Of a stretch of DNA of 64,000 nt, positions 1 through 64,000 are shown piece after piece (within the stretch, counting starts at the first letter, position 1; each line of letters starts with the position of its first letter). This DNA comes from an uncultured Lachnospiraceae bacterium. GTDB lineage: Bacteria; Bacillota; Clostridia; Lachnospirales; Lachnospiraceae. Location of the stretch: contig CALWPY010000001.1 in the NCBI GenBank assembly GCA_944383545.1, forward strand, positions 43,980 to 107,979, given 5' to 3'. The notes beneath the pieces were generated by a model, which was given only the letters and a program-made list of their open reading frames with translations, did no database searches and was not told where the DNA came from. Both the position numbers and the translations under genes were made by a program.

Positions 1-1
1 T

Positions 2-625
2 AGGGAATTTAAAGGAAAAACCATTGAAGATGCTATTACTCAGGCAGCCATAGAACTTGGTGCGGCAAGCACGGATTTAGAGACAGAAGTTATTGAAAAA
101 GGCAGCACAGGTTTTCTTGGTATAGGTTCAAAGCCTGCAGTAATTAGAGCAAGAGTAAAAAATGATTTGGCAAGAGATACAAAGGAGTATCTGGAAAATA
201 TATTTAAGGCAATGGACATTGAATCAGAAATAGATATTAAGTATGATAAAGATGCTGAAACAATGGATATTGACGTAGAAGGACCTGAAATGGGAATTCT
301 TATAGGTAAAAGAGGTCAGACACTTGATGCACTTCAGTATCTTATAAGTCTTTTTGTAAATAAGAAGAGTGAATCTTATATAAGGGTTAAACTTGATACA
401 GAAAATTACAGATTAAGACGTAAGGAAACCCTTGAAAATCTTGCAAAAAATATTGCTTTTAAGGTAAAGAGAACAAGAAGACCATTTACACTTGAGCCTA
501 TGAATCCTTATGAAAGAAGAATTATACATTCTACACTTCAGAATGACAAATATGTAGCAACCAAGAGTGAAGGTGAAGAACCTTACAGAAAGGTTGTAGT
601 ATATTTAAAGAAAGCTTCAAAATAA
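2..625 (+). CDS. jag: Jag/KhpB-type RNA-binding protein (5' truncated by window edge)
   Basis: The open frame runs in from the left edge, so only the last 207 codons are visible; the TTG at 167 is internal, not the start. The first ~50 visible residues are the Jag N-terminal domain (EFKGKTIEDAI, then GSTGFLGIGSKPA). A type II KH domain follows with the GxxG loop IGKRG at about residues 100-105, then an R3H domain (NPYERRIIHSTLQ, about 168-180). KhpB/Jag binds RNA and is linked to cell elongation and division control in Firmicutes. It normally sits behind rpmH-rnpA-yidC next to the origin and before mnmE; here a terminator follows directly and mnmE lies 16 kb away. Confidence 0.93.
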   Translation, partial: REFKGKTIEDAITQAAIELGAASTDLETEVIEKGSTGFLGIGSKPAVIRARVKNDLARDTKEYLENIFKAMDIESEIDIKYDKDAETMDIDVEGPEMGILIGKRGQTLDALQYLISLFVNKKSESYIRVKLDTENYRLRRKETLENLAKNIAFKVKRTRRPFTLEPMNPYERRIIHSTLQNDKYVATKSEGEEPYRKVVVYLKKASK

Positions 626-645
626 TATTAAGATTAAATTTAATT

Positions 646-707
646 AAGCCGGCTTTAAAAAGCATTTTGAAAATGTTGTTTGAAGCCGGTTTATTTTATG
701 CTTTTTT
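646..707 (+). terminator. Intrinsic terminator of jag
   Basis: AAGCCGGCTT (646-655) pairs with AAGCCGGTTT (683-692) with one G-U, around a loop that has its own smaller stem, and is followed by a T-rich run to 707. Confidence 0.8.
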
Positions 708-731
708 GTAATAAAAAAAAGATATTTGGGA

Positions 732-760
732 TTGTGTAAATTAATATTTAAAGATATAAT
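732..760 (+). promoter_or_regulatory. Sigma-A promoter of the NCS2 permease
   Basis: TTGTGT (732-737), a 17-bp spacer and TATAAT (755-760). No purine riboswitch fits in the short leader before the GTG start. Confidence 0.65.
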
Positions 761-791
761 TTAAATATTAAATCAAAGGAGGAAATAAAGA

Positions 792-2147
792 GTGAACAAA
801 TTATTTAAACTTAAGGAAAACGGCACAACCGTGACTACTGAAATTCTTGCCGGACTTACAACTTTCTTTGCAATGGCTTACATTATAATAGTAAACCCAA
901 GCATTTTAAGTCAGTCAGGAATGGAGTGGGGTGCCGTATTTCTTGCCACAATCATCGCATCAATAGTCGGAACATTAATTATGGGACTTGTAGCAAATGT
1001 ACCATATGCACAGGCTCCGGGTATGGGACTTAATGCATTTTTTGTTTATACCGTATGCTTTGGTCTGGGCTTTACATGGCAGCAGGCATTATCAATGGTA
1101 TTTATATGCGGTATCATCAATATCTTAATTACGGTTACTAAGATAAGAAAGTACATTATAAAGGCAATACCTGCAAGTCTTCAGAATGCTATCGGAGGCG
1201 GTATAGGCATATTTGTTGCCTATATAGGTCTTTTGAATGTGGGAATTATCAATTTTGACGGTGGTGTTCCTGCAATCTCTACATTAGATAAGCCTGTTTT
1301 CTGGCTGTTCATAATCGGACTCGTTATTATTGTAGTTCTTCAGACATTAAAAGTTAAGGGAGCCATATTTATCGGTATAATTGTAACAACACTTTTGGGA
1401 ATTCCAATGGGTGTTACGACTACATCAGATACGGTAAGTTTTACTGAAGCATGTGAAGCGCTTCCTACAACATTTTTAGCAATCTTTACATCAGATGGAC
1501 TTCCATCACTTTTCACTGATATGTCAAAGCTTCCGCTTGTACTTATTACAATTTTCTCATTCAGTCTGTCTGATACATTTGATACCATAGGCACATTTAT
1601 CGGAACAGGAAGAAGAGCCGGAATATTCAGTGAAGAAGATGAAAAGTCAATGGAGACAAATTCAGGCTTTAAGTCAAAAATGGATAAGGCTCTTTTCGCT
1701 GATGCTACGGCAACATCAATAGGTGCTCTTTTCGGTACATCAAATACAACAACCTTTGTTGAGAGTGCAGCAGGTATCGCTGCAGGCGGACGTACAGGTC
1801 TCACCAGTGTTGTGGTTTCTATCTGTTTTGCAATCAGTGCATTCTTTGCAACATTTGTAAGTGCAATTCCTTATGCAGCAACAGCTCCTGCACTTGTTAT
1901 AGTTGGTGTAATGATGATGTCATCATTTGCTGAAATTAAATGGAATGAGTTTGAAGAAGCAGTTCCGGCATTCTTTGCAGGAATTTTCATGGCGTTAAAT
2001 TACAGCATATCTTATGGTATCGCTACAGGATTTATATTCTACTGTCTCGTTAAGATATGCAAGAAGGAAGCAAAGCAGTTATCACCGATACTTGTAATTG
2101 CAACACTTCTCTTCATTTTAAATTTTGTACTGCTTGCATTGCTGTAA
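792..2147 (+). CDS. NCS2/AzgA-like purine (guanine/hypoxanthine/adenine) permease
   Basis: A 451-residue polytopic membrane protein, the usual length of the AzgA/PbuG/PbuO branch, with about 12 hydrophobic segments. Family signatures are the N-terminal EILAGLTTFFAMAYIIIVNP stretch, QAPGMGLNAFF near residue 75 and the later FSLSDTFDTIGTFIG segment. Members import purine bases by proton symport at the cell membrane; the exact base cannot be told from sequence. It starts at GTG, 9 nt after a strong AAAGGAGG (775-782), is a single-gene unit with its own promoter, and ends at a bidirectional terminator shared with tRNA-Arg. Confidence 0.9.
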   Translation: MNKLFKLKENGTTVTTEILAGLTTFFAMAYIIIVNPSILSQSGMEWGAVFLATIIASIVGTLIMGLVANVPYAQAPGMGLNAFFVYTVCFGLGFTWQQALSMVFICGIINILITVTKIRKYIIKAIPASLQNAIGGGIGIFVAYIGLLNVGIINFDGGVPAISTLDKPVFWLFIIGLVIIVVLQTLKVKGAIFIGIIVTTLLGIPMGVTTTSDTVSFTEACEALPTTFLAIFTSDGLPSLFTDMSKLPLVLITIFSFSLSDTFDTIGTFIGTGRRAGIFSEEDEKSMETNSGFKSKMDKALFADATATSIGALFGTSNTTTFVESAAGIAAGGRTGLTSVVVSICFAISAFFATFVSAIPYAATAPALVIVGVMMMSSFAEIKWNEFEEAVPAFFAGIFMALNYSISYGIATGFIFYCLVKICKKEAKQLSPILVIATLLFILNFVLLALL

Positions 2148-2182
2148 AATAAGAAAATTTAAGATTAGCGTAATATAAAAAT

Positions 2183-2221
2183 AAACCGGTGGAAGAAGTT
2201 AAAATCCACCGGTTTATTTAA
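2183..2221. terminator. Bidirectional terminator between permease and tRNA-Arg
   Basis: AAACCGGTGGA (2183-2193) and TCCACCGGTTT (2205-2215) form a perfect 11-bp stem with T-rich flanks on both strands, so it can end the plus-strand permease and the minus-strand tRNA transcript. Confidence 0.85.
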
Positions 2222-2226
2222 TTTAG

Positions 2227-2300
2227 TGTTCCCGAGGCGATTCGAACGCCCGACCTACCGCTTAGGAGGCGGTCGCTCTATCCTGCTGAGCTACGGAAAC
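2227..2300 (-). tRNA. tRNA-Arg (anticodon CCT)
   Basis: 74-nt cloverleaf on the minus strand. The acceptor stem GTTTCCG pairs with CGGGAAC, with discriminator A. The anticodon loop CTCCTAA is held by ACCGC/GCGGT and gives anticodon CCT (Arg, AGG codons). The T-arm is GGGCG-TTCGAAT-CGCCT. The 3' CCA is not encoded. Confidence 0.95.
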
Positions 2301-2311
2301 ACAACACTCAT

Positions 2312-2340
2312 ATTTTATAGTAAACAGAGTGTTACGTCAA
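2312..2340 (-). promoter_or_regulatory. Sigma-A promoter of tRNA-Arg
   Basis: On the minus strand TTGACG (2340-2335), a 17-bp spacer and TAAAAT (2317-2312), just upstream of the tRNA 5' end at 2300 and downstream of the DUF3881 stop. Confidence 0.75.
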
Positions 2341-2354
2341 GAATTTTATTAAAA

Positions 2355-3221
2355 TTAAATTACTAAATGTCCCTGAAGCCATACTATTCCTCTGAATCTT
2401 CTTCCGGGCGCAGGCTCTCCCTGCAGGTCTTTAGTATTTATGCAGATATTTATAATAAGATTATTACATTCAATAACCATATTATAGAGAAGTTCATTGG
2501 TTACAGTGTTTTTAATTATTTTTACCGAGCGTATTGTTCCGAGTATCGCATAATGCTCACATTCAACACCATAAGGAATAAGAGAAGTATCTACTATTGA
2601 AAGAACATCTTCAGTATATGTTCTTCTTGCAACACTATTAGCCATGTCTATATCTTCGAGAGCCAGAGTTTCAAGGGCATCTGTATCTCCTGATTTAGCA
2701 GCTCTCATAAGTTCAGAACGCTCCTGTGTACTTTTCTTTTCATATATAAGGTCCTGAATTGTCTTTGCCAAAGGAAGCAGAATTACACCCTCGGATGATA
2801 AACCTGAAAGCATTACACAGTTAATTACTTTCTTACGGCTAAACCAGTTTAATTTAGTGTAGTCTGCTATGTTTTGAACAAAGAAAATAAGGGACATATT
2901 AAGCTCATCACAAACTCCCGCATAAGAATCCTTATCACAGTGTTTTTCTACTTTAATCTCATCCATTTCCATAGCATACTGAGGTATGACATAAGGAAAA
3001 TAATGTTCTATTGATAAGGAGCCTGAAGCATCTATTTCACCTACAAGAGAAAGTCCTATTCCGTTTCCGAAATCCTTAAAAAACTGGATAAGTGTAGTGT
3101 CAACTCCTATGGTTGTAGCAACTTTTCTGTTTGGATTAGAAAGAGTCTGCTGATATATGCTTTCAAGCTGTTTGCGAGAAGTTATTTTGCTGAAGCCTAT
3201 AGCACGAAGGTATTTATGCAT
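2355..3221 (-). CDS. DUF3881-type protein of unknown function
   Basis: 288 residues with no signal peptide or membrane segment, so cytoplasmic. It begins MHKYLRAIGFSKI, which I associate with the Lachnospiraceae DUF3881 family; I recognise no catalytic motif. Charged central and C-terminal parts look like a compact mixed alpha/beta protein. It is the last gene of the minus-strand run parA-parB-DUF4446-serS-DUF3881, 29 bp downstream of the serS stop, so it is probably co-transcribed with serS. Family assignment is from memory; function unknown. Confidence 0.65.
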   Translation of the reverse strand: MHKYLRAIGFSKITSRKQLESIYQQTLSNPNRKVATTIGVDTTLIQFFKDFGNGIGLSLVGEIDASGSLSIEHYFPYVIPQYAMEMDEIKVEKHCDKDSYAGVCDELNMSLIFFVQNIADYTKLNWFSRKKVINCVMLSGLSSEGVILLPLAKTIQDLIYEKKSTQERSELMRAAKSGDTDALETLALEDIDMANSVARRTYTEDVLSIVDTSLIPYGVECEHYAILGTIRSVKIIKNTVTNELLYNMVIECNNLIINICINTKDLQGEPAPGRRFRGIVWLQGHLVI

Positions 3222-3250
3222 ATGACGTCACTTCCTTTTCTAAGGGGTGT

Positions 3251-4534
3251 TTAAGGCTTTAATAAATCCTTTCCACCCATATAAGGTCTTAATACTTCCG
3301 GAATTCTGATGCTGCCGTCCTCATTTAAATTATTTTCAAGGAATGCAATAAGCATACGAGGAGGTGCAACAACAGTATTATTTAATGTATGTGCAAAGTA
3401 CTTTTTACCATTTTCGTCCTTAACTTTAATTCTAAGTCTTCTGGCCTGTGCATCACCTAAGTTGGAGCAGCTTCCCACTTCAAAATATTTCTTCTGTCTT
3501 GGTGACCACGCCTCAACATCATAAGACTTAACCTTAAGGTCAGCTAAATCGCCCGAGCAGCATTCTATAGTTCTTACAGGAATGTCCATCGAACGGAATA
3601 AGTCAACAGTATTTTTCCAAAGTTTATGAAACCATTCCATGCTTTCTTCAGGCTTACATACCACTATCATCTCCTGCTTTTCAAACTGATGAATTCTGTA
3701 AAGTCCTCTTTCCTCTATACCATGTGCACCCTTTTCCTTACGGAAACAAGGTGAGTAGCTGGTAAGTGTAAGAGGCAGGCTGCTTTCAGGAGTAATGGTA
3801 TCTATAAATTTACCAATCATGGAATGTTCACTTGTACCTATAAGATACAGGTCTTCACCTTCTATCTTATACATCATGGCATCCATTTCTGCAAAACTCA
3901 TAACACCCGTTACCACATCGCTTCTAATCATAAAAGGTGGAATACAGTAAGTAAAGCCTTTGTCAATCATAAAGTCTCTTGCATAGGTAAGTACGGCAGA
4001 ATGAAGCCTTGCAATGTCTCCCATTAAGTAATAAAAACCGTTTCCGGCAACCTTACGGGCACTGTCCAAGTCAAGACCATTAAGTCTTTCTATTATATCT
4101 GTATGATAAGGAACTTCAAATGATGGTACAAAAGGCTCGCCAAATCTTTCAAGTTCAACATTTTCTGAATCGTCTTTTCCTATTGGTACTGTTGAATCAA
4201 TTATATTTGGAATAACCATCATTATATTTTTTATTTTTTCCTGAAGTTCAGGCTCTTGTTTTTCAAGCTCAGCAAGGCGTTTGGCATTTTTTGCAACCTC
4301 TTCCTTTGTCTTTTCAGCTTCTTCCTTTTTACCCTGAGCCATAAGGGCACCAATCTGCTTCGACAAAACATTTTTCTTAGCTCTTAAATCATCAGCCTCC
4401 TGCTGGGTTTTTCTTGCCTTTAAATCAAGCTCTATTACTTCATCTACAAGGCTGAGTTTTTCATCCTGAAATTTTTTCTTAATGTTTTCTTTTACCACAT
4501 CAGGGTTTTCTCTTAAAAATTTAATATCTAACAT
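3251..4534 (-). CDS. serS: Seryl-tRNA synthetase
   Basis: 427 residues, full length for bacterial SerRS. It charges tRNA-Ser and tRNA-Sec with serine in the cytoplasm. The first ~105 residues form the long antiparallel coiled-coil arm (Lys/Glu-rich) that contacts the tRNA long variable arm. The class II core follows with motif 2 (FRKEKGAHGIEERGLYRIHQ, ending in QFEKQE) and a C-terminal motif 3 region (NNTVVAPPRMLIAFLEN). It lies downstream of parB-DUF4446 in a minus-strand operon. The 57-bp gap upstream holds a small hairpin (ACAGACT/AGTCTGT, 4554-4571) but no T-box, unlike thrS at 39.5 kb. Confidence 0.97.
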   Translation of the reverse strand: MLDIKFLRENPDVVKENIKKKFQDEKLSLVDEVIELDLKARKTQQEADDLRAKKNVLSKQIGALMAQGKKEEAEKTKEEVAKNAKRLAELEKQEPELQEKIKNIMMVIPNIIDSTVPIGKDDSENVELERFGEPFVPSFEVPYHTDIIERLNGLDLDSARKVAGNGFYYLMGDIARLHSAVLTYARDFMIDKGFTYCIPPFMIRSDVVTGVMSFAEMDAMMYKIEGEDLYLIGTSEHSMIGKFIDTITPESSLPLTLTSYSPCFRKEKGAHGIEERGLYRIHQFEKQEMIVVCKPEESMEWFHKLWKNTVDLFRSMDIPVRTIECCSGDLADLKVKSYDVEAWSPRQKKYFEVGSCSNLGDAQARRLRIKVKDENGKKYFAHTLNNTVVAPPRMLIAFLENNLNEDGSIRIPEVLRPYMGGKDLLKP

Positions 4535-4590
4535 ATGCTCCTCCTGAAAGCTTACAGACTGATAAGTCTGTGTATTATGTATTTTATGGA

Positions 4591-5139
4591 TTAATTTATG
4601 TCGAAGGAATCATTCTCCTCTGTCATTTCTTTGATTTCATCTTCAACAGTTTTTGCCTGATTCAGCGCTTCTTTTTCCTCTTCTGAAAGGACAATGTATG
4701 ATTCACCTTTTATAATTTCTTTGGCATATGTAAAGCATCCCTCACGAGAGTGCATTGCATTTATAACTACACCTGTATTGTCCTGATTTAAAAGAGCGAG
4801 AGCAAAGCTTAATTTGCCTGCCATTTCATCAAAAGCATCATATTTTACAAGTCCTATTTTGCAGTAACAGGATGACATGTGGTTTTTAATCTGTTTATGT
4901 TCTTTAGTAATTCTTTTTGCATTTGCTTTTACAGCATCCATTTCCTTAAATCTTGTAAATATAATTTTCTCTAAATCCTGCCCTTTTTTTCCACTCATTA
5001 TGCTTGAATATTTACTGTTCATTCTTCTTATTTCTTTTAAGCAGGAAAATAAGAATATAAATAAAATTATAATCAAAATCAGGAGAACTGCAATAACGAT
5101 ATGCAAATTTATGCCAAAAACACTTGTTAATAATATCAT
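4591..5139 (-). CDS. DUF4446 membrane-anchored protein
   Basis: 182 residues. An N-terminal hydrophobic helix (about residues 10-32, isoleucine-rich) anchors it in the membrane, followed by a cytoplasmic helical part and a compact domain containing YDAFDEMAGKLSFALALL and NGxVI-like strands ending around ESYIVLSEEE. This matches the DUF4446 family, which commonly sits directly downstream of parB in Firmicutes, as here (14 bp gap). Role unknown; the conserved neighbourhood suggests a link to chromosome segregation or to origin-region gene organisation. The ribosome site AGGAG precedes the ATG. Confidence 0.8.
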   Translation of the reverse strand: MILLTSVFGINLHIVIAVLLILIIILFIFLFSCLKEIRRMNSKYSSIMSGKKGQDLEKIIFTRFKEMDAVKANAKRITKEHKQIKNHMSSCYCKIGLVKYDAFDEMAGKLSFALALLNQDNTGVVINAMHSREGCFTYAKEIIKGESYIVLSEEEKEALNQAKTVEDEIKEMTEENDSFDIN

Positions 5140-5153
5140 TTTAAAGTCAGCTC

Positions 5154-6116
5154 CTATTTAGCGTTGTATAATAATTGTATAATTCTTTCTAAATCATCAG
5201 AAGAATAATACTCTATTTCAATTTTTCCTCTGTCATTACTTTTAGGTTTTATTGAAGTTTTTGAGCCTAAAATGGATTTAAGATTTTCTTCAATGTCTTT
5301 ATATAAGAAAGAAAGTTCCTTACCTGCAGCTACTTCATTTTTTGACGAGGAATCTTCTCCGGAAAGAAGTTTCTTTACATAGCGTTCAGTTTCTCTTACC
5401 GAAAGTTTTTTATCAAAAATATACATTGCGGTTTCATACTGAAGTTCCGGGTCCTCGATAGATATAAGTGAACGCACATGTCCGGTTGACAGCATTTCGT
5501 CTATGAGCATCTGCTGTACTTTGTCACAGAGCTTTAAGAGACGTAATGAATTGGTAATGGTCGTTCTGCTCTTTGAAACTCTTTCTGCAACATCATCCTG
5601 TTTTAAGTTGAATTCTTCAATAAGTCTCTGATATGCCATAGCTTCTTCAATAGGATTTAAATCTTCTCTCTGAATATTTTCTATAAGAGCAATTTCAACC
5701 CGTTCACGGTCATTATAATTTTTAATAACAACCGGTACTTCTTTAAGACCTGCTATTCTGGCTGCACGCCATCTTCTTTCACCGGCAATTAGTTCATAAT
5801 AATTATCCTTTTTTACAACTACAAGCGGCTCTATAATACCAAACTGTTTTATGGAATCAGCAAGTTCATTTAATGCGTCTTCATTAAATGATTTACGGGG
5901 CTGTTCTCTGTTTGGCTCAATTTCAGTAATTTTAATTTTTTGTTCAACTTCTTTAATAACTTCCTTTACAACTTCCTTAACCTGATTTTCGTCAGATGAA
6001 ATTTTCTTTTGAGAAGCCTTTTTGCTGCCTGAATTTTTTTCCGGGGAAGAATCATTATCCGTTCCCGTAGGTATTAAACTGTCCAGGCCACGACCAAGTC
6101 CTCTTTTTGCAGCCAT
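5154..6116 (-). CDS. parB: Chromosome-partitioning protein ParB (Spo0J)
   Basis: 320 residues. An N-terminal GLGRGLDSLI motif (ParA-stimulating region) is followed by a longer than usual Lys/Glu-rich linker (about residues 25-60) with repeated KEVVKEV/KEVIKEVEQK. The ParB/sulfiredoxin-like CTP-binding domain carries GERRWRAAR at 112-120, and ENIQREDLNPIEEA and a helix-turn-helix (DDVAERVSKSRTTITNSLRLL) follow. The C-terminal dimerisation domain ends the protein. ParB loads at parS (two perfect sites at 7215 and 7329) and spreads as a CTP-dependent clamp. Strong CAGGAGGT precedes the ATG. Confidence 0.97.
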   Translation of the reverse strand: MAAKRGLGRGLDSLIPTGTDNDSSPEKNSGSKKASQKKISSDENQVKEVVKEVIKEVEQKIKITEIEPNREQPRKSFNEDALNELADSIKQFGIIEPLVVVKKDNYYELIAGERRWRAARIAGLKEVPVVIKNYNDRERVEIALIENIQREDLNPIEEAMAYQRLIEEFNLKQDDVAERVSKSRTTITNSLRLLKLCDKVQQMLIDEMLSTGHVRSLISIEDPELQYETAMYIFDKKLSVRETERYVKKLLSGEDSSSKNEVAAGKELSFLYKDIEENLKSILGSKTSIKPKSNDRGKIEIEYYSSDDLERIIQLLYNAK

Positions 6117-6245
6117 TTATATTACCTCCTGAATTAATCTAAATTAAAAATGTATAATAATAAAATACAAACAAATGTTCGATAAAAGTACGTTTTAAAA
6201 GGAAATAATCAACAATTATGTCAACTGTATCAACAAAATTCATGT

Positions 6246-7016
6246 TTATAAATACAATTTATTGTTGATAACTTCATCTGCCAGCTCTCTATAGGCTACT
6301 GCTCCTGCTGATTTACTGTCGTACAAATTTATAGGAAGACCGTAGCTTGGAGCTTCTGCAAGACGAACATTTCTCGGAACAATAGTCTTATAAATTATCT
6401 GGTCCAGATTATCTTTAACATTTTCAACAACCTGGAGAGAAAGATTTGTTCTTGCATCATACATGGTGAAAACAACACCTTCAATTTCAAGATTTTTATT
6501 CAGTTTCTTCCTAATTAAATTAATGGTGTAAATAAGCTGTGAAAGACCATCGAGAGCATAAAATTCACACTGAATCGGAACAATAACCGTATCAGCAGCA
6601 GTCATGGAATTTACCGTAAGTATACCAAGAGCAGGTGGACAGTCAATAATTATAAAATCAAACTTTTTTCTTATTCCTGTAATAAGATTTTTTAATATGT
6701 ACTGTTTATCCGGAGTATCCAAAAAATCAACCTCAGCTCCTGCAAGTTCTCTGCTTGCCGGTATAAGATTAAGATTTTTAATTACATTAACAATCATACA
6801 TTCTCCAATGTTGCATTCATCGCACATGGCATCATAAATTGAATACTCATTTTGGTTTTTATCTATGCCAAATCCACTGGTCATGTTTCCCTGTGGGTCC
6901 ATGTCTATGGCAAGTACATGTTTACCTTTTTCAGCCAGACATGCAGCCAGATTGATTGCAGTTGTGGTTTTACCTACTCCGCCTTTTTGATTGGCTATTG
7001 CAATAATTCTTCCCAT
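6246..7016 (-). CDS. parA: Chromosome-partitioning ATPase ParA (Soj)
   Basis: 256 residues, typical of Soj. The deviant Walker A box KGGVGKTTTAINLA lies at residues 11-24, AIDMDPQGN is the Walker A' segment, and FIIIDCPPALG is Walker B. It is a nucleoid-bound ATPase that partners ParB in origin segregation and in control of DnaA. Upstream of parB by 129 bp, a longer gap than usual, so parB may have extra promoter activity of its own. GGAGAAACCAATG supplies the ribosome site and start. Confidence 0.97.
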   Translation of the reverse strand: MGRIIAIANQKGGVGKTTTAINLAACLAEKGKHVLAIDMDPQGNMTSGFGIDKNQNEYSIYDAMCDECNIGECMIVNVIKNLNLIPASRELAGAEVDFLDTPDKQYILKNLITGIRKKFDFIIIDCPPALGILTVNSMTAADTVIVPIQCEFYALDGLSQLIYTINLIRKKLNKNLEIEGVVFTMYDARTNLSLQVVENVKDNLDQIIYKTIVPRNVRLAEAPSYGLPINLYDSKSAGAVAYRELADEVINNKLYL

Positions 7017-7214
7017 TGGTTTCTCCTAATTAATTATAAAATTAGCTTTTGCATAATTATAGAGTTATGTTTTAAACTAAAAATGAATAAATAATCACTG
7101 CATGTTTTAAACATGAGCAATAAATATTATATCACTTTAATACATAATTCGCCATAACAACATATTGTTTTTTTACATAATTTTTTTATATATCTTGTGT
7201 TAAACATAAAATAA

Positions 7215-7230
7215 TGTTTCACGTGAAACA
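7215..7230. promoter_or_regulatory. parS site 1
   Basis: Perfect 16-bp consensus TGTTTCACGTGAAACA, lying in a longer 28-bp perfect palindrome (7209-7236). It is about 200 bp upstream of parA. Confidence 0.97.
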
Positions 7231-7311
7231 TTATTTATCTATTTTATATATTTAATTTATAAGTTAATTATTGAACTGATAATTAAAAATATAAGATTTA
7301 AACGGATTACT

Positions 7312-7361
7312 AAAAGAGGAATAAGTGATGTTTCACGTGAAACATCACTTATTCCTCTTTT
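7312..7361 (-). terminator. Probable argS terminator built on parS site 2
   Basis: A 50-bp perfect palindrome with half-site AAAAGAGGAATAAGTGATG then TTTCAC, ending in CCTCTTTT on both strands. It lies 59 bp past the argS stop on the minus strand. As RNA it would fold into a very long stem with a U-run, so it probably doubles as a terminator. The rest of the 7017-7419 gap holds parS site 1, a 15-nt palindrome CATGTTTTAAACATG (7101-7115) and no gene I can support. Confidence 0.6.
7329..7344. promoter_or_regulatory. parS site 2
   Basis: Second perfect TGTTTCACGTGAAACA, 114 bp from the first, at the exact centre of a 50-bp perfect palindrome (7312-7361). Confidence 0.97.
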
Positions 7362-7419
7362 CAATCATAAACTTATAAGTCTACTATTTAATATTATAAT
7401 GGTAAGTTACTACATCATT

Positions 7420-9111
7420 TTACATCTGTTCAACACAACCAATACCTAAAAGTCCAAGTGCATCCTTAATTATATTCTTTGTAATATAAACAATCATACA
7501 ACGTGCATTTCTAACATCTGCATCTTCAACATTTATTTTTACTGAGTCATAAAATTTATTAAATGCCTGAGCAGTATCCATTGCAAATCTGGCAATTACT
7601 GAAGGCTCATATTTTTCAGCAGCATCCTTAACTGCCTTAGGATATCTTGATATAACTTTAAGTAAATCTATTGTTGCGCTATCAGTAAGTAGAGAATAAT
7701 CAATTTTCTCTGAAGGATTAAAATCTGATATCTTTCTTAATATACTGGCACATCTTGCATAAGTATACTGTACATAAGGACCTGTTTCACCATTAAAGTT
7801 AAGAAGTTTTTCCCATTTAAAAGATACATCCTTAATTCTCTGATTATAGAGGTCATTAAAAATTACTGCTCCTACACCTACAACTTTTGCAACATTGTCT
7901 TTATCATCCAGGTCAGGATTTTTATCCTGAATAATCTCTTTAATTTTATCTATTGCCTCAAGAAGAATATCCTCAGCATAAATTACATTACCGCTTCGTG
8001 TTGAAAGCTTAGCACCTTCAAGACTGACCAGACCGTAAGGTATATGGACAAGCTGGTCTTTTGCCCAGTCGTTTCCAAGAAGTTCAATTACTTTAAAGAC
8101 CTGTGCAAAGTGAAGCTTCTGTTCCTGTCCGGTTACATAAAGGCATTTCACAAAATTAAATGTTTCTTTACGATAGAAGATTGCTGCAATATCACGGGTT
8201 GCATATATGGAACTTCCGTCATTTTTCAATATCAGGCAAGGTGCCATGTTATATTCTTCAAGGTCTACTATTTTTGCTCCCTCACTGTCTTTAAGCAGAC
8301 CGGCAGAAGAAAGGGCGGAGACAACTTTTTCAGTCTTGTCTCTGTAAAAACTTTCGCCTGTAAAATAATCAAAGTCCATTCCCAACAGATTATAAGTTCT
8401 CTTATATTCTGTAAGGCTTATATCTACAAACCACTGCCATATTTTAAGAGCCTCTTCGTCGCCATGCTCCATTTTGTTAAACCATGCTCTTGCTTCATCA
8501 TTAAGTTCAGGGTTTTTATCTGCTTCTTCATGAAATTTTACATATAAGCGCATAAGTTCAGCAACGCCGTCACTTTTAACTTTTTCTTCATCTCCCCAGG
8601 CTTTATAGGCAACTATAAGTTTACCAAACTGAGTTCCCCAGTCCCCAAGGTGATTTATTCTGTGAACAGTATATCCAAGCTTTGAATAAATTTTATAAAG
8701 AGAATTGCCTATTATTGTTGTTCTTAAGTGGCCTACATGAAAGTTTTTTGCAACATTTGGGGATGAATAGTCTATACAAATAGACTGACCTTTGCCTTCA
8801 TCAGAAGATGCATAGTCATCTTCTAAAGCTGAATCTATAATGGATTTCACATAGATTTCTTTATTTACATAAAAATTTACATAAGCACCCTCTGTCTTTA
8901 TTTCATCAATAAAATCTGTGTTTTCTATTGATGAGGCAAGCTCATTTGCTATAAGCTGAGGTGCTTTTCGCATTGTTTTTGCAAGTCTGAAACATGGAAA
9001 AGCAAAGTCTCCCATGTCAGGTCTTGGAGGAATTTCAATCAGTGAAATGATATCCTCAGCAGAAAGTCCTTCAATATGTGGTGCAATTAATTCGGCTATT
9101 TTATTTACCAT
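7420..9111 (-). CDS. argS: Arginyl-tRNA synthetase
   Basis: 563 residues from ATG 9111. An in-frame TTG 15 bp upstream is part of the ribosome site itself (TTGGAGG), so the ATG is preferred. It has the N-terminal additional domain that binds the tRNA D-loop, then the class I signature in the form FHVGH within SSPNVAKNFHVGHLR, a KMSKS-like STRSG segment, and the C-terminal DALR anticodon-binding domain. It charges tRNA-Arg. It is last in a minus-strand run with the carboxypeptidase and kinase-like genes, 48 bp after the latter. Confidence 0.97.
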   Translation of the reverse strand: MVNKIAELIAPHIEGLSAEDIISLIEIPPRPDMGDFAFPCFRLAKTMRKAPQLIANELASSIENTDFIDEIKTEGAYVNFYVNKEIYVKSIIDSALEDDYASSDEGKGQSICIDYSSPNVAKNFHVGHLRTTIIGNSLYKIYSKLGYTVHRINHLGDWGTQFGKLIVAYKAWGDEEKVKSDGVAELMRLYVKFHEEADKNPELNDEARAWFNKMEHGDEEALKIWQWFVDISLTEYKRTYNLLGMDFDYFTGESFYRDKTEKVVSALSSAGLLKDSEGAKIVDLEEYNMAPCLILKNDGSSIYATRDIAAIFYRKETFNFVKCLYVTGQEQKLHFAQVFKVIELLGNDWAKDQLVHIPYGLVSLEGAKLSTRSGNVIYAEDILLEAIDKIKEIIQDKNPDLDDKDNVAKVVGVGAVIFNDLYNQRIKDVSFKWEKLLNFNGETGPYVQYTYARCASILRKISDFNPSEKIDYSLLTDSATIDLLKVISRYPKAVKDAAEKYEPSVIARFAMDTAQAFNKFYDSVKINVEDADVRNARCMIVYITKNIIKDALGLLGIGCVEQM

Positions 9112-9159
9112 CGGTATAACCTCCAAGTTATCAGATTAAAATTTTTAATGTGTATGTAA

Positions 9160-10272
9160 TCATACTTTAACAGGAAAAGAGAAGCGTACCGTAGTTCCTC
9201 CTTCCGGAGCGGTATTTATTTTCAACGTGCCGTCAAGAAGATAAATAATTTCAGTAGCTCTGTGAATACCACTGTGCCATTGAGAAGAGGAGTAGTAGTT
9301 ATCCGGTATGCCTGTTCCGTTATCCTTTAAATATACATCAATGACATTCTCGCTGATAAAAACTTTGAGAATAACATTATTTGCCTTTGCATGTTTAAAA
9401 ACATTATCAAAAAATATTCTTAAAAGCTTAATAAGATTTATGGAGCAAATCGTGTTTAAGTTCCGGTCATAGTCTGCAAACTGAATATTTGCTTCGATAA
9501 TGCATTCAGGGTGAGATTCTCTTAATTCCATGACAAGTTCATCCAAAAGAGTCCATATGGGTTTTGATATGTCAATATCATAGTCCATTTTGGAAAGAAG
9601 AGAGTCAATTATATAAGAAATATTGTAGGAATTATTTATGATTTCCTGCAAGGCAGCTTTAGCCTTATTATCATCAGGACTGATGAGGGTACTCATGGAT
9701 TCAAGTTTATTTTTGTTGCTTAATACTGCTTCCTTCACTTTGGATTCCAGAATGGTTGAAACATATGCATTATCAAATGTTTCAAGCATAAGGATATTAT
9801 GACCGTGACGGATTGTATCATCTGACGGGGCATCCTGTTCTATAAATTCAAAACTTTCTTCAACAGATTTAAAATTCGCATTATCAATGGAATTAATTGA
9901 TATTTTTGCTTCGGTCAAAACCTTTAATCTGCGTTTTAAAATATCTAATGTATCCTCCAGAGTATGGAGTTTTATTGTCATGGTTTCCTTTTGCATGGTA
10001 AGCTCTTCTATCTGTTCCGAAATTTCCCTGTTTTTATTGCTGTCAGGAGCTTCTGTTGTAATCGGAGAAAAAATATTTTTTCTGGATTGAGTATTATAGG
10101 TATATATGTTTTTTGTTTTTTCCAATTCTTCCAGTTTTATTTCCAATTCAAAAAGCTCGGTTTTTAAAGCCTGAACTGATTCAAGTTTTTCAAGATATGA
10201 ACTGTTGAAGTAATCCAGCATTTCGTTATTTGCTTTTTTTATAATGGATATGTCATCAGTATAATCACTCAT
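9160..10272 (-). CDS. Cytoplasmic histidine-kinase-like ATPase, apparently lacking the phospho-acceptor histidine
   Basis: 370 residues from ATG 10272, chosen because GAGAGGA lies just ahead; upstream codons overlap the previous gene. There is no membrane segment. Residues ~10-130 are predicted coiled coil. The C-terminal ~150 residues are a HATPase_c domain of the NarL-partner (HisKA_3) type, with N-box FFDNVFKHAKAN (~287-298), G1 box DNGTGI (~317-322) and a final PEGGTTVRFSFP. In related Lachnospiraceae kinases the DHp helix reads like MQE..R.RIARDLHD; here the matching stretch near 162 is MLETFDNAYVSTILES with no RDLHD and no H. It may be a pseudokinase or ATP sensor. No response regulator is adjacent. 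Confidence 0.7.
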   Translation of the reverse strand: MSDYTDDISIIKKANNEMLDYFNSSYLEKLESVQALKTELFELEIKLEELEKTKNIYTYNTQSRKNIFSPITTEAPDSNKNREISEQIEELTMQKETMTIKLHTLEDTLDILKRRLKVLTEAKISINSIDNANFKSVEESFEFIEQDAPSDDTIRHGHNILMLETFDNAYVSTILESKVKEAVLSNKNKLESMSTLISPDDNKAKAALQEIINNSYNISYIIDSLLSKMDYDIDISKPIWTLLDELVMELRESHPECIIEANIQFADYDRNLNTICSINLIKLLRIFFDNVFKHAKANNVILKVFISENVIDVYLKDNGTGIPDNYYSSSQWHSGIHRATEIIYLLDGTLKINTAPEGGTTVRFSFPVKV

Positions 10273-10288
10273 AAACAGTCCTCTCTTT

Positions 10289-11701
10289 CTAATATCTGTA
10301 ATATCGGAATCTGCGGTTTTCCCTGTATTTTCTCCGTTTAGTACGTACAATTCTTATTCTTATCAGAAGTAATACCATTATAACCAAAATAAATACAGGA
10401 ATCAAATAAATCAGTCTGAATTTAAAACCGGAATCTGAAGATTTCTCTCCCGCCACAGAATCAGACATGGCGGCTAAAATTTGTCCGTCATAGTACACAG
10501 GAGTACTTCCTATTTCTTCATTATTATAATAAAACACCATACGTCCTAAAGTATTTCCTTCCGGCTCATCGTAATAATCAATGCTCCAGGTAATATCATC
10601 AGTTGAGATGTTTGTTCTTATAATAATTTCCGCGTCAGTATTTACTGAAAGGTTAAGCATGTTGCTGTCTACATTATTGTAATAGTTATTAAGTATTGCA
10701 GAAGTATTATAATCAGAGTTTATCTCAATATTCTCAAAAGAAAAACCGGTAAGAGGAGTTACTTTTGTGTAGTTGTCAAAACAAAAATCAAACAATGTTA
10801 CTGTATCATAGAATGTATTTGCAGAAGGAACGGCATTTAAAGTCACACAAACAAGCTGCATGTCGTCTTTTTCCGCAAATGAAATCAGAGTACCGTTTGC
10901 ATCAGTGGTATAACCCGTTTTTCCTGCCGTGCAGTATTCGTAGTAATATTTGCTTGTGGAAAAAAGCATACCGTCATTATGCCAGAGCTCTCTTGCCTCT
11001 GCCTTGTTTGTGGCAGGTATAGTATAAGTAATGGAGCCTGCAATTTTTCTGAATTCAGCATTTTTATAAGCCGCACATCCGATAAGGGCCATGTCATATG
11101 CACAGGTATAATGATTGTCATCATGGAGTCCGTTTGGATTCACAAAATGTGAATTGACACATCCGAGCTCGCTTGCTTTCGCGTTCATCATGTTACTAAA
11201 GCTTTCAACGGAGCCTCCTACATGTTCTGCTATGGCAATAGAAGCCTCGTTAGCAGACTCGAGAAGCATTCCATACATGGCATCTTCAAGCGTTATCTGT
11301 TCTCCTACATCCAGACCTATGTGTGAGCTGTCTCTTTCTATGCCCCATACAGCGTTTTCGGACAGGGTAACAGTATCTGACAAATCAGCATTTTCAAGTG
11401 TGACAAGGGCGGTAAGCACCTTTGTAATACTTGCAGGGTAATTTGCAGAATATGCATCCTTCTGATATAATATTGTACCTGTATTTATATCCATGACAAT
11501 CGCAGAAGGAGATGCTATTTCAGGAGCATCTGCAGGAAGAGGCGATGTATCATTTGGTATAGAATCCGTGGCTGTAGCAGTAGCATCAGAAGGTGTAGAA
11601 GATGTCGGACCATCCGTATTTTGTGCCGCATTTACGGGAAAAGAAAAAATAAGGATAAAAACTAAAAAGTATATAAAAAAATGTTTTTTCACAATAAACA
11701 C
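10289..11701 (-). CDS. D-alanyl-D-alanine carboxypeptidase (S11, DacF/PBP5 type)
   Basis: 470 residues. A signal peptide (FFIYFLVFILIFSFPVNAA) is followed by a Thr/Ser/Pro-rich linker, then the S11 peptidase domain. It has all three active-site motifs: SITK (SxxK), SAN (SxN) in ESANEASIA, and KTG in AGKTGYT. A C-terminal transmembrane helix and basic tail (~435-470) anchor it. It trims the terminal D-Ala from peptidoglycan stem peptides outside the cell. The kinase-like gene follows 16 bp downstream. The Thr/Ala-rich linker is low complexity and probably varies between strains. Confidence 0.92.
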   Translation of the reverse strand: MFIVKKHFFIYFLVFILIFSFPVNAAQNTDGPTSSTPSDATATATDSIPNDTSPLPADAPEIASPSAIVMDINTGTILYQKDAYSANYPASITKVLTALVTLENADLSDTVTLSENAVWGIERDSSHIGLDVGEQITLEDAMYGMLLESANEASIAIAEHVGGSVESFSNMMNAKASELGCVNSHFVNPNGLHDDNHYTCAYDMALIGCAAYKNAEFRKIAGSITYTIPATNKAEARELWHNDGMLFSTSKYYYEYCTAGKTGYTTDANGTLISFAEKDDMQLVCVTLNAVPSANTFYDTVTLFDFCFDNYTKVTPLTGFSFENIEINSDYNTSAILNNYYNNVDSNMLNLSVNTDAEIIIRTNISTDDITWSIDYYDEPEGNTLGRMVFYYNNEEIGSTPVYYDGQILAAMSDSVAGEKSSDSGFKFRLIYLIPVFILVIMVLLLIRIRIVRTKRRKYRENRRFRYYRY

Positions 11702-11730
11702 TCCATTTTATACAAAATAATAACATTATA

Positions 11731-11759
11731 ATTATGCAATAAAACATCGAAAAAGACAA
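11731..11759 (-). promoter_or_regulatory. Sigma-A promoter of the carboxypeptidase operon
   Basis: Minus strand TTGTCT (11759-11754), 17-bp spacer, CATAAT (11736-11731). I found no good sigma-F box here, although dacF homologues in Bacillus use one. Confidence 0.55.
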
Positions 11760-11820
11760 GAAAAAATGTTATTATAAATCCAAATGACGTGAAAAGAATA
11801 AAAATAGGAAAGGTAAAATT

Positions 11821-12459
11821 ATGAGACTTAGAAACGTAAAAGGTTCAAGAGAATTAATTGCAGAAAATAAATATGTAATAGAAGAAACTGAAATGAAGGG
11901 AAAATGGCATGAGATTTTCGGCAACAAAAATCCCATTCACATTGAAATAGGAATGGGTAAGGGGAAGTTTATAACCGAGCTTGCAAAAAGAAATCCACAG
12001 ATTAATTATATCGGAATAGAAAAATATTCAAGCGTACTTGTGCGTGCAATAGAGAAGCGTGAAAAAGAGGAAGATATGCAAAATCTGTATTTTATCAGAA
12101 TGGATGCAGAGTATCTAGAGAATGTATTTGATAAAGGCGAGGTGGCTTATATATATCTCAATTTTTCAGATCCATGGCCAAAGGACCGTCATGCAAAAAG
12201 AAGACTTACATCAGAGCAGTTTCTCTCAAGATATAAAAATATTCTTTCTGACGGAGGAGGGGTTACATTTAAAACGGACAATACGGCTCTTTTTGATTTT
12301 TCTTTGGAAGAGGCTGATAAGGCAGGATGGAAAAAGGTGAATGTTACAAGAGACCTTCATAATTCTGAATTTGCGGAGGGAAATGTCATGACAGAATATG
12401 AGACAAAATTTTCGGAAATGGGGAATCCCATATACCGTATGGTGATAAAACCTCAGTAA
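11821..12459 (+). CDS. trmB: tRNA (guanine-46-N7)-methyltransferase
   Basis: 212 residues, normal length. The Rossmann SAM-binding motif is IEIGMGKGKFITELA, followed by YIGIEKYSSV, and the TrmB signature FSDPWPKDRHAKRRLT sits in the middle. It methylates G46 in the variable loop of many tRNAs. Divergent from the carboxypeptidase. The start follows AGGAAAGGTAAAATT at normal spacing. Confidence 0.96.
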   Translation: MRLRNVKGSRELIAENKYVIEETEMKGKWHEIFGNKNPIHIEIGMGKGKFITELAKRNPQINYIGIEKYSSVLVRAIEKREKEEDMQNLYFIRMDAEYLENVFDKGEVAYIYLNFSDPWPKDRHAKRRLTSEQFLSRYKNILSDGGGVTFKTDNTALFDFSLEEADKAGWKKVNVTRDLHNSEFAEGNVMTEYETKFSEMGNPIYRMVIKPQ

Positions 12460-12503
12460 ACATTTGTCATTTACGATAATTCGGCAATAAAAATTAACCT
12501 TCT

Positions 12504-12532
12504 GTGACAAAGCTGCATATAATATATATAAT
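12504..12532 (+). promoter_or_regulatory. Sigma-A promoter for the small Cys-rich gene
   Basis: GTGACA (12504-12509), 17-bp spacer, TATAAT (12527-12532), giving a leader of about 35 nt before the ATG at 12573. Confidence 0.7.
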
Positions 12533-12572
12533 TTGTAATAAAAGTAAGGCAAAATTTGCCGGGGGAGGTTTT

Positions 12573-12743
12573 ATGGGTTGTTGCAAATGGAAACATAAAA
12601 TTAATTCAATTGTTTACAGAAACAGGTGTCTGAACAATACCGCACACAGATTATACTGTAATATTGAAGAATTGAAGTGTTGTCTTTGTGGTAAAAGTCA
12701 CAGAGACAAAGGCAGAAATTGTAGAAAATCAACAAAATTTTAA
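12573..12743 (+). CDS. 56-residue cysteine-rich small protein, unknown
   Basis: Small gene with a near-ideal ribosome site (GGGGGAGG then ATG) and its own promoter. The 56 residues contain eight cysteines (positions 3, 4, 19, 29, 36, 37, 39, 50), four histidines and many Lys/Arg; MGCCKWKH at the start and CCLCGKSH at 36-43 look like metal ligands. There is no signal peptide, so a cytosolic zinc- or iron-binding peptide is plausible. It lies between trmB and tRNA-Lys. I do not recognise a family. The strong promoter and ribosome site argue that it is real. Confidence 0.6.
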   Translation: MGCCKWKHKINSIVYRNRCLNNTAHRLYCNIEELKCCLCGKSHRDKGRNCRKSTKF

Positions 12744-12759
12744 TTTTGTAAAAAAAATG

Positions 12760-12788
12760 TTGCATTTTAAAATAAGTTATACTATAAT
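12760..12788 (+). promoter_or_regulatory. Sigma-A promoter of tRNA-Lys
   Basis: TTGCAT (12760-12765), 17-bp spacer, TATAAT (12783-12788). Confidence 0.75.
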
Positions 12789-12826
12789 CATTAAGTGCTT
12801 GAGAGACAGCAGATAAAATTAAATAC

Positions 12827-12899
12827 GGGCCGCTAGCTCATTTGGTAGAGCACCTGACTCTTAATCAGGGTGTGCGGGGTTCGAGCCCCCGGCGGCCCA
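12827..12899 (+). tRNA. tRNA-Lys (anticodon CTT)
   Basis: 73-nt cloverleaf. Acceptor GGGCCGC pairs with GCGGCCC, discriminator A. The anticodon stem CCTGA/TCAGG closes loop CTCTTAA, giving anticodon CTT (Lys, AAG). T-arm CGGGG-TTCGAGC-CCCCG. CCA is not encoded. Confidence 0.96.
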
Positions 12900-12930
12900 C
12901 TTACGGGAGGGCTGAGGACTTTGTGCATAG

Positions 12931-12954
12931 GCAAGGTTTTTGGCCTTTTTTTTA
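12931..12954 (+). terminator. Probable terminator of tRNA-Lys
   Basis: Short AGGC/GCCT-type stem (from AGGCAAGG to GGCC) followed by an unbroken run of eight T. The stem is short but the T-run is strong. Confidence 0.5.
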
Positions 12955-12984
12955 CAAAAATTTTGAGGGAATCATTTACATATA

Positions 12985-12998
12985 GCGGCATAAAAGGA
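12985..12998 (+). repeat. Left 14-bp flanking direct repeat of repeat copy A
   Basis: GCGGCATAAAAGGA, identical to 13125-13138. The two bracket the double-hairpin repeat and look like a target-site duplication. Confidence 0.65.
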
Positions 12999-13006
12999 CG
13001 CGACAA

Positions 13007-13091
13007 GGTATCGCGCGCATGAAAAATCGAACTTCGTGCGATGGCGCGCGAGCAGTTCATCAATTTGCTTCGCAAATTGGTGAAGAATGCG
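13007..13091 (-). repeat. Double-hairpin dispersed repeat, copy A
   Basis: Reverse-oriented copy of the element found twice between mnmE and mnmG. Hairpin 1 (13056-13084) is a 13-bp stem TTCATCAATTTGC / GCAAATTGGTGAA with loop TTC. Hairpin 2 (13011-13051) has an 8-bp outer stem TCGCGCGC/GCGCGCGA and an inner ATCG-type stem. Similarity to copy C continues to about 13115 (the GGGGGCCA/CCGCG segment read on the minus strand). Much GC-richer than its surroundings, and it encodes nothing plausible. Confidence 0.85.
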
Positions 13092-13124
13092 TTAGCACCG
13101 CGGGTGGCCCCCGCCTTTCAGGCG

Positions 13125-13138
13125 GCGGCATAAAAGGA
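13125..13138 (+). repeat. Right 14-bp flanking direct repeat of repeat copy A
   Basis: GCGGCATAAAAGGA, second copy. It contributes the ribosome site (AAAAGGAG) of the histidine phosphatase gene that starts at 13146. Confidence 0.65.
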
Positions 13139-13145
13139 GTATGAT

Positions 13146-13676
13146 ATGAGGCTTTACGTCGCGAGACACGGACAGACACAATACAATCTGGAGAAGAGAA
13201 TATGCGGAAGGGCTGATGTTGAGCTTACGGACAGAGGTGTAAGACAGGCAGAGGAGCTGGCTGAGAAACTGGTGAGCTACAGTATAGATTTAATTATTTC
13301 ATCACCTTTAAACAGAGCAAGAAAAACGGCAAAAATTGTCGGAGAAAAAGTAGGTGCGCCCGTGTATTTTGAGGACAGACTTATGGAACGGGATTATGGT
13401 CTTACAGACGGAACATATGAGGGGACTCCGGGTTTTGTACATACCTTCAGACAATTTGCCTACACATATCCCGATGGAGAGTCCCTGCTTCAGGTAGTTC
13501 AGAGGGTGTATAATTTTCTTGATGAAGTGAAATTTAAATTTCATGATAAGAATGTACTTATAGTAAGTCACGGAGGAGTATGCCGTGTAATTAATTCTTA
13601 TTTTAAAAGCCTGTCAAATGAAGAGTTTTATGACTTTGTTCTGGATAATTGTAAGGTATTGGAATATGAATTTTAA
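13146..13676 (+). CDS. Histidine phosphatase / phosphoglycerate mutase family protein
   Basis: 176 residues. The catalytic RHG motif is at 8-10 (VARHGQTQYNLE), with the second conserved histidine in VLIVSHGGVCRV near residue 142. Between them is the acid-base segment FEDRLMERDYG. The superfamily includes cofactor-dependent phosphoglycerate mutases, alpha-ribazole phosphatase and broad phosphatases; no cobalamin genes are near, so the substrate stays open. The AAAAGGAGTATGAT ribosome site lies inside the right flanking repeat of copy A, meaning the insertion preserved it. Confidence 0.88.
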   Translation: MRLYVARHGQTQYNLEKRICGRADVELTDRGVRQAEELAEKLVSYSIDLIISSPLNRARKTAKIVGEKVGAPVYFEDRLMERDYGLTDGTYEGTPGFVHTFRQFAYTYPDGESLLQVVQRVYNFLDEVKFKFHDKNVLIVSHGGVCRVINSYFKSLSNEEFYDFVLDNCKVLEYEF

Positions 13677-13754
13677 AATTTGAATGTCAGACTTTGGATA
13701 TTAAAATCAGGGGAAGGATGTATTCGGGTTTTGCTTTATTATGGGAGGGGTAAT

Positions 13755-15371
13755 ATGCAGGACTTTAAAGTTACGCTTAATGAATGTTATAAAATTTGCA
13801 ACAGGTATGAAAAGAAATTGCCTGGGTATGAGGATGAGGATTTATTCTGGGAATTCTCTGACGATTTAGTAAACATGGCTTACCTTATTGCGCTGAGTGA
13901 CGGCTCAGTGGATGTAAGCGAAGTAACTACAATTAATTCTACATTTAATATTCTCTATGACCCGATAATGCTTATGAAGCGTTATGGTATGGATTATATT
14001 TCTGAGGATAGTTTTCTTCAAAAGATTCCACAAAGTATTATAAAAGTTGCAAAAATTGAAAAAGAAGAAAATTTTGGCGCTGAATGTTTTCTTAAAGATA
14101 CCAGGATGCTTTATCAGGCGATGAAGGATTTTGGAAATATTATTATCAACTGTGATGGGGAAAGACTCAGGTTTCAGGTGGTACTTCACAGATTTTTTAT
14201 TGATAAAATTAAAAATTATATATTGGAAATTGAAAAAGAAGATAACATTCTGGATATAAATAATAATTCAAAAGAAAAAGTCTTTGAAACAGAAGGCATG
14301 AATAAAATCATACTGCGGCTTCCTGAAAAAAGTATAAAAGATGCAGATGTAAAAACATCAGAAAAGATAAGTCAGGAGAAGTTTAACAGAGAACAGGAGA
14401 CTCTGATGCAGGTACCTATTGAGAAGACAATATATAACAGTATTGCACAAAATGACCGAGTTTATGAAAAGTATGCAAGTGAGGATTCTTTATCTGAGCA
14501 GGATATTTCAAGAAGTCATAATGAAACAGGCATGCCTGATATGAAAAAAATTAATGAGCTTCTTCATAAGGTAGATGGTTTGACAGGGCTCAATATGGTA
14601 AAGAAAGAAATTCACAATATGGTTAATCTGCTTCTGGTAAGAAAAATGAGAGAGAAGCAGGGATTAAAAATTCCACCTGTTTCAATGCACCTTGTATTTG
14701 CAGGAAATCCCGGAACAGGAAAGACAACCATTGCAAGAATGATAGCAGAAATTTATAAATGTCTCGGTCTGCTTGAAACAGGACAGCTTGTTGAAACTGA
14801 CCGTTCAGGCATTGTAGCGGGATATATGGGACAGACAGCTGAAAGAGTTCAGGAGATTGCAGATTCTGCAATGGGCGGAGTTTTATTTATTGATGAGGCT
14901 TATACTCTGACCGTGGGAAAAAACGATGGTGATTTCGGGCAGGAGGCAATCGACACACTCTTAAAGATAATGGAAGACAGAAGAGAAAATTTCATGGTAA
15001 TAGTGGCAGGCTACACCGATAAAATGGAAAAGTTTCTTGATTCAAATCCGGGGCTTCGTTCCAGATTCAGTAAATATATATTTTTTAATGATTACAGCAT
15101 AGATGAGCTGTATGAGATATTTGAAAAATACTGCAAAGAGCAGGATTATACACTTGCACCGGGACTTGCCGATAAGGTAAAAGATATAATAAACGAGATG
15201 AAGAATGAAAAAGGAGAAGCTTTTGGAAATGCCAGAGAGATAAGAAATTATTTTGAAAGGGTAATTTCCAATCAGGCAAACAGAATAATGTCTCTTCATA
15301 ATACGTTAAATGATATGGATAAAGAGAATTCTGCCGTTGATTTGGTTACTATAACGGAAGGAGATTTGTAA
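13755..15371 (+). CDS. CbbX/SpoVK-type AAA+ ATPase with a TerB-like N-terminal region
   Basis: 538 residues from ATG 13755, chosen for the GGGAGGGG just upstream; an earlier in-frame TTG has no ribosome site. The N-terminal ~150 residues contain MAYLIALSDGSVDVSEVTTI, which resembles TerB-like helical domains (inference). A charged linker of ~120 residues follows. The C-terminal AAA+ module has Walker A GNPGTGKTT, Walker B GGVLFIDEAYTL, and sensor/arginine-finger region IVAGYTDKMEKFLDSNPGL then RSRF. It belongs with CbbX, SpoVK and EccA, ring ATPases that remodel protein partners. Partner unknown; it follows the phosphatase gene by ~80 bp. Confidence 0.85.
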   Translation: MQDFKVTLNECYKICNRYEKKLPGYEDEDLFWEFSDDLVNMAYLIALSDGSVDVSEVTTINSTFNILYDPIMLMKRYGMDYISEDSFLQKIPQSIIKVAKIEKEENFGAECFLKDTRMLYQAMKDFGNIIINCDGERLRFQVVLHRFFIDKIKNYILEIEKEDNILDINNNSKEKVFETEGMNKIILRLPEKSIKDADVKTSEKISQEKFNREQETLMQVPIEKTIYNSIAQNDRVYEKYASEDSLSEQDISRSHNETGMPDMKKINELLHKVDGLTGLNMVKKEIHNMVNLLLVRKMREKQGLKIPPVSMHLVFAGNPGTGKTTIARMIAEIYKCLGLLETGQLVETDRSGIVAGYMGQTAERVQEIADSAMGGVLFIDEAYTLTVGKNDGDFGQEAIDTLLKIMEDRRENFMVIVAGYTDKMEKFLDSNPGLRSRFSKYIFFNDYSIDELYEIFEKYCKEQDYTLAPGLADKVKDIINEMKNEKGEAFGNAREIRNYFERVISNQANRIMSLHNTLNDMDKENSAVDLVTITEGDL

Positions 15372-15426
15372 TATTATGAATGCATTAATTATGCATTAAC
15401 TTTATTTTAAAAAAGCATATCATTTA

Positions 15427-15455
15427 TTGAAAAAAAACAGGTATTATGTTAAGAT
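15427..15455 (+). promoter_or_regulatory. Sigma-A promoter of the zinc-ribbon repeat protein
   Basis: TTGAAA (15427-15432), 17-bp spacer, TAAGAT (15450-15455). A small CTTTCAC/GTGAAGG hairpin follows in the leader. Confidence 0.5.
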
Positions 15456-15539
15456 GAATATAATGTACTTTCACAAAGTGAAGGACTGAAGACATGGAAA
15501 AAACATGCCTTTATATTAAAAATTTTAGGAGGACAAAAT

Positions 15540-16457
15540 ATGAGATGTTCTAATTGCGGAAATGAAATTCCGGATAATTCTGCATTTTGCACAAGTTGTG
15601 GAGCACCAGTAACATCACAGCCAATGGGAAATGACCAGTCATATCAGCAGCCACAGCAGGGCGCTTACCAACAGCCACAGGGCGCTTACCAACAGCCACA
15701 GGGCGGTTATCAGCAGCCACAGCAGGGAGATTACAATCAGCCATATCAGCAGGGAGGCTACCAGCAGCCACAGGGTGGTTACAATCAGCCATATCAGCAG
15801 GGAGGCTACCAGCAGCCACAGGGTGGTTACAATCAGCCATATCAGCAGGGAGGCTATCAGCAGCCACAGGGTGGTTATAATCAGCCATATCAGCAGCCAC
15901 AGGTAAATTACGGCGGAAGCAAGGTTGATTTCCAGGGCGTTGTTTCAGATTTAAAGACAAATATTTTTAAGACTATAGGACTTGTAGGAGCAATTTTGAT
16001 TTTCCTTTCTTCATTCCTTCCGGGATGGGTATATGCAAAATACGGTTCAGACAGCGAGTCAGCAGGTCTTTTTGCAGAGGATGGAGGAATATTAAAATTA
16101 TATGGTATACTTTTATTAATTATATCACTTGCAATGATAGTTTTTGCTTTAAGTGACTTCATTCGTGTTCCTGCAATAAAGAATTTTGCCCAGAAGTTTA
16201 ATTCACTTCCTTTCAGTGCATTTTATCTTCCGGCAGCTTCACTTATACTTTTCTTTTTAGCTACATTTAATTCTAATTTCAGAGATGTAATTGATGCAAT
16301 TAACGAAATTAAGGATATGTATTCATCATGGATGGGCTCATCTTCTGATATAAGCGGTGGATATGGATATGCATTCTGGTTCTGCCTTATAGGAATAATT
16401 CTTACACTTGTTCCTGCAGTAATGAGTTTAATTAACAAAAATAAAAATACATACTAA
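15540..16457 (+). CDS. Zinc-ribbon membrane protein with Q/P/G/Y repeats
   Basis: 305 residues. An N-terminal zinc ribbon (CSNCG at 3-7 and CTSCG at 17-21) is followed by a low-complexity region (about 30-125) made of Gln, Pro, Gly and Tyr, then about four membrane segments in the C-terminal half, including PFSAFYLPAASLILFFLA. The repeats include two 7-residue GAYQQPQ units and three exact 16-residue units. Proteins of this build are common in Clostridia; function unknown. A strong TTAGGAGGA ribosome site precedes the ATG. The zinc-ribbon plus membrane plan recurs in the gene at 26429. Confidence 0.85.
   Translation: MRCSNCGNEIPDNSAFCTSCGAPVTSQPMGNDQSYQQPQQGAYQQPQGAYQQPQGGYQQPQQGDYNQPYQQGGYQQPQGGYNQPYQQGGYQQPQGGYNQPYQQGGYQQPQGGYNQPYQQPQVNYGGSKVDFQGVVSDLKTNIFKTIGLVGAILIFLSSFLPGWVYAKYGSDSESAGLFAEDGGILKLYGILLLIISLAMIVFALSDFIRVPAIKNFAQKFNSLPFSAFYLPAASLILFFLATFNSNFRDVIDAINEIKDMYSSWMGSSSDISGGYGYAFWFCLIGIILTLVPAVMSLINKNKNTY
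15753..15896 (+). repeat. 48-bp tandem repeat, three copies, in coding sequence
   Basis: Three consecutive 48-bp units (15753, 15801, 15849) each encode GGYQQPQGGYNQPYQQ; a degenerate 51-bp unit (15702-15752) precedes them. Differences are nearly all synonymous, so the array is recent and could expand or contract in frame. Confidence 0.9.
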
Positions 16458-16466
16458 GATGTAATA

Positions 16467-16507
16467 AAAAGGGCGATGCAATGAAATGTTGCATTGCTCT
16501 TTTTTTA
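16467..16507 (+). terminator. Intrinsic terminator of the zinc-ribbon gene
   Basis: AAAGGGCGATGCAA pairs with TTGCATTGCTCTTT (two G-U), 7-nt loop, then a T-run. Confidence 0.88.
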
Positions 16508-16515
16508 ATTTCCAC

Positions 16516-16544
16516 TTCACATTTTGTACATTAGAGTTTATACT
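16516..16544 (+). promoter_or_regulatory. Sigma-A promoter of mnmE
   Basis: TTCACA (16516-16521), 17-bp spacer, TATACT (16539-16544), 42 bp ahead of the mnmE start. Confidence 0.65.
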
Positions 16545-16585
16545 TGTACGTATAGGAAATTTAGCGGCAGTGAAAGAGGTAAGGT

Positions 16586-17980
16586 ATGACGGTTAAAGAT
16601 ACAATCTGCGCCATTGCAACCGGCATGGGTAATTCGGGAATCGGTATAGTGAGGATAAGCGGTGACGATGCAATTCCAATAGCAGACAGGATATTTAAAG
16701 GAAAAAAAAGAATAAAAGACATGCCTTCCTATACTGCGGCATATGGTAATATATGTGACGAAAACGGGGAATTGATAGACGAGGCTGTTTTACTGGTTAT
16801 GAAGGCGCCCCATACTTACACTACTGAAGATGTGGTGGAAATTGACTGCCACGGCGGAATTATCATATTAAAAAAGATAATGGAGCTGATAATCAGAAAC
16901 GGCGCCAGGGCAGCAGAGCCGGGAGAATTTACAAAGAGAGCATTTTTAGGCGGGCGTATAGATATGTCGCAGGCAGAGGCTGTAATGGAGCTCATAGGTG
17001 CAAAAAGCGACATGGCACTTAAATCCTCGCTTCATCAGCTTAAGGGTGAGCTGAGAGATAAAATAAAAGAAATGAGGGAAACTCTTCTATATAATATAGC
17101 ATTTATAGAGTCTGCATTAGATGACCCTGAAAATTACAGTCTGGACGGCTATCCTGAAAAGCTTCTGGAAATAGTGGAAGGCTTGCGGGAAAGCATTAAC
17201 AGGCTTTTAAAGACGTGCGAAAACGGAAGACTGGTAAAAGAGGGTATAAAGACAGTTATTGTAGGACGCCCGAATGCCGGAAAATCTTCGGTTTTAAATA
17301 TGATACTGGGAGAAGAAAGAGCCATTGTAACAGGCGTTGAGGGAACTACGAGAGATACACTTGAGGAAGTTATTAATATTAACGGTATAATACTTAAGCT
17401 TGTCGATACGGCGGGAATCCGTACAACAGAGGATATCGTTGAAAAAATCGGGGTCGACAAGGCACTCGAAAATATTAATGACGCAGATTTAATTCTTTAT
17501 ATTGTTGACGGCTCGAAGGAGCTGGATGAAAATGACAATCAGATTATAGGCAGAATAAAAGATAAGAGAGTAATAACTCTTGTTAATAAAAATGATTTGG
17601 ATATAGTTGTTGATAAAGAAAAGCTGAGGGAGCTTTTGTACGGAAAAGGGCAGGAAAAAGAAAGCAGGATTATAGAAATATCGGCAAAAAACAAGACGGG
17701 GAAAGAAAAGCTTCATGACATGCTGAATGAGATGTTTTTTTCGGGAGAAGTTTCGTATAATGATGAATTATATATTACAAACATGCGCCATAAAGAAGCA
17801 CTTATGGCAGCCGAAGAAAGTCTCGGAAATGTGCAAAACAGCATAGAAGCAGGCATGGGTGAGGACTTTTTTACAATAGATATGATGGATGCCTATGAGA
17901 GCCTTGGGCTTATAATCGGTGAAGCTTTGGGTGATGATTTGGCAGAAAAAATATTCAGTGAATTTTGTATGGGAAAATAA
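16586..17980 (+). CDS. mnmE: tRNA-modification GTPase MnmE (TrmE)
   Basis: 464 residues, full length. It has the N-terminal formyl-THF-binding domain (GIGIVRISGDDA), a central helical domain, and an inserted G domain with GRPNAGKSSVLN (G1), DTAGIR (G3) and NKNDLD (G4). The C-terminal FCMGK matches the conserved C-x-G-K. With MnmG it makes the cmnm5 modification of U34 in tRNAs. Unusually, 304 bp of repeat DNA separates it from mnmG. Confidence 0.97.
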   Translation: MTVKDTICAIATGMGNSGIGIVRISGDDAIPIADRIFKGKKRIKDMPSYTAAYGNICDENGELIDEAVLLVMKAPHTYTTEDVVEIDCHGGIIILKKIMELIIRNGARAAEPGEFTKRAFLGGRIDMSQAEAVMELIGAKSDMALKSSLHQLKGELRDKIKEMRETLLYNIAFIESALDDPENYSLDGYPEKLLEIVEGLRESINRLLKTCENGRLVKEGIKTVIVGRPNAGKSSVLNMILGEERAIVTGVEGTTRDTLEEVININGIILKLVDTAGIRTTEDIVEKIGVDKALENINDADLILYIVDGSKELDENDNQIIGRIKDKRVITLVNKNDLDIVVDKEKLRELLYGKGQEKESRIIEISAKNKTGKEKLHDMLNEMFFSGEVSYNDELYITNMRHKEALMAAEESLGNVQNSIEAGMGEDFFTIDMMDAYESLGLIIGEALGDDLAEKIFSEFCMGK

Positions 17981-17990
17981 TGCCGCCGAC

Positions 17991-18072
17991 CTGCTTCACC
18001 AATTTGCGAAGCAAATTGATGAACTACTCACGCGCTATCGCACGAAGTGCGATTTTTCATGCGCGTGATACC
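17991..18072 (+). repeat. Double-hairpin dispersed repeat, copy B
   Basis: Hairpin 1 at 17995-18023 (CAATTTGC-GAA-GCAAATTG core). Hairpin 2 at 18028-18068, with outer stem TCACGCGC/GCGCGTGA and a perfect inner stem ATCGCAC-GAA-GTGCGAT. It begins 10 bp after the mnmE stop. Confidence 0.85.
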
Positions 18073-18081
18073 AATCCAGGG

Positions 18082-18188
18082 AGGGGGCCAGCCGCGACGC
18101 CATCGCGTTCTTCACCAATTTGTGTAACAAATTGATGAACTGCTCGCGCGCCATTGCACGAAGTGTGATTTTTCATGCGCGCGATACC
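18082..18188 (+). repeat. Double-hairpin dispersed repeat, copy C
   Basis: Hairpin 1 at 18111-18139 (CAATTTGT-GTA-ACAAATTG core) and hairpin 2 at 18144-18184 (TCGCGCGC/GCGCGCGA outer stem, ATTGCAC-GAA-GTGTGAT inner stem with two G-U pairs). The upstream part, GGGGGCCAGCCGCG and CGCGTTCTTCACC, matches copy A and shows the element extends beyond the two hairpins. Confidence 0.85.
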
Positions 18189-18253
18189 GCGAAGCGATTT
18201 TTAATGCGTCGCATCCAATAATACCGCCGACCTGCTTCACCAATTTGCGAAGC
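18186..18253 (+). repeat. Partial copies of the double-hairpin repeat before mnmG
   Basis: 18186-18216 resembles the right half of hairpin 2 (GCGAAGCGATTTTTAATGCG). 18217-18253 repeats 17976-18012 with one mismatch in 37 bp, from the AATAAT at the mnmE stop through the first arm of hairpin 1, then diverges into the mnmG leader. The long direct repeat, 241 bp apart, points to a tandem duplication. Confidence 0.75.
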
Positions 18254-18284
18254 GATTTACTTATTCCATACACGAGGTGATATA

Positions 18285-20174
18285 ATGGCAAATGTTGAAG
18301 AAACATATGATATAGTTGTAGTAGGAGCCGGTCATGCAGGTTGTGAGGCTGCTCTTGCAGCTGCAAGAATGGGTTTTGAAACAATACTTTTTACAATAAG
18401 CATGGACAGCGTAGCGCTCATGCCGTGCAATCCCAATATAGGCGGAAGCTCTAAAGGACATCTTGTACGAGAAGTGGATGCCCTGGGCGGAGAAATGGGA
18501 AAAAACATCGACAAGACATATATACAGTCAAAGATGCTTAACGTATCTAAGGGACCTGCCGTTCATTCTTTAAGGGCGCAGGCAGACAAAGTAGAATATA
18601 CAAAGCAGATGAGGCTTACTCTTCAGAATACGGACAGGCTGACACTCAGACAGGCAGAGGTGGCTGAACTCATGATAGAAAACGGAGAAGTAAGAGGCGT
18701 AAAAACCTATTCGGGAGCTGTTTATCATGCACGTGCGGTGGTGCTTTGTACCGGAACTTATATGAAGGCGAGATGTATTTACGGAGACGTGGTGAATTAC
18801 ACAGGACCGAACGGACTTCAGCCTTCTAACTATCTGTCCGACTCGATGAAAGATAACGGTATTTTTATAAGAAGATTTAAAACGGGTACGCCTGCAAGAC
18901 TTGATAAAAGGTCTATAGATTTTTCCAAAATGGAGGAACAGAAGGGCGACGAACATATAGTTCCGTTTTCATTTACAAATACCGAAGAGGATATAAAGAG
19001 AGAACAGATATCCTGCTATTTGACCTATACTAATGAAAAAACTCATGAAATAATAAGAAATAATGTCGACAGGTCTCCTCTTTTTTCGGGATTTATCGAG
19101 GGTACGGGACCGAGATACTGTCCGTCAATAGAGGATAAGGTTATAAAATTCCCCGAAAAGACAAGGCACCAGCTTTTTATAGAGCCAGAGGGAGAATTTA
19201 CAAATGAAATGTATATGGGAGGAATGTCTTCTTCTCTTCCCGAGGACGTACAGTATGAAATGATTCATACCGTGCCGGGTCTGGAAAATGTAAAGATAGT
19301 AAGAAATGCCTATGCGATTGAGTATGACTGCATAAACGCCGTAGAATTAAAGCCGTCTCTTGAATTTAAGAGTATTTCGGGACTTTTTTCCGCAGGTCAG
19401 ATAAACGGAAGCTCAGGATATGAGGAAGCTGCTGCACAGGGTATTATGGCAGGAATAAACGCAGCCAGAAAGCTTCAGAAAAAGGAGCCTGTCGTGTTGG
19501 ACCGTTCTCAGGGGTATATAGGAGTTTTAATAGATGACTTGGTGACAAAAGAAACTTTTGAGCCTTACAGAATGATGACCTCGAGGGCGGAATACAGACT
19601 GCTTTTAAGGCAGGATAATGCTGATTTAAGGCTTACGGATATCGGACATGAGATAGGTCTTATTGACGAAGAAAGGTATAAGAAGTTTTGTGAAAAGAGA
19701 AACCTGATTAACAGTGAGCTGGAACGTCTGAATAGTGTCATGGTTGGTGCCAATAAAAAAAATCAGGAATTTTTGGAAAGACACGACAGCACACCGCTTA
19801 AAACAGCGGTATCTCTTGCAGAGCTTATAAGAAGACCTGAACTAAGTTATGAAAAAATCAGTGAAATAGATGAGGAAAGACCTGATATAAAACTTTCATC
19901 AGAAATCGTGGAACAGATAAATATTTCAATTAAGTATGAGGGTTACATTACCCGTCAAAGGCAGCAGGTGGAACATTTTAAGAAGCTCGAAAAGAGAAGA
20001 ATACCTTCAGATATAGATTATGATGATGTAACAAATTTAAGAAAGGAAGCAAGACAGAAGCTGAAACAAATCAGACCTGAGTCATTAGGACAGGCACAGA
20101 GAATTTCGGGAGTATCACCGGCAGATATATCTGTGCTTATGATTTATCTCAGCTTAAAGCCGAATAATCCTTAA
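18285..20174 (+). CDS. mnmG: tRNA uridine-5-carboxymethylaminomethyl modification enzyme MnmG (GidA)
   Basis: 629 residues, full length. N-terminal FAD-binding [20 protein letters not shown] (about residues 11-30), the family signature [21 protein letters not shown], and the C-terminal helical MnmE-binding domain ending [11 protein letters not shown]-dependent partner of MnmE in cmnm5U34 formation. The ribosome site ACGAGGTGATATA lies just after the repeat block, so expression may depend on read-through of the repeats or on a promoter within them. Confidence 0.97.
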
Positions 20175-20216
20175 AAAACGTGATGCCGTAAAGCTGTTAC
20201 AGGAAAGAGAATTAAT

Positions 20217-21185
20217 ATGAATTATATTGTTTTTGATTTGGAATGGAATCAAAGTGCATACGGAAGAAGCGGTGAGCATCCAAGGATTCCGTTTGAAATA
20301 ATTGAAATCGGAGCCGTAAAGGTGGATGAAAATTATAATATTGTGAGTGAGTTTTCGAGCCTCATAAGACCGCGTATATACAGAAAACTTCATCCTTCAA
20401 TCCGTGCCATGCTTAACTATGACGAAGAGGACTTAAAAAAGGGTAAACCTTTTAAGGAAGCGTGTCAGGAGTTTCTGGACTGGTGCGGTGAAGATTATAT
20501 GTTCTGTACATGGGGAGCGTCAGATTTGTATTATCTTCAGAGTAATATGGATTTTTATTACATGACAAAGCTGGATTTTCCTCTTAAGTTTTATAATCTT
20601 CAGCAGATTTTTGCAGATTTATATGATTCAGAGCATAATATCTGCAAGTTGGAAAAGGCGGTTGAAATGCTTAATATTAAAAGTGACGAGCCTTTTCATG
20701 CTGCCATAAATGACGCCAGATATACTGCACGGGTTATGGCTGAAATAAAACCTATGGATATTGCTGACAGATACAGTTATGATATATACAGACACCCAAG
20801 AACTAAGGCGGATGAAATCATTGCTTACCATGCAGGATATATGGAACATATTTCTACAGAGTTTTCCTCCAAACATGAAGCTATGGAGGATAAAGAAATC
20901 ACTATGATAAGGTGCTGTAAATGCAAGAAGAAAACTTCAAAGAAAATCAAGTGGTTTCAGACATCGCAAAATACATATATGGCAGTCGGAAAATGCTGGT
21001 ATCACGGAAATATGATGGCAAAGATAAAAATTAAATCAGCAGGCGGAAGTGATGATAATATTTTTGTTATAAAAAAAATCATACCTGCCGATAAAAAAAC
21101 AGTTGAAAACATAAGAAAAAAACAGGAAGACATACGTGAAAAAAGAAAACAGAAAAGGCAAAGTAAGAGCAGCGTAGAATCATAA
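20217..21185 (+). CDS. DEDDh 3'-5' exonuclease family protein (RNase T / DnaQ-like)
   Basis: 322 residues. Exo I motif VFDLEWNQ (Asp and Glu ligands), a middle motif containing the third acidic residue (CTWGASDLYYLQ), and Exo III FHAAINDARYTARV with the DEDDh histidine and aspartate. The C-terminal ~110 residues carry a cysteine pair (CCKCKKK) and a basic tail. It probably degrades RNA or DNA 3' ends. Start 42 bp after mnmG; its last 6 bp overlap the rsmG 3' end on the other strand. Confidence 0.85.
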   Translation: MNYIVFDLEWNQSAYGRSGEHPRIPFEIIEIGAVKVDENYNIVSEFSSLIRPRIYRKLHPSIRAMLNYDEEDLKKGKPFKEACQEFLDWCGEDYMFCTWGASDLYYLQSNMDFYYMTKLDFPLKFYNLQQIFADLYDSEHNICKLEKAVEMLNIKSDEPFHAAINDARYTARVMAEIKPMDIADRYSYDIYRHPRTKADEIIAYHAGYMEHISTEFSSKHEAMEDKEITMIRCCKCKKKTSKKIKWFQTSQNTYMAVGKCWYHGNMMAKIKIKSAGGSDDNIFVIKKIIPADKKTVENIRKKQEDIREKRKQKRQSKSSVES

Positions 21186-21893
21186 AGGATTCTTCGCTGC
21201 TGTTCCTGCTTTTCTGGGATAAGTTTTAGGTGTTTTGTTCATTTTACGGATGAAAATAAAGCTTCGTGAGATGTCTGTATCGGCAAGAGTAAGTTTTTCA
21301 ACACATTCTGTCTTTCCGCCAAGAATTTTAATGGCATTTTTCCCTGCATCAAGTTCTTCATCAATCATTCCGGATTTATAAGGGATAAAAAGTCCTTTTA
21401 ATTTAACAAAAGGAATACAGTATTCGGAAAGTGCCGATAAATTTGCAACTGCACGGGATACTGCGATGTCAAAATTTTCTCTGAATTCAGATTTTCTGGC
21501 AAAGTCTTCGGCACGTCCGTGAAGGGCTGTAATTCCCGTAAGTCCGAGTTTTGAAATAACGTCCTGCAAAAACAGTATTCTTTTATTAAGCGAATCAAGC
21601 AGGGTTATTTCAAGCTGAGGAAAGGCAATTTTTAATGGGATTCCCGGAAATCCGGCTCCGGTGCCAATATCTATTACGGTCAAATTTTTTTCAAATATCT
21701 CAGGAAGATATTTTGCTATTGCTATACTGTCAGCAAAATGCTTTAGTACTACCTCATCTTTATCTGTAATAGCCGTAAGATTCATAACCTTATTTTTTTC
21801 TATAAGCATTTCATAATAATTATTAAATTGTCCGAGCTGTTCCGAAGAAAGCTCTATGCCGTATTCTAAGGCGTATTCCTTTAATTTTTCCAT
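21180..21893 (-). CDS. rsmG: 16S rRNA (guanine-527-N7)-methyltransferase RsmG (GidB)
   Basis: 237 residues. SAM-binding motif VIDIGTGAGFPGIPLKI, then the conserved ALHGRAEDFA and VSRAVANLSALSEY segments. It methylates G527 of 16S rRNA. It usually follows mnmG on the same strand; here it is on the opposite strand, tail to tail with the exonuclease, a sign of local rearrangement. A short basic tail (PRKAGTAAKNPL) extends the C terminus. Confidence 0.96.
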   Translation of the reverse strand: MEKLKEYALEYGIELSSEQLGQFNNYYEMLIEKNKVMNLTAITDKDEVVLKHFADSIAIAKYLPEIFEKNLTVIDIGTGAGFPGIPLKIAFPQLEITLLDSLNKRILFLQDVISKLGLTGITALHGRAEDFARKSEFRENFDIAVSRAVANLSALSEYCIPFVKLKGLFIPYKSGMIDEELDAGKNAIKILGGKTECVEKLTLADTDISRSFIFIRKMNKTPKTYPRKAGTAAKNPL

Positions 21894-21909
21894 ATTAAAT
21901 CCTTTTTTA

Positions 21910-23574
21910 TTAAAATACCTGATTTATTGCTTTTATAAGTTCGGGTACTACCTGCTTTTTACGTGATACAACTCCGGTTAGAAGCACGGAATTATCTTCC
22001 GCAGGAACTCCAAAGGCTCTTGTTACAAGTGAATCCATTCCGTCTTTTTCGCTGTAATATAAAAGGGTTGTAGATTCCGTAATAATATTGGTAAGCATTA
22101 AAAAGAGCATTTCTGTACCTGAAGATTTGTATGCTGATTTCATGTAGTTAATCATTCTGGATTTTATCTGATTTAAAGTATTATCTGCCAGAATTGTAAT
22201 CTGTCCAACGGAAAATTTAATTCCATGTGCTGAAAATACTTTGTAATCCTGATGAAAAATTTCTTCTTCGGTTTTATTTCCCAGGTTGCTTCCTGCTTTA
22301 AACAGTTCCGTGGCAAATTCTAAGATATCTATTCCCGCTGTTTCTGCAAGCTTTTCGCATGTGGCTTTGTCATAGTCAGTACAGGTAGGTGAACGAAACA
22401 TCAAAGTATCGGAAATTATTGCCGCACACAAAAGACCTGCAATTTTCGGAGAGATTTCCACATTTTTTTCCGTATAAATAGTGTAAATAATGGTTGCAGT
22501 ACAGCCCAGAGGCTGATTTCTGAAGGATATCGGATTCATTGTCTGTATGCCGCCGAGTCTGTGATGGTCAATAATCTCTAAGAGTTCCGCTTCGTCAATT
22601 CCGTCAACTGCCTGTGAACGCTCATTGTGGTCGACAAGTATGACTTTTTTAGGGTTTGCATTTAAGTAGTTTCGTTGGGAAATAAGTCCAGTATATTTTC
22701 CACTGTCATTTAAAACAGGATAATACTGATAACGGTATTTTGCCATTACCGAACGAATATCCTTTATAAGTTCATCATTGCTGAAGGTGATTAAATTATT
22801 TGTTTTCATAAAATGTCTTATAGGAATACTCTGATTTATAAGACGGGCAGCAGTAAACGTATCATAAAATGTACTAATTACGGTGCATGAACGCTCTTTA
22901 GCCAGATTCGTTATGGTATGGGAGACGGGTGAGCCGTCACATACTATAATACACTGTGCTCCCATTTCTATTGCACAGAGCTGTGCTTCATATCTGTTTC
23001 CAAGTATTACAATATCGTTTTTTTCAATATATGCCTCCATAAGGTCAGGGTTTGCGGCGGCTATAAGTACCTTACCTTTGGTAATTATATCGTCTGTGTT
23101 TCCGGCAATCATCTCTCCATTCAGTGTATCAATAACATTTGAATAAGGAGTGGAAGCGGTAGAAAGAATATAATTGTCGTATACTTCCATATATGACATG
23201 GCAATATCTTTAATGGTAATTATGCCTTTAAGGTTATCCTCCTCATCAACTACAGGTAAAGTGGTGAGTTTATCCTTTGCTATAATTTCCCATGCACTCT
23301 TTATTGATATGTTGTCTGAAACACCTTTAGTATGTCTGTATTCAACATCATTAACCTGAGTATATACGTTATCGACATAGTCAGGAAGCTCCGTGTTAAA
23401 ATAATTCAGAACAAATTCTGTTTCTGAATTAATGTCTCCGCAGCGCATGGGTATGAAGTGTTTGTCAGAAATTTTGTTATTTAGTTCTGCATAGCATATT
23501 GCAGAGCATATGGAATCTGTGTCAGGATTTTTGTGTCCTATAACATAAACAGTATTATTTAAGTTATCTGCCAT
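21910..23574 (-). CDS. Family II Mn-dependent inorganic pyrophosphatase with CBS and DRTGG inserts
   Basis: 554 residues. DHH domain start VIGHKNPDTDSICSAI (metal ligands), then an insert of ~250 residues with two CBS motifs (TLPVVDEEDNLKGIITIKDI and YPVLNDSGKYTGLISQRNY) flanking a DRTGG-like region. The DHH part resumes at VILVDHNERSQAVDGI and LEIIDHHRLGG, followed by DHHA2. It hydrolyses pyrophosphate; CBS-type enzymes are controlled by adenine nucleotides. It lies 16 bp upstream of rsmG, probably co-transcribed. Confidence 0.93.
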   Translation of the reverse strand: MADNLNNTVYVIGHKNPDTDSICSAICYAELNNKISDKHFIPMRCGDINSETEFVLNYFNTELPDYVDNVYTQVNDVEYRHTKGVSDNISIKSAWEIIAKDKLTTLPVVDEEDNLKGIITIKDIAMSYMEVYDNYILSTASTPYSNVIDTLNGEMIAGNTDDIITKGKVLIAAANPDLMEAYIEKNDIVILGNRYEAQLCAIEMGAQCIIVCDGSPVSHTITNLAKERSCTVISTFYDTFTAARLINQSIPIRHFMKTNNLITFSNDELIKDIRSVMAKYRYQYYPVLNDSGKYTGLISQRNYLNANPKKVILVDHNERSQAVDGIDEAELLEIIDHHRLGGIQTMNPISFRNQPLGCTATIIYTIYTEKNVEISPKIAGLLCAAIISDTLMFRSPTCTDYDKATCEKLAETAGIDILEFATELFKAGSNLGNKTEEEIFHQDYKVFSAHGIKFSVGQITILADNTLNQIKSRMINYMKSAYKSSGTEMLFLMLTNIITESTTLLYYSEKDGMDSLVTRAFGVPAEDNSVLLTGVVSRKKQVVPELIKAINQVF

Positions 23575-23776
23575 TTTGCCCTCCCATAGTTTTATATATC
23601 GGATTTTATAACAATTCAGTAAAAAAATACAGAGTGAAATAAAAAATAGCTAAAAAATATTTTTTGTAAAGAGGTAATTTATGTAATTTGGCTTTACAGT
23701 TCCATTAAAAGCATGATAAAATTACGTAAATTTAAAATTTAAGAAGAAATAAAGGTTAAAAGCAGTGGAGGTATTT

Positions 23777-24718
23777 ATGAATTCAAGCAGTGAGAAAATA
23801 CAGGAGGATAAGCCGGTACTGGTTGTGCTTGCGGCCGGACTGGGCAGCCGTTTTGGCGGACTTAAACAGATAAAACCTGTTGATGATTATGGGCATGTAC
23901 TGATGGATTATGCCATTTTTGACGCTGTTAAGGCCGGATTTGGAGAAGTAGTATTTATCATAAGAAAAGAATTTGAAGAAGAGTTCAAAACTGCTGTAGG
24001 AAACAGGATTTCTGAAAGGGTGCCTGTCAGCTATGTTTATCAGTCATTGGATGAGCTTCCTGAGGGATGCGAAGTACCTGAAGGACGAGAAAAGCCGTGG
24101 GGAACTACACATGCGCTCTGGTGCTGTCGTGAAGTACTTAAAGGAAAAAAGTTTGTTACGATAAATGCTGATGATTATTATGGAAAAAACGCTTTAAAAA
24201 ATGCATATAATTTCTTAAGCGCTGAGGGAGAAGATAATGAACATGCACTTATAGGATATAACATTATTGATACTCTTACCGATAATGGTACGGTTTCAAG
24301 AGGTGTGTGTGTTGTAGATGAAAATGATATGCTTATCAGAATAGATGAGCGCAAGGAAATAAAGAAGGAGGCAGAGAGAGGTTACTATACCCTGGACGGA
24401 GGAGTGACTTATTACCTTATTCCCCGTGAAGCTGTGGCATCCATGAATATGTGGGTTTTCAGAAGCGGGTTTATGGATGACATATCAGAAAATTTTGAAA
24501 AAAGACTGATTAACGGAATAAATGAAAAACCGCTGAAATTTGAAGAAACGATTTCAGATGCAGTGCAGAATATGTTAGAAAGAGAAGTATGTACCGTAAA
24601 AGTTTTAAATTCAGACAGTGAATGGTTTGGCATGACATATCAGGAAGATTATGAAGCTGTAAAAGACAGGCTAAAAAAACTTACTGATGAAGGTATTTAT
24701 CCTGAAGGAGACTGGTAA
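23777..24718 (+). CDS. Sugar nucleotidyltransferase-like protein
   Basis: 313 residues from ATG 23777; an upstream in-frame GTG is part of the ribosome site GTGGAGG. The N-terminal pyrophosphorylase signature is VLAAGLGSRFGGLKQIKPV; VTINADDYYGKNA gives the metal-binding aspartates. The family transfers NMP to sugar phosphates or related acceptors; no sugar pathway is adjacent, so the substrate is unknown. Single gene, divergent from the pyrophosphatase. Confidence 0.8.
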   Translation: MNSSSEKIQEDKPVLVVLAAGLGSRFGGLKQIKPVDDYGHVLMDYAIFDAVKAGFGEVVFIIRKEFEEEFKTAVGNRISERVPVSYVYQSLDELPEGCEVPEGREKPWGTTHALWCCREVLKGKKFVTINADDYYGKNALKNAYNFLSAEGEDNEHALIGYNIIDTLTDNGTVSRGVCVVDENDMLIRIDERKEIKKEAERGYYTLDGGVTYYLIPREAVASMNMWVFRSGFMDDISENFEKRLINGINEKPLKFEETISDAVQNMLEREVCTVKVLNSDSEWFGMTYQEDYEAVKDRLKKLTDEGIYPEGDW

Positions 24719-24747
24719 AATAAGAGAAAGTATCAGGAGTAACAATA

Positions 24748-24816
24748 ATGTATTGGCAGAATATAATATTTTATCAGGTTTTTCTGATAATATTAAAAAT
24801 TCGCAGCCAGACTTAA
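24748..24816 (+). CDS. Possible 22-residue hydrophobic peptide
   Basis: In the 326-bp gap before the M23 gene, CAGGAGTAACAATAATG opens a 22-codon frame, MYWQNIIFYQVFL then IILKIRSQT, which would be membrane-inserted. Its second half contains an AT-rich hairpin (CAG/CTG core). Very weak case; the gap otherwise holds a terminator and the M23 promoter. Confidence 0.2.
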   Translation: MYWQNIIFYQVFLIILKIRSQT

Positions 24817-24895
24817 TTTACATGGATAAAACCTGTGTATACGGGTAATAAAAATAATAATTTAATAATGTACGTGAAAAAACGGTTGCTTTATG

Positions 24896-24925
24896 GACCA
24901 TTGCGTTTTGCAATGGTCTTTTTTG
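24896..24925 (+). terminator. Intrinsic terminator upstream of the M23 gene
   Basis: GACCATTGC (24896-24904) and GCAATGGTC (24910-24918), perfect 9-bp stem with a 5-nt loop, then six T. Confidence 0.88.
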
Positions 24926-24959
24926 TCGTTTCTACAGAGAAAATAGAGGACGTTATTTA

Positions 24960-24988
24960 TTTACATACAGTCATACGGTTGCTAAAAT
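24960..24988 (+). promoter_or_regulatory. Sigma-A promoter of the M23 peptidase
   Basis: TTTACA (24960-24965), 17-bp spacer, TAAAAT (24983-24988). Confidence 0.65.
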
Positions 24989-25044
24989 ATAAATTGTTAC
25001 AAAATTATTACAATTTATTTAAATAAAATTGAATGGAGTTGTAT

Positions 25045-26385
25045 GTGATTATGATAAAGCTGAAAAAAATAAAAAAGAATATTTTTTTAGTGCTATTATT
25101 ATGTTCAATATTTATTTTGCCAACCTTTTCTGTAGCGGGAATGAAGATAAGAGCATATGATGTTTATCTTAATGACGAATATATAGCAACAGTTTCTTCA
25201 GAAGAGGAGGCAGAGGCGGCATTTAGAAATGCAAAAATAATGACGTATAATAGTACAGGAGAGTTTTACTCGGATGAAATAGAATTTACCATTATTGAAA
25301 ATGATATATCATTTGAAAGTATTGTAAGTCAGGACGAGCTTACAGCCTGTATTTATGAAAAGTTAGACAAATATATAACCGAAAATAAAAAAACAGCATA
25401 TATTCTGAAAATAGGGGATTATAAGGCAGTACTTGCTACTAAAGAAGAAATAATGGAGGTACTGGACGGAGTAAAGGAACAATATGACATAGACGACGAA
25501 TTCAAGATATCACTCATAAAAGAGGATGGGGAAGAGGCTGTATTTTTTGTTGAACTGGAAAAAAGAAATACAGATAATCCTGAGACAGTGGAGGTTATGG
25601 CATTTTCGGAGAGTCAGGATGAAAAAACTACCGTTAAAAATGAAATAACTGATATTTTTTTTAATGAAAATATAGAAATTTGTGAAACTTATGTATTTAA
25701 TGAATATATTTCTTCCGCAGAAGAGGTAATTAGTGATATAATAAACAACAATGAAAATCCGGCGTTGTCCGTAACTGTCACAGAAAAGTCTGTTTATGTG
25801 GAAGATTTTTACGCTGAAGCCCAATATATTGAAGATGACACAATGTATGAAGGCGAATCGGAAATCTTTAAGGAAGCATCTCCCGGAAGACATGAGGTTA
25901 CTGTTTTAATTACAAAAGAAAATGGCGAGCAGGTAAGTACAGAGATAATAAGTGAAACAGTAATTACGGAGCCTGTGGCAGCTGTAGTTAAAAAGGGTAC
26001 AAAATCTTTACCTGATTATATTTTACCTGTTTCTGGAGCTGTTAAAACTTCAGATTTCGGTGAAAGATGGGGCAGAATGCATAACGGAGTGGATTTAGGT
26101 GTTGTTACGGGTACAGAAGTCAGGGCTTCCCGGGCAGGAACAGTAACGAAGGCAGGCTGGGGCGGCGCTTACGGATATTGCGTATTTATTGACCATGGCG
26201 ACGGTGTAGAGACGAGATATGCTCATTTAAGTGAGTTAAATGTTTCTGAGGGAGATTATGTATCTCAGGGAGATGTAATAGCTCTTTCGGGAAATACAGG
26301 AAGAAGCACGGGACCGCATCTGCATTTTGAAATAAGAATAAATGACGAGCCGATTAATCCCGAGGATTATCTTTCCGAAATTTAA
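25045..26385 (+). CDS. Membrane-anchored M23 murein endopeptidase with G5-like domain
   Basis: About 446 residues. GTG 25045 best fits the GGAG at 25035; ATG 25051 is an alternative. An N-terminal membrane/signal helix (IFLVLLLCSIFILPTFSVAG) is followed by ~250 acidic residues, a G5-like beta segment (SPGRHEVTVLITKENGEQ and after), then peptidase M23. In M23, HNGVDLG supplies His and Asp ligands and GPHLHFEIR the HxH. It probably cuts peptide cross-links in the cell wall outside the membrane. Own promoter, after a terminator. Confidence 0.9.
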   Translation: MIMIKLKKIKKNIFLVLLLCSIFILPTFSVAGMKIRAYDVYLNDEYIATVSSEEEAEAAFRNAKIMTYNSTGEFYSDEIEFTIIENDISFESIVSQDELTACIYEKLDKYITENKKTAYILKIGDYKAVLATKEEIMEVLDGVKEQYDIDDEFKISLIKEDGEEAVFFVELEKRNTDNPETVEVMAFSESQDEKTTVKNEITDIFFNENIEICETYVFNEYISSAEEVISDIINNNENPALSVTVTEKSVYVEDFYAEAQYIEDDTMYEGESEIFKEASPGRHEVTVLITKENGEQVSTEIISETVITEPVAAVVKKGTKSLPDYILPVSGAVKTSDFGERWGRMHNGVDLGVVTGTEVRASRAGTVTKAGWGGAYGYCVFIDHGDGVETRYAHLSELNVSEGDYVSQGDVIALSGNTGRSTGPHLHFEIRINDEPINPEDYLSEI

Positions 26386-26428
26386 AAAATATTATTTTTA
26401 CCGGATTCAACACATAGGGGGATAAAAA

Positions 26429-27199
26429 ATGAAATGTGAAAATTGCGGAGAAGAGATAAGAGAAGGCTTTGATTACTGCGAGAACTGCGGTGCGCCCATA
26501 GGTGACACCGTGGTCCTCGGTAAAGAAAGTCTTAAAAAAGTTAAGGAGTATAATAAAAATACTAAGCTTTCTGCACAGAAGAAAATAAAAAAAGTAAAAA
26601 AAGAAGAGAAAAAAGAAGAGGCTGTTCCTTTCTATGAGAAAAAATCTGCAATGCTTGTAAGTTCTATAACCGGACTTCTGGCAGGTGTATTAATGACAGT
26701 AAGTCCTTTTCTTACATGGATAAGGGTGAGAGGCTCTGACATAGGGGGAACTCTTTATGTAAACAGAAATTTGTTTCAAATCACAAGCAGACCTGCATTT
26801 TTATTGATAATTTATGCTCTGCTTATTATTTGTACAGGTCTTATGATGCTCTATATAACATTAAGAGGAAATTTTAATAATATCAAGCTTCCTTACATAG
26901 GTATTTTTGAAAACGGAAGTTATAGAAAATTAATACCTTCCGTAGTCGGAATAATATTACTTTTCCTTATTACCAATCATGACAGCTTTGAAACAAGATA
27001 TGAGCAATATAAGGAAACTCAGGCAATTATAGAAAATAATAAAATTCAATATGAGATGCTTGGTTATCAAACGGCAGCCAATATGTACTGTGATGTAGGA
27101 TATGGCATGGGATTTTATGCTGTAATTCTGGCAGTGGTGTTGTTTTTGTTTTCGTTGGCTTTTAAATTTATAATTGATACTTTGAATGAAGAAGATTAA
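26429..27199 (+). CDS. Zinc-ribbon membrane protein
   Basis: 256 residues. N-terminal zinc ribbon (CENCG at 3-7 and CENCG at 18-22), a Lys/Glu-rich stretch (~35-65), then about four membrane helices with a loop between. Same design as the protein at 15540 but without the repeats. No catalytic motif seen. GGGGGATAAAAA precedes the ATG. The next gene follows 12 bp downstream and looks related to its membrane half, so the two are probably an operon. Confidence 0.8.
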   Translation: MKCENCGEEIREGFDYCENCGAPIGDTVVLGKESLKKVKEYNKNTKLSAQKKIKKVKKEEKKEEAVPFYEKKSAMLVSSITGLLAGVLMTVSPFLTWIRVRGSDIGGTLYVNRNLFQITSRPAFLLIIYALLIICTGLMMLYITLRGNFNNIKLPYIGIFENGSYRKLIPSVVGIILLFLITNHDSFETRYEQYKETQAIIENNKIQYEMLGYQTAANMYCDVGYGMGFYAVILAVVLFLFSLAFKFIIDTLNEED

Positions 27200-27211
27200 G
27201 AGGTACTAATA

Positions 27212-27688
27212 ATGGAAAATAATAAGAAAATAAGCTTAAGTATGATTTTGGGCATAATAAGCGCAGCCTTAATACTTATAAGTCCTTTTATAAGATTTGC
27301 AACCTATAGTCACAGCGGGCATAGGGTGTTTGACTATAATTTCTTTAAGTTTTGTGACAGGGCAAGTTATATTGAAGTAATGTGGCGTGGACTCCCTTAT
27401 GGAATTGTCATTGCGGGAGTAATTATGCTTATACTTTCTTTTATAAACATGCCGCTTTTGAAACTCTTTCCATGCGCTTTATTAATAGCTGTTCTCACGA
27501 TTCTGGTGTATACCATTTATAAAACAGGAAAGAGTGTTTTTGAATATCTTACAAATAACATGTCTATAACATTCAGTGAAAACATCAGCATTTCAGATTG
27601 TATAGGCCCCGGAATTTATTTAATGGTACTTGGGCTTTTTGTCGGTATAGTATCCTGCTTCTTTAAGGCTTCACGGTCAGATTATTAA
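27212..27688 (+). CDS. Small four-helix membrane protein, unknown
   Basis: 158 residues with about four hydrophobic helices. Phrases such as LILISPFIRFATYS echo the TVSPFLTWI start of the membrane half of the preceding gene, suggesting a diverged duplicate without the zinc ribbon (inference). Its last 26 bp overlap the 3' end of aroA on the other strand. Function unknown. Confidence 0.7.
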   Translation: MENNKKISLSMILGIISAALILISPFIRFATYSHSGHRVFDYNFFKFCDRASYIEVMWRGLPYGIVIAGVIMLILSFINMPLLKLFPCALLIAVLTILVYTIYKTGKSVFEYLTNNMSITFSENISISDCIGPGIYLMVLGLFVGIVSCFFKASRSDY

Positions 27689-28979
27689 GGTCAGAGAAAA
27701 ATTCAGGATAGGATTTTTGAACGGCACCGGCACCATTTATTGTGACAGGTCCTGTGCATATGGATGAAGCAATGCCTGCCATCATGGCAATTCTGTGGTC
27801 ATTATAAGAATCCACAACACCGCCGGTGAGTTTTCCTGTTCCGTTTATTATAATTTTTCCGTCTTTTTCATAAGCATCGCCGCCGAGACTTTTAAGGGTA
27901 TCAAGAATTGATTTTACACGGTCACTTTCCTTTATTCTGAGGCGTTCAATGTTTTTAATTTCAGTGGTGCCGTTTGCCGCGCAGGCAACGACAGAAAGTA
28001 TAGGTATAAGGTCCGGTATGTCTGATGCATCTATTATGGTTTTATTCAACGTGGCTTTTTTTACCGTGATGTCAGAAAGCTGTGTTTCATTATCTGTATT
28101 TATTTCAATATCGGCACCGAAAGCTTCTAAAATATCAAGAACTTTTTTATCTCCCTGAAGGCTGTTTATATTTAGACCTGATGTGGTAATTCCTGCATCG
28201 CTGAGTGCACCCGCGCAAAGCCAGAAAGCAGAATTGGACCAGTCACCTTCCACAGTACATCTTCCGCAGGATATATATTTTTGTCCGGCAGGAATTTTAA
28301 AAATAACAGAAATATTTTCAGGAAGGTTTTCAGTTTTTTCTTCTGCCTTAATCCCATACATATTTAATACCTGAAGGGTAATATCTATATAAGGGCGGGA
28401 TTCGAGTTTGCCGCTTACCCTTATTTCACTGTCTTTATCAGAGAGAGGAAGCGCAAAAAGAAGACCGGTAATATATTGTGAGGACACATTTCCGGGGATA
28501 TTAAAAATTCCTCCGGTTAGTTTGCCCCTTAGCATAAGGGGAACATTTCCCTGTGGAGAAAGAATTGCGCCGTGTCTTACCATTTCTTCGTAAAGAGGCG
28601 AGAGCGGACGCTCAGGAAGTCTTCCGTGGGAATAAATGTCCGTATCAATTCCGAGCATACTTATTAGGGGCAAAAGGAATCTGAGGGTTGAGCCGCTTTC
28701 ACCGCAATCAATGGAAGCGGGAAATTTAAGTTCTTTTTTTGAGCCGATGGGACAGACATGAAAAGTATCGCCCGTCTTTTTTATATCAGCACCAAGTCCG
28801 TTTAAACAATCGAAGGTTGCAGATATGTCCCTGGAATCTTCCGTACAGATAATAAGTGTTTCTCCTTCAGATAGTGCCGCACCGATAAGAAGTCTGTGCG
28901 CTACGGACTTTGATGCAATAGCCTTTACATTTCCTGATAAACCATATTTATAAGTATTAAGAATTACTGTGTCCTGCAT
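27663..28979 (-). CDS. aroA: 3-phosphoshikimate 1-carboxyvinyltransferase (EPSP synthase)
   Basis: 438 residues. N-terminal SKSVAHRLLIGAALSEG replaces the common KS.SHR motif; LNGLGADI follows, then SGSTLRFLLPL and YNDHRIAMMAGIA at the C terminus. It joins PEP to shikimate 3-phosphate on the way to chorismate. Third gene of the minus-strand block aroF-tyrA-aroA, 24 bp after tyrA. It overlaps the convergent small membrane gene by 26 bp. Confidence 0.95.
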   Translation of the reverse strand: MQDTVILNTYKYGLSGNVKAIASKSVAHRLLIGAALSEGETLIICTEDSRDISATFDCLNGLGADIKKTGDTFHVCPIGSKKELKFPASIDCGESGSTLRFLLPLISMLGIDTDIYSHGRLPERPLSPLYEEMVRHGAILSPQGNVPLMLRGKLTGGIFNIPGNVSSQYITGLLFALPLSDKDSEIRVSGKLESRPYIDITLQVLNMYGIKAEEKTENLPENISVIFKIPAGQKYISCGRCTVEGDWSNSAFWLCAGALSDAGITTSGLNINSLQGDKKVLDILEAFGADIEINTDNETQLSDITVKKATLNKTIIDASDIPDLIPILSVVACAANGTTEIKNIERLRIKESDRVKSILDTLKSLGGDAYEKDGKIIINGTGKLTGGVVDSYNDHRIAMMAGIASSICTGPVTINGAGAVQKSYPEFFSDLNNLTVKP

Positions 28980-29003
28980 TTTATATCCTGCCTGTGTTTT
29001 AAT

Positions 29004-29861
29004 TTATTTTCCGTCTACCCTTTCTTTGCATATCTTTCCTTCGTGAAGAAGCTGCCAAAGAGTATCAGGGTCGTTATTTTCAAGAGCAGTTTTATACTCT
29101 CCTAAAAATTTCATAATATAATCCAGCTCTATAAGCAGATTATCTCTGTTTTCAAGAAAAAGCTCAGTCCACATGGTTTCGTTAAGCCATGCAACCCTTG
29201 TCATATCCTTGTAGCTTCCTGCTGAAAATCCTTTATGTTCATTTGCAGTCGGGCTTTTAATATATGCATTTGATACAAGGTGAGCCATCTGTGAAGTAAA
29301 AGCAATCATTTTGTCATGTTTTTCGGCGCTGCATACCGTGATGCGTCCGAAATCACATGGTGAAAAGAGCTTTTTAATGCTGTCAAGAAAAACGATATCA
29401 TCAGTTTTTTCAGGTACTATTATCATCGAGGAATTGTGGAATAATTTTGCCGTGCTGTATTTATAGCCGGAATACTTTTTTCCTGCCATAGGGTGACCGC
29501 CGACAAAGGTAAAACCATATTCTTTTGCAATTTTCTGACACTTATCACAGATTAATCTCTTAGTACCGCCACAGTCTATTACTACGGCATCTTTACTTAT
29601 ATAAGGCGCATGCTCAGTAAGGTAATCTATTATTGCCTGAGGGTAGAGGGCGAGTATAATAAGCTCGCATTCTCCCAGCATCTTATTGTCAAGATATCCG
29701 TTAAGAGTTCCCTCAAGTTTTGCAAACTCCATAATGGTTAAATCTTTATCAAAGCCGTATACTTCTGCCTCTGAATTTTCTTTATATGCTTTGGCAAAAG
29801 AGCCTCCTATAAGTCCGAGACCGACTATTCCTACTTTTTTACATTTAAAATCTGATGGCAT
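29004..29861 (-). CDS. tyrA: Prephenate dehydrogenase
   Basis: 285 residues. Rossmann NAD(P)-binding start VGIVGLGLIGGSFAKAY and the family motif FVGGHPMAGKKYSGY, followed by the helical dimer domain with HLVSNAYI. It converts prephenate to 4-hydroxyphenylpyruvate for tyrosine. No C-terminal ACT domain is present, so feedback control is probably elsewhere. Its ATG overlaps the aroF stop (TAATG), indicating translational coupling. Confidence 0.93.
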   Translation of the reverse strand: MPSDFKCKKVGIVGLGLIGGSFAKAYKENSEAEVYGFDKDLTIMEFAKLEGTLNGYLDNKMLGECELIILALYPQAIIDYLTEHAPYISKDAVVIDCGGTKRLICDKCQKIAKEYGFTFVGGHPMAGKKYSGYKYSTAKLFHNSSMIIVPEKTDDIVFLDSIKKLFSPCDFGRITVCSAEKHDKMIAFTSQMAHLVSNAYIKSPTANEHKGFSAGSYKDMTRVAWLNETMWTELFLENRDNLLIELDYIMKFLGEYKTALENNDPDTLWQLLHEGKICKERVDGK

Positions 29862-30862
29862 TATTCTATCACTTTCCTTATTTTTTCTACACCCTGCATG
29901 ACATCTGCGAACTGAGCGGGTGTGAGTGACTGGGCACCGTCGCAGAGTGCTTTTGAAGGATTGTTGTGAACTTCAATCATAAGTCCGTCAGCACCTGCTG
30001 CAACTGCTGCAAAAGCCATAGGCTTAACAAGACGGGACATACCCGTAGCATGGCTTGGGTCTATTATTACGGGAAGGTGAGACAGTTCTTTTAATACGGG
30101 TACTGCAGAAATATCAAGGGTATTTCTGGTATAGGTTTCAAATGTTCTGATTCCTCTTTCGCAGAGAATTACCTGCTCGTTTCCTCCTGCCATGATGTAC
30201 TCTGCACTCATGAGAAGCTCTTTAAATGTATTTGCAAGACCACGCTTTAAAAGAACAGGTTTATTTAATTTGCCAAGTTCTTTTAAGAGTTCAAAGTTCT
30301 GCATATTTCTTGCGCCTACCTGTATTACATCCACTTCTTCAAAAAGAGGAATGTGGTTTGCATTCATAATTTCCGTAACTATTGGAAGGCCTGTTTCCTT
30401 TTTTGCGGTAAGAAGCAGTTTTATTCCTTCTTCATGAAGACCCTGGAAATCGTAAGGTGAGGTCCTTGGTTTAAATGCACCGCCTCTTAAGAGCGTGGCT
30501 CCGGCATCCTTAACAGCTTTTGCAACCTCCACAATCTGTTCTTCGGACTCTACCGAGCAGGGACCTGCTATTACAGTTAAGTTTTTTCCTCCTATAAGAG
30601 TGTCTCCGACTTTTATTACAGTGTCGTCGGGGTGAAACTTTCTGTTTGCCTTTTTGAAGGGCTCACTTATCCTTTTTACTGTTTCCACCATGTCAAGTGA
30701 TTCCACAAGGTCAGCATCTATCCTGCTTGTATCACCGATAAGTCCTATTATGGTTTCATATTCTCCCTTTGAAACATGTACTTTAAGTCCCTGGTCCTCA
30801 AACCAGTTTATAAGACTCTGCATTTCTTTATCGGTAGTTCCTCTTTTTAATACTGCTATCAT
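29861..30862 (-). CDS. aroF: 3-deoxy-7-phosphoheptulonate (DAHP) synthase
   Basis: 333 residues. An N-terminal ferredoxin-like regulatory domain (about 1-70) precedes the catalytic barrel, the arrangement of the AroA-beta/Thermotoga-type enzyme. Barrel motifs: [31 protein letters not shown], and [11 protein letters not shown] near the C terminus. It condenses PEP with erythrose 4-phosphate, the first step of the shikimate pathway, and is normally feedback-controlled through the N-terminal domain. First gene of the operon, with a promoter carrying a palindromic operator-like site. Confidence 0.95.
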
Positions 30863-30919
30863 TTTAACTATTCCTTTCTGATTTGTCTAGATTTAGAACA
30901 ATTTGTTTTCGTGCTTTAA

Positions 30920-30948
30920 ATCATAACGCTTTAAAGCGATAAAGTCAA
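30920..30948 (-). promoter_or_regulatory. aroF-tyrA-aroA promoter with a palindrome in the spacer
   Basis: Minus strand TTGACT (30948-30943), 17-bp spacer, TATGAT (30925-30920). The spacer holds the perfect 12-bp palindrome CGCTTTAAAGCG (30927-30938), and a second GCTTTAAA lies at 30913-30920 touching the -10. The layout is that of a repressor operator. Confidence 0.7.
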
Positions 30949-31093
30949 TATATTTATAAAGATTAATAAACTGTTTTTAATTCAAAAATATAAAATAATA
31001 TATTGAATACACTATAAATAATAAGTTATAATCTCTCTAAACTTGAATAAAAGTGGTAAAATTGCCAAAAATCTTCAAAAGGAGGGAGAACAT

Positions 31094-31684
31094 ATGACAG
31101 AGAAGGAAAAAGCCGCGGCAGGCTTTTTATACGATGCAAATTATGACGAAGCGCTTGCCGTAGAAAGAGCAAAATGCAAGGATTTATGCTTTTTATATAA
31201 TGCATGCATGCCTTCTGAAACAGAAAAGCAACAGGAAATAATTCATAAAATTCTGGGAAAAATAAAGGGGAATATTTGTATTACGGCACCGTTCTGGTGT
31301 GATTACGGTTACAACATTTCAGTGGGTGAAAATTTTTATACTAACCATGATGTTGTAATTTTAGACGGAGCAAAGGTTACATTTGGAGATAATGTCTTTA
31401 TAGCACCCGGGTGCTGTTTTTCCACGGCAGGACATGCACTTGATGTGGAGCAGAGAAATGCAGGGCTTGAAATAGCATTTCCGATTACAGTCGGAAACAA
31501 TGTCTGGATTGGGGCAAATGTAACAGTTCTTCCGGGAGTTACGATTGGTGATGATACTGTAATAGGAGCAGGCAGTGTTGTAAACCGCGACATACCTTCA
31601 GGTGTTATTGCCGCAGGAAATCCGTGTCGTGTAATAAGAAAAATTACGGAAAAGGACAAGGATAAATATAAGAGTATATTATAA
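31094..31684 (+). CDS. Maltose/galactoside-type sugar O-acetyltransferase
   Basis: 196 residues from ATG 31094, preceded by AGGAGGGAG; an earlier in-frame TTG lacks a ribosome site. The N-terminal helical Mac domain (FLYDANYDEAL) is followed by left-handed beta-helix hexapeptide repeats (ITVGNNVWIGANVTVLPGVT, IGDDTVIGAGSVVNRDIPSG). The catalytic histidine is in AGHALDV. It acetylates a sugar or galactoside with acetyl-CoA; natural substrate uncertain. Monocistronic, divergent from aroF. Confidence 0.9.
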   Translation: MTEKEKAAAGFLYDANYDEALAVERAKCKDLCFLYNACMPSETEKQQEIIHKILGKIKGNICITAPFWCDYGYNISVGENFYTNHDVVILDGAKVTFGDNVFIAPGCCFSTAGHALDVEQRNAGLEIAFPITVGNNVWIGANVTVLPGVTIGDDTVIGAGSVVNRDIPSGVIAAGNPCRVIRKITEKDKDKYKSIL

Positions 31685-31751
31685 AAATGGTAGTTATTCT
31701 AAATGAGGTATAAACTGCTTTGAAATCAGCCAAAAATCATGTTAAAAAATG

Positions 31752-31780
31752 TTGATTTTACTAATATATTCTAATATAAT
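31752..31780 (+). promoter_or_regulatory. Sigma-A promoter of the riboswitch-oadB unit
   Basis: TTGATT (31752-31757), 17-bp spacer, TATAAT (31775-31780); transcription would begin a few bases before the aptamer. Confidence 0.75.
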
Positions 31781-31792
31781 GAGATTGTTCTT

Positions 31793-31887
31793 CAAAAGGG
31801 AGTAGCCGGCACTGCTCAGGCAGTGTGTTCTTTGGCGACAGTACGATTAGAGATAATCCGCCGGGAATTGAAATGGCAAGACTTTTG
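31793..31887 (+). ncRNA. yybP-ykoY (manganese) riboswitch aptamer
   Basis: The P1 strands CAAAAG (31793) and CTTTTG (31882-31887) enclose the conserved GGGAGTAGC, a CACTGC...GCAGTG hairpin, GGCGACAGTACG, a GATTA-GAGA-TAATC hairpin, CCGCCGG and finally GGCAAGAC. These match the two Mn2+-binding loops of RF00080 in order and spacing as I remember them. Downstream to 31960 are a T7 run (31894-31900) and a short stem ending in ATTTTTT, the likely expression platform. Mn2+ should relieve termination in this class. Confidence 0.8.
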
Positions 31888-31982
31888 TTGCAGTTTTTTT
31901 GCTATGCTGTGATATGCTTTGACAGACTGTAATGGAGGTCTTATTTTTTCGCGGCATAAAATTTATTTAAAGGAGAAAAGAG

Positions 31983-33131
31983 ATGGAGTTTTTAATTGAG
32001 GGCATTACATCTGTCACATGGCAGCAGGTTGTAATGTATGTTATCGGAGCGTTACTTATGTGGCTTGGAATTAAGAAGGAGTACGAGCCTTCTCTGCTTA
32101 TTCCGATGGGATTTGGAGCGATACTTGTAAACTTCCCTTCAACTTCTGTGCTTAACCAGGTTATCGAAGGTCTTGGTGAAGAAGGAACGGTAGCCGCCGG
32201 AATTATTGAATGGCTGTTTGAAATAGGAATTGAAGCATCAGAAGCAATGCCTATCCTTTTATTCATAGGTATAGGAGCAATGATAGATTTCGGACCGCTT
32301 CTTTCAAATCCAAAGATGTTTTTATTCGGAGCGGGAGCTCAGTTCGGTATCTTCTTTGCCATAGCGCTTGCAGCACTCTTAGGCTTTGACTTAAAGGATG
32401 CGGCTGCAATAGGTATCATAGGTGCCGCTGACGGACCTACCTCAATTCTTGTTTCACAGGTACTCCAGTCAACATATATTGGAGCTATTGCGGTGGCTGC
32501 ATATTCATATATGGCACTTGTGCCGATTATCCAGCCGGCAGTTATAAAGGTATGTACAACCAAGAAAGAAAGAAGAATTCACATGGAGTATAATCCTGCA
32601 GCAGTTACTAAGAGAACGAGAATTCTCTTCCCTATCATCGTAACCTTTGTTGTAGGTCTTATTGCACCTCAGTCAGTAAGTCTTGTAGGATTTCTGATGT
32701 TTGGTAATCTTATTCGTGAGTGCGGTGTTCTCGGAACAATGTCAGATACGGCGCAAAATAATCTGGCAAATCTTGTAACACTTCTTCTTGGTATAACCAT
32801 TGCGTGCAGTATGCAGGCAGAGCAGTTCGTAACAGTAGAAACTCTGCTCATTATGGGAATCGGTCTCATAGCATTTATATTTGATACATTTGCAGGTGTA
32901 ATGCTTGCAAAGATTTTAAATCTCTTTACAAAGAAGAAGATAAATCCTATGGTAGGAGCCGCAGGTATTTCGGCATTCCCTATGTCTTCAAGAGTTGTTC
33001 AGAAGATGGCTCAGAAGGAGGAGCCGGGAAATATTATTCTTATGCATGCGGCAGGAGCCAATGTTGCAGGACAGATAGCATCAGCAGTTGCCGGAGGACT
33101 TGTAATTAATATAGTTCTCAGTTATCTGTAA
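31983..33131 (+). CDS. Orphan beta subunit of a Na+-translocating decarboxylase (OadB/GcdB/MmdB family)
   Basis: 382 residues, about ten membrane helices. Family signatures are IGIGAMIDFGPLLSNP, GIIGAADGPTSI (the essential buried Asp) and AAGANVAGQIASAVAGG near the end. In complete enzymes this subunit exports Na+ while splitting CO2 from carboxybiotin supplied by an alpha subunit. No alpha or biotin-carrier gene is present here. It lies behind the Mn2+ riboswitch, with AAAGGAG at the start, and is followed by an OadG-like small gene. Confidence 0.9.
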   Translation: MEFLIEGITSVTWQQVVMYVIGALLMWLGIKKEYEPSLLIPMGFGAILVNFPSTSVLNQVIEGLGEEGTVAAGIIEWLFEIGIEASEAMPILLFIGIGAMIDFGPLLSNPKMFLFGAGAQFGIFFAIALAALLGFDLKDAAAIGIIGAADGPTSILVSQVLQSTYIGAIAVAAYSYMALVPIIQPAVIKVCTTKKERRIHMEYNPAAVTKRTRILFPIIVTFVVGLIAPQSVSLVGFLMFGNLIRECGVLGTMSDTAQNNLANLVTLLLGITIACSMQAEQFVTVETLLIMGIGLIAFIFDTFAGVMLAKILNLFTKKKINPMVGAAGISAFPMSSRVVQKMAQKEEPGNIILMHAAGANVAGQIASAVAGGLVINIVLSYL

Positions 33132-33175
33132 AAAATGCGGTTTAAGGTTTGTATCCATTATAGGAGGTAAAAAAT

Positions 33176-33343
33176 ATGTTTGATAAAATGTTTAGTGAAG
33201 AGGCAATAGAAAACTTTAAAATTGCCCTTGAAATAATGGGCAAGGGAATGGGCGGTATTTTTGCAACCATAATCATAATCATGATAATTATAATGATTAT
33301 TGCTAAATTTTCAGGCGGTAAAAAGGATAAGAAACAGCAGTAA
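33176..33343 (+). CDS. OadG-like small membrane subunit
   Basis: 55 residues, ATG after TAGGAGGTAAAAAAT. One strongly hydrophobic helix (GIFATIIIIMIIIMIIAKF) is preceded by an amphipathic N-terminus and followed by a Lys-rich tail. Size, topology and position behind OadB fit the gamma/small subunit that assembles such complexes. Sequence alone is too simple to prove the family. 44 bp after oadB, so in the same operon. Confidence 0.7.
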   Translation: MFDKMFSEEAIENFKIALEIMGKGMGGIFATIIIIMIIIMIIAKFSGGKKDKKQQ

Positions 33344-33381
33344 GAGCCTGTACCGGCTTGTGAGATAAGGAAGGTTATTTT

Positions 33382-33789
33382 ATGAAGGAAGCAGCGTCAC
33401 TTATTATAGTGATTATCATGGCAGTAGAGCTTTATCTGGTTGCGGCTGGAAGTAATCACAGAAAAAAGAAACCTGAAAAGGGAGCCAACGTGGTAAAGGC
33501 AACTATTTTAAGCATTACTAAAAAGAAGGATGCCATGTATGACGGAAAAATAAATGAACTTGAGGTTGAACTTCCTGATAAAACATCCGTAAAGGTGAAA
33601 TCCGGCTCAGCTTACTTCAATGTCTATCAGATAGGAGAGGAAGTAGAGCTTCAGGAAAAAAACGGATTTTATAAATTTCTTGGAAATGACCGAGTGGCAA
33701 AACGCTCTAAGGCAGAGCTTGCGGCAGGGCTTATTCCGGTAGGAATACTTATCCTTGTGAATGTATTAATTACAATTTTAACACAGTAA
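33382..33789 (+). CDS. Two-helix membrane protein with a small beta domain, unknown
   Basis: 135 residues. An N-terminal helix (AASLIIVIIMAVELYLVAAG) and a C-terminal helix (AGLIPVGILILVNVLITIL) flank a soluble ~70-residue domain that looks beta-rich, with ELEVELPDKTSVKVKSGSAY. Third gene of the riboswitch-controlled operon, 38 bp after the OadG-like gene. No family recognised with confidence. Membership in the operon suggests an accessory role in the OadB complex or in ion handling (inference). Confidence 0.6.
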   Translation: MKEAASLIIVIIMAVELYLVAAGSNHRKKKPEKGANVVKATILSITKKKDAMYDGKINELEVELPDKTSVKVKSGSAYFNVYQIGEEVELQEKNGFYKFLGNDRVAKRSKAELAAGLIPVGILILVNVLITILTQ

Positions 33790-33802
33790 CAAAACATTTT
33801 AT

Positions 33803-33836
33803 AAAACGGCATAGCCTCAGGGCTATGCTGTTTTAT
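33803..33836 (+). terminator. Intrinsic terminator of the oadB operon
   Basis: AAAACGGCATAGCC (33803-33816), loop TCAG, GGCTATGCTGTTTT; strong stem and T-run. Confidence 0.9.
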
Positions 33837-33959
33837 TGAATGGATAACTTAAAAATGATTTTAATTGAATTTGAGATTGAAGGCCGGTCTGTATATTTGT
33901 TATTATTATTAAAAATATAAGTTGGAAAGGTTAAAAGAGTGTTTTTTGAAGAAGTATAA

Positions 33960-34016
33960 GGCTATTGTGCGGTAGCGATGGCTATTGCAAATAAAAAAAG
34001 AACAGGTGATAGCCAT
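33960..34016 (+). promoter_or_regulatory. Operator-like GGCTATTG repeats before the CD3324-like gene
   Basis: GGCTATTG at 33960-33967 and again at 33980-33987 (20 bp apart, about two helical turns), plus an inverted ATAGCCAT at 34009-34016 that pairs with ATGGCTAT at 33978-33985. It lies directly upstream of a small helix-turn-helix gene, so it could be an autoregulatory site. Confidence 0.4.
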
Positions 34017-34047
34017 TGCATCCTAAGTTACTGTTAGGAGGACGCAT

Positions 34048-34347
34048 ATGAGCTATGTTAATGCAGAATATGTTTTGCCAAAGGTACTTGTTGAAGAAAT
34101 TCAAAAGTACGTCGACGGTCAACTGATTTATATTCCCAGAAAGAACGAAAATTCATTATCATGGGGTGAAAAAAATGGAACTAAGGAAAAACTGGCAGAA
34201 CGTAATCAAGCGATAGTAAACCGATACTATTCAGGTCAAACTATTGCGCAGTTATGCAAAGAGTATTTTCTCTCTGAAAAAAGGATTCAGGGAATCATAC
34301 ATGAATACGAGTCCTCTAAAAATAGAATAAAGGAGGATTCAAGATGA
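34048..34347 (+). CDS. CD3324-family small HTH protein
   Basis: 99 residues. It opens MSYVNAEYVLPKVLVEEIQK, then YIPRK and SWGEKNGTKEKLAERN, the pattern of CD3324-family proteins. A C-terminal helix-turn-helix (GQTIAQLCKEYFLSEKRIQGII, about 68-89) suggests DNA binding. Likely a small transcription factor or Mor-like regulator. GTTAGGAGGA is the ribosome site. The RNHCP gene overlaps its stop (ATGA), so the two are coupled. Confidence 0.75.
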   Translation: MSYVNAEYVLPKVLVEEIQKYVDGQLIYIPRKNENSLSWGEKNGTKEKLAERNQAIVNRYYSGQTIAQLCKEYFLSEKRIQGIIHEYESSKNRIKEDSR

Positions 34348-34769
34348 ATAGAGATAATAAGCGAAAATACTATCAAAAAGGTTATTATAAAACACATCCT
34401 TGTAATGAAGTCTTTACATGTAAGCATTGTGGCAGACTTGTAGTGCCGGAAGGTGCAGGAAGTGATCATAGAAACCACTGTCCAAATTGTCTTTACAGCC
34501 TGCATCTTGATATAGAGCCGGGGGATCGTGAATCGGATTGTGGTGGACATATGGAGCCTATATCAGTATGGGTTAGAAGAAATGGAGAATGGGCAATTAT
34601 TCATAGATGTAAGATGTGCGGTGCATTTTCTTCTAATAGGGTTGCAGCGGATGATAACCCTATGAAACTTATGTCGATTGCGATGAAACCTATTAGTAAT
34701 CCGCCCTTCCCGATTGAAAAGATAGAAGAAATGACTAAAATGATGGGAGGCTCGGGCGGACTGAAATAG
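34344..34769 (+). CDS. RNHCP-domain zinc protein
   Basis: 141 residues. The signature RNHCPNCL follows CKHCG, giving a Cys4-type zinc site (CKHCG ... CPNC), with a second cysteine pair CKMCG farther on. The RNHCP domain occurs in small Firmicutes proteins of unknown role, often beside translation or regulatory genes. Translationally coupled to the CD3324-like gene by a 4-bp overlap. Followed by a bidirectional terminator. Confidence 0.85.
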   Translation: MNRDNKRKYYQKGYYKTHPCNEVFTCKHCGRLVVPEGAGSDHRNHCPNCLYSLHLDIEPGDRESDCGGHMEPISVWVRRNGEWAIIHRCKMCGAFSSNRVAADDNPMKLMSIAMKPISNPPFPIEKIEEMTKMMGGSGGLK

Positions 34770-34795
34770 TATTTTCGGAGAATGTACGATTTTAG

Positions 34796-34832
34796 AGAGC
34801 ATTATCCTCATGAGGCTAATGCTCTTTATTAT
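34796..34832. terminator. Bidirectional terminator between RNHCP and LytTR genes
   Basis: AGAGCATTA-t-CCTC-at-GAGG-c-TAATGCTCT stem (34796-34825) with a T-rich 3' side on the plus strand and an A-rich 5' side that gives a T-run on the minus strand. Confidence 0.75.
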
Positions 34833-34857
34833 TAATTAAGAAGGATTGTCTATAGTT

Positions 34858-35406
34858 TCATAGAAGTTTTTTAAATAAAGCTTCTGCTTTCTGCTTATAT
34901 TGCTTGCCTATTGGAATTATAATATTTGAATGTGTTAATTGCAAATATATGTCCTTGTTGTCATAATAGCTTATATAATGAAGATTTACGATAAATCCTT
35001 TATGACAGCGTATAAAATTTGAAGGAAGAATTGAAATAAAGTTTTTAAGGCTTAGTTCTCTGCTCTGATAAATTTCATGTTTAGTGACTATCGTCATTAT
35101 ATGGTCATTTGATGTAATATAAATAATATTCTCAATTATTATCTGATGTCTTATACCGTTTAGGTCTTTTATTGAAATGGATGCTTTGTTTTCTGAAATG
35201 GTAATAAGTTTATTAACTGTGTTAAAGTTATTTGAGTTAATATCCATAATAAAATAATGAATTACGTTTTTTTCAATAATTTTCTGAGCTGTTTCTAAAT
35301 TGTCTGCCAGTAAAAAGTTTATATTTTTATGCTGATATTCAAGTTCTTCTGCTAAGTATTTTAAATTACAAATATTTTTCCCCACTAATAATATGTTAAC
35401 CTTCAT
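34858..35406 (-). CDS. LytTR-type response regulator with a shortened receiver domain
   Basis: 182 residues. The first ~60 residues look like the start of a CheY-like receiver (ILLVGKN, then FIMDINSN holding the presumed phospho-Asp) but the chain passes straight into DNA binding, without the usual beta4-beta5 half. Residues ~75-182 are a LytTR domain (IIYITSNDHIMTIVTKHEIY, FIRCHKGFIVNLHYI). LytTR regulators control bacteriocin, autolysin and quorum-sensing genes by binding paired direct repeats. Divergent from the secreted-protein/ABC locus, so probably its regulator; no histidine kinase is adjacent. Confidence 0.85.
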   Translation of the reverse strand: MKVNILLVGKNICNLKYLAEELEYQHKNINFLLADNLETAQKIIEKNVIHYFIMDINSNNFNTVNKLITISENKASISIKDLNGIRHQIIIENIIYITSNDHIMTIVTKHEIYQSRELSLKNFISILPSNFIRCHKGFIVNLHYISYYDNKDIYLQLTHSNIIIPIGKQYKQKAEALFKKLL

Positions 35407-35480
35407 ATTGTACTCCCTCCCCCATCTTAGTAACTATTATAATAAACCATATTACATACGTCAAGGTTGTTTATAGTCAT

Positions 35481-35509
35481 TTGCGTCGACTTTTATGCAT
35501 TATACGCAA
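35481..35509. promoter_or_regulatory. Inverted repeat in the LytTR / secreted-protein intergenic region
   Basis: TTGCGT (35481-35486) and ACGCAA (35504-35509) in the 227-bp divergent gap. AT-rich sequence around 35513-35545 has several weak -10-like boxes, none decisive. A candidate binding site only. Confidence 0.3.
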
Positions 35510-35633
35510 TATTGATTGTAAAAATAGTATAAATATGATATTTATAAATTGTACAGGCAAACAGTTAAGTGTTTCAAGGCAGATTATTAATGTTTGTTTA
35601 AGTATGAAATTGTGATTATAAGGGGGAATTCAA

Positions 35634-36020
35634 ATGAAGAGAAAACGATTTTTTGTATTATTGGCAATAACGGCAATCATGGCCTCAAGCTTTGCTTCGT
35701 TGGCAGGCTCAGCAACTGGGAGTTATAAAACCGTAAACGGAAACGTAAATATAGAAACAAGTGTAAGCTTTGTAGAAGGACCGCTTACTTTGCAAGACAA
35801 ATATTGGGGTTATGCATCAATAAGCGGACAAGATGTCGATGCAGCCTCAGTAAAGGTTAAGGGTTGGACAGAAAACGAGACGTTAATTAACAACATAATC
35901 TTAAATTATAATAGAAAAACTGTTCAAGTAAATGGAGAAAAGTGTGGTTATGGTCAAACTTGGGGAAAGCTGAGTGTAACATATGACGGAATAACAAAAA
36001 CAATAACAGCTACTGATTAA
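35634..36020 (+). CDS. Secreted small protein of an ABC-export locus, unknown
   Basis: 128 residues. A clear signal peptide (MKRKRFFVLLAITAIMASSF, cleavage probably after SLA near residue 24) is followed by a ~100-residue beta-type sequence with one cysteine (EKCGYGQTW) and repeated short strands (YWGYASISG, KVKGW, KLSVTYDG). It is not a match to lactococcin 972 or any bacteriocin I know. Position between a LytTR regulator and a three-gene ABC transporter suggests a secreted effector, signal or bacteriocin-like protein. Strong AAGGGGGAA ribosome site. Confidence 0.7.
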   Translation: MKRKRFFVLLAITAIMASSFASLAGSATGSYKTVNGNVNIETSVSFVEGPLTLQDKYWGYASISGQDVDAASVKVKGWTENETLINNIILNYNRKTVQVNGEKCGYGQTWGKLSVTYDGITKTITATD

Positions 36021-36064
36021 TATAATGTATAATCTGCCTTGTTTTATAAGAGGAAATATTGGTT

Positions 36065-37321
36065 ATGAAAAAATCACTTATATTTAAATTTACCATAGAT
36101 TCCATCGCAAGAAAAAAGCTGAGATTTTTTGGTGAAGTCTTCATCTTATTTGTGTGCTTTTTTATGCTTACTGTAGGGGTTTTTATGAAGGAACAAAGCA
36201 AATACTACCGTAAATCATTGGAAAATGTACTTAGATATGGGATTGAAAATACCGGAATATTAAACATAAAATATGAAAGCGGAGATGTGGTACGGTTTTT
36301 TAATGAAGCATATGACAGTCCCTATATCAGTTCCATAGGAGTATTTTCTATCGGAGGTACGGATATTTTACCGGAGCTCTCGGCTATTCAGCAAGAATAT
36401 CTACAAGGATTGCAAGGACAAAATTTAATGGATAATTACATTGAAATGTACTATATAAGTCCGACACTCCTTAATTTATGCAATCTTAAACTTACAGATG
36501 GCGAGATAGTTACAGATACTGAGGATAAGGGGGAGTACTGGAGCGGATTATATCTTGGGAGTGCCTTTAAAGATATACCTGTGGGAACGGTTTATACTTA
36601 TCAGGTAGGTGATGAAACAGCAGTATATGAGGTTTTGGGAATACTTGAAGAGGGTACGGCATGGATTTCCCGGTCTGCAATGGGAACGGGGTATGAAGGT
36701 ACAACCCGTGGAAGTGATGTTTTGGATTATTATGTTATTCTGGTTTCAAATACGGCGTATGATTATTCTGGAATGTTTTCAGTTAATGAAAGCAGTTCCT
36801 TCGACGAGGCAAGGGAATATCTTTATGAAACTGCAGAAAAGTACAATATAGAGCTTAACATTGGAAGTCTTGCAACCGAAGTAGAACAGAGCGAAAGAGC
36901 TTCATCAAATATGCAGAGGCTGTTTTTCAGAATATTTTTTTTGATGAGCATAACTGCCGTAATATGTATAATCAGTTTCCAGATTGTTTCAGTTATATCA
37001 CGTACTAAAGAATACGGAATTTTATATGCAACCGGTGCGGGAATATCGGATATAACAGGTATAACGGTTATTGAGATTTTACTCAAATTAATAATTGCAA
37101 TAATTGCTTCAATGGGTGTAAGCATAAGATTTATACCTTATTTTTTCTCAGAAGGAGATGGGTCGGATGAAATTATAAAACAGTTATTGTTTGAAAATGT
37201 TTATCCGACTGTTTTTGCCGTGGGATTTATTTTAACAGTAACAGCGGTACTTGTACCACTGATTTACATAAACAGGCTAAGCCCTGTGAAACTTTTAACA
37301 GGTGAAGGATATGGGGAGTGA
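36065..37321 (+). CDS. FtsX/MacB-like ABC permease 1
   Basis: 418 residues from ATG 36065 (a TTG six bases upstream is possible). One N-terminal membrane helix (GEVFILFVCFFMLTVGVFM), a ~250-residue extracellular domain, then three C-terminal helices of the FtsX fold, with the conserved ISRTKEYGILYATGAGISDI coupling segment. This topology is typical of MacB-type transporters that push substrates from the outer membrane face or move peptides and antibiotics. 44 bp after the secreted-protein gene; 3 bp before permease 2. Confidence 0.85.
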   Translation: MKKSLIFKFTIDSIARKKLRFFGEVFILFVCFFMLTVGVFMKEQSKYYRKSLENVLRYGIENTGILNIKYESGDVVRFFNEAYDSPYISSIGVFSIGGTDILPELSAIQQEYLQGLQGQNLMDNYIEMYYISPTLLNLCNLKLTDGEIVTDTEDKGEYWSGLYLGSAFKDIPVGTVYTYQVGDETAVYEVLGILEEGTAWISRSAMGTGYEGTTRGSDVLDYYVILVSNTAYDYSGMFSVNESSSFDEAREYLYETAEKYNIELNIGSLATEVEQSERASSNMQRLFFRIFFLMSITAVICIISFQIVSVISRTKEYGILYATGAGISDITGITVIEILLKLIIAIIASMGVSIRFIPYFFSEGDGSDEIIKQLLFENVYPTVFAVGFILTVTAVLVPLIYINRLSPVKLLTGEGYGE

Positions 37322-37324
37322 GCT

Positions 37325-38449
37325 ATGCCGTACTATAAGAAAATTATCAGGATATTTACAAGAGACAGGATTTCATTTTTTCTTCTAATCATAAACTATA
37401 CATTTATTATATTCATAATATATAATTTTGCGGAGTTAGTTCAGAAAATAAGGCTCGAAGAGGAAGCCAATACTCCTTATGAATATCAGAAAAATATAGA
37501 GCTTATCGCAAATGATATGTACAATGTAAATTCAGATACGGTGGATGAGATAATATCACTTGGGGAGGAATATTCCCGATATAATACCAGGCTTATTTTA
37601 TATATGCCTGTGGGAGACGGAATATCTGAATTTCAGGTTGATATTTGTTTTAATCCTGAGGAACTTACAAGAGAAAGCGTTGAGACATTTCTTGATACTG
37701 AAAATAAAAACGAGGGTGTATATATAGGAGAAAGCATACTGCCTTATACCTTTTCAGAAAACGATAAAACCTTTATTATAATTGCACAGGACATTTATGA
37801 GGTAAAAGGTATATATCAGAACAGTTCTGCCGCAGGAAATGACCAGAGGATTGCGGTTTCATATTATAGCTTAACCGAAAACGGAAAAGAAAAAATAGAA
37901 AGTAAGCTTAAAGAAAATTTGGGCATGGAAATGTATGTATCATTTATGCTGGGAAGTGATGAGGATATCAGCACCGCATTTGCTGAGTTTGGAGACAGGC
38001 TTAATTCTTTAAATATATCATGGGTAACTTCAGAAAACGAGGTTGATGCATCTTATCAGAATTTCTGGTACAAGACACTTAACAGGTTGAGTTCGGCAGG
38101 CATGCTTATATTTGCGTTTTTAGACTGCTATGCCGTGACTACCATGTGGGTTATGAGAAGAAAAAGGGAATTTCTTATCAGAAAGGCGCTTGGAGCCGGG
38201 GTGACAGATATCATTAAAGTTCTGGTAAAGGACATTATAAAATATATGATTGTTTCCGTACCGCTATTTATGGTAATGGAGCTTGTATATAAAAAGACAT
38301 ATGGAGAAGATTTTAATGTAGGAGAATACGAATTGCTAAAGTATATAATACTAACGGCAGGAATTTTTGTGGTTTTTCTGTTTTCACTTATCGGTCCGCT
38401 GATTAGTATTCATAAGATGAATCCCGCAGAGGGACTGGGAGGTGACTAG
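37325..38449 (+). CDS. FtsX/MacB-like ABC permease 2
   Basis: 374 residues with the same 1+3 helix plan: N-terminal helix (FFLLIINYTFIIFIIYNF), external domain of ~200 residues, then three helices. The coupling motif is RRKREFLIRKALGAGVTDII. It probably forms a heterodimer with permease 1. Low similarity between the two permeases, including their external domains, suggests an asymmetric transporter. The ATPase gene follows one base after its stop. Confidence 0.85.
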   Translation: MPYYKKIIRIFTRDRISFFLLIINYTFIIFIIYNFAELVQKIRLEEEANTPYEYQKNIELIANDMYNVNSDTVDEIISLGEEYSRYNTRLILYMPVGDGISEFQVDICFNPEELTRESVETFLDTENKNEGVYIGESILPYTFSENDKTFIIIAQDIYEVKGIYQNSSAAGNDQRIAVSYYSLTENGKEKIESKLKENLGMEMYVSFMLGSDEDISTAFAEFGDRLNSLNISWVTSENEVDASYQNFWYKTLNRLSSAGMLIFAFLDCYAVTTMWVMRRKREFLIRKALGAGVTDIIKVLVKDIIKYMIVSVPLFMVMELVYKKTYGEDFNVGEYELLKYIILTAGIFVVFLFSLIGPLISIHKMNPAEGLGGD

Positions 38450-38450
38450 G

Positions 38451-39119
38451 GTGCTGACACTAAACGGCATTACAAAAATATATGACAAGGATTATTCAAA
38501 AACAAAGGTTTTAGACAATGTGTCACTTAAAATAGAAAAAGGTGAACTGACTGCTCTTATGGGAGTCTCGGGGTCGGGAAAAACCACACTGCTTAATATT
38601 CTGGGCGGAATGGACAGGGCGACGGAAGGTACCTATGATTTCATGGATATTCAAGTGAATATGCTTACCCAAAGTCAGTTAAATAAATTCCGTAAGGAAA
38701 ATGTCAGTTTTGTTTTTCAGAATTTTGCCCTGATGAATCATTTCAGTGTATTTGAAAATGTAGAACTGCCGCTTCTTATGAAAAATGTTCCGAGACGGAA
38801 GAGAAAAATAAAGGTCTGTGCAATATTAGAGCAAATGGGAATTCTGGAGATGAAAGATAAGCTTCCCATACATCTTTCCGGCGGACAGAAGCAGAGATGT
38901 GCGATAGCGAGGGCACTGGTGTCAGAGTCGCCCCTTATTCTGGCGGATGAGCCGACAGGTGCCCTGGACCGGAAGACGTCGGCTGCCATAATGGAGCTTT
39001 TTAAAGAAATGAATGCGGCCGGCAGGACAGTAATTATTGTCACACATGACAGGAATGTGGCAGAGGCATGTAACAGGATATTATATATCAGTGACGGAAA
39101 AGTATGCGAAGAAAAATAA
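38451..39119 (+). CDS. MacB/LolD-type ABC ATPase
   Basis: 222 residues from GTG 38451, 8 nt after GGGAGG. Walker A GVSGSGKTT, Q-loop FVFQNFALM, signature LSGGQKQR, Walker B LILADEPTGALD, H-loop IVTHD. Powers the two FtsX-like permeases. This subfamily includes bacteriocin-export and bacitracin-type resistance ATPases. Last gene of the LytTR-linked locus; the thrS promoter begins 20 bp later. Confidence 0.93.
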   Translation: MLTLNGITKIYDKDYSKTKVLDNVSLKIEKGELTALMGVSGSGKTTLLNILGGMDRATEGTYDFMDIQVNMLTQSQLNKFRKENVSFVFQNFALMNHFSVFENVELPLLMKNVPRRKRKIKVCAILEQMGILEMKDKLPIHLSGGQKQRCAIARALVSESPLILADEPTGALDRKTSAAIMELFKEMNAAGRTVIIVTHDRNVAEACNRILYISDGKVCEEK

Positions 39120-39139
39120 GTTAAAATTAAAACATGGTG

Positions 39140-39168
39140 TTGACAAATTAATTTAATAGATTTACAAT
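39140..39168 (+). promoter_or_regulatory. Sigma-A promoter of thrS
   Basis: TTGACA (39140-39145), 17-bp spacer, TACAAT (39163-39168). Confidence 0.85.
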
Positions 39169-39175
39169 GCAAAAT

Positions 39176-39462
39176 AAGTGAAAAGAAAAAAGCTGTGATG
39201 AGAAGAGTAGGATAAGGCGGTATATTCAGAGAGACATCTACGATATATTCGGGCTGAAAGGATGTTATATATTCTTATTACGAAAACCACCTCGGAGCTC
39301 CTTATTTGAAAATAAGGCGTATGACTGCGTTAAAGTCAGCGCATATAAAATGTGCGTTAAATGAGAGCTTTATGACAATTAGTCATATTGAAGCAGGGTG
39401 GAACCGCGATTAAAAAAACCAATCGTCCCTGATACAGAGAATATCTGTGTCAGGGTTTTTTT
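39176..39462 (+). ncRNA. Threonine T-box leader of thrS
   Basis: Stem I shows the AGAGAGAC apical motif and GGCTGAAAG; the specifier triplet reads ACC (39286-39288), a Thr codon, in the normal ACC-ACCTCGGAG context. The T-box sequence AGGGTGGAACCGCG is at 39395-39408. The terminator CCCTGATACAGA / TCTGTGTCAGGG plus seven T is at 39427-39462. Uncharged tRNA-Thr(GGU) would pair with the specifier and T-box and allow read-through into thrS. Confidence 0.93.
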
Positions 39463-39487
39463 ATTGTCAGACAGGAGGTAAATAGAA

Positions 39488-41449
39488 ATGATAATTACGT
39501 TAAAGGACGGCTCATCAAAAGAGTATTCAGAGCCGATGAGTGTTATTGACATTGCAAAGGACATAAGCGAAGGACTTGCCCGCATGGCATGTGCAGGAGA
39601 GGTAAACGGAGAGGTTGTGGATTTAAGAACAGTTGTAAGTGAGGATTCCACATTAAATATTCTTACCTTTAATGATGATGCAGGAAAGGCGGCCTTCAGA
39701 CACACCGCATCACATATTCTTGCACAGGCTGTAAAGAGACTTTATCCTGATGCAAAATGTACAATAGGACCTTCAATAGATGAAGGATTTTATTACGATT
39801 TTGACATGCCTTCTTTATCTAGGGAGGACCTTGATAAGATTGAGGCAGAAATGAAGAAAATCGTTAAAGAGGGCGATGAAATTACGAGATTTACCCTGCC
39901 TAGAAATGAAGCAATTAAGTTAATGGAAGAAAAGGATGAGCCTTACAAGGTGGAGCTTATAAATGACCTTCCTGAAGACGCTGAAATAAGCTTCTATACA
40001 CAGGGAGATTTTACGGACCTCTGTGCAGGACCTCACCTTATGAATACCAAGGCAGTGAAATTCTTCAAGCTCACTTCAACATCAGGTGCATACTGGAGAG
40101 GAAATTCGGACAATAAAATGCTCACCAGAATTTACGGAACTGCATATACAAAGAAGGCTGACCTTGAGGAAAGATTGGAGTTCCTTGAAAATATCAAGCT
40201 TCGTGACCATAATAAGCTCGGACGTGACATGCAGATTTTTACTACCGTAGACGTAATAGGTCAGGGACTTCCGCTCTTTATGCCAAAGGGTACAAAAATA
40301 ATTCAGACTCTTCAGAGATGGATAGAGGATTTGGAGGATTACGAGTGGGGTTATGTCAGAACGAGAACACCTCTTATGGCTAAATCAGATTTATATAAGA
40401 TTTCAGACCACTGGTATCATTATAAAGAAGGAATGTTTGTTTTAAATGATGATGAGGACGAAAACGGTGTAAGTGCATCAGGAAACGATATACTGGCACT
40501 CCGGCCTATGACCTGTCCATTCCAGTATTATGTTTATAAGGCAACTCAGAAGAGCTATCGTGACCTTCCATATCGTATGGGCGAGACATCAACCCTTTTC
40601 AGAAATGAGGATTCGGGTGAAATGCACGGACTTACCAGAGTGCGTCAGTTTACTATTTCCGAGGGACATCTTATCTGTACGCCTGAGCAGATTGCTGATG
40701 AATTTAAAAACTGTGTCAAACTTGCAAAGTACTGTCTTACTACTTTGGGACTTGAGGAAGATGTTACCTACCGTATGTCCAAGTGGGACCCTGAAAACAG
40801 TGACAAGTATTTAGGTACTGCAGAAGAGTGGGATGTAGTTCAGAATGCAATGAGAGAAATTCTTGACGAAATAGGACTTGACTATGTCGAGGCAGAAGGA
40901 GAAGCTGCATTCTACGGACCGAAGCTTGACATTCAGGCAAAGAACGTATACGGAAAAGAAGATACCATGATTACCATACAGCTTGATATGTTCCTTTCCG
41001 AAAGATTTGATATGTATTATATAGATAAGAACGGAGAAAAGAAGAGACCTTATATAATTCACAGGACATCCATAGGATGCTATGAAAGAACTCTGGCATG
41101 GCTTATCGAGAAATACGCAGGAGCATTTCCTGCATGGCTCTGCCCTGAGCAGGTGCGTATACTTCCTATCTCAGAGAAATTCCATGATTATGCACATGAA
41201 GTAGAGCAGAAAATGAAGAAAGCGGGTATCAAGGTTACAGTAGACGAGCGTTCGGAAAAAATCGGATATAAGATTAGAGAAGCGCGTCTTGAAAAGCTTC
41301 CTTACATGGTAATCGTAGGTGCCAAGGAGGCTGAGGAAGGAAATATCTCCGTAAGACATCGTGGAGAAGACGGAGATATGGGAAGCATGGACACAGATAA
41401 GTTCATTGCAGACCTTAAGGAAGAAATTGATACAAAGGCAATTAAATAG
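39488..41449 (+). CDS. thrS: Threonyl-tRNA synthetase
   Basis: 653 residues, full length. N-terminal TGS domain (IITLKDGSSKEY), editing domain with HTASHILAQAVKRLYP (metal-binding His pair) and GPHL, class II core with RPMTCPFQYYVYK and FRNEDSGEMHGLTRVRQF (motif 2), motif 3 RTSIGCYERTLAWLIE, and a C-terminal anticodon domain. Controlled by the T-box leader. It ends 26 bp before a terminator hairpin that overlaps the ribosome site of the next gene. Confidence 0.98.
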   Translation: MIITLKDGSSKEYSEPMSVIDIAKDISEGLARMACAGEVNGEVVDLRTVVSEDSTLNILTFNDDAGKAAFRHTASHILAQAVKRLYPDAKCTIGPSIDEGFYYDFDMPSLSREDLDKIEAEMKKIVKEGDEITRFTLPRNEAIKLMEEKDEPYKVELINDLPEDAEISFYTQGDFTDLCAGPHLMNTKAVKFFKLTSTSGAYWRGNSDNKMLTRIYGTAYTKKADLEERLEFLENIKLRDHNKLGRDMQIFTTVDVIGQGLPLFMPKGTKIIQTLQRWIEDLEDYEWGYVRTRTPLMAKSDLYKISDHWYHYKEGMFVLNDDEDENGVSASGNDILALRPMTCPFQYYVYKATQKSYRDLPYRMGETSTLFRNEDSGEMHGLTRVRQFTISEGHLICTPEQIADEFKNCVKLAKYCLTTLGLEEDVTYRMSKWDPENSDKYLGTAEEWDVVQNAMREILDEIGLDYVEAEGEAAFYGPKLDIQAKNVYGKEDTMITIQLDMFLSERFDMYYIDKNGEKKRPYIIHRTSIGCYERTLAWLIEKYAGAFPAWLCPEQVRILPISEKFHDYAHEVEQKMKKAGIKVTVDERSEKIGYKIREARLEKLPYMVIVGAKEAEEGNISVRHRGEDGDMGSMDTDKFIADLKEEIDTKAIK

Positions 41450-41475
41450 TATAAGGGTTAATTTTCCCTGAATAT

Positions 41476-41519
41476 AAATCCTCTTTTATGGTTACACTTG
41501 CCATAAAGGAGGATTTTTT
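41476..41519 (+). terminator. Terminator hairpin that includes the ywmB ribosome site
   Basis: AAATCCTCTTTTATGG (41476-41491) pairs with CCATAAAGGAGGATTT (41501-41516) over 16 bp with one G-U; T-run to 41519; ATG of the next gene at 41520. The AGGAGG of that gene lies in the 3' arm, so the same hairpin can end thrS transcription and hide the ribosome site. Confidence 0.8.
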
Positions 41520-42275
41520 ATGAATAAAAAAGCTAAAATTTACATTTTACTTCTTATATGGACTGCGGCTGTTGTGCAGTTTTTTATAAACAGGGGAATA
41601 GACAGAGAGGAAAAAATAGTTGAGGCACTCGCTGTAACCGAGGCTTCACCTTACGCCGCAGAGGTTTCAGCTTACGGTTATTACGGTAACGGATTTTTAT
41701 CCGATGAGGTAAAGGAACGAATGGTAAAAAACCTTGCGGCGAAGCTGGGAGTTACATCAGGCTATGAGGTGGAAAGCCGTTACAGTGACGATGGTGAAGT
41801 GACTACGCTTAGCAAAAAAGGAAGCATGGGTGATACGGTAGTAAAAGTAATCAGCATGAACGGCACAGATGAGACAGGTGGCTCTGTGATTGAAAATTAT
41901 ATACTTATTGAGGTTGTTCTTCATGAAAGTGTGGATTCAGCCTATACCATAAATAAAAATATATCAGAGATATGTGAGGATATAGGCGTGGATATTACCA
42001 CAAACATCTATGTTGGTGGAATTATCCAGGGACAAATGACGGAAGAGGAAATGCAGAAAAATAAAGAGGATTTTCTGGACATGATGAATGCATATGAAGT
42101 GTGTGCAGATGAGTTTGACAATGTTTATACGGTATATGGTTATACGGGAGATATACCGGATTTCGTATATCAGAATGAAAGCCGTGTAAATGTAAATATT
42201 GCATTTTCATATGATGAGGAAAGTGATTTAACCTATGTCCATATGGCGATTCCGTTTGTTGACAAGTCATATTAA
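41520..42275 (+). CDS. YwmB-family protein
   Basis: 251 residues. A signal-like N-terminal helix (IYILLLIWTAAVVQFFI) precedes a soluble domain; the second half contains the YwmB pattern YTGDIPDFVYQNESRVNVNI and ends LTYVHMAIPFVD. YwmB proteins are exported, TATA-box-binding-protein-like in fold, of unknown function, and found in spore formers. First gene of a three-gene unit with gerA and gerB. Its ribosome site is inside the terminator hairpin upstream. Confidence 0.75.
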   Translation: MNKKAKIYILLLIWTAAVVQFFINRGIDREEKIVEALAVTEASPYAAEVSAYGYYGNGFLSDEVKERMVKNLAAKLGVTSGYEVESRYSDDGEVTTLSKKGSMGDTVVKVISMNGTDETGGSVIENYILIEVVLHESVDSAYTINKNISEICEDIGVDITTNIYVGGIIQGQMTEEEMQKNKEDFLDMMNAYEVCADEFDNVYTVYGYTGDIPDFVYQNESRVNVNIAFSYDEESDLTYVHMAIPFVDKSY

Positions 42276-42325
42276 GAGTGCGTATCGAGACGCCATACAG
42301 GATAAAATTATCAGGGGGAAGACAG

Positions 42326-43867
42326 ATGTCACATGACACAGGAAAAGATATAAAGAAATATTATGATTCCGAGAACAGGCTGGCAGTAAGTATATCAGAA
42401 ACGCTTTCGGATAATGTGCAGGTACTTACTGATATATTTAATAACTGCGGAGATGTCGTACAAAAAAGCTTTGTACTTGAGAGAAAAGGTAAGCCGGGGA
42501 GAATTCATATCATTTATATTGACGGGCTTACGAATAATCAGATGATAGAAAGTACGATATTAAAGCCTCTTTTATATGAGTGGCGCGGAAGCACGGAAAG
42601 TGATTTAAAGGATGCCATATTTTATCTGGAGGCTCAGACCGTAGATATTTCTGAGGAAAAGAGCTTTGACAATGCCGTTGCGTCAGTACTTAAGGGAGAT
42701 ACTGCAATATTTGTTGACGGTTACAACACAGCTTTTATTGTATCCAGTAAAAAGCTGCCGTTAAGAAGCATTTCTGACAATGACAAGGAAGGTGCCACAA
42801 GAGGTCCTCAGGACAGCTTTAACGAAGGAATAAGAAGCTCAACTGCACTTATAAGAAGAAGAATCAGAGACCCTAAACTTAAAGTGGAACAGGGAACAAT
42901 AGGAGAAAGAAGCCGCTCAGATTACGCCCTTATGTATCTGGAAGATGTTGTTATGGACGGGCTTGTGGATGAAATAAAGGCGCGTTTTGACAAATATGAT
43001 ATAGATGCAATTTTTGACAGTGGAATGGTGGAGCATCTTCTGGAAGAGAGCAGGTACTCGCCATTCCCTGTATTTCAAAGTACCACGAGACCGGATAAGG
43101 CGGCATCGGCAATTACTGAAGGAAGAGTGGTTATAGTAGTGGACAATTCTCCTGAGGTAATAATTGCACCTTCAAATCTCAACATGCTGTTACAGTCCTC
43201 GGATGATTACTATAACAGATGGACTGTAGCCACTTTTGCTAGGATTATAAGATATGTAGCGGCATTTATTGCAATAGCCGCACCCGGATTTTATATAGCC
43301 GCCGCCACTTATCATACTGAAATGATGCCTGAAAAACTCTTGTATGCAATAGCCGCCGCCCGTTCTGCAGTCACATGCCCTGTCATAGTGGAGGTGCTTT
43401 TGATGGAATTTTTCTTTGAGCTTCTGCGTGAAGCAGGGCTCAGGCTTCCGGGAAACATGGGAAATACAATAGGAGTTGTCGGCGGTCTCATTGTAGGGCA
43501 GTCTGCTGTTGAAGCGGGTCTTGTAAGCACAATAGTTGTAATAGTTGTAGCGCTTACTGCGATAGCCTCTTTTGCACTGCCAAACGAGGAGTTTGCATCT
43601 GTATTCAGACTTCTCAAGTTCTTTATAATAATCACATCGGCATTGCTTGGTCTTTATGGTTTTGTCTTAGGACTTATAATAGTTGCAATTCATCTGGCGG
43701 GTCTTACAAGCTTCGGAATACCTTATATGATGCCTGCTGTTGGAGGAAGCATAAATAGTATGGACGGTCTGAAGGACTATGTTCTTAGAGCGCCGTTAAA
43801 AGATATGAAGAAACGGCCTTTCTGGGCTGATGATAATGAAAAAGTAAGGTTAAAAAAGAAGCGGTAG
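42326..43867 (+). CDS. GerA-type spore germination receptor subunit A
   Basis: 513 residues from ATG 42326, preceded by CAGGGGGAAG; an upstream GTG frame is less likely. A hydrophilic N-terminal domain (~1-270, with EGRVVIVVDNSPEVIIAP near its end) is followed by about five membrane helices including LRLPGNMGNTIGVVGGLIVG and SFGIPYMMPA. Subunit A of nutrient germinant receptors, in the spore inner membrane. Shorter Lys/Arg-rich tail than Bacillus GerAA. Confidence 0.93.
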   Translation: MSHDTGKDIKKYYDSENRLAVSISETLSDNVQVLTDIFNNCGDVVQKSFVLERKGKPGRIHIIYIDGLTNNQMIESTILKPLLYEWRGSTESDLKDAIFYLEAQTVDISEEKSFDNAVASVLKGDTAIFVDGYNTAFIVSSKKLPLRSISDNDKEGATRGPQDSFNEGIRSSTALIRRRIRDPKLKVEQGTIGERSRSDYALMYLEDVVMDGLVDEIKARFDKYDIDAIFDSGMVEHLLEESRYSPFPVFQSTTRPDKAASAITEGRVVIVVDNSPEVIIAPSNLNMLLQSSDDYYNRWTVATFARIIRYVAAFIAIAAPGFYIAAATYHTEMMPEKLLYAIAAARSAVTCPVIVEVLLMEFFFELLREAGLRLPGNMGNTIGVVGGLIVGQSAVEAGLVSTIVVIVVALTAIASFALPNEEFASVFRLLKFFIIITSALLGLYGFVLGLIIVAIHLAGLTSFGIPYMMPAVGGSINSMDGLKDYVLRAPLKDMKKRPFWADDNEKVRLKKKR

Positions 43868-43876
43868 GAGGAGTAT

Positions 43877-45421
43877 ATGTTTACTGATAACCATGAAATT
43901 TCGGGGCGTCAGATAAGAAGAATGGGAATACTTGAAAATATACCTGTGCTTATAGTATTTGCGCCGTTTGTCTGTACAGCATATGGAACAGGCATTTTGT
44001 CTCTTATCGCCGGACTGGTACTTGTTTTCATATATGTGCTTATTATGAAAAAATACGGGGAGTGTTTCAAAAAGCAGGGAGTCAGTTACAGCGCTGATTC
44101 ATCATCATTTACAGCCTTAATTAATATAATCAGGTATTCTGTAAGGATAGGTTTTCTATCCTTTGTATTTGCAAGGGCAATTAAAAGCTTTTTAATGTAC
44201 GGAATAAGCGAATCCGTACTGTTAATAACATTAATAGTGGTATGTTTTTACGGCTCGTTTGGAGATATGGAAAGACGTGGAAGACTCATGGAGCTTCTTT
44301 TTATGTGGATGATAATTCCACTTGTTATAGCAGGAATTATAGGAATTTTTAATCTGGACTGGTCCTCTCTTTCTATTAATACTATTGCTCAGGATTTTAC
44401 GAATAGAGATACCTATGCAGGAGCATGTCTTTTACTCTGCACGGCATCGACATCTGAATTTGTCCTCTTTCTTTCGGAAAGACCTGCGGGAACAAAAAAG
44501 AATATAATGATGATAATCTTTGTTTCATTATTTTCATGTGCATTGGGATATCTTGTGATAGTCGGCACACTTGGTATGGCATGGGTTTCCGAGGACATAA
44601 TTTCCGGTCTTAATGTAATGGAGGCCGTGACAAATAACATAAGGGGAATAAGAAGGATTGATTATCTCGTTCTTACATTTTTTATAGTAGGTATTTTTGC
44701 GGTAATCAGTGGACATTTTTTCAGGGAAAAAGGCTTTATGGAAAATCTTATGGCAAGAGTTGGAAGGGTGAAAAAAGATAGCAGGAAAACTCATATTGTA
44801 TGCTTATCCCTTGTTTTCATTCTGGCTATGGCATCAGGGTTTTTCTTTAAATCTATGGACACTCCGTATCAGATATTTGCATACTATATGCTGTTTTTAG
44901 ATTTACCACTGTCCCTGATAATGCCCCTTTATATGATAATTAAAAAGAAAAAATCACATGTGGTAAAATATGCCGTAATGTTTATGGTAATATCTTTGTC
45001 TTTAGGCACTCTCTCAGGCTGTAACTCGGCATATACCTCCGTGGAAAACAGAGATTTTGCATCGTCTCTTACCCTTTCATGCAGTGAAACGGGAAGTGTA
45101 ATATATGAATTTACCATAGATGATTTGAGTGAATACGGTGGAAATCCGGGTGATAAAATAGGAGAAATTACGACATATATCGATGCAGAGAGCATGGAAG
45201 ATGCACAGAAAAAATATAAAGAAGATAATGAAAATGCCCTGGATGTAGGGCATCTTTCAGAAATCATAATAAAAACAGATGAAGAAAAAATACCGGATAT
45301 AATAATGGAGCATATATATCCATTAAGAAATAACCCCGTTATTACAAAGTCGGTAAAGGTCATATTCCCCGGTGGAGAAGAAGTACTGCTCCGCGACTTA
45401 ATAAAAGAAAATTCGGATTAA
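43877..45421 (+). CDS. GerB-type germination permease fused to a truncated GerC-like lipoprotein domain
   Basis: 514 residues. Residues ~1-365 are a GerB/APC-type permease with about ten helices (start EISGRQIRRMGILENIPVLI). Residues 366-382 form another hydrophobic helix ending in a lipobox-like LSGC (Cys382), followed by ENRDFASSL, the start pattern of GerC, and ~125 soluble residues (EIIIKTDEEKIPDIIMEHIY). GerC proteins are normally separate and ~370 residues, so this is an in-frame fusion with a shortened GerC part. Ends with a 4-bp overlap with the convergent gene. Confidence 0.85.
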   Translation: MFTDNHEISGRQIRRMGILENIPVLIVFAPFVCTAYGTGILSLIAGLVLVFIYVLIMKKYGECFKKQGVSYSADSSSFTALINIIRYSVRIGFLSFVFARAIKSFLMYGISESVLLITLIVVCFYGSFGDMERRGRLMELLFMWMIIPLVIAGIIGIFNLDWSSLSINTIAQDFTNRDTYAGACLLLCTASTSEFVLFLSERPAGTKKNIMMIIFVSLFSCALGYLVIVGTLGMAWVSEDIISGLNVMEAVTNNIRGIRRIDYLVLTFFIVGIFAVISGHFFREKGFMENLMARVGRVKKDSRKTHIVCLSLVFILAMASGFFFKSMDTPYQIFAYYMLFLDLPLSLIMPLYMIIKKKKSHVVKYAVMFMVISLSLGTLSGCNSAYTSVENRDFASSLTLSCSETGSVIYEFTIDDLSEYGGNPGDKIGEITTYIDAESMEDAQKKYKEDNENALDVGHLSEIIIKTDEEKIPDIIMEHIYPLRNNPVITKSVKVIFPGGEEVLLRDLIKENSD

Positions 45422-45984
45422 AAATAAGCGGGAGGAAAGTTATTAATAATTTTAAGAGCTTCTTCCTCAGCCTGAATTATTTTAAATTTAACAGGGTATC
45501 GGGACGTGCCTTGATATACATTTACAAACTTAGCTTCATATGGGGTGCCCTGCTGCTCGACAGAAATGGTAAACCTGCACTTTTCCTTTTTATAGATACC
45601 TTCAGCTGCAACAATTCCTGAATTTGTCAGATAGCAGTTATGCATATATGAAGAAATTAAGAGACAGTATATTATTCTTAAAATTATTTCTATAATGCCA
45701 ATGGCAAAGCCAACCTTAAGCCAGTTGTAAAGGTAGGATATTTTAGAAGCATTGTTTGTGAGATAGTAGCAATAGCCGAACATCATGACAAGTATAATGT
45801 TAATAAAGATATTAAGCATATAGTTTTTATTGGCATAAAACACATGCTCAAGTTTTATGCCGGAGCGGGTGACCTGCGAAATTCTTCTAAGTTCCAGAAC
45901 TCCGCAGACTGCCTGCCATAATTGTTTAATAACAGTAAATAATATAAAAAGACTTGCAGATACAAAAATTATTCCCCATATCAT
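45418..45984 (-). CDS. Membrane protein of unknown function
   Basis: 188 residues. About three hydrophobic helices in the first 130 residues (IWGIIFVSASLFILF, NIFINIILVMMFGYCYYL, VGFAIGIIEIILRIIYCLLI), then a small soluble domain (FTISVEQQGTPYEAKFVNVY). No motif recognised. It is on the minus strand, 33 bp upstream of nothing co-directional except thiC, which starts its own unit farther upstream; the reading order is thiE, thiC, then this gene, so it may be read through from thiC. Confidence 0.6.
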   Translation of the reverse strand: MIWGIIFVSASLFILFTVIKQLWQAVCGVLELRRISQVTRSGIKLEHVFYANKNYMLNIFINIILVMMFGYCYYLTNNASKISYLYNWLKVGFAIGIIEIILRIIYCLLISSYMHNCYLTNSGIVAAEGIYKKEKCRFTISVEQQGTPYEAKFVNVYQGTSRYPVKFKIIQAEEEALKIINNFPPAYF

Positions 45985-46017
45985 AAAACTTTTCTCTCCC
46001 CCTCAATAATTCTTTTT

Positions 46018-47322
46018 CTATAATATATCTATGTGCTCGCCTGAAAGAGCTTTGTTCATACTGCGGACTGCACAGAACTTTCCGCACATGGAACATGTAT
46101 CATCGTGCTCAGGACTTCTGTCCGCACGTATTTTTTTTGCCGTTTCGGGGTCTATGGCACATTCCCACTGTGCCTCCCAGTCGAGCGCCCGTCTGGCATC
46201 AGCCATTTTGTCATCAATATCCCGTGCTCCCGGAATTCCCTTTGCTATATCCGCTGCATGGGCGGCAATTTTAGATGCAATAATTCCCTGCTTTACATCA
46301 TCTACATTAGGAAGTGCAAGGTGCTCTGCAGGTGTAACGTAACATAAAAATGCGGCACCTGACATGGCTGCAATGGCTCCTCCTATTGCGGCTGTAATAT
46401 GGTCATATCCCGGGGCGATATCCGTTACCAGCGGTCCTAAGACATAAAAAGGAGCGCCACAGCAGATTGTCTGTTGTACCTTCATATTTGCGGCAATCTG
46501 GTCCATAGGAACGTGTCCCGGTCCTTCTACCATGACCTGCACATCCTTTTCCCATGCTCTTTTGGTAAGCTCGCCGAGACGTACCAGCTCTTCAATCTGA
46601 CATACGTCGGTTGCGTCTGCAAGACAGCCCGGACGGCATGCGTCACCCAGAGAAATAGTAACATCATATTCTCTGCATATATCAAGAATTTCATCATAAT
46701 ACTCGTAAAAAGGATTTTCTTCTCCTGTCATGCACATCCATGCAAAAACAAGTGAGCCGCCCCTTGATACTATATTCATCTTTCTTTTATGTTTTTTTAT
46801 CTGTTCAATGGTCTTTCTTGTAATTCCGCAATGAAGTGTGACAAAATCCACCCCGTTTTCCGCATGAAGTCTTATAACGTCCAGAAAATCCTTTGCAGTA
46901 AGGGTATCTAAGTCTCTCTGATAGTGGATTACTGAATCGTAAATCGGAACAGTTCCTATCATTGCAGGACATTCGGCAGTAAGCTTACATCTGAAAGGAA
47001 TTGTGTCTCCGTGGGATGAGAGGTCCATAATGGCATGGGCGCCCATGTTTACGGCTTCCATAACCTTTTTCATCTCAATGTCATAATCCTTACAATCTCT
47101 TGAAACACCAAGATTTACATTTATCTTTGTGCTGAGCATGGAGCCTATTCCTTCAGGATTTAAGCATTTGTGATTTTTGTTTGCAGGTATTACGACCTTT
47201 CCTTCTGCAACCAGAGGGAGAAGCTGTTCAGGAGTCATGTGCTCTTTTTCTGCAACTGTTTTTAACTCCTCTGTAATAATATTTTTACGTGCTGCCTCCA
47301 TCTGTGTGGAATAATTTCTCAT
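46018..47322 (-). CDS. thiC: Phosphomethylpyrimidine synthase
   Basis: 434 residues, the short clostridial form without the N-terminal extension. The C-terminal radical-SAM cluster motif CSMCGKFC is present, with [16 protein letters not shown] and [20 protein letters not shown] in the barrel. It converts AIR to HMP-phosphate using SAM and a 4Fe-4S cluster. It follows thiE by 13 bp on the minus strand. No TPP riboswitch is visible upstream of either gene. Confidence 0.97.
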
Positions 47323-47335
47323 GATAAGACGCCTC

Positions 47336-47992
47336 CTATATAATAATCTTTCTTAATTCGTCAGTCAGCTCTGATGCTGCCTTCTTTTTGTCAGGTTTTC
47401 CGAAAATGGCACTGATAACGGCGACTCCGGAAATACCCGTACCTTTAAGCAGGTGTATATTTTCAAGCTTTATTCCGCCGATTGCAACGACGGGAATATT
47501 TACGGCACTGCAAATGTCAGTAAGGGTTTCAATACCTATCTCGCTTGCATCATCTTTTGTTCCCGTAGGGAATACGGCACCGACGCCCAGATAACTGGCA
47601 CCTCTTTTTTCAGCAAGGAGCGCCTGTTCAACAGAGTGTGCGGAAACACCCAAAATCATATCATTTCCAATAATCTTTCTTACGTCACCGGCCTCCATGT
47701 CGCTCTGCCCGACATGGACACCGCAAGCTCCCGATTTTATTGCAATGTCGACATTATCATTTATAACAAAAGGAACTTTATATTTTCTGCAAAGCTTTCC
47801 TATTTCAAAAGCTTCATTTAAAAAATCATTATAATTCATGTTTTTTTCACGAAGCTGAATAAATGAGGCTCCGCCCTTTATTGCTTCTTCAACCTGGTTT
47901 ATGAGGGGCTCTCCGTTTAACCAGTGCCTGTCGGTTACGGCATATAACATTAAATTATCTTTAATACTTTTATTTGAAATAAACTTTTCCAT
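47336..47992 (-). CDS. thiE: Thiamine-phosphate synthase
   Basis: 218 residues, TIM-barrel. Motifs [40 protein letters not shown] and [12 protein letters not shown] are those of ThiE. It joins HMP-PP to THZ-P to make thiamine phosphate. First of the thiE-thiC pair. A hairpin/palindrome in the leader (48025-48047) may regulate it. Confidence 0.95.
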
Positions 47993-48024
47993 AATAAAGC
48001 TCCGGTTATTTATAAAAAGTAAAA

Positions 48025-48047
48025 GCGGTGTAACGTAGTTACATCGC
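48025..48047 (-). promoter_or_regulatory. Leader hairpin/operator upstream of thiE
   Basis: On the minus strand GCGATGTAAC-TAC-GTTACACCGC, nearly perfect 10-bp arms, followed by TTTTACTTTTTA. Either an attenuator or a TGTAAC-N3-GTTACA operator. A possible promoter (TTGCAA, 17 bp, TAGCAT) lies just upstream at 48090-48062. Confidence 0.5.
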
Positions 48048-48105
48048 GTATTTATATTACTTATGCTACACGTATTTCATATATTTTGCAAGTGTAAATT
48101 GCAAC

Positions 48106-48134
48106 GTATTAATCTAAAAAATAAAGGCAATACT
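48106..48134 (+). promoter_or_regulatory. Sigma-F promoter of spoIIR
   Basis: GTATT (48106-48110), 15-bp spacer, GGCAATACT (48126-48134). The -10 fits the sigma-F consensus GGNNANAMT at every fixed position and the spacing is the expected 15 bp; the -35 fits 4 of 5. Confidence 0.7.
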
Positions 48135-48178
48135 TTCAATATGCATGGAAATAACAAAAGCATTTGGAGGTAGATATT

Positions 48179-48928
48179 ATGACATGGAAAATTATAAGGG
48201 GCGCAATTACGGGTGTTATGGCAGGAATAATATTTGGAGGAATGGCCGCTATTATTATCAGTATTAACGGAAAAAATCAGGATGAAACTGCATTTGTAAA
48301 TACAGAGACGGCAGCTCAGGTTATTTCTCTTGATTCAGACAGTGAGGATAGAGCAGGGTCATTACAGGAAGCGGCAGACACTACGGACGAGCTTATTATG
48401 CTTCAGGATAAAATAGTGAGGTTTCATGTTAAGGCAAACAGTAATTCGGATGAGGACATAGAGTTAAAATACGAAGTAAGGGATGACATACTGGAATTTC
48501 TTAAAGGAAAAATATCCGAGGCTGAAAGCAAGGAAGAAACACTGGAGATTTTATACAGATATTTAAATGAGATAGAGGAAAGAGCAGAGGCAAAAATATC
48601 AGAAGAAGGATATAATTATGATGTGGAAGTCAGTATAGAGAACAGTTATTTTCCTATCAGACAGTATGGTGACGTGGTGCTTCCGGCAGGCAGTTATGAT
48701 GCACTCACAATAAAAATCGGTGAGGCAAAGGGTGAAAATTTCTGGTGTATGCTCTATCCTGCAATATGCTTTACCACAGACAGTGCGGCGGTTGTGGATT
48801 CAGAGTCTAAGGAGGAGCTGAAAAAGGCTTTGACAGAAGAAGAATATAATGAGGTTTTTGTAGATACAAGTGCAAGAAAAGAAGGAAGAGTTCATATATC
48901 CTTTAAATTCCTTGAGTTGTTTAAGTGA
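48179..48928 (+). CDS. spoIIR: Stage II sporulation protein R
   Basis: 249 residues from ATG 48179; the in-frame TTG upstream is part of the TTGGAGGT ribosome site. N-terminal membrane/signal helix (GVMAGIIFGGMAAIIISI), then the SpoIIR domain starting IVRFHVKANSNSDEDI with ENSYFPIRQYGDVVLPAGSY, VKIGEAKG-like and NFWCMLYPAICF segments. Made in the forespore, it signals across to SpoIIGA to activate sigma-E in the mother cell. A sigma-F promoter and a terminator bracket the gene. Confidence 0.95.
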   Translation: MTWKIIRGAITGVMAGIIFGGMAAIIISINGKNQDETAFVNTETAAQVISLDSDSEDRAGSLQEAADTTDELIMLQDKIVRFHVKANSNSDEDIELKYEVRDDILEFLKGKISEAESKEETLEILYRYLNEIEERAEAKISEEGYNYDVEVSIENSYFPIRQYGDVVLPAGSYDALTIKIGEAKGENFWCMLYPAICFTTDSAAVVDSESKEELKKALTEEEYNEVFVDTSARKEGRVHISFKFLELFK

Positions 48929-48955
48929 AAGTGCTATTATTAGTTTAATGAGGGC

Positions 48956-48975
48956 AAGCATTATTATGCTTTTTT
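48956..48975 (+). terminator. Terminator of spoIIR
   Basis: AAGCAT-TATT-ATGCTT followed by a run of T. Confidence 0.7.
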
Positions 48976-49005
48976 CAAAGTGAAGAATTAAGGAGAGTTT
49001 TAAAT

Positions 49006-50208
49006 ATGGAAGCACAGGAGAAAAGTTCGGATTTTGATTTGAAGCAGGCGATTGAAAATGATGAGCTGAAGATTTATTATCAGCCGCAATACGATGCGCT
49101 TACAAACAGGCTTGTAAGTTCTGAGGCGTTGGTAAGATGGGTAAAAAAGGACGGTACGATTGTGCTTCCGGGAAAATTTATACCACAGCTTGAAGAGAGC
49201 GGTGAAATTGTTGCGCTTGACTGGTATGTTCTGGAAAATGTATGTAAGTTTTTAAAAAAGCATCAGGACGAAGGCGTACATTCCGTTCCTGTTGCCGTGA
49301 ATTTTTCAAGAAAGCATGTAAATGAGTCGGATTATGTTGAAAAACTATGCAAAATTGTGGATAAATATGGTGTTCCGAGAAAAATGATTGAAATTGAAAT
49401 TACGGAGTCTGCATTTGTGGAACAGTCAGAGCAGATATTAGAACATATTCGTAAAATAAGAAAAGCAGATTTTCGGGTCGCCATTGATGATTTCGGTTGC
49501 GGATTATCATCTCTCAGTTTCATAAAGGATATATCAGCTGACATATTAAAGATAGACAAGGCGCTCTTAAGCCATAACTGTCAGGACGAAAAAGAAAGAA
49601 TTGTACTGGAAAGCATATTTGATTTTGCACACAGACTTAAGCTTACAACTATTGCAGAGGGTGTTGAGACAAGGGAACAGCTTGGATTTTTAAGGACCTG
49701 TTCATGTAAGATGATTCAGGGATTTCTTTTTTCAAAACCTATGCCTGAGGCGGAATTTGATACACTTTGCAGAGCGGATGATAAACCTGAGGAAATGGAA
49801 GATATCCTTCTCGTTCAGGCGCCGTCCAGTGCAACACAGCTTCTTTTGGATGCCGTGTTTACGAGATATCCGTTAATTATTTTTTCAAATCTGACAAAAA
49901 ACAGCTTTTATATGATGGCATATGAGAATTTTACCGCACAGTCATGTCCGGCATCAGGCGTATTTACGGATTTAATAGCACATGGTGCGTCTACAATGCA
50001 CCCTGAAGACAGCGATTTATTTTTTAATACTTTCAGCATTTCCAACCAGATGGAAGCATATAAAAGAGGAGATAAGGTTGTGAGCGTGGTTACCCGCCAG
50101 CTCGGTGATGACGGAATATACCGCAGGGTAGAAACCGCAAATTATTTTGTCAAAAATCCATCTTCGGATGATGTACTGGTAATAAGTTTGTGCCATAATC
50201 TTGATTAA
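49006..50208 (+). CDS. EAL-domain cyclic-di-GMP phosphodiesterase with C-terminal PAS-like domain
   Basis: 400 residues. The EAL domain occupies about residues 10-250 and keeps its catalytic set: SEALVRW (EAL), VAVNFSRK (Asn), EIEITES (Glu), IDDFGCGLSS (DDFG), ILKIDKAL (Lys), TIAEGVETREQ (GVE). It should hydrolyse c-di-GMP. No GGDEF domain and no membrane helix. The remaining ~150 residues look PAS-like (a sensory or dimerisation part; inference). AAGGAGAG ribosome site. Confidence 0.9.
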   Translation: MEAQEKSSDFDLKQAIENDELKIYYQPQYDALTNRLVSSEALVRWVKKDGTIVLPGKFIPQLEESGEIVALDWYVLENVCKFLKKHQDEGVHSVPVAVNFSRKHVNESDYVEKLCKIVDKYGVPRKMIEIEITESAFVEQSEQILEHIRKIRKADFRVAIDDFGCGLSSLSFIKDISADILKIDKALLSHNCQDEKERIVLESIFDFAHRLKLTTIAEGVETREQLGFLRTCSCKMIQGFLFSKPMPEAEFDTLCRADDKPEEMEDILLVQAPSSATQLLLDAVFTRYPLIIFSNLTKNSFYMMAYENFTAQSCPASGVFTDLIAHGASTMHPEDSDLFFNTFSISNQMEAYKRGDKVVSVVTRQLGDDGIYRRVETANYFVKNPSSDDVLVISLCHNLD

Positions 50209-50251
50209 GTAAAAAGTAAAATTATAAAAGAAAGGGTAAGCGTTACATATA

Positions 50252-51316
50252 ATGAACAAGAAAAATGTTGCAGTTATATTCGGAGGAAGCTCCTCGGAGC
50301 ATGATATATCCTGCATTTCTGTTGTGACAGTGGCAAAGGCAATAGACAGAGAAAAGTATAATGTAATACTTATAGGTATAACTAAGGAGGGACACTGGCT
50401 TTATACGGATTCTGTAGAAAGTATAGAAGACGGAAGCTGGAGAAAAAGTGATATAAGTGCAATTATTTCACCGGATACCAAAAGAGAAATAATTTTTAAA
50501 ACGAAGGAAAAGATTTATTCTGAAAAGGTTGATTTCGTATTTCCGGTGCTTCACGGACTTTTTGGAGAGGACGGTACGATTCAGGGACTTTTTGAAATGG
50601 CAAAAATACCTTATGTCGGATGTGGAGTTCTTTCATCTGCCGTGTCCATGGATAAACTTTACACAAAGATAATTGTAGATAACCTCGGTATAACACAGGC
50701 CGCATATGTACCTGTTCTAAAAAAGCAGCTTGATGACATGGATGCCGTAATAGCAGAAATTGAAGCAAAGCAGAGTTATCCTGTGTTTGTAAAGCCGTCA
50801 AATGCAGGCTCTTCAAAAGGTGTTTCCAAAGCAGAAAACAGGGAAGAACTTAAAAGTGCGCTCCTTCTCGCAGCAGAACATGATTCAAAGATACTTGTTG
50901 AAGAGACAATTATCGGACGTGAGATAGAATGTGCCGTATATGGTTACGGAAAAAATGTAATTTCAGCAGGTGTCGGAGAAATACTTGCGGCAGCAGATTT
51001 TTATGACTTTGATGCCAAGTACAATAATGAAGAATCAAAAACCGTTATAGGACCTGAACTTCCGGATGGAAAGTCAGAGGAAATAGAAGAAGCTGCCAAA
51101 AAGATATTTGTTGCAGTGGACGGATTCGGACTTTCAAGAGTGGATTTCTTTTTGGAAAAAGATACAGACAGAGTAGTATTTAATGAGATAAATACAATGC
51201 CGGGACATACGGCAATCAGTATGTATCCTATGCTTATGGAATCAAAGGGGCATCCGCTTTCTGAGTATATAAATGAGCTTATAGAAATGGCGGAAAAAAG
51301 GCATGATTATGAATGA
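50252..51316 (+). CDS. ddl: D-alanine--D-alanine ligase
   Basis: 354 residues. ATP-grasp enzyme with N-terminal VIFGGSSSEHDISC, PVFVKPSNAGSSKGVSKA, the VEETIIGREIECAVYG segment and C-terminal VFNEINTMPGHTAISMYP. It makes the D-Ala-D-Ala dipeptide for peptidoglycan. The YP-type active-site loop is compatible with D-Ala or D-Ser; a normal housekeeping Ddl is most likely. Overlaps the next gene by 14 bp. Confidence 0.96.
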   Translation: MNKKNVAVIFGGSSSEHDISCISVVTVAKAIDREKYNVILIGITKEGHWLYTDSVESIEDGSWRKSDISAIISPDTKREIIFKTKEKIYSEKVDFVFPVLHGLFGEDGTIQGLFEMAKIPYVGCGVLSSAVSMDKLYTKIIVDNLGITQAAYVPVLKKQLDDMDAVIAEIEAKQSYPVFVKPSNAGSSKGVSKAENREELKSALLLAAEHDSKILVEETIIGREIECAVYGYGKNVISAGVGEILAAADFYDFDAKYNNEESKTVIGPELPDGKSEEIEEAAKKIFVAVDGFGLSRVDFFLEKDTDRVVFNEINTMPGHTAISMYPMLMESKGHPLSEYINELIEMAEKRHDYE

Positions 51317-51743
51317 AAAAAGAGAAGTAGAAGTACATATTACGGGAAGACCTGACGGAGCCGAGGAAATCGTAACCAAGGCAAGGGGCAGGTACTACAA
51401 TAAAGCAGGCACAATACATATAATATATGATGAAAATTTTGAGGGAGATGATTCGGCGAGAAATCATCTTATACTGGATAAGAAGCAGGTAAGGATAAGA
51501 AAGACCGGAGCTGTTGAGGTAAATATGATGTTTGAAGAAGGCCTTGTCCATAATACCGTTTATAAAACCTGCGGAGGACAGATTCCCGTAAGTATTGAGT
51601 CGGGAAGTCTTAAAACTGATTTTCATGAGAAGGGAATAGATATAAGTCTATTTTACAAACTTATTTTTGAGGACATGGAGCCTGTAGACAATATATTAAA
51701 TCTTAAGATATCTTATCTTCCCGAGGAGGATTATCATGGATAG
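51303..51743 (+). CDS. DUF1934 / YwiB-type beta-barrel protein
   Basis: 146 residues; an alternative ATG lies two codons in. It contains VEVHITGRPDGAEEI, TIHIIYDE, VRIRKTGAVEVNMMFEEG and LNLKISYLPEE, the DUF1934 (YwiB, lipocalin-like) layout. Cytoplasmic, function unknown. Coupled to ddl by overlap and to the methyltransferase by an 8-bp overlap. Confidence 0.8.
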   Translation: MIMNEKREVEVHITGRPDGAEEIVTKARGRYYNKAGTIHIIYDENFEGDDSARNHLILDKKQVRIRKTGAVEVNMMFEEGLVHNTVYKTCGGQIPVSIESGSLKTDFHEKGIDISLFYKLIFEDMEPVDNILNLKISYLPEEDYHG

Positions 51744-52338
51744 GGATATCATGTATGAAAAACTGTTGGGAGTTGCTACTGATGTAGAGCAGACTGATTA
51801 TAACGGCGGAGAGTATTACATATATCAGAGCACAAACTACAGCAGCTTAGAGAGGATTTTTGACAGTCTGAATATCACCAAATCTGATACGCTTGTGGAT
51901 TTCGGATGCGGGCTGGGAAGAGTGCTTTTCTTTGTAAGTCTTAAGTTTATGTGCAATGTTACGGGAATCGAATATGAGCCGGAGCTTTATTCACGCCTCC
52001 TTGATAATAATGCATATTATCATGTGAGATTCGGAGGCCAGAGAGAAAAGTTCACACTTCTCAACATGAAGGCAGAAGATTATGATATAAAAGAAAGTGA
52101 TAATTATTTTTATTTTTTCAATCCTTTCCATACAGAGATACTTAATAAGATAATAAATAAAATTCTGGAATCCATTAAAATGAATCCCAGAAAAATATAC
52201 ATAATATTATATTATTGTACGCCTGAATATATTGAAGCAATGAGAAAGTACCCTCTTAAGCTTTACAAAGCACTCAGGATGACTGCTTATTTTATTGACC
52301 CTGATGAGAAAGCTTACATTTATACCAATGAATTATAA
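51736..52338 (+). CDS. SAM-dependent methyltransferase
   Basis: 200 residues. Rossmann motif I LVDFGCGLGRVLFF and acidic TGIEYEPELY (motif II region). Substrate unknown. GAGGAGGATTATC precedes the ATG. Its last 47 bp overlap the 3' end of the convergent CPBP protease gene, a notable antisense overlap. Confidence 0.85.
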   Translation: MDRDIMYEKLLGVATDVEQTDYNGGEYYIYQSTNYSSLERIFDSLNITKSDTLVDFGCGLGRVLFFVSLKFMCNVTGIEYEPELYSRLLDNNAYYHVRFGGQREKFTLLNMKAEDYDIKESDNYFYFFNPFHTEILNKIINKILESIKMNPRKIYIILYYCTPEYIEAMRKYPLKLYKALRMTAYFIDPDEKAYIYTNEL

Positions 52339-52957
52339 GTATAATTGATGTTACAGTGACAACAGCCGAAACTCCAAGGAGGACGGCTGTTTTTAATTTT
52401 GTTTCAAACAGGCTTGCCGGAAGCATTACTCCGCTTAAGTTTATCATAAAATGAAGAAAAACCGAAGGAAGAACTGATTTCATATAGTATGCAAGATATC
52501 CTAAAATTATGCCGATAATTGTTGCATATACAAACTGTACCATATTGCCGTGAAAAATACCGAAGCCTATTGCCTGAAAGATAACAGCAAGGTGAACAGG
52601 CATTATTTTTAAGGAATATCTTAACAACAGACCTCTGAACATTATCTCTTCAGCTATTGGGGCAAGAATAAGCAGAGGGATGATGTCGGTTATGGATAAA
52701 TCCCCTGTCAGAGATTCTACTATTTTGCCGTATTCCTCAAATGCTTTCGGAAATAATTCATTGACAAAGTATATTATTGATGAAGATAGAATCTGCAAAG
52801 CTATTCCCAGGAACAGAGTAAAAATTACCGCTTTGGATTTAAAAAAGGTTTTTGCATTGCTTTTTTCATTATCTGTATCTCTCATATATCTGAATTTCAG
52901 ATAGTACCATGTTCCAAAAATAATTAAATATAATGTATAGATTAATATTGATGTCAT
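52292..52957 (-). CDS. CPBP-family intramembrane metalloprotease (CAAX-type)
   Basis: 221 residues, about six membrane helices. Motif 1 AEEIMFRGLLLRY (EExxxR), motif 2 GFGIFHGN (His), motif 3 FLHFMINLSG (HxxxN/D). Family members are membrane proteases; in bacteria some protect against bacteriocins or process prenylated-like substrates. It starts 9 bp after the previous minus-strand gene's stop, so it is translationally linked. Confidence 0.88.
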   Translation of the reverse strand: MTSILIYTLYLIIFGTWYYLKFRYMRDTDNEKSNAKTFFKSKAVIFTLFLGIALQILSSSIIYFVNELFPKAFEEYGKIVESLTGDLSITDIIPLLILAPIAEEIMFRGLLLRYSLKIMPVHLAVIFQAIGFGIFHGNMVQFVYATIIGIILGYLAYYMKSVLPSVFLHFMINLSGVMLPASLFETKLKTAVLLGVSAVVTVTSIILIIHWYKCKLSHQGQ

Positions 52958-52966
52958 ACCTTAACA

Positions 52967-53533
52967 CTATTTAACCGTAATTTTTCTTTCTCTTTCTCTT
53001 TCTTTCTTTATTCTCGCCTTTTCTTTCTTTATTTCTTCTGCTGTTTTCTTATTGGCCTGCTCATAAGCAAGCTGTCTCTGATACTGAGCCTGCCTGCGTC
53101 TCATCTTAGCACGAAGACTTTTCTTGTCATTAGGGTCTTCTACAGGTTTTTTGCCTCGTATATTCTTAACGCTTACTACATATATACCGCTTACCATTGC
53201 CTTAACTTCACCTTTTACAGGTACGTCCTCAAAAATGGCATCATCGCATATGAGGGAAGTAATCTGAGGACCTACTTTTGCCTTGATTATAGGAAGTTTT
53301 GCTTTCTGATATCTTTTTGGGGTATTCTCCATGACTACTTTAGGTAAATTTGCATCCTTTAAGGGCATGATTTTTTTGTCTATGATAAGCATATTTACCG
53401 GCTGTGCCGAAGCTGCCATCTGTTCCTTTTGTGCTATCTGTTTATTCTGCAGTTTTTTACCTAATATGTACAGGACTACCAATACGACGATAAGAACTGC
53501 AATTACTATGCCGAATATTATCCAACCTTTCAT
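52967..53533 (-). CDS. Membrane-anchored basic protein, unknown
   Basis: 188 residues. One N-terminal helix (IFGIVIAVLIVVLVVLYIL) then a soluble region and a very basic, charged C-terminal tail rich in Lys, Arg and Glu (ending KKERERERKITVK), likely helical. No catalytic motif. AATCAGGAGGAGAAAA precedes the ATG. Sits between plsC and the CPBP protease in a minus-strand run. Confidence 0.65.
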   Translation of the reverse strand: MKGWIIFGIVIAVLIVVLVVLYILGKKLQNKQIAQKEQMAASAQPVNMLIIDKKIMPLKDANLPKVVMENTPKRYQKAKLPIIKAKVGPQITSLICDDAIFEDVPVKGEVKAMVSGIYVVSVKNIRGKKPVEDPNDKKSLRAKMRRRQAQYQRQLAYEQANKKTAEEIKKEKARIKKERERERKITVK

Positions 53534-53579
53534 TTTTCTCCTCCTGATTAATAATTTTTTATTTCTGCAAAACTACATT

Positions 53580-54305
53580 TTATAATACATGATTCTTCTG
53601 CATTTCAAGTATTCTGTCGGGTATGCCTGCATAAAAAGCTTTCTTATCCTCTTTTGAAAGCTCTGACGGATATACGGGCTTGTCAAATTCTATAACCACA
53701 TGTCTTTTCCAGATGAGATGAAATTTGTTTGCCTCAAATATTTTATCCATACCGGATAATGACATTACTACTATGGGACATTTTGACTTTTCAGCCATTT
53801 TATAACCGCCTTCCTTAAAAGGAAGAAGTGTATCTCCGGAATTTCTGGTGCCTTCAGGGAAAAGACCGATGGAATGCCCCATTTTCATGTATTCTGCGCC
53901 CTGGTTTATTGCTTTTAAGCCTTCTTTTGCATTTTCCCTGTCCAGAAAAATGCATCCGATATCTCTCATGTAAAGATTTATGAAAGGATGTTTCAAAAAT
54001 TCTTTTTTTGCAACATAACCTATATGGCCCGGCACAAGTACCTGTGAAATAATTATATCAAAGTAGCTTCTGTGATTCCCGACGTATAGGACTGCTGTAT
54101 CTTTTGGTATGTTTTCTTTTCCGATAACAGTAATCTTTGTGCCGGCCAGAAATAAAAAGGTTTTAAAGGCGCCCCTTACATACCGGTGGCTTTTCTCCCA
54201 ACATTTTACAAGGTCTTTCTTAGAAAGATGTTTAAAATACAAGTGTACCGGGAGAGAAAGCAAAAACACGGGTACCACCCATATAACTAAAATAAATAAT
54301 CTCAT
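53580..54305 (-). CDS. plsC: 1-acyl-sn-glycerol-3-phosphate acyltransferase
   Basis: 241 residues. N-terminal membrane helix, acyltransferase block I NHRSYFD (HX4D), block III FPEGTRN with flanking LFPEG, and block IV with PIVVMSLSG. It makes phosphatidic acid from lysophosphatidic acid. 11 bp downstream of malQ, so in the same minus-strand unit. Confidence 0.93.
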   Translation of the reverse strand: MRLFILVIWVVPVFLLSLPVHLYFKHLSKKDLVKCWEKSHRYVRGAFKTFLFLAGTKITVIGKENIPKDTAVLYVGNHRSYFDIIISQVLVPGHIGYVAKKEFLKHPFINLYMRDIGCIFLDRENAKEGLKAINQGAEYMKMGHSIGLFPEGTRNSGDTLLPFKEGGYKMAEKSKCPIVVMSLSGMDKIFEANKFHLIWKRHVVIEFDKPVYPSELSKEDKKAFYAGIPDRILEMQKNHVL

Positions 54306-54316
54306 AAATATTCCTC

Positions 54317-55849
54317 TTATCTGCCGTACATTTTGGCGGTTTCAAATAATCTTGCCGCAAGACGGTCTGTTAAGGCCTCCTGCTTATAACGCCAGGACCA
54401 GTTTCCCTCGGCAACACCCGGTGTATTTAAACGGGCCCAGGAATCAAGTTCTAATATATCCTGCATAGGAACTATTGCCATGTTTGCAACCGAGCCAAAA
54501 CATGCACGTATAAGTACCCAGCATATATCGCTTGCGTCAGTACTGAAATATCTTCTCAGCTTGTCCCTTGACGCCTCATAAGCATGCTTATACCAGCCCA
54601 GAGTGGTATCATTATCATGCGTACCGGTATAACATACACAGTTTCTTGTAAAATTATGAGGCAGGAAATTGTTTTCATTTGGATTTTCAAATGCAAACTG
54701 AAGAATTTTCATGCCCGGAAATCCGAATTTGTCTCTTAATTCAACAACAGAGCGGTCAATCTGTCCTAAGTCCTCTGCTATGATAGGAATCTGATAACCT
54801 AAGGTTGCTTCAAGTGTTGTAAAGAAATTCTCACCGGGAGCCTTGAGCCATTCGCCCTTTATTGCAGTTTCCTCTCCATAAGGTACAGCCCAGTATTTGT
54901 CAAATCCTCTGAAATGGTCTATCCTTAAGAAATCAGTAAGAGTAAGCTGATATTTAATTCTGTCAAACCACCATTCATAACCGGTCTTTGTATGTTCTTC
55001 CCAGTTATAAAGAGGATTTCCCCATAACTGTCCGGTAGCCGAAAAATAGTCAGGCGGAACACCTGCAACTACAGTAGGATAGCCGTCTTCATCCAGCATA
55101 AAAAGCTCTTTATGGGTCCAGACATCAACGCTGTCCATTGCAACGAATATTGGAATATCGCCTATAATGGAAATGCCTTTATCGTTGGCATATTCCTTTA
55201 AATCCATCCATTCATGGTAAAATAAAAACTGTATAAATTTATAGTATCCTATTTCGGACTCCAGTTTTTCGGTCCATTCGGCTTTTTGCTTTTCATCAGG
55301 GTCCTTAAGGCTGTCCTCCCACATATACCAGGGGTCTCCGTTATGGTAGTCCTTGCCTGCCATAAACAGTGCATAGTCATCAAGCCATTTTGTGTTATTC
55401 AGGAAATCATTATAACTCTGCATGAGTTCTTCGTCTGAGGAAAAACCATCCTGATATTCTTTGTCCTTAAAACGATCATAAGCTTTTTTAAGAAGTTCTG
55501 TTTTAAATTCAATTAATTCTCCATAACTGATATCTTCAGGATTCCACTGAGGCATATCATAAAAATCGCTGTCCATAAGAAGCCTTAATTCTTTAAGATG
55601 GTCAATGCTTATGATTAAAGGCTGACCTGCAAAGGCAGAAAAAGGCTGGTAAGGAGAGTCTCCAAAACCCGTGTGTCCCAGAGGGAGCACCTGCCATGTG
55701 TTGAGTCCTGATTTAACAAGAAAATCTATAAAGTCGTAGGCCGGTTTTCCTAAGTCTCCGATTCCGTACGGACCGGGAAATGAGGTGGGATGCAGTAGGA
55801 TTCCCGCGTACTTTTTGGGCTTTATCTCTGCATTTAAGCTTTCGTCCAT
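54317..55849 (-). CDS. malQ: 4-alpha-glucanotransferase
   Basis: 510 residues, full GH77. GILLHPTSFPGPYGIGDLG at the N terminus, catalytic FLRIDHFRGFDKYW (nucleophile Asp), IIAEDLGQI (acid/base Glu region) and YTGTHDNDTT. It transfers 1,4-glucan segments in starch/glycogen and maltodextrin use. Leads a minus-strand unit with plsC. CAGGAGGTAAATTTC ribosome site. Confidence 0.97.
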   Translation of the reverse strand: MDESLNAEIKPKKYAGILLHPTSFPGPYGIGDLGKPAYDFIDFLVKSGLNTWQVLPLGHTGFGDSPYQPFSAFAGQPLIISIDHLKELRLLMDSDFYDMPQWNPEDISYGELIEFKTELLKKAYDRFKDKEYQDGFSSDEELMQSYNDFLNNTKWLDDYALFMAGKDYHNGDPWYMWEDSLKDPDEKQKAEWTEKLESEIGYYKFIQFLFYHEWMDLKEYANDKGISIIGDIPIFVAMDSVDVWTHKELFMLDEDGYPTVVAGVPPDYFSATGQLWGNPLYNWEEHTKTGYEWWFDRIKYQLTLTDFLRIDHFRGFDKYWAVPYGEETAIKGEWLKAPGENFFTTLEATLGYQIPIIAEDLGQIDRSVVELRDKFGFPGMKILQFAFENPNENNFLPHNFTRNCVCYTGTHDNDTTLGWYKHAYEASRDKLRRYFSTDASDICWVLIRACFGSVANMAIVPMQDILELDSWARLNTPGVAEGNWSWRYKQEALTDRLAARLFETAKMYGR

Positions 55850-55910
55850 TGAAATTTACCTCCTGATGTCATGTTTCTGCTTTATAAAATAATAAAATCA
55901 CACTATTTTT

Positions 55911-55939
55911 ATTATACATAAGGACAAAGTAAAAAACAA
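55911..55939 (-). promoter_or_regulatory. Sigma-A promoter of malQ-plsC
   Basis: Minus strand TTGTTT (55939-55934), 17-bp spacer, TATAAT (55916-55911). Confidence 0.75.
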
Positions 55940-55966
55940 CCCAAAAATAAGGATATTGAAAGGGTT

Positions 55967-56743
55967 TTAAGCCTCATTCAATCTGTAAAGATTCATTGCA
56001 TTTCTGTAAGTTATTTCAGCAACTTCATCCTCGCTGATGTTTTTAATTTTTGAAATTTCTGAGACCACATGAGGGAGGTAAAGCGAAGAATTTCTGTGTC
56101 CCCTGTGCGGCTCGGGTGCAAGATAAGGAGAATCCGTTTCCAGGACAATTTTATCTATAGGAAGATACTCTACGGTTTCTTTCAGCTTTTTGCCGTTTTT
56201 AAAAGTGATGACACCGCCAATGCCAAAATAAAACTCCATATCCAGAAATGTTTTTGCAAGCTCCTTTGAATATGAATAGCAGTGCACTACACCGCCTATG
56301 GATGCGGCATTTTCTGATTTCATGATATCTATAGTATCCTGTGCGGCATCCCTGCTGTGTATTACAACGGGCAGTTTGAGCTCCCTTGCAAGCTCAAGCT
56401 GTCTTATAAACCATTTTTTCTGGTTGTCCCTGTCTGTTCCGTCATAGTGGTAATCAAGTCCTATTTCCCCTATTGCTTTTATTTTGTCGTGTTTTGTCAT
56501 GTCTCTTATTAGCTCTGTGTCATTTTCTGTCATATTGTCTGTCTCGCTTGGATGAACTCCCACTGCCCCATATATAAAATCATATTTTTTTGTCAGATAT
56601 ACGGTGTATTTTGACGATTTTATGCTTGCCCCTATATTTACTATTTTGTCAATTCCGCTTTCTTTCATTCGGGAAAGTAAATCTTCTCTGTCCGTGTCAA
56701 ATGCTTCGTCATCATAATGAGCATGTGTTTCAAATATTTTCAT
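55967..56743 (-). CDS. tatD: TatD-family metal-dependent hydrolase/DNase
   Basis: 258 residues from ATG 56743; upstream codons in frame would add an AT-rich hydrophobic stretch without a ribosome site. Metal ligands: FETHAHYDD (HxH), IGEIGLDYHYD (Glu), VIHSRDA (His), VVHCYSYS (His), LETDSPYLAPEPHRG (Asp). 3'-5' exonuclease / DNA and peptide quality-control roles known in the family. Confidence 0.95.
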   Translation of the reverse strand: MKIFETHAHYDDEAFDTDREDLLSRMKESGIDKIVNIGASIKSSKYTVYLTKKYDFIYGAVGVHPSETDNMTENDTELIRDMTKHDKIKAIGEIGLDYHYDGTDRDNQKKWFIRQLELARELKLPVVIHSRDAAQDTIDIMKSENAASIGGVVHCYSYSKELAKTFLDMEFYFGIGGVITFKNGKKLKETVEYLPIDKIVLETDSPYLAPEPHRGHRNSSLYLPHVVSEISKIKNISEDEVAEITYRNAMNLYRLNEA

Positions 56744-56956
56744 TTTACATACCACCTTCAACAGTTTTATAAATTTTGCGTCGATTTTTCTGAAAAGAAT
56801 ATATATAATATAAAAATACTCAATATAAGTTTGCAAGTCAAACATTTTATTTGTCTAAAAAACAAGTGGAATTTTAGTAAAAATTACGTTTAAAATAAAA
56901 ACAACAAATCACATTTTGAACACAATTTAGACACAATTAATGGCTATACTAAACAC

Positions 56957-57047
56957 TGTAGAGCTTTTCATATATTTGAATCCTCTCTCCCCTCATAACA
57001 AGTGACAAACAAATCCCTCCCCGGTTTAGTTGTCACTTGTTTTTTTT
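56957..57047 (+). ncRNA. Candidate small RNA with C-rich anti-Shine-Dalgarno stretches
   Basis: A strong terminator (56997-57047) ends no protein gene: tatD reads the other way and the aminotransferase has its own promoter after it. A TATACT at 56945-56950 could start an RNA near 56957, but I see no good -35. The transcript would carry CCTCTCTCCCCTC (56982-56994) and, in the terminator loop, AATCCCTCCCCGG (57011-57023). The 56744-57124 gap (381 bp) holds this unit and the aminotransferase promoter, and no coding region I can support. Confidence 0.45.
56997..57047 (+). terminator. Orphan intrinsic terminator
   Basis: AACAAGTGACAA (56997-57008) and TTGTCACTTGTT (57030-57041), a perfect 12-bp stem, 21-nt loop, then T to 57047. 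Confidence 0.9.
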
Positions 57048-57048
57048 C

Positions 57049-57076
57049 TTGTATTTTTCTAATATTCATTTATAAT
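57049..57076 (+). promoter_or_regulatory. Sigma-A promoter of the aminotransferase
   Basis: TTGTAT (57049-57054), 16-bp spacer, TATAAT (57071-57076), directly after the orphan terminator. Confidence 0.7.
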
Positions 57077-57124
57077 CATTATAGACATTTCATGAAAAAT
57101 ATATTTAATAATCAGGAGGTACGT

Positions 57125-58312
57125 ATGATTTCAGAATTTTATAAAGATATGACAGGTAAAGGCTCTGTTATAAGAGAGTTTTTTGCATACAGCATGGAGA
57201 GGGCAAAAGTAGTAGGAAGTGAAAATGTATATAATTTTTCTTTGGGTAATCCTTCTGTGCCTGCACCTGAAAATTTTACAAAAGCTATGGAGAACCTGCT
57301 TGCAAATGAGGAGCCTGTGCACCTTCACGGCTACAGTCCTACACTTGGTATAGATTCTACCAGAAAGGCTATTGCAGATTCCCTTAACAGAAGATTTGGA
57401 ATGAATTACGGCCCTGAGCATATTTTCCCGACAACGGGAGCTGCAGGTGCTTTGTCTCATGCCATGAGATGCGTAGTGAAAGAGGGTGACGAGGTAATTA
57501 CCTTTGCGCCTTATTTCCCTGAATATATACCTTATGTGAACGGAACAGGAGCAACTCTTAAGGTTGTCCCGGCAGACACATCATCCTTTCAGATAAATTT
57601 TGAAGAATTTGAAAAGATGATGAATGAGAAGGTTTCGGCGGTGCTTATAAACTCACCGAATAATCCTTCAGGTATCGTATATACTACACAGACCATTGAC
57701 AGACTTGCGGAAATACTTTTAAGAAAGCAGGAGGAATACGGACATGAAATCTTCCTCATTTCAGACGAGCCTTACAGGGAAATAATTTTTGCAGGAGCAG
57801 ACGCTCCGTTTATATCAGCTCATTATGATAATTCAATATGCTGTTATTCTTTCAGTAAGTCCCTCTCTATTCCGGGAGAAAGACTCGGATATGTAGCTGT
57901 AAATCCAAAAGCTAAGGATGCGGAATATATTGTTCCTATGTGCGGACAGATTTCCAGATTTACAGGACATAACTGTCCTCCGTCAATTATACAGCTTGCA
58001 GTGGAGAGAGTTATAGATGAGACAAGTGATTTGTCCATTTATGAGACAAACAAAAATCTTCTTTACAAGGCACTCACTGATATTGGTTATAAGTGCGTGG
58101 AGCCAAACGGAACATTTTACATGTTCCCACAGTCGCTTATTCCTGATGCAAATGAATTCTGCTGGAGAGCGGCTAAGGAGTTTGATTTGATTCTTGTTCC
58201 GGGTGACAGCTTTGAGTGTAAGGGACATTTCAGAATTGCATACTGTGTACAGACTGAAATGATTGAAAAAGCAATTCCTCTCTTTAAAAAGCTTTATGAT
58301 TTATACTGCTAA
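57125..58312 (+). CDS. PLP-dependent class I/II aminotransferase (aspartate-type)
   Basis: 395 residues from ATG 57125, after ATCAGGAGGTACGT; upstream codons run through the leader region. PLP features: INSPNNPSGIVY, ISDEPYREIIF and the Schiff-base lysine in YSFSKSLSIPGERLGY. Amino-donor specificity cannot be read; many such enzymes act on aspartate or aromatic amino acids. Monocistronic start, maf follows 13 bp later. Confidence 0.92.
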   Translation: MISEFYKDMTGKGSVIREFFAYSMERAKVVGSENVYNFSLGNPSVPAPENFTKAMENLLANEEPVHLHGYSPTLGIDSTRKAIADSLNRRFGMNYGPEHIFPTTGAAGALSHAMRCVVKEGDEVITFAPYFPEYIPYVNGTGATLKVVPADTSSFQINFEEFEKMMNEKVSAVLINSPNNPSGIVYTTQTIDRLAEILLRKQEEYGHEIFLISDEPYREIIFAGADAPFISAHYDNSICCYSFSKSLSIPGERLGYVAVNPKAKDAEYIVPMCGQISRFTGHNCPPSIIQLAVERVIDETSDLSIYETNKNLLYKALTDIGYKCVEPNGTFYMFPQSLIPDANEFCWRAAKEFDLILVPGDSFECKGHFRIAYCVQTEMIEKAIPLFKKLYDLYC

Positions 58313-58325
58313 GGGAAATTGACAT

Positions 58326-58940
58326 ATGGAAAATGTTTTGAATAAAAAAAGACTTGTTTTGGCAAGCAATTCGCCCAGAAGAAAAGAACTTCTCACGCAG
58401 GCGGGGATAGACTTTAAGACTTTGGTTTCTCAGACAGATGAGAAAAAAGTAATTAGTGAAATGCCGCCCGGAATAATAAATAATCCCGCGTCATATGTTG
58501 CCTGTCTTGCAGAGGCAAAGGCAAAAGAAGTATTAGACCGACTTTCTAAAGATAACTCTGAGCCGTTTATCGTGCTTGGGGCAGATACCGTGGTTTCAGC
58601 AGACGGAAAAATAATCGGAAAGCCGAAAGACAGGGAAGATGCGGTAAAAATACTAAAGCTTCTTTCGGGCAGGACACATCAGGTATATACGGGAGTTGCC
58701 ATTCTGGGAGAAGATTTTAAAGAAGTTTTCTGTGAAGAAACAGATGTGACATTTTATGACCTTACAGATGAAGAAATTGAAGCATATATACTGACGAATG
58801 AGCCGTTTGATAAAGCAGGAGCATACGGAATACAGGGATATGGAGCAATTCTGGTGAAAAAAATTAACGGTGATTATAATAATGTTGTAGGTCTTCCTCT
58901 GGCGGAGACGGTTAGAAGACTTCGCGGGGCAGGAATTTAA
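58326..58940 (+). CDS. maf: Maf family nucleoside triphosphate pyrophosphatase
   Basis: 204 residues. SNSPRRKELLTQAGIDF at the N terminus, IVLGADTVVSADGKIIGKPK and the SGRTHQVYTGV motif, all diagnostic of Maf/YhdE. It removes non-canonical nucleotides (dTTP/UTP or m7GTP class) and is linked to septum control. Part of the aminotransferase-maf-rsmA run. Confidence 0.95.
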   Translation: MENVLNKKRLVLASNSPRRKELLTQAGIDFKTLVSQTDEKKVISEMPPGIINNPASYVACLAEAKAKEVLDRLSKDNSEPFIVLGADTVVSADGKIIGKPKDREDAVKILKLLSGRTHQVYTGVAILGEDFKEVFCEETDVTFYDLTDEEIEAYILTNEPFDKAGAYGIQGYGAILVKKINGDYNNVVGLPLAETVRRLRGAGI

Positions 58941-58961
58941 ATATAATGGGAAATTAAAATT

Positions 58962-59831
58962 ATGGAAGACGCTAAAAAACTCAGTAACCCACAGGTTACT
59001 ATAGAAACAATAAAAAAATACCGGTTTGCCTTTCAAAAGAGGTTTGGACAGAATTTTCTTATAGACGGGCATGTTATAGATAAAATTATAAGTGCCGCAG
59101 AGATTACAAAGAAAGATACAGTGGTAGAAATCGGTCCGGGCATAGGCACCATGACACAGTATCTTGCGGAAAATGCGGGGAGAGTCTATGCAGTTGAAAT
59201 AGATAAAAACCTGATTCCGATTCTGGAGGACACTCTTTCAGAATACGATAATGTACAGATAATAAATCAGGACATACTAAAGACTGATATAGCACAACTT
59301 GCAGGAGACGGCAGGATTAAAATAACCGCAAATCTTCCGTACTACATCACAACGCCTATAATTATGAGTATTTTTGAAAATCATGTTCCTGCCGAATCAG
59401 TTACCGTAATGGTACAAAAGGAAGTTGCACAGCGTATGCAGGCTAAACCGGGCAGTAAGGAATATGGCGCCCTTTCACTTGCGGTGCAGTACTATGCCGA
59501 GCCTTATATAGTGGCAAATGTACCGCCCAACTGCTTTATACCGAGACCTAATGTGGGCTCTGCGGTAATAAGGCTTAAATGTTATGACATACCGCCTGTT
59601 AAGGTGAGTGATGAAAAGCTTATGTTTGATATAATAAGGGCATCTTTTAATCAAAGAAGAAAGACTCTTCAGAATGGAATAAAAAACTTTTCAGAACTGG
59701 ATTTTTCAGGAGAACAGGTAAAATCGGCACTTTTAGAAATGGGCCTTCCCGAAAATGTAAGGGGAGAAACACTTTCTCTGGAACAATTTGCTGAGCTTTC
59801 CGATTTACTGGCAAAACATCGTGTGCTTTGA
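58962..59831 (+). CDS. rsmA: 16S rRNA dimethyladenosine transferase
   Basis: 289 residues. FGQNFLIDGHVIDKI, SAM motif VVEIGPGIGTMTQYLA, ITANLPYYITTPI (NLPY catalytic) and FNQRRKTLQNGIKNF. It dimethylates A1518 and A1519 near the 3' end of 16S rRNA. 21 bp after maf; start codon lacks a strong ribosome site so translation may be coupled. Confidence 0.97.
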   Translation: MEDAKKLSNPQVTIETIKKYRFAFQKRFGQNFLIDGHVIDKIISAAEITKKDTVVEIGPGIGTMTQYLAENAGRVYAVEIDKNLIPILEDTLSEYDNVQIINQDILKTDIAQLAGDGRIKITANLPYYITTPIIMSIFENHVPAESVTVMVQKEVAQRMQAKPGSKEYGALSLAVQYYAEPYIVANVPPNCFIPRPNVGSAVIRLKCYDIPPVKVSDEKLMFDIIRASFNQRRKTLQNGIKNFSELDFSGEQVKSALLEMGLPENVRGETLSLEQFAELSDLLAKHRVL

Positions 59832-59981
59832 TGAAAAATATTGTATTTCTGCTAAGAACTTTGAGTTTTGCAGGAATTAAACAAATGAATATAAGAATAC
59901 CGGACACATTCCCGAATATAATTATATTGGGGTCAAATGCTTTTGACACTTGTAACATATATATGGGGAGTGTGATAAGAC

Positions 59982-60941
59982 ATGAATCAGGGACGATTTG
60001 TATCATATATTTACAGATATAACCGTGATGACGAAAGATGCGAAAATTCAGGCTTTGTAAAAGTCCAGAGAATGAGCAGGGCAAGTGATAAATGCAGGAT
60101 ACATATAGGGATGAAAGATTATAAAATGAGACCGCAGACAGTATGTACCGCTTACCTGTTCAGTGTCGATGGAGCGGGACGTGCTGATGGTGAAAAATTG
60201 AGTGAGTTCATGCTCTGTAACGGAAACGGAGAACTTAAGAAAGATACCTCATGGAATAATGTAACGGGCGAAGGCAATGCAGTTACCGACTATGACGGAA
60301 TTTTAATCAGATGTGATGACGGAGATATATATTGTACCAGGTGGAATGATAAGGACGTAAAACCGTCTGAAATCGATGTGTCGGGAAGAAAAATTGAATT
60401 TAAGGAAAATGCACCTGACATACCGGATGCTGCTGAGTATGCAGAATATACCGAGAACATACAGCTTTCCGAAGACGAATATAAGGATGAGGCAGCAGAA
60501 GACGAACAGGTGGCAGAAGAAAAACAGGATATACAGGACAGACAGACCGCAGAGGAAGCGGAAATAAATGCTGCTGAGGAAGAAACTGCATGCGGAAGAA
60601 TGATGAAAACATATCCAAGGCTACCTCTTTTAGATGACAAGAGATTTATTGAATGTGTGCGTATAGTCCCACAGGACATAGGCAGTATGGATATGGCAAA
60701 CTGGAAGCTGGGAACGAACAGCTTTCTTTCACACGGCTATTACAATTACAAGTATCTCATGCTTGGGAAGATTTTATTTGGCAACAAAGAAGAAAAATAT
60801 GTAATAGGAGTACCCGGAGTATATTCCAACAAAGAAAAATATCTTGCAAATATGTTTGGATTTACAGTGTTTATTCCCGTAAAAAACATGCGTACAATGA
60901 CTGGGAATTTCGGGTACTGGATAGTTGAAGTCGCAGAGTGA
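59982..60941 (+). CDS. DUF6128-type protein with acidic middle region
   Basis: 319 residues. N-terminal beta-rich domain (~1-130, GRFVSYIYRYNRDDE at the start), a long Glu/Asp/Ala-rich unstructured stretch (~145-205), and a C-terminal domain (FIECVRIVPQDIGSMDMANW ... YVIGVPGVYSNKEKYLANMF). I associate this two-domain plan with the Lachnospiraceae DUF6128 family (from memory). No enzyme motif. ATG after GGGGAGTGTGATAAGAC. A 64-codon frame at 59828 that overlaps its start is not supported. Confidence 0.6.
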   Translation: MNQGRFVSYIYRYNRDDERCENSGFVKVQRMSRASDKCRIHIGMKDYKMRPQTVCTAYLFSVDGAGRADGEKLSEFMLCNGNGELKKDTSWNNVTGEGNAVTDYDGILIRCDDGDIYCTRWNDKDVKPSEIDVSGRKIEFKENAPDIPDAAEYAEYTENIQLSEDEYKDEAAEDEQVAEEKQDIQDRQTAEEAEINAAEEETACGRMMKTYPRLPLLDDKRFIECVRIVPQDIGSMDMANWKLGTNSFLSHGYYNYKYLMLGKILFGNKEEKYVIGVPGVYSNKEKYLANMFGFTVFIPVKNMRTMTGNFGYWIVEVAE

Positions 60942-60967
60942 AATAATAAAAGAAGGCAGGTAAATAC

Positions 60968-61444
60968 ATGCTTACCGAAGATGAAAAATATATGAGGCAG
61001 GCGTTAAAGCTTGCGGAAAAGGCATATAAAAACGGAGACGTTCCGATAGGATGCGTAATTGTAAAAAACGGCAAAGTTATAGGCAGGGGTTATAACAGGA
61101 GAAATGCAGATAAGACAACTCTTGCACATGCAGAAATTCTGGCAATTAAGAAGGCGTCAAAGACAGTAGGAGACTGGAGGCTGGAAGAATGCAGGCTTTA
61201 TGTTACGCTTGAGCCATGCCAGATGTGTTCGGGAGCCATTCTTCAGGCGAGAATTCCTGAGGTTATAATAGGGTGTATGAATCCGAAAGCAGGATGTGCA
61301 GGCTCGGTTATAAATCTTTTGGATATGGACGGCTTTAATCACAGAGTTAAAATAACAAATGGAGTTATGGAGTCCGAATGCTCCGAGCTTATGAAAAATT
61401 TCTTTAAGGAGCTTAGGAAAAACAAAGCTAAAAAGTCTGAGTGA
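60968..61444 (+). CDS. tadA: tRNA-specific adenosine deaminase
   Basis: 158 residues. Zinc site HAEILAIKKA (HAE) and PCQMCSGAILQARI (PCxxC). It deaminates A34 to inosine in tRNA-Arg(ACG). AGGCAGGTAAATAC precedes the ATG. It stands immediately upstream of the SRP RNA gene, a common arrangement in Firmicutes (tadA-ffs). Confidence 0.95.
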   Translation: MLTEDEKYMRQALKLAEKAYKNGDVPIGCVIVKNGKVIGRGYNRRNADKTTLAHAEILAIKKASKTVGDWRLEECRLYVTLEPCQMCSGAILQARIPEVIIGCMNPKAGCAGSVINLLDMDGFNHRVKITNGVMESECSELMKNFFKELRKNKAKKSE

Positions 61445-61461
61445 AATAATTAAAAACATGT

Positions 61462-61490
61462 TTGACGTAAAGTGTTATGTCTGCTATACT
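61462..61490 (+). promoter_or_regulatory. Sigma-A promoter of SRP RNA
   Basis: TTGACG (61462-61467), 17-bp spacer, TATACT (61485-61490). Confidence 0.8.
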
Positions 61491-61520
61491 TGTATAGCGT
61501 TTAAATAATATTGGTTATAA

Positions 61521-61794
61521 ATCTTCCGTGCAGCCGGGGAGTTAGCGGTGCCCTGTACCTGCAATCCGCTATAGCAGGGGTGATGGTCGGTCTCGGGTCG
61601 TTTTTTGCGGAGCTGCCTCTGGTAAGTGGCGTTGATGTCCGGGTCCTGCGCGACGGAAACCTGTGAACCGTGTCAGGTCGGGAACGAAGCAGCACTAAGC
61701 AGGACCTTCCGGGTGCCGTAGGTTAGCCTGGGCTGAGTTAACTGCCGGAGTAACGTCCGTGAATACTTCACAAAACCGACCGCACGGTTTTTTT
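61521..61794 (+). ncRNA. ffs: Large (Bacillus-type) signal recognition particle RNA
   Basis: Roughly 270 nt with terminal pairing CCGTGC (61526) / GCACGG (61782-61787) and a T-run. It contains the Alu-domain sequences GGGGAGTTAGCGGTGCCCTG and CCTGCAATCCGCT, and the domain IV tetraloop region GTCAGGTCGGGAACGAAGCA, as in the Bacillus scRNA. It scaffolds Ffh for co-translational membrane targeting. Ends are approximate. Confidence 0.93.
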
Positions 61795-61981
61795 AACAAA
61801 ATGAATATAAGCAAGCATGCATACCTGCTGATTGACTATTTGCTTTTATATATATTGCACAAAAATATAAAAAATTATAGAAAATTTTGTTGAAAAGTGT
61901 TATTATATAGAGTGCAAAATAAGAAAGTTAAATGGCAGTAAACGTGCTGATAACATATTACTATTTCAAGGGGCGAAAGTG

Positions 61982-62572
61982 ATGAATTACTCAGAAGTAA
62001 TTGAGTTTGTTAGAAAAATGACCTCTGATAATGACAGACCTCCTAATTATCCCTTTAGGAATCGTTTTGAGCATACTATGAGAGTATATAGATGGGCTAT
62101 TAAGCTTCAGGCAAAGCTGGGAGGAGATTTGGACATCATTGTACTGGCGGCGCTTCTTCATGATGTTGGTTGGGACGGAGTGCGCCCACATGGCGAAGTG
62201 GGAGCTGAAATAGCAGTTGAATATCTTGACAGTATTGGTCTTGAACCTGAAAAAATAAAACGCATAGGCGAAATAATAATGATTCATTCCGACAAAGATA
62301 CTGATAAGGATTTGTCACTTGAATGCAGAATTGTTATGGATGCCGACCTGCTGGATGAGGTGGGAGCAATAAGTGTTTTATGGGATTCTATGGCAACGGC
62401 AATAGAAGATGACCCAAGCTATAAAAAGGCATATTACAGAATAAAAGATTACTATAGAATCAATAAACCTAAGATTAAAAGATGCAAGACTGATGCCGGC
62501 AGAGCAGAATATACAAAAAGAATGCAGTTGTTGGAGAATTTTATATTTCAGTTGGAAAGAGAACTTTTTTAG
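61982..62572 (+). CDS. HD-domain phosphohydrolase
   Basis: 197 residues from ATG 61982, 8 nt after AAGGGG. HD motif LAALLHDVGWDG (HD pair), preceded by FEHTMRVYRWAIKLQ (first His) and followed by MDADLLDEVGAI. Likely acts on a nucleotide or (p)ppGpp-like phosphate; substrate unknown. The gap to the SRP RNA holds no gene. The next gene starts 11 bp later. Confidence 0.85.
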   Translation: MNYSEVIEFVRKMTSDNDRPPNYPFRNRFEHTMRVYRWAIKLQAKLGGDLDIIVLAALLHDVGWDGVRPHGEVGAEIAVEYLDSIGLEPEKIKRIGEIIMIHSDKDTDKDLSLECRIVMDADLLDEVGAISVLWDSMATAIEDDPSYKKAYYRIKDYYRINKPKIKRCKTDAGRAEYTKRMQLLENFIFQLERELF

Positions 62573-62583
62573 GAGTGATTTTT

Positions 62584-63075
62584 ATGATAAATAAAATTTG
62601 CAGAGTTGTCGGTGGAATTTTAATTGTATGTCTTGTGGTTTTTGGAATTTATAAGATTATGCCAAATCAGTACAGCTATATCATTGATTCCAAACTGCAA
62701 ATGCTTTTTGACAGTGAAGCAAAAGAAATTATCGAAAAATATCAGGATGCAAAAGTAGTTAATAATACAAGCTATACTTATAAGCAGGTTTTGGAGGGTG
62801 CTCCTAAAAATCCATCATGGATACTTGAGACGGTAAACGAGGCAGAGGGTACCTATAAGCTTATTTATAACGGATATAAGATTAATTTTGAATTGGAAAA
62901 GGACGACGGCTCCGGGGATTTACAGGTTTATACCAATGCACATTTATGTGTTGAATTTTATATAACTGAAGGAGAAAAATCGGTTATAAACAGTATTTCC
63001 GTATATATAAATGGTGACCTTCAGAATGATCATTATAAGCAGGAGGTTTTTGACTTCCTTGCTCAAAATTTATAA
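62584..63075 (+). CDS. Exported or membrane-anchored protein, unknown
   Basis: 163 residues from ATG 62584 after TAGGAG. N-terminal helix (VVGGILIVCLVVFGIYKIM) then a soluble domain of ~130 residues (QVLEGAPKNPSWILETV, YKINFELEKDDGSGDLQVYT). No motif recognised. Linked to the HD gene by an 11-bp gap. Confidence 0.6.
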   Translation: MINKICRVVGGILIVCLVVFGIYKIMPNQYSYIIDSKLQMLFDSEAKEIIEKYQDAKVVNNTSYTYKQVLEGAPKNPSWILETVNEAEGTYKLIYNGYKINFELEKDDGSGDLQVYTNAHLCVEFYITEGEKSVINSISVYINGDLQNDHYKQEVFDFLAQNL

Positions 63076-63121
63076 TATGATTTAACTATATTCCGGATTG
63101 ATATGGAGGTAAGAAGATTAT

Positions 63122-64000
63122 ATGAAGCATCTTATTGACCCGATGGACCTTTCACCTGAAGAAATTGATGATATTTTGGCTTTGGCACAGGATATCATTT
63201 ATGATAAAGATAAATATAGTGAGGTTTGTAAAGGTAAAAAACTTGCAACCCTGTTTTTTGAACCAAGTACGAGAACAAGACTCAGTTTTGAAGCTGCCAT
63301 GATGGAATTGGGCGGTAATGTACTTGGTTTTTCTTCTGCTGACTCATCTTCATCGTCAAAAGGTGAGAGCGTGGGAGACACGGTACGCGTTGTGAGCTGT
63401 TATGCCGACATCATAGCCATGAGGCATCCTAAAGAGGGCGCACCAAAACTGGCGTCAATGGTATCGGGAGTTCCCATAATAAATGCCGGAGACGGAGGAC
63501 ATAACCATCCTACCCAGACGCTTACTGACCTGCTCACTATATTAAGAGAGAAGGGCAGACTGGACAATTACACAATAGGATTTTGCGGAGATTTGAAATT
63601 CGGAAGAACGGTACACTCTCTGATAAAGGCATTGTCCAGATATGAAAATATAAATTTTGTTCTTATATCACCGAGAGAGTTAAAAGTTCCAGAATATATT
63701 ATCACAGAAATTTTTGAAAAGAATAATATAAAATACAGGGAAGTAACTTCCATGGAGGAGGTTATACATGAACTGGATATCCTTTACATGACAAGAGTAC
63801 AGAGAGAACGCTTTTTTAACGAGGCTGATTATATAAGGCTTAAAGATACATATATTCTTGACAGGGCAAAACTAAAAAATGCAAAAGAAGACCTTGTAAT
63901 TCTTCATCCGTTGCCAAGGGTAAATGAAATTTCGGTTGCTGTGGATGATGACCCGAGAGCGTGCTATTTTAAACAGGCATTGAACGGTAAATATGTAAGA
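63122..64000 (+). CDS. pyrB: Aspartate carbamoyltransferase catalytic subunit (3' end beyond window)
   Basis: 293 codons visible, no stop before the right edge; the family is about 305-310 residues, so only the last ~15 are missing. Carbamoyl-phosphate loop [13 protein letters not shown] (STRTR), then [27 protein letters not shown] (HPTQ) and [11 protein letters not shown] (HPLPR). First committed step of pyrimidine synthesis. pyrI probably follows outside the window. Confidence 0.96.

Follow-up and report, generated by a model that had tools for sequence, protein, structure and literature searches.

The window, that is, the whole stretch of 64,000 nucleotides analysed here (G000:C1:43980-107979), belongs to a Lachnospiraceae host genome (G000) of 2.26 Mb in 23 contigs that is 99.87% complete. 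Between an mnmE-like ORF (stop at 17980) and an mnmG-like ORF (start at 18285), both recognised by eye, lie two copies of a 79-nt element that we call H, which consists of a first hairpin, a linker CTRCTC, a second hairpin and a tail. A sequence-only reading of the window had described three such copies (A, B and C) with two hairpins each, and all of them are present, B and C on the plus strand and A on the minus strand. The extent of the unit needs correction: B and C belong to a nested composite at 17982-18258, in which H lies within a second element, M, and is followed by a truncated repeat, M itself closing near 18217 (Table 1). The degenerate M sequence beside copy A was matched a second time at C1:57061-57109 (E 4.4e-4). 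As had been remarked earlier, the elements are GC-rich in comparison with the surrounding DNA (H has 47% and the middle segment of M 75%; the window has 37%). Rfam gave no match over the elements in window positions 12000-20000 at E<=1 or in 20 loci at the gathering cut-off, apart from one T-box match that spans the stem-loop P described below.

Table 1. Mapped parts of elements H and M, in window positions
Feature	Position	Strand	Remarks
H copy B	17994..18072	+	hairpin 1, linker CTACTC, hairpin 2, tail; occupies the M hairpin 1 loop
H copy C	18110..18188	+	occupies the M hairpin 2 loop
H copy A	13007..13085	-	third 79-nt H copy
M first part (GCCGCCGACCTG), 5' arm of M hairpin 1	17982..17993	+	matches the start of unbroken M copies
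M middle part (AGGGAGGGGGCC...CATCGCGTT)	18078..18109	+	M positions 13-44 at C1:62057-62088
M last part, 3' arm of M hairpin 2	18189..18217	+	M positions 34-67 at C1:62162-62196; first bases overlap H
Truncated second M-H unit	18218..18258	+	repeat D4
Degenerate M first part beside copy A	13086..13128	-	M positions 2-44 at C1:57107-57065, E 0.0024
Possible degenerate M last part beside copy A	12988..13006	-	repeat I1; by eye

Elsewhere in the window, the perfect palindrome TGTTTCACGTGAAACA occurs twice, at 7215-7230 and 7329-7344 (mean in shuffles, 0.00), and is presumably parS-like; together with the nearby mnmE- and mnmG-like genes, this suggests that the region is near the replication origin. 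Positions 15540-16457 encode a protein that carries a CxxC pair motif at its N terminus as well as a low-complexity repeat of the QQPQGGY type, the DNA units of which are near-identical.

The double substitutions claimed for the H hairpins were found in the copies, with CAATTTGC/GCAAATTG versus CAATTTGT/ACAAATTG in hairpin 1 and TCACGCGC/GCGCGTGA versus TCGCGCGC/GCGCGCGA in the outer stem of hairpin 2. When folding was compared with 200 dinucleotide shuffles, copies B and C had z scores of -5.8 and -3.7, equalled by none of the shuffles, and copy A had a z score of -2.3, equalled by three; the three copies taken alone are little proof of structure. A covariance model, R1, was built from 18 full H copies in the host. 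In these copies 98.2% of the cells are paired, compared to 90.5% after shuffling, both sides have changed in 14 of the 26 pairs (7.9 after shuffling), and the covariation score is 0.328 (0.173 after shuffling), none of these three values being reached in 500 shuffles. Sliding the partner column by 1-3 positions makes the pairing fall to 22-43%. The number of further pair types is not exceptional (24 versus 22.1 shuffled in the 18 copies, reached by 63 of the 500 shuffles). Among 36 other matches (34 distinct), which include a sister family T, more H-type copies and matches from genomes G090 and G121, both-side changes were found in 22 of 26 pairs with a score of 0.491 versus 0.157 shuffled, and among 27 matches to a model R3 (24 distinct) from nine other genera, in 24 of 25 pairs with a score of 0.741 versus 0.166, both scores being biased towards the structure to which these alignments were fitted. 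Covariation is thereby seen in all three alignments, relative to shuffled controls that ignore the relatedness of the copies, and supports the sequence-only reading. On the plus strand, hairpin 1 retains a C-A mismatch in 16 of the 18 H copies, which pairs (as G-T) only on the opposite strand, and the wobble cells of H comprise 10 G-U and 3 A-C. Inspected by eye for terminal inverted repeats, the ends of H and T look non-complementary.

The family is dispersed, as had been proposed: R1 has at least 72 matches in the host at E<=1 and at least 41 at E<1e-3, counts that include the T copies. They are lower bounds because scoring covered 150 of the 792 first-look candidates, and above 1e-3 some matches are the same copies read in antisense. 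T (TATCACCAATCCGAAGGATTGATGATGCACGCACAGCGCC...), the second family with two hairpins, has many near identical copies at many sites, which suggests that it may have moved recently. To the right of three T copies (L049, L050 and L112) there are more hairpin-like repeats, ATCATGATTTCGCTCCGCTTCATCATGATTCGCGCACATT and GTCGCCTGTCGGCTCCATG..., chained by TATATCATG-like joints. The M model, R2, gave at least 72 host matches at E<=1 and at least 52 at E<1e-3, with 150 of 168 candidates scored and T copies included. We counted 25 M loci, six of which consist of two M copies in tandem, starting 69-74 nt apart; by itself M folds weakly, the one copy examined doing no better than its shuffles (z -0.56). 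Nesting is recurrent, with five H copies sitting between M position 44 and the point where M resumes at 34-42, at least two further H copies between M positions 12 and 13, and one H copy holding a T-like element inside; several of the M-H composites may derive from few insertions. Copies of T or M are also found at contig ends (C3:248474, C5:154940, C12:14, C22:1 and C5:137), as if breaking the assembly.

Across genera, the elements share a plan rather than a sequence, namely a hairpin 1, a short linker and a hairpin 2 with an uneven internal loop of 1:6 to 1:8, on stems whose letters are unrelated. Most of the 21 cross-genus matches that were folded, out of 27, show this plan, and the longer 3' side of the loop usually ends in AT and the tail often in CC. 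In 18 hand-picked elements from several families and genera, the sole invariant columns are one loop G and the bulge A36 and T37. Of 76 distinct rows, 49 have GYAG or CTRC in the linker, compared to 374 of 5192 windows (7.2%) of the same length inside the same elements, and the former count is too low because in several G090 rows the helix of the model takes up part of the linker; the motif is absent from T and from three H copies and, by eye, from M, which was outside the 76-row test. Matches to R1 were found in three of 150 Lachnospiraceae genomes. R3, at E<=0.001 and with scoring of 12 candidates in each genome, matched 11 of 397, and the two models combined give 12 carriers among 397. A conserved stem-loop, P (AAGGAGGGACC...GGAGGATTCCTT), replaces hairpin 1 in some units (G219, G149 and G000). 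It was found in 10 of the 397 genomes, with a backward control of zero in the rows listed, and adds five genomes (17 carriers if these P-only genomes are counted): G149, in which an uneven hairpin 2 follows P by eye, and G105, G127, G260 and G261, in which none was seen. In the host, one P stem-loop (L206 1501-1531, G000:C5:71122-71152) is located inside a stretch that scores as a T-box (L206 1392-1661, 101 bits), and this P is a hairpin repeat inserted in a putative riboswitch. The elements had no match in viral contigs, phages or plasmids, and a fairly strict H pattern was absent from all other species in a wider genome collection.

Six of the 25 M loci are in open frames, the criterion being a stop-to-stop frame of at least 300 aa with at least 50 aa on either side of M. 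The frames are those of pheT, a GH3 glucosidase, a YfhO protein, a GSP_synth protein and two proteins of 308 and 354 aa without a Pfam match, the former of which adjoins a sigma-factor-like ORF. The host PheT has a best identity of 77% among its nearest proteins, which come from Lachnospiraceae MAGs. Its insert adds 25 residues between the motifs MYG and xGDFF and is absent in all 80 relatives kept from 572, the segment being 44 residues long in the host and 19 (n=79) or 20 (n=1) in the relatives; solved PheRS chains also have an alignment gap at this place in two alignments. The GH3 insert is 48 residues long and is absent in 23 of the 23 relatives fetched, which have a 19-residue segment. 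In the YfhO protein, the domain match runs across the insert. Relatives without the insert are thus known for the pheT and GH3 inserts; for the intergenic copies there is no pair of strains with one empty site. Judging from the open frames, the M-bearing proteins would be functional. M is antisense to the gene in five of the six cases. There is no convincing intragenic case for H or T, as we took the 277-aa frame holding a T copy (L050) and the 578-aa frame with an H pair near its end (L002) to be chance read-through of spacers.

According to crude gene calls, 14 of 15 classified H loci, 9 of 15 T loci and 7 of 10 intergenic M loci lie between co-directional genes. Relative to these genes, H has the same orientation seven times and the opposite one seven times, T once and eight times, and intergenic M six times and once; the skew observed in T and intergenic M is unpredicted by a purely selfish reading. 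T copies tend to sit just upstream of gene starts, and an outward extended -10 box (TGNTATAAT, with at most one mismatch in TATAAT) is found 2-3 nt from 9 of 19 T copies, compared to none in any of the four 20-nt windows that follow. For H, none of 11 has an outward -10 box and one has a box on the other strand (L007). The box beside T may be a target or a part of T. Target-site duplication was unsupported by permutation (p 0.32 for T, 0.85 for H and 0.09 for M), and four T loci (L048, L050, L054 and L110) have identical 9-base flanks.

The elements could act as RNA or promoter-side structures, in leaders, spacers or tails, altering stability, termination, initiation or translation, and it would then be this role that keeps the fold. 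The prevalence of H and T between co-directional genes, the skewed orientation of T and intergenic M, the outward boxes beside T and the predominance of G-U over A-C on the plus strand of H are all consistent with such a role; however, H is evenly oriented, intragenic M is mostly antisense, the hairpin 1 mismatch pairs on the other strand only and no Rfam family matches the copies, and given these observations we consider the explanation unlikely.

In regard to the mobiliser, REP-type repeats are usually regarded as dependent on RAYT transposases, and the link to a RAYT-like TnpA_REP gene considered in the sequence-only reading was not supported. Y1_Tnp has no match at E<=10 in the host or in the copy-rich genome G090, and two matches over the cut-off in G121. 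Y1 is found in 218 of the 397 genomes of the family; of the 12 model carriers 6 have it, and 9 of 17 do when the P-only carriers are included, shares that indicate no association of Y1 with the repeats. None of 17 Y1 neighbourhoods contains a P motif or a match to R3 at E<=1; these were 17 of 22 matches, taken with flanks of at most 2 kb that were shorter at contig ends, in six carriers (G029, G187, G335, G121 and the P carriers G105 and G261), G127, G248 and G251 being left out. The search, at its sensitivity, thus gave no Y1 or RAYT mobiliser encoded in the present genome. Other candidates fared no better: reverse transcriptase occurs in 7 of the 10 P carriers at E<=0.001 and in none of G090, G149 and G127 (the last 69% complete), which rejects it as a common mobiliser, and the ORFs that recur in the neighbourhoods of the copies look ordinary by eye (Clp-, alcohol-dehydrogenase- and MATE-like, ABC and ribosomal). 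The host has a reverse transcriptase frame of 417 aa at L228 (G000:C15:21725-22348).

One could suppose a genuine GTAG-REP/RAYT system that has recently lost its transposase gene in this genome. The GYAG/CTRC linker is in agreement with such a system, and Di Nocera et al. 2013 (PMC3733652) report GYAG variants as well as REPtrons missing in some species. Against this, the carriers have Y1 in a share close to that of the family overall, their Y1 neighbourhoods are devoid of the element and the motif sits between two hairpins, not at one end, which makes a recent loss improbable in our opinion. Finally, without any selection on the fold, template switching of the nascent strand in hairpins, known as a form of palindrome correction, could copy one arm to the other and yield double changes in one step, and most changed H pairs are indeed standard pairs, but correction should erase the hairpin 1 mismatch, which is kept in nearly all full H copies, as well as the uneven loop of hairpin 2, which persists across genera, with A36 and T37 invariant in the 18 hand-picked elements, so that we give this last explanation very little credence.

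We rather favour the view, which we hold to be probable, that the elements are non-autonomous mobile palindromes of a REP- or RPE-like kind, kept for their single-strand fold. An enzyme would recognise the folded single strand by its hairpins, bulge and linker, and the recognised strand would be joined into exposed single-stranded DNA, for instance the loop of a hairpin or a promoter that has melted; selection for recognition would then preserve the fold while the letters of the stems drift. More tentatively, and with considerable doubt, the elements could represent a family-wide class of folded-single-strand mobile elements, moved without Y1 HUH transposases by an unknown co-evolving enzyme. 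In such a class, lineage-specific stems would accompany a constant hairpin 1, a GYAG/CTRC-type linker and a hairpin 2 whose T-rich bulge ends in AT, insertion would occur into opened DNA (the loops of earlier copies and promoter -10 boxes), and one member would have become peptide inserts of conserved proteins.

The elements can be compared with several known systems. According to the sources used for this comparison (PMC3733652, PMC8266576, PMC6006769, PMC10969869, PMC3116915), REPs are tagged GTAG or CGTC, the GTAG types accompanying RAYTs, the irregularity of the REP stem is important to recognition in E. coli, and both REPs and RPEs occur inside genes. With GTAG-REPs or REPINs and their RAYTs, our elements have in common that they are short dispersed palindromes with compensatory stem changes and an irregular stem and are mostly intergenic with some copies in genes, and they may share the GYAG-type tetranucleotide at a hairpin base, which part of the copies lack; they are unlike them in having two hairpins around the tetranucleotide and an uneven 1:6 to 1:8 loop, and in the lack of a Y1 match in the host or beside the copies. 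We did not file them as GTAG-REP/RAYT because the transposase, a feature that was tested, was not found. The Rickettsia palindromic elements (RPE) likewise insert in frame into protein genes, conserved ones included, and leave the frames intact, whereas here this concerns M only (about 70 nt) in a Lachnospiraceae host, and the likeness is one of insertion behaviour. The palindromic MITEs derived from IS200/IS605 (PATE) have hairpins and no target duplication, as do our elements, for which none was supported, but the present host is without a Y1 match, and no complete element bearing such ends came to light in the loci fetched; target-site duplication is in turn a feature of MITEs, and as such is unsupported here. 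CGTC-tagged REPs have no known dedicated transposase according to PMC3733652; M resembles them by its CGTCC end, and no dedicated transposase is known for it either, although the CGTC is partly within the M stem and H and T end otherwise. In the survey PMC3733652 the words Firmicutes and Clostridi- are absent, and among the 12-15 best-ranked open-licence papers of each literature search none has a title on such repeats in Lachnospiraceae. The REP-like anatomy proposed from the sequence is supported by our results and the earlier interpretation as a whole is partly supported; the nesting of H in M loops, the in-frame M inserts, the uneven loop of hairpin 2 and the spread across genera are features that it did not foresee.

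The existence of a structurally conserved family scattered over a major gut clade, in genomes that gave no RAYT, makes the mover of transposase-less palindromes a testable matter. The pheT and GH3 inserts offer clean natural cases of a mobile hairpin turned into a part of a protein, and selection for single-strand structure, in DNA or RNA, has a strong natural experiment in the covarying copies.

Orthologous insertion sites common to several genera were considered and rejected, as elements lie near rplK/rplA and in the S10 operon of different genomes, but in different gaps. A motif, GTGGGAGGGTNNNTCCCGAT, adjoins an H-type element in the same orientation both before rplA in the host (L016) and before rplK in G187 (L267), and is a possible shared target.
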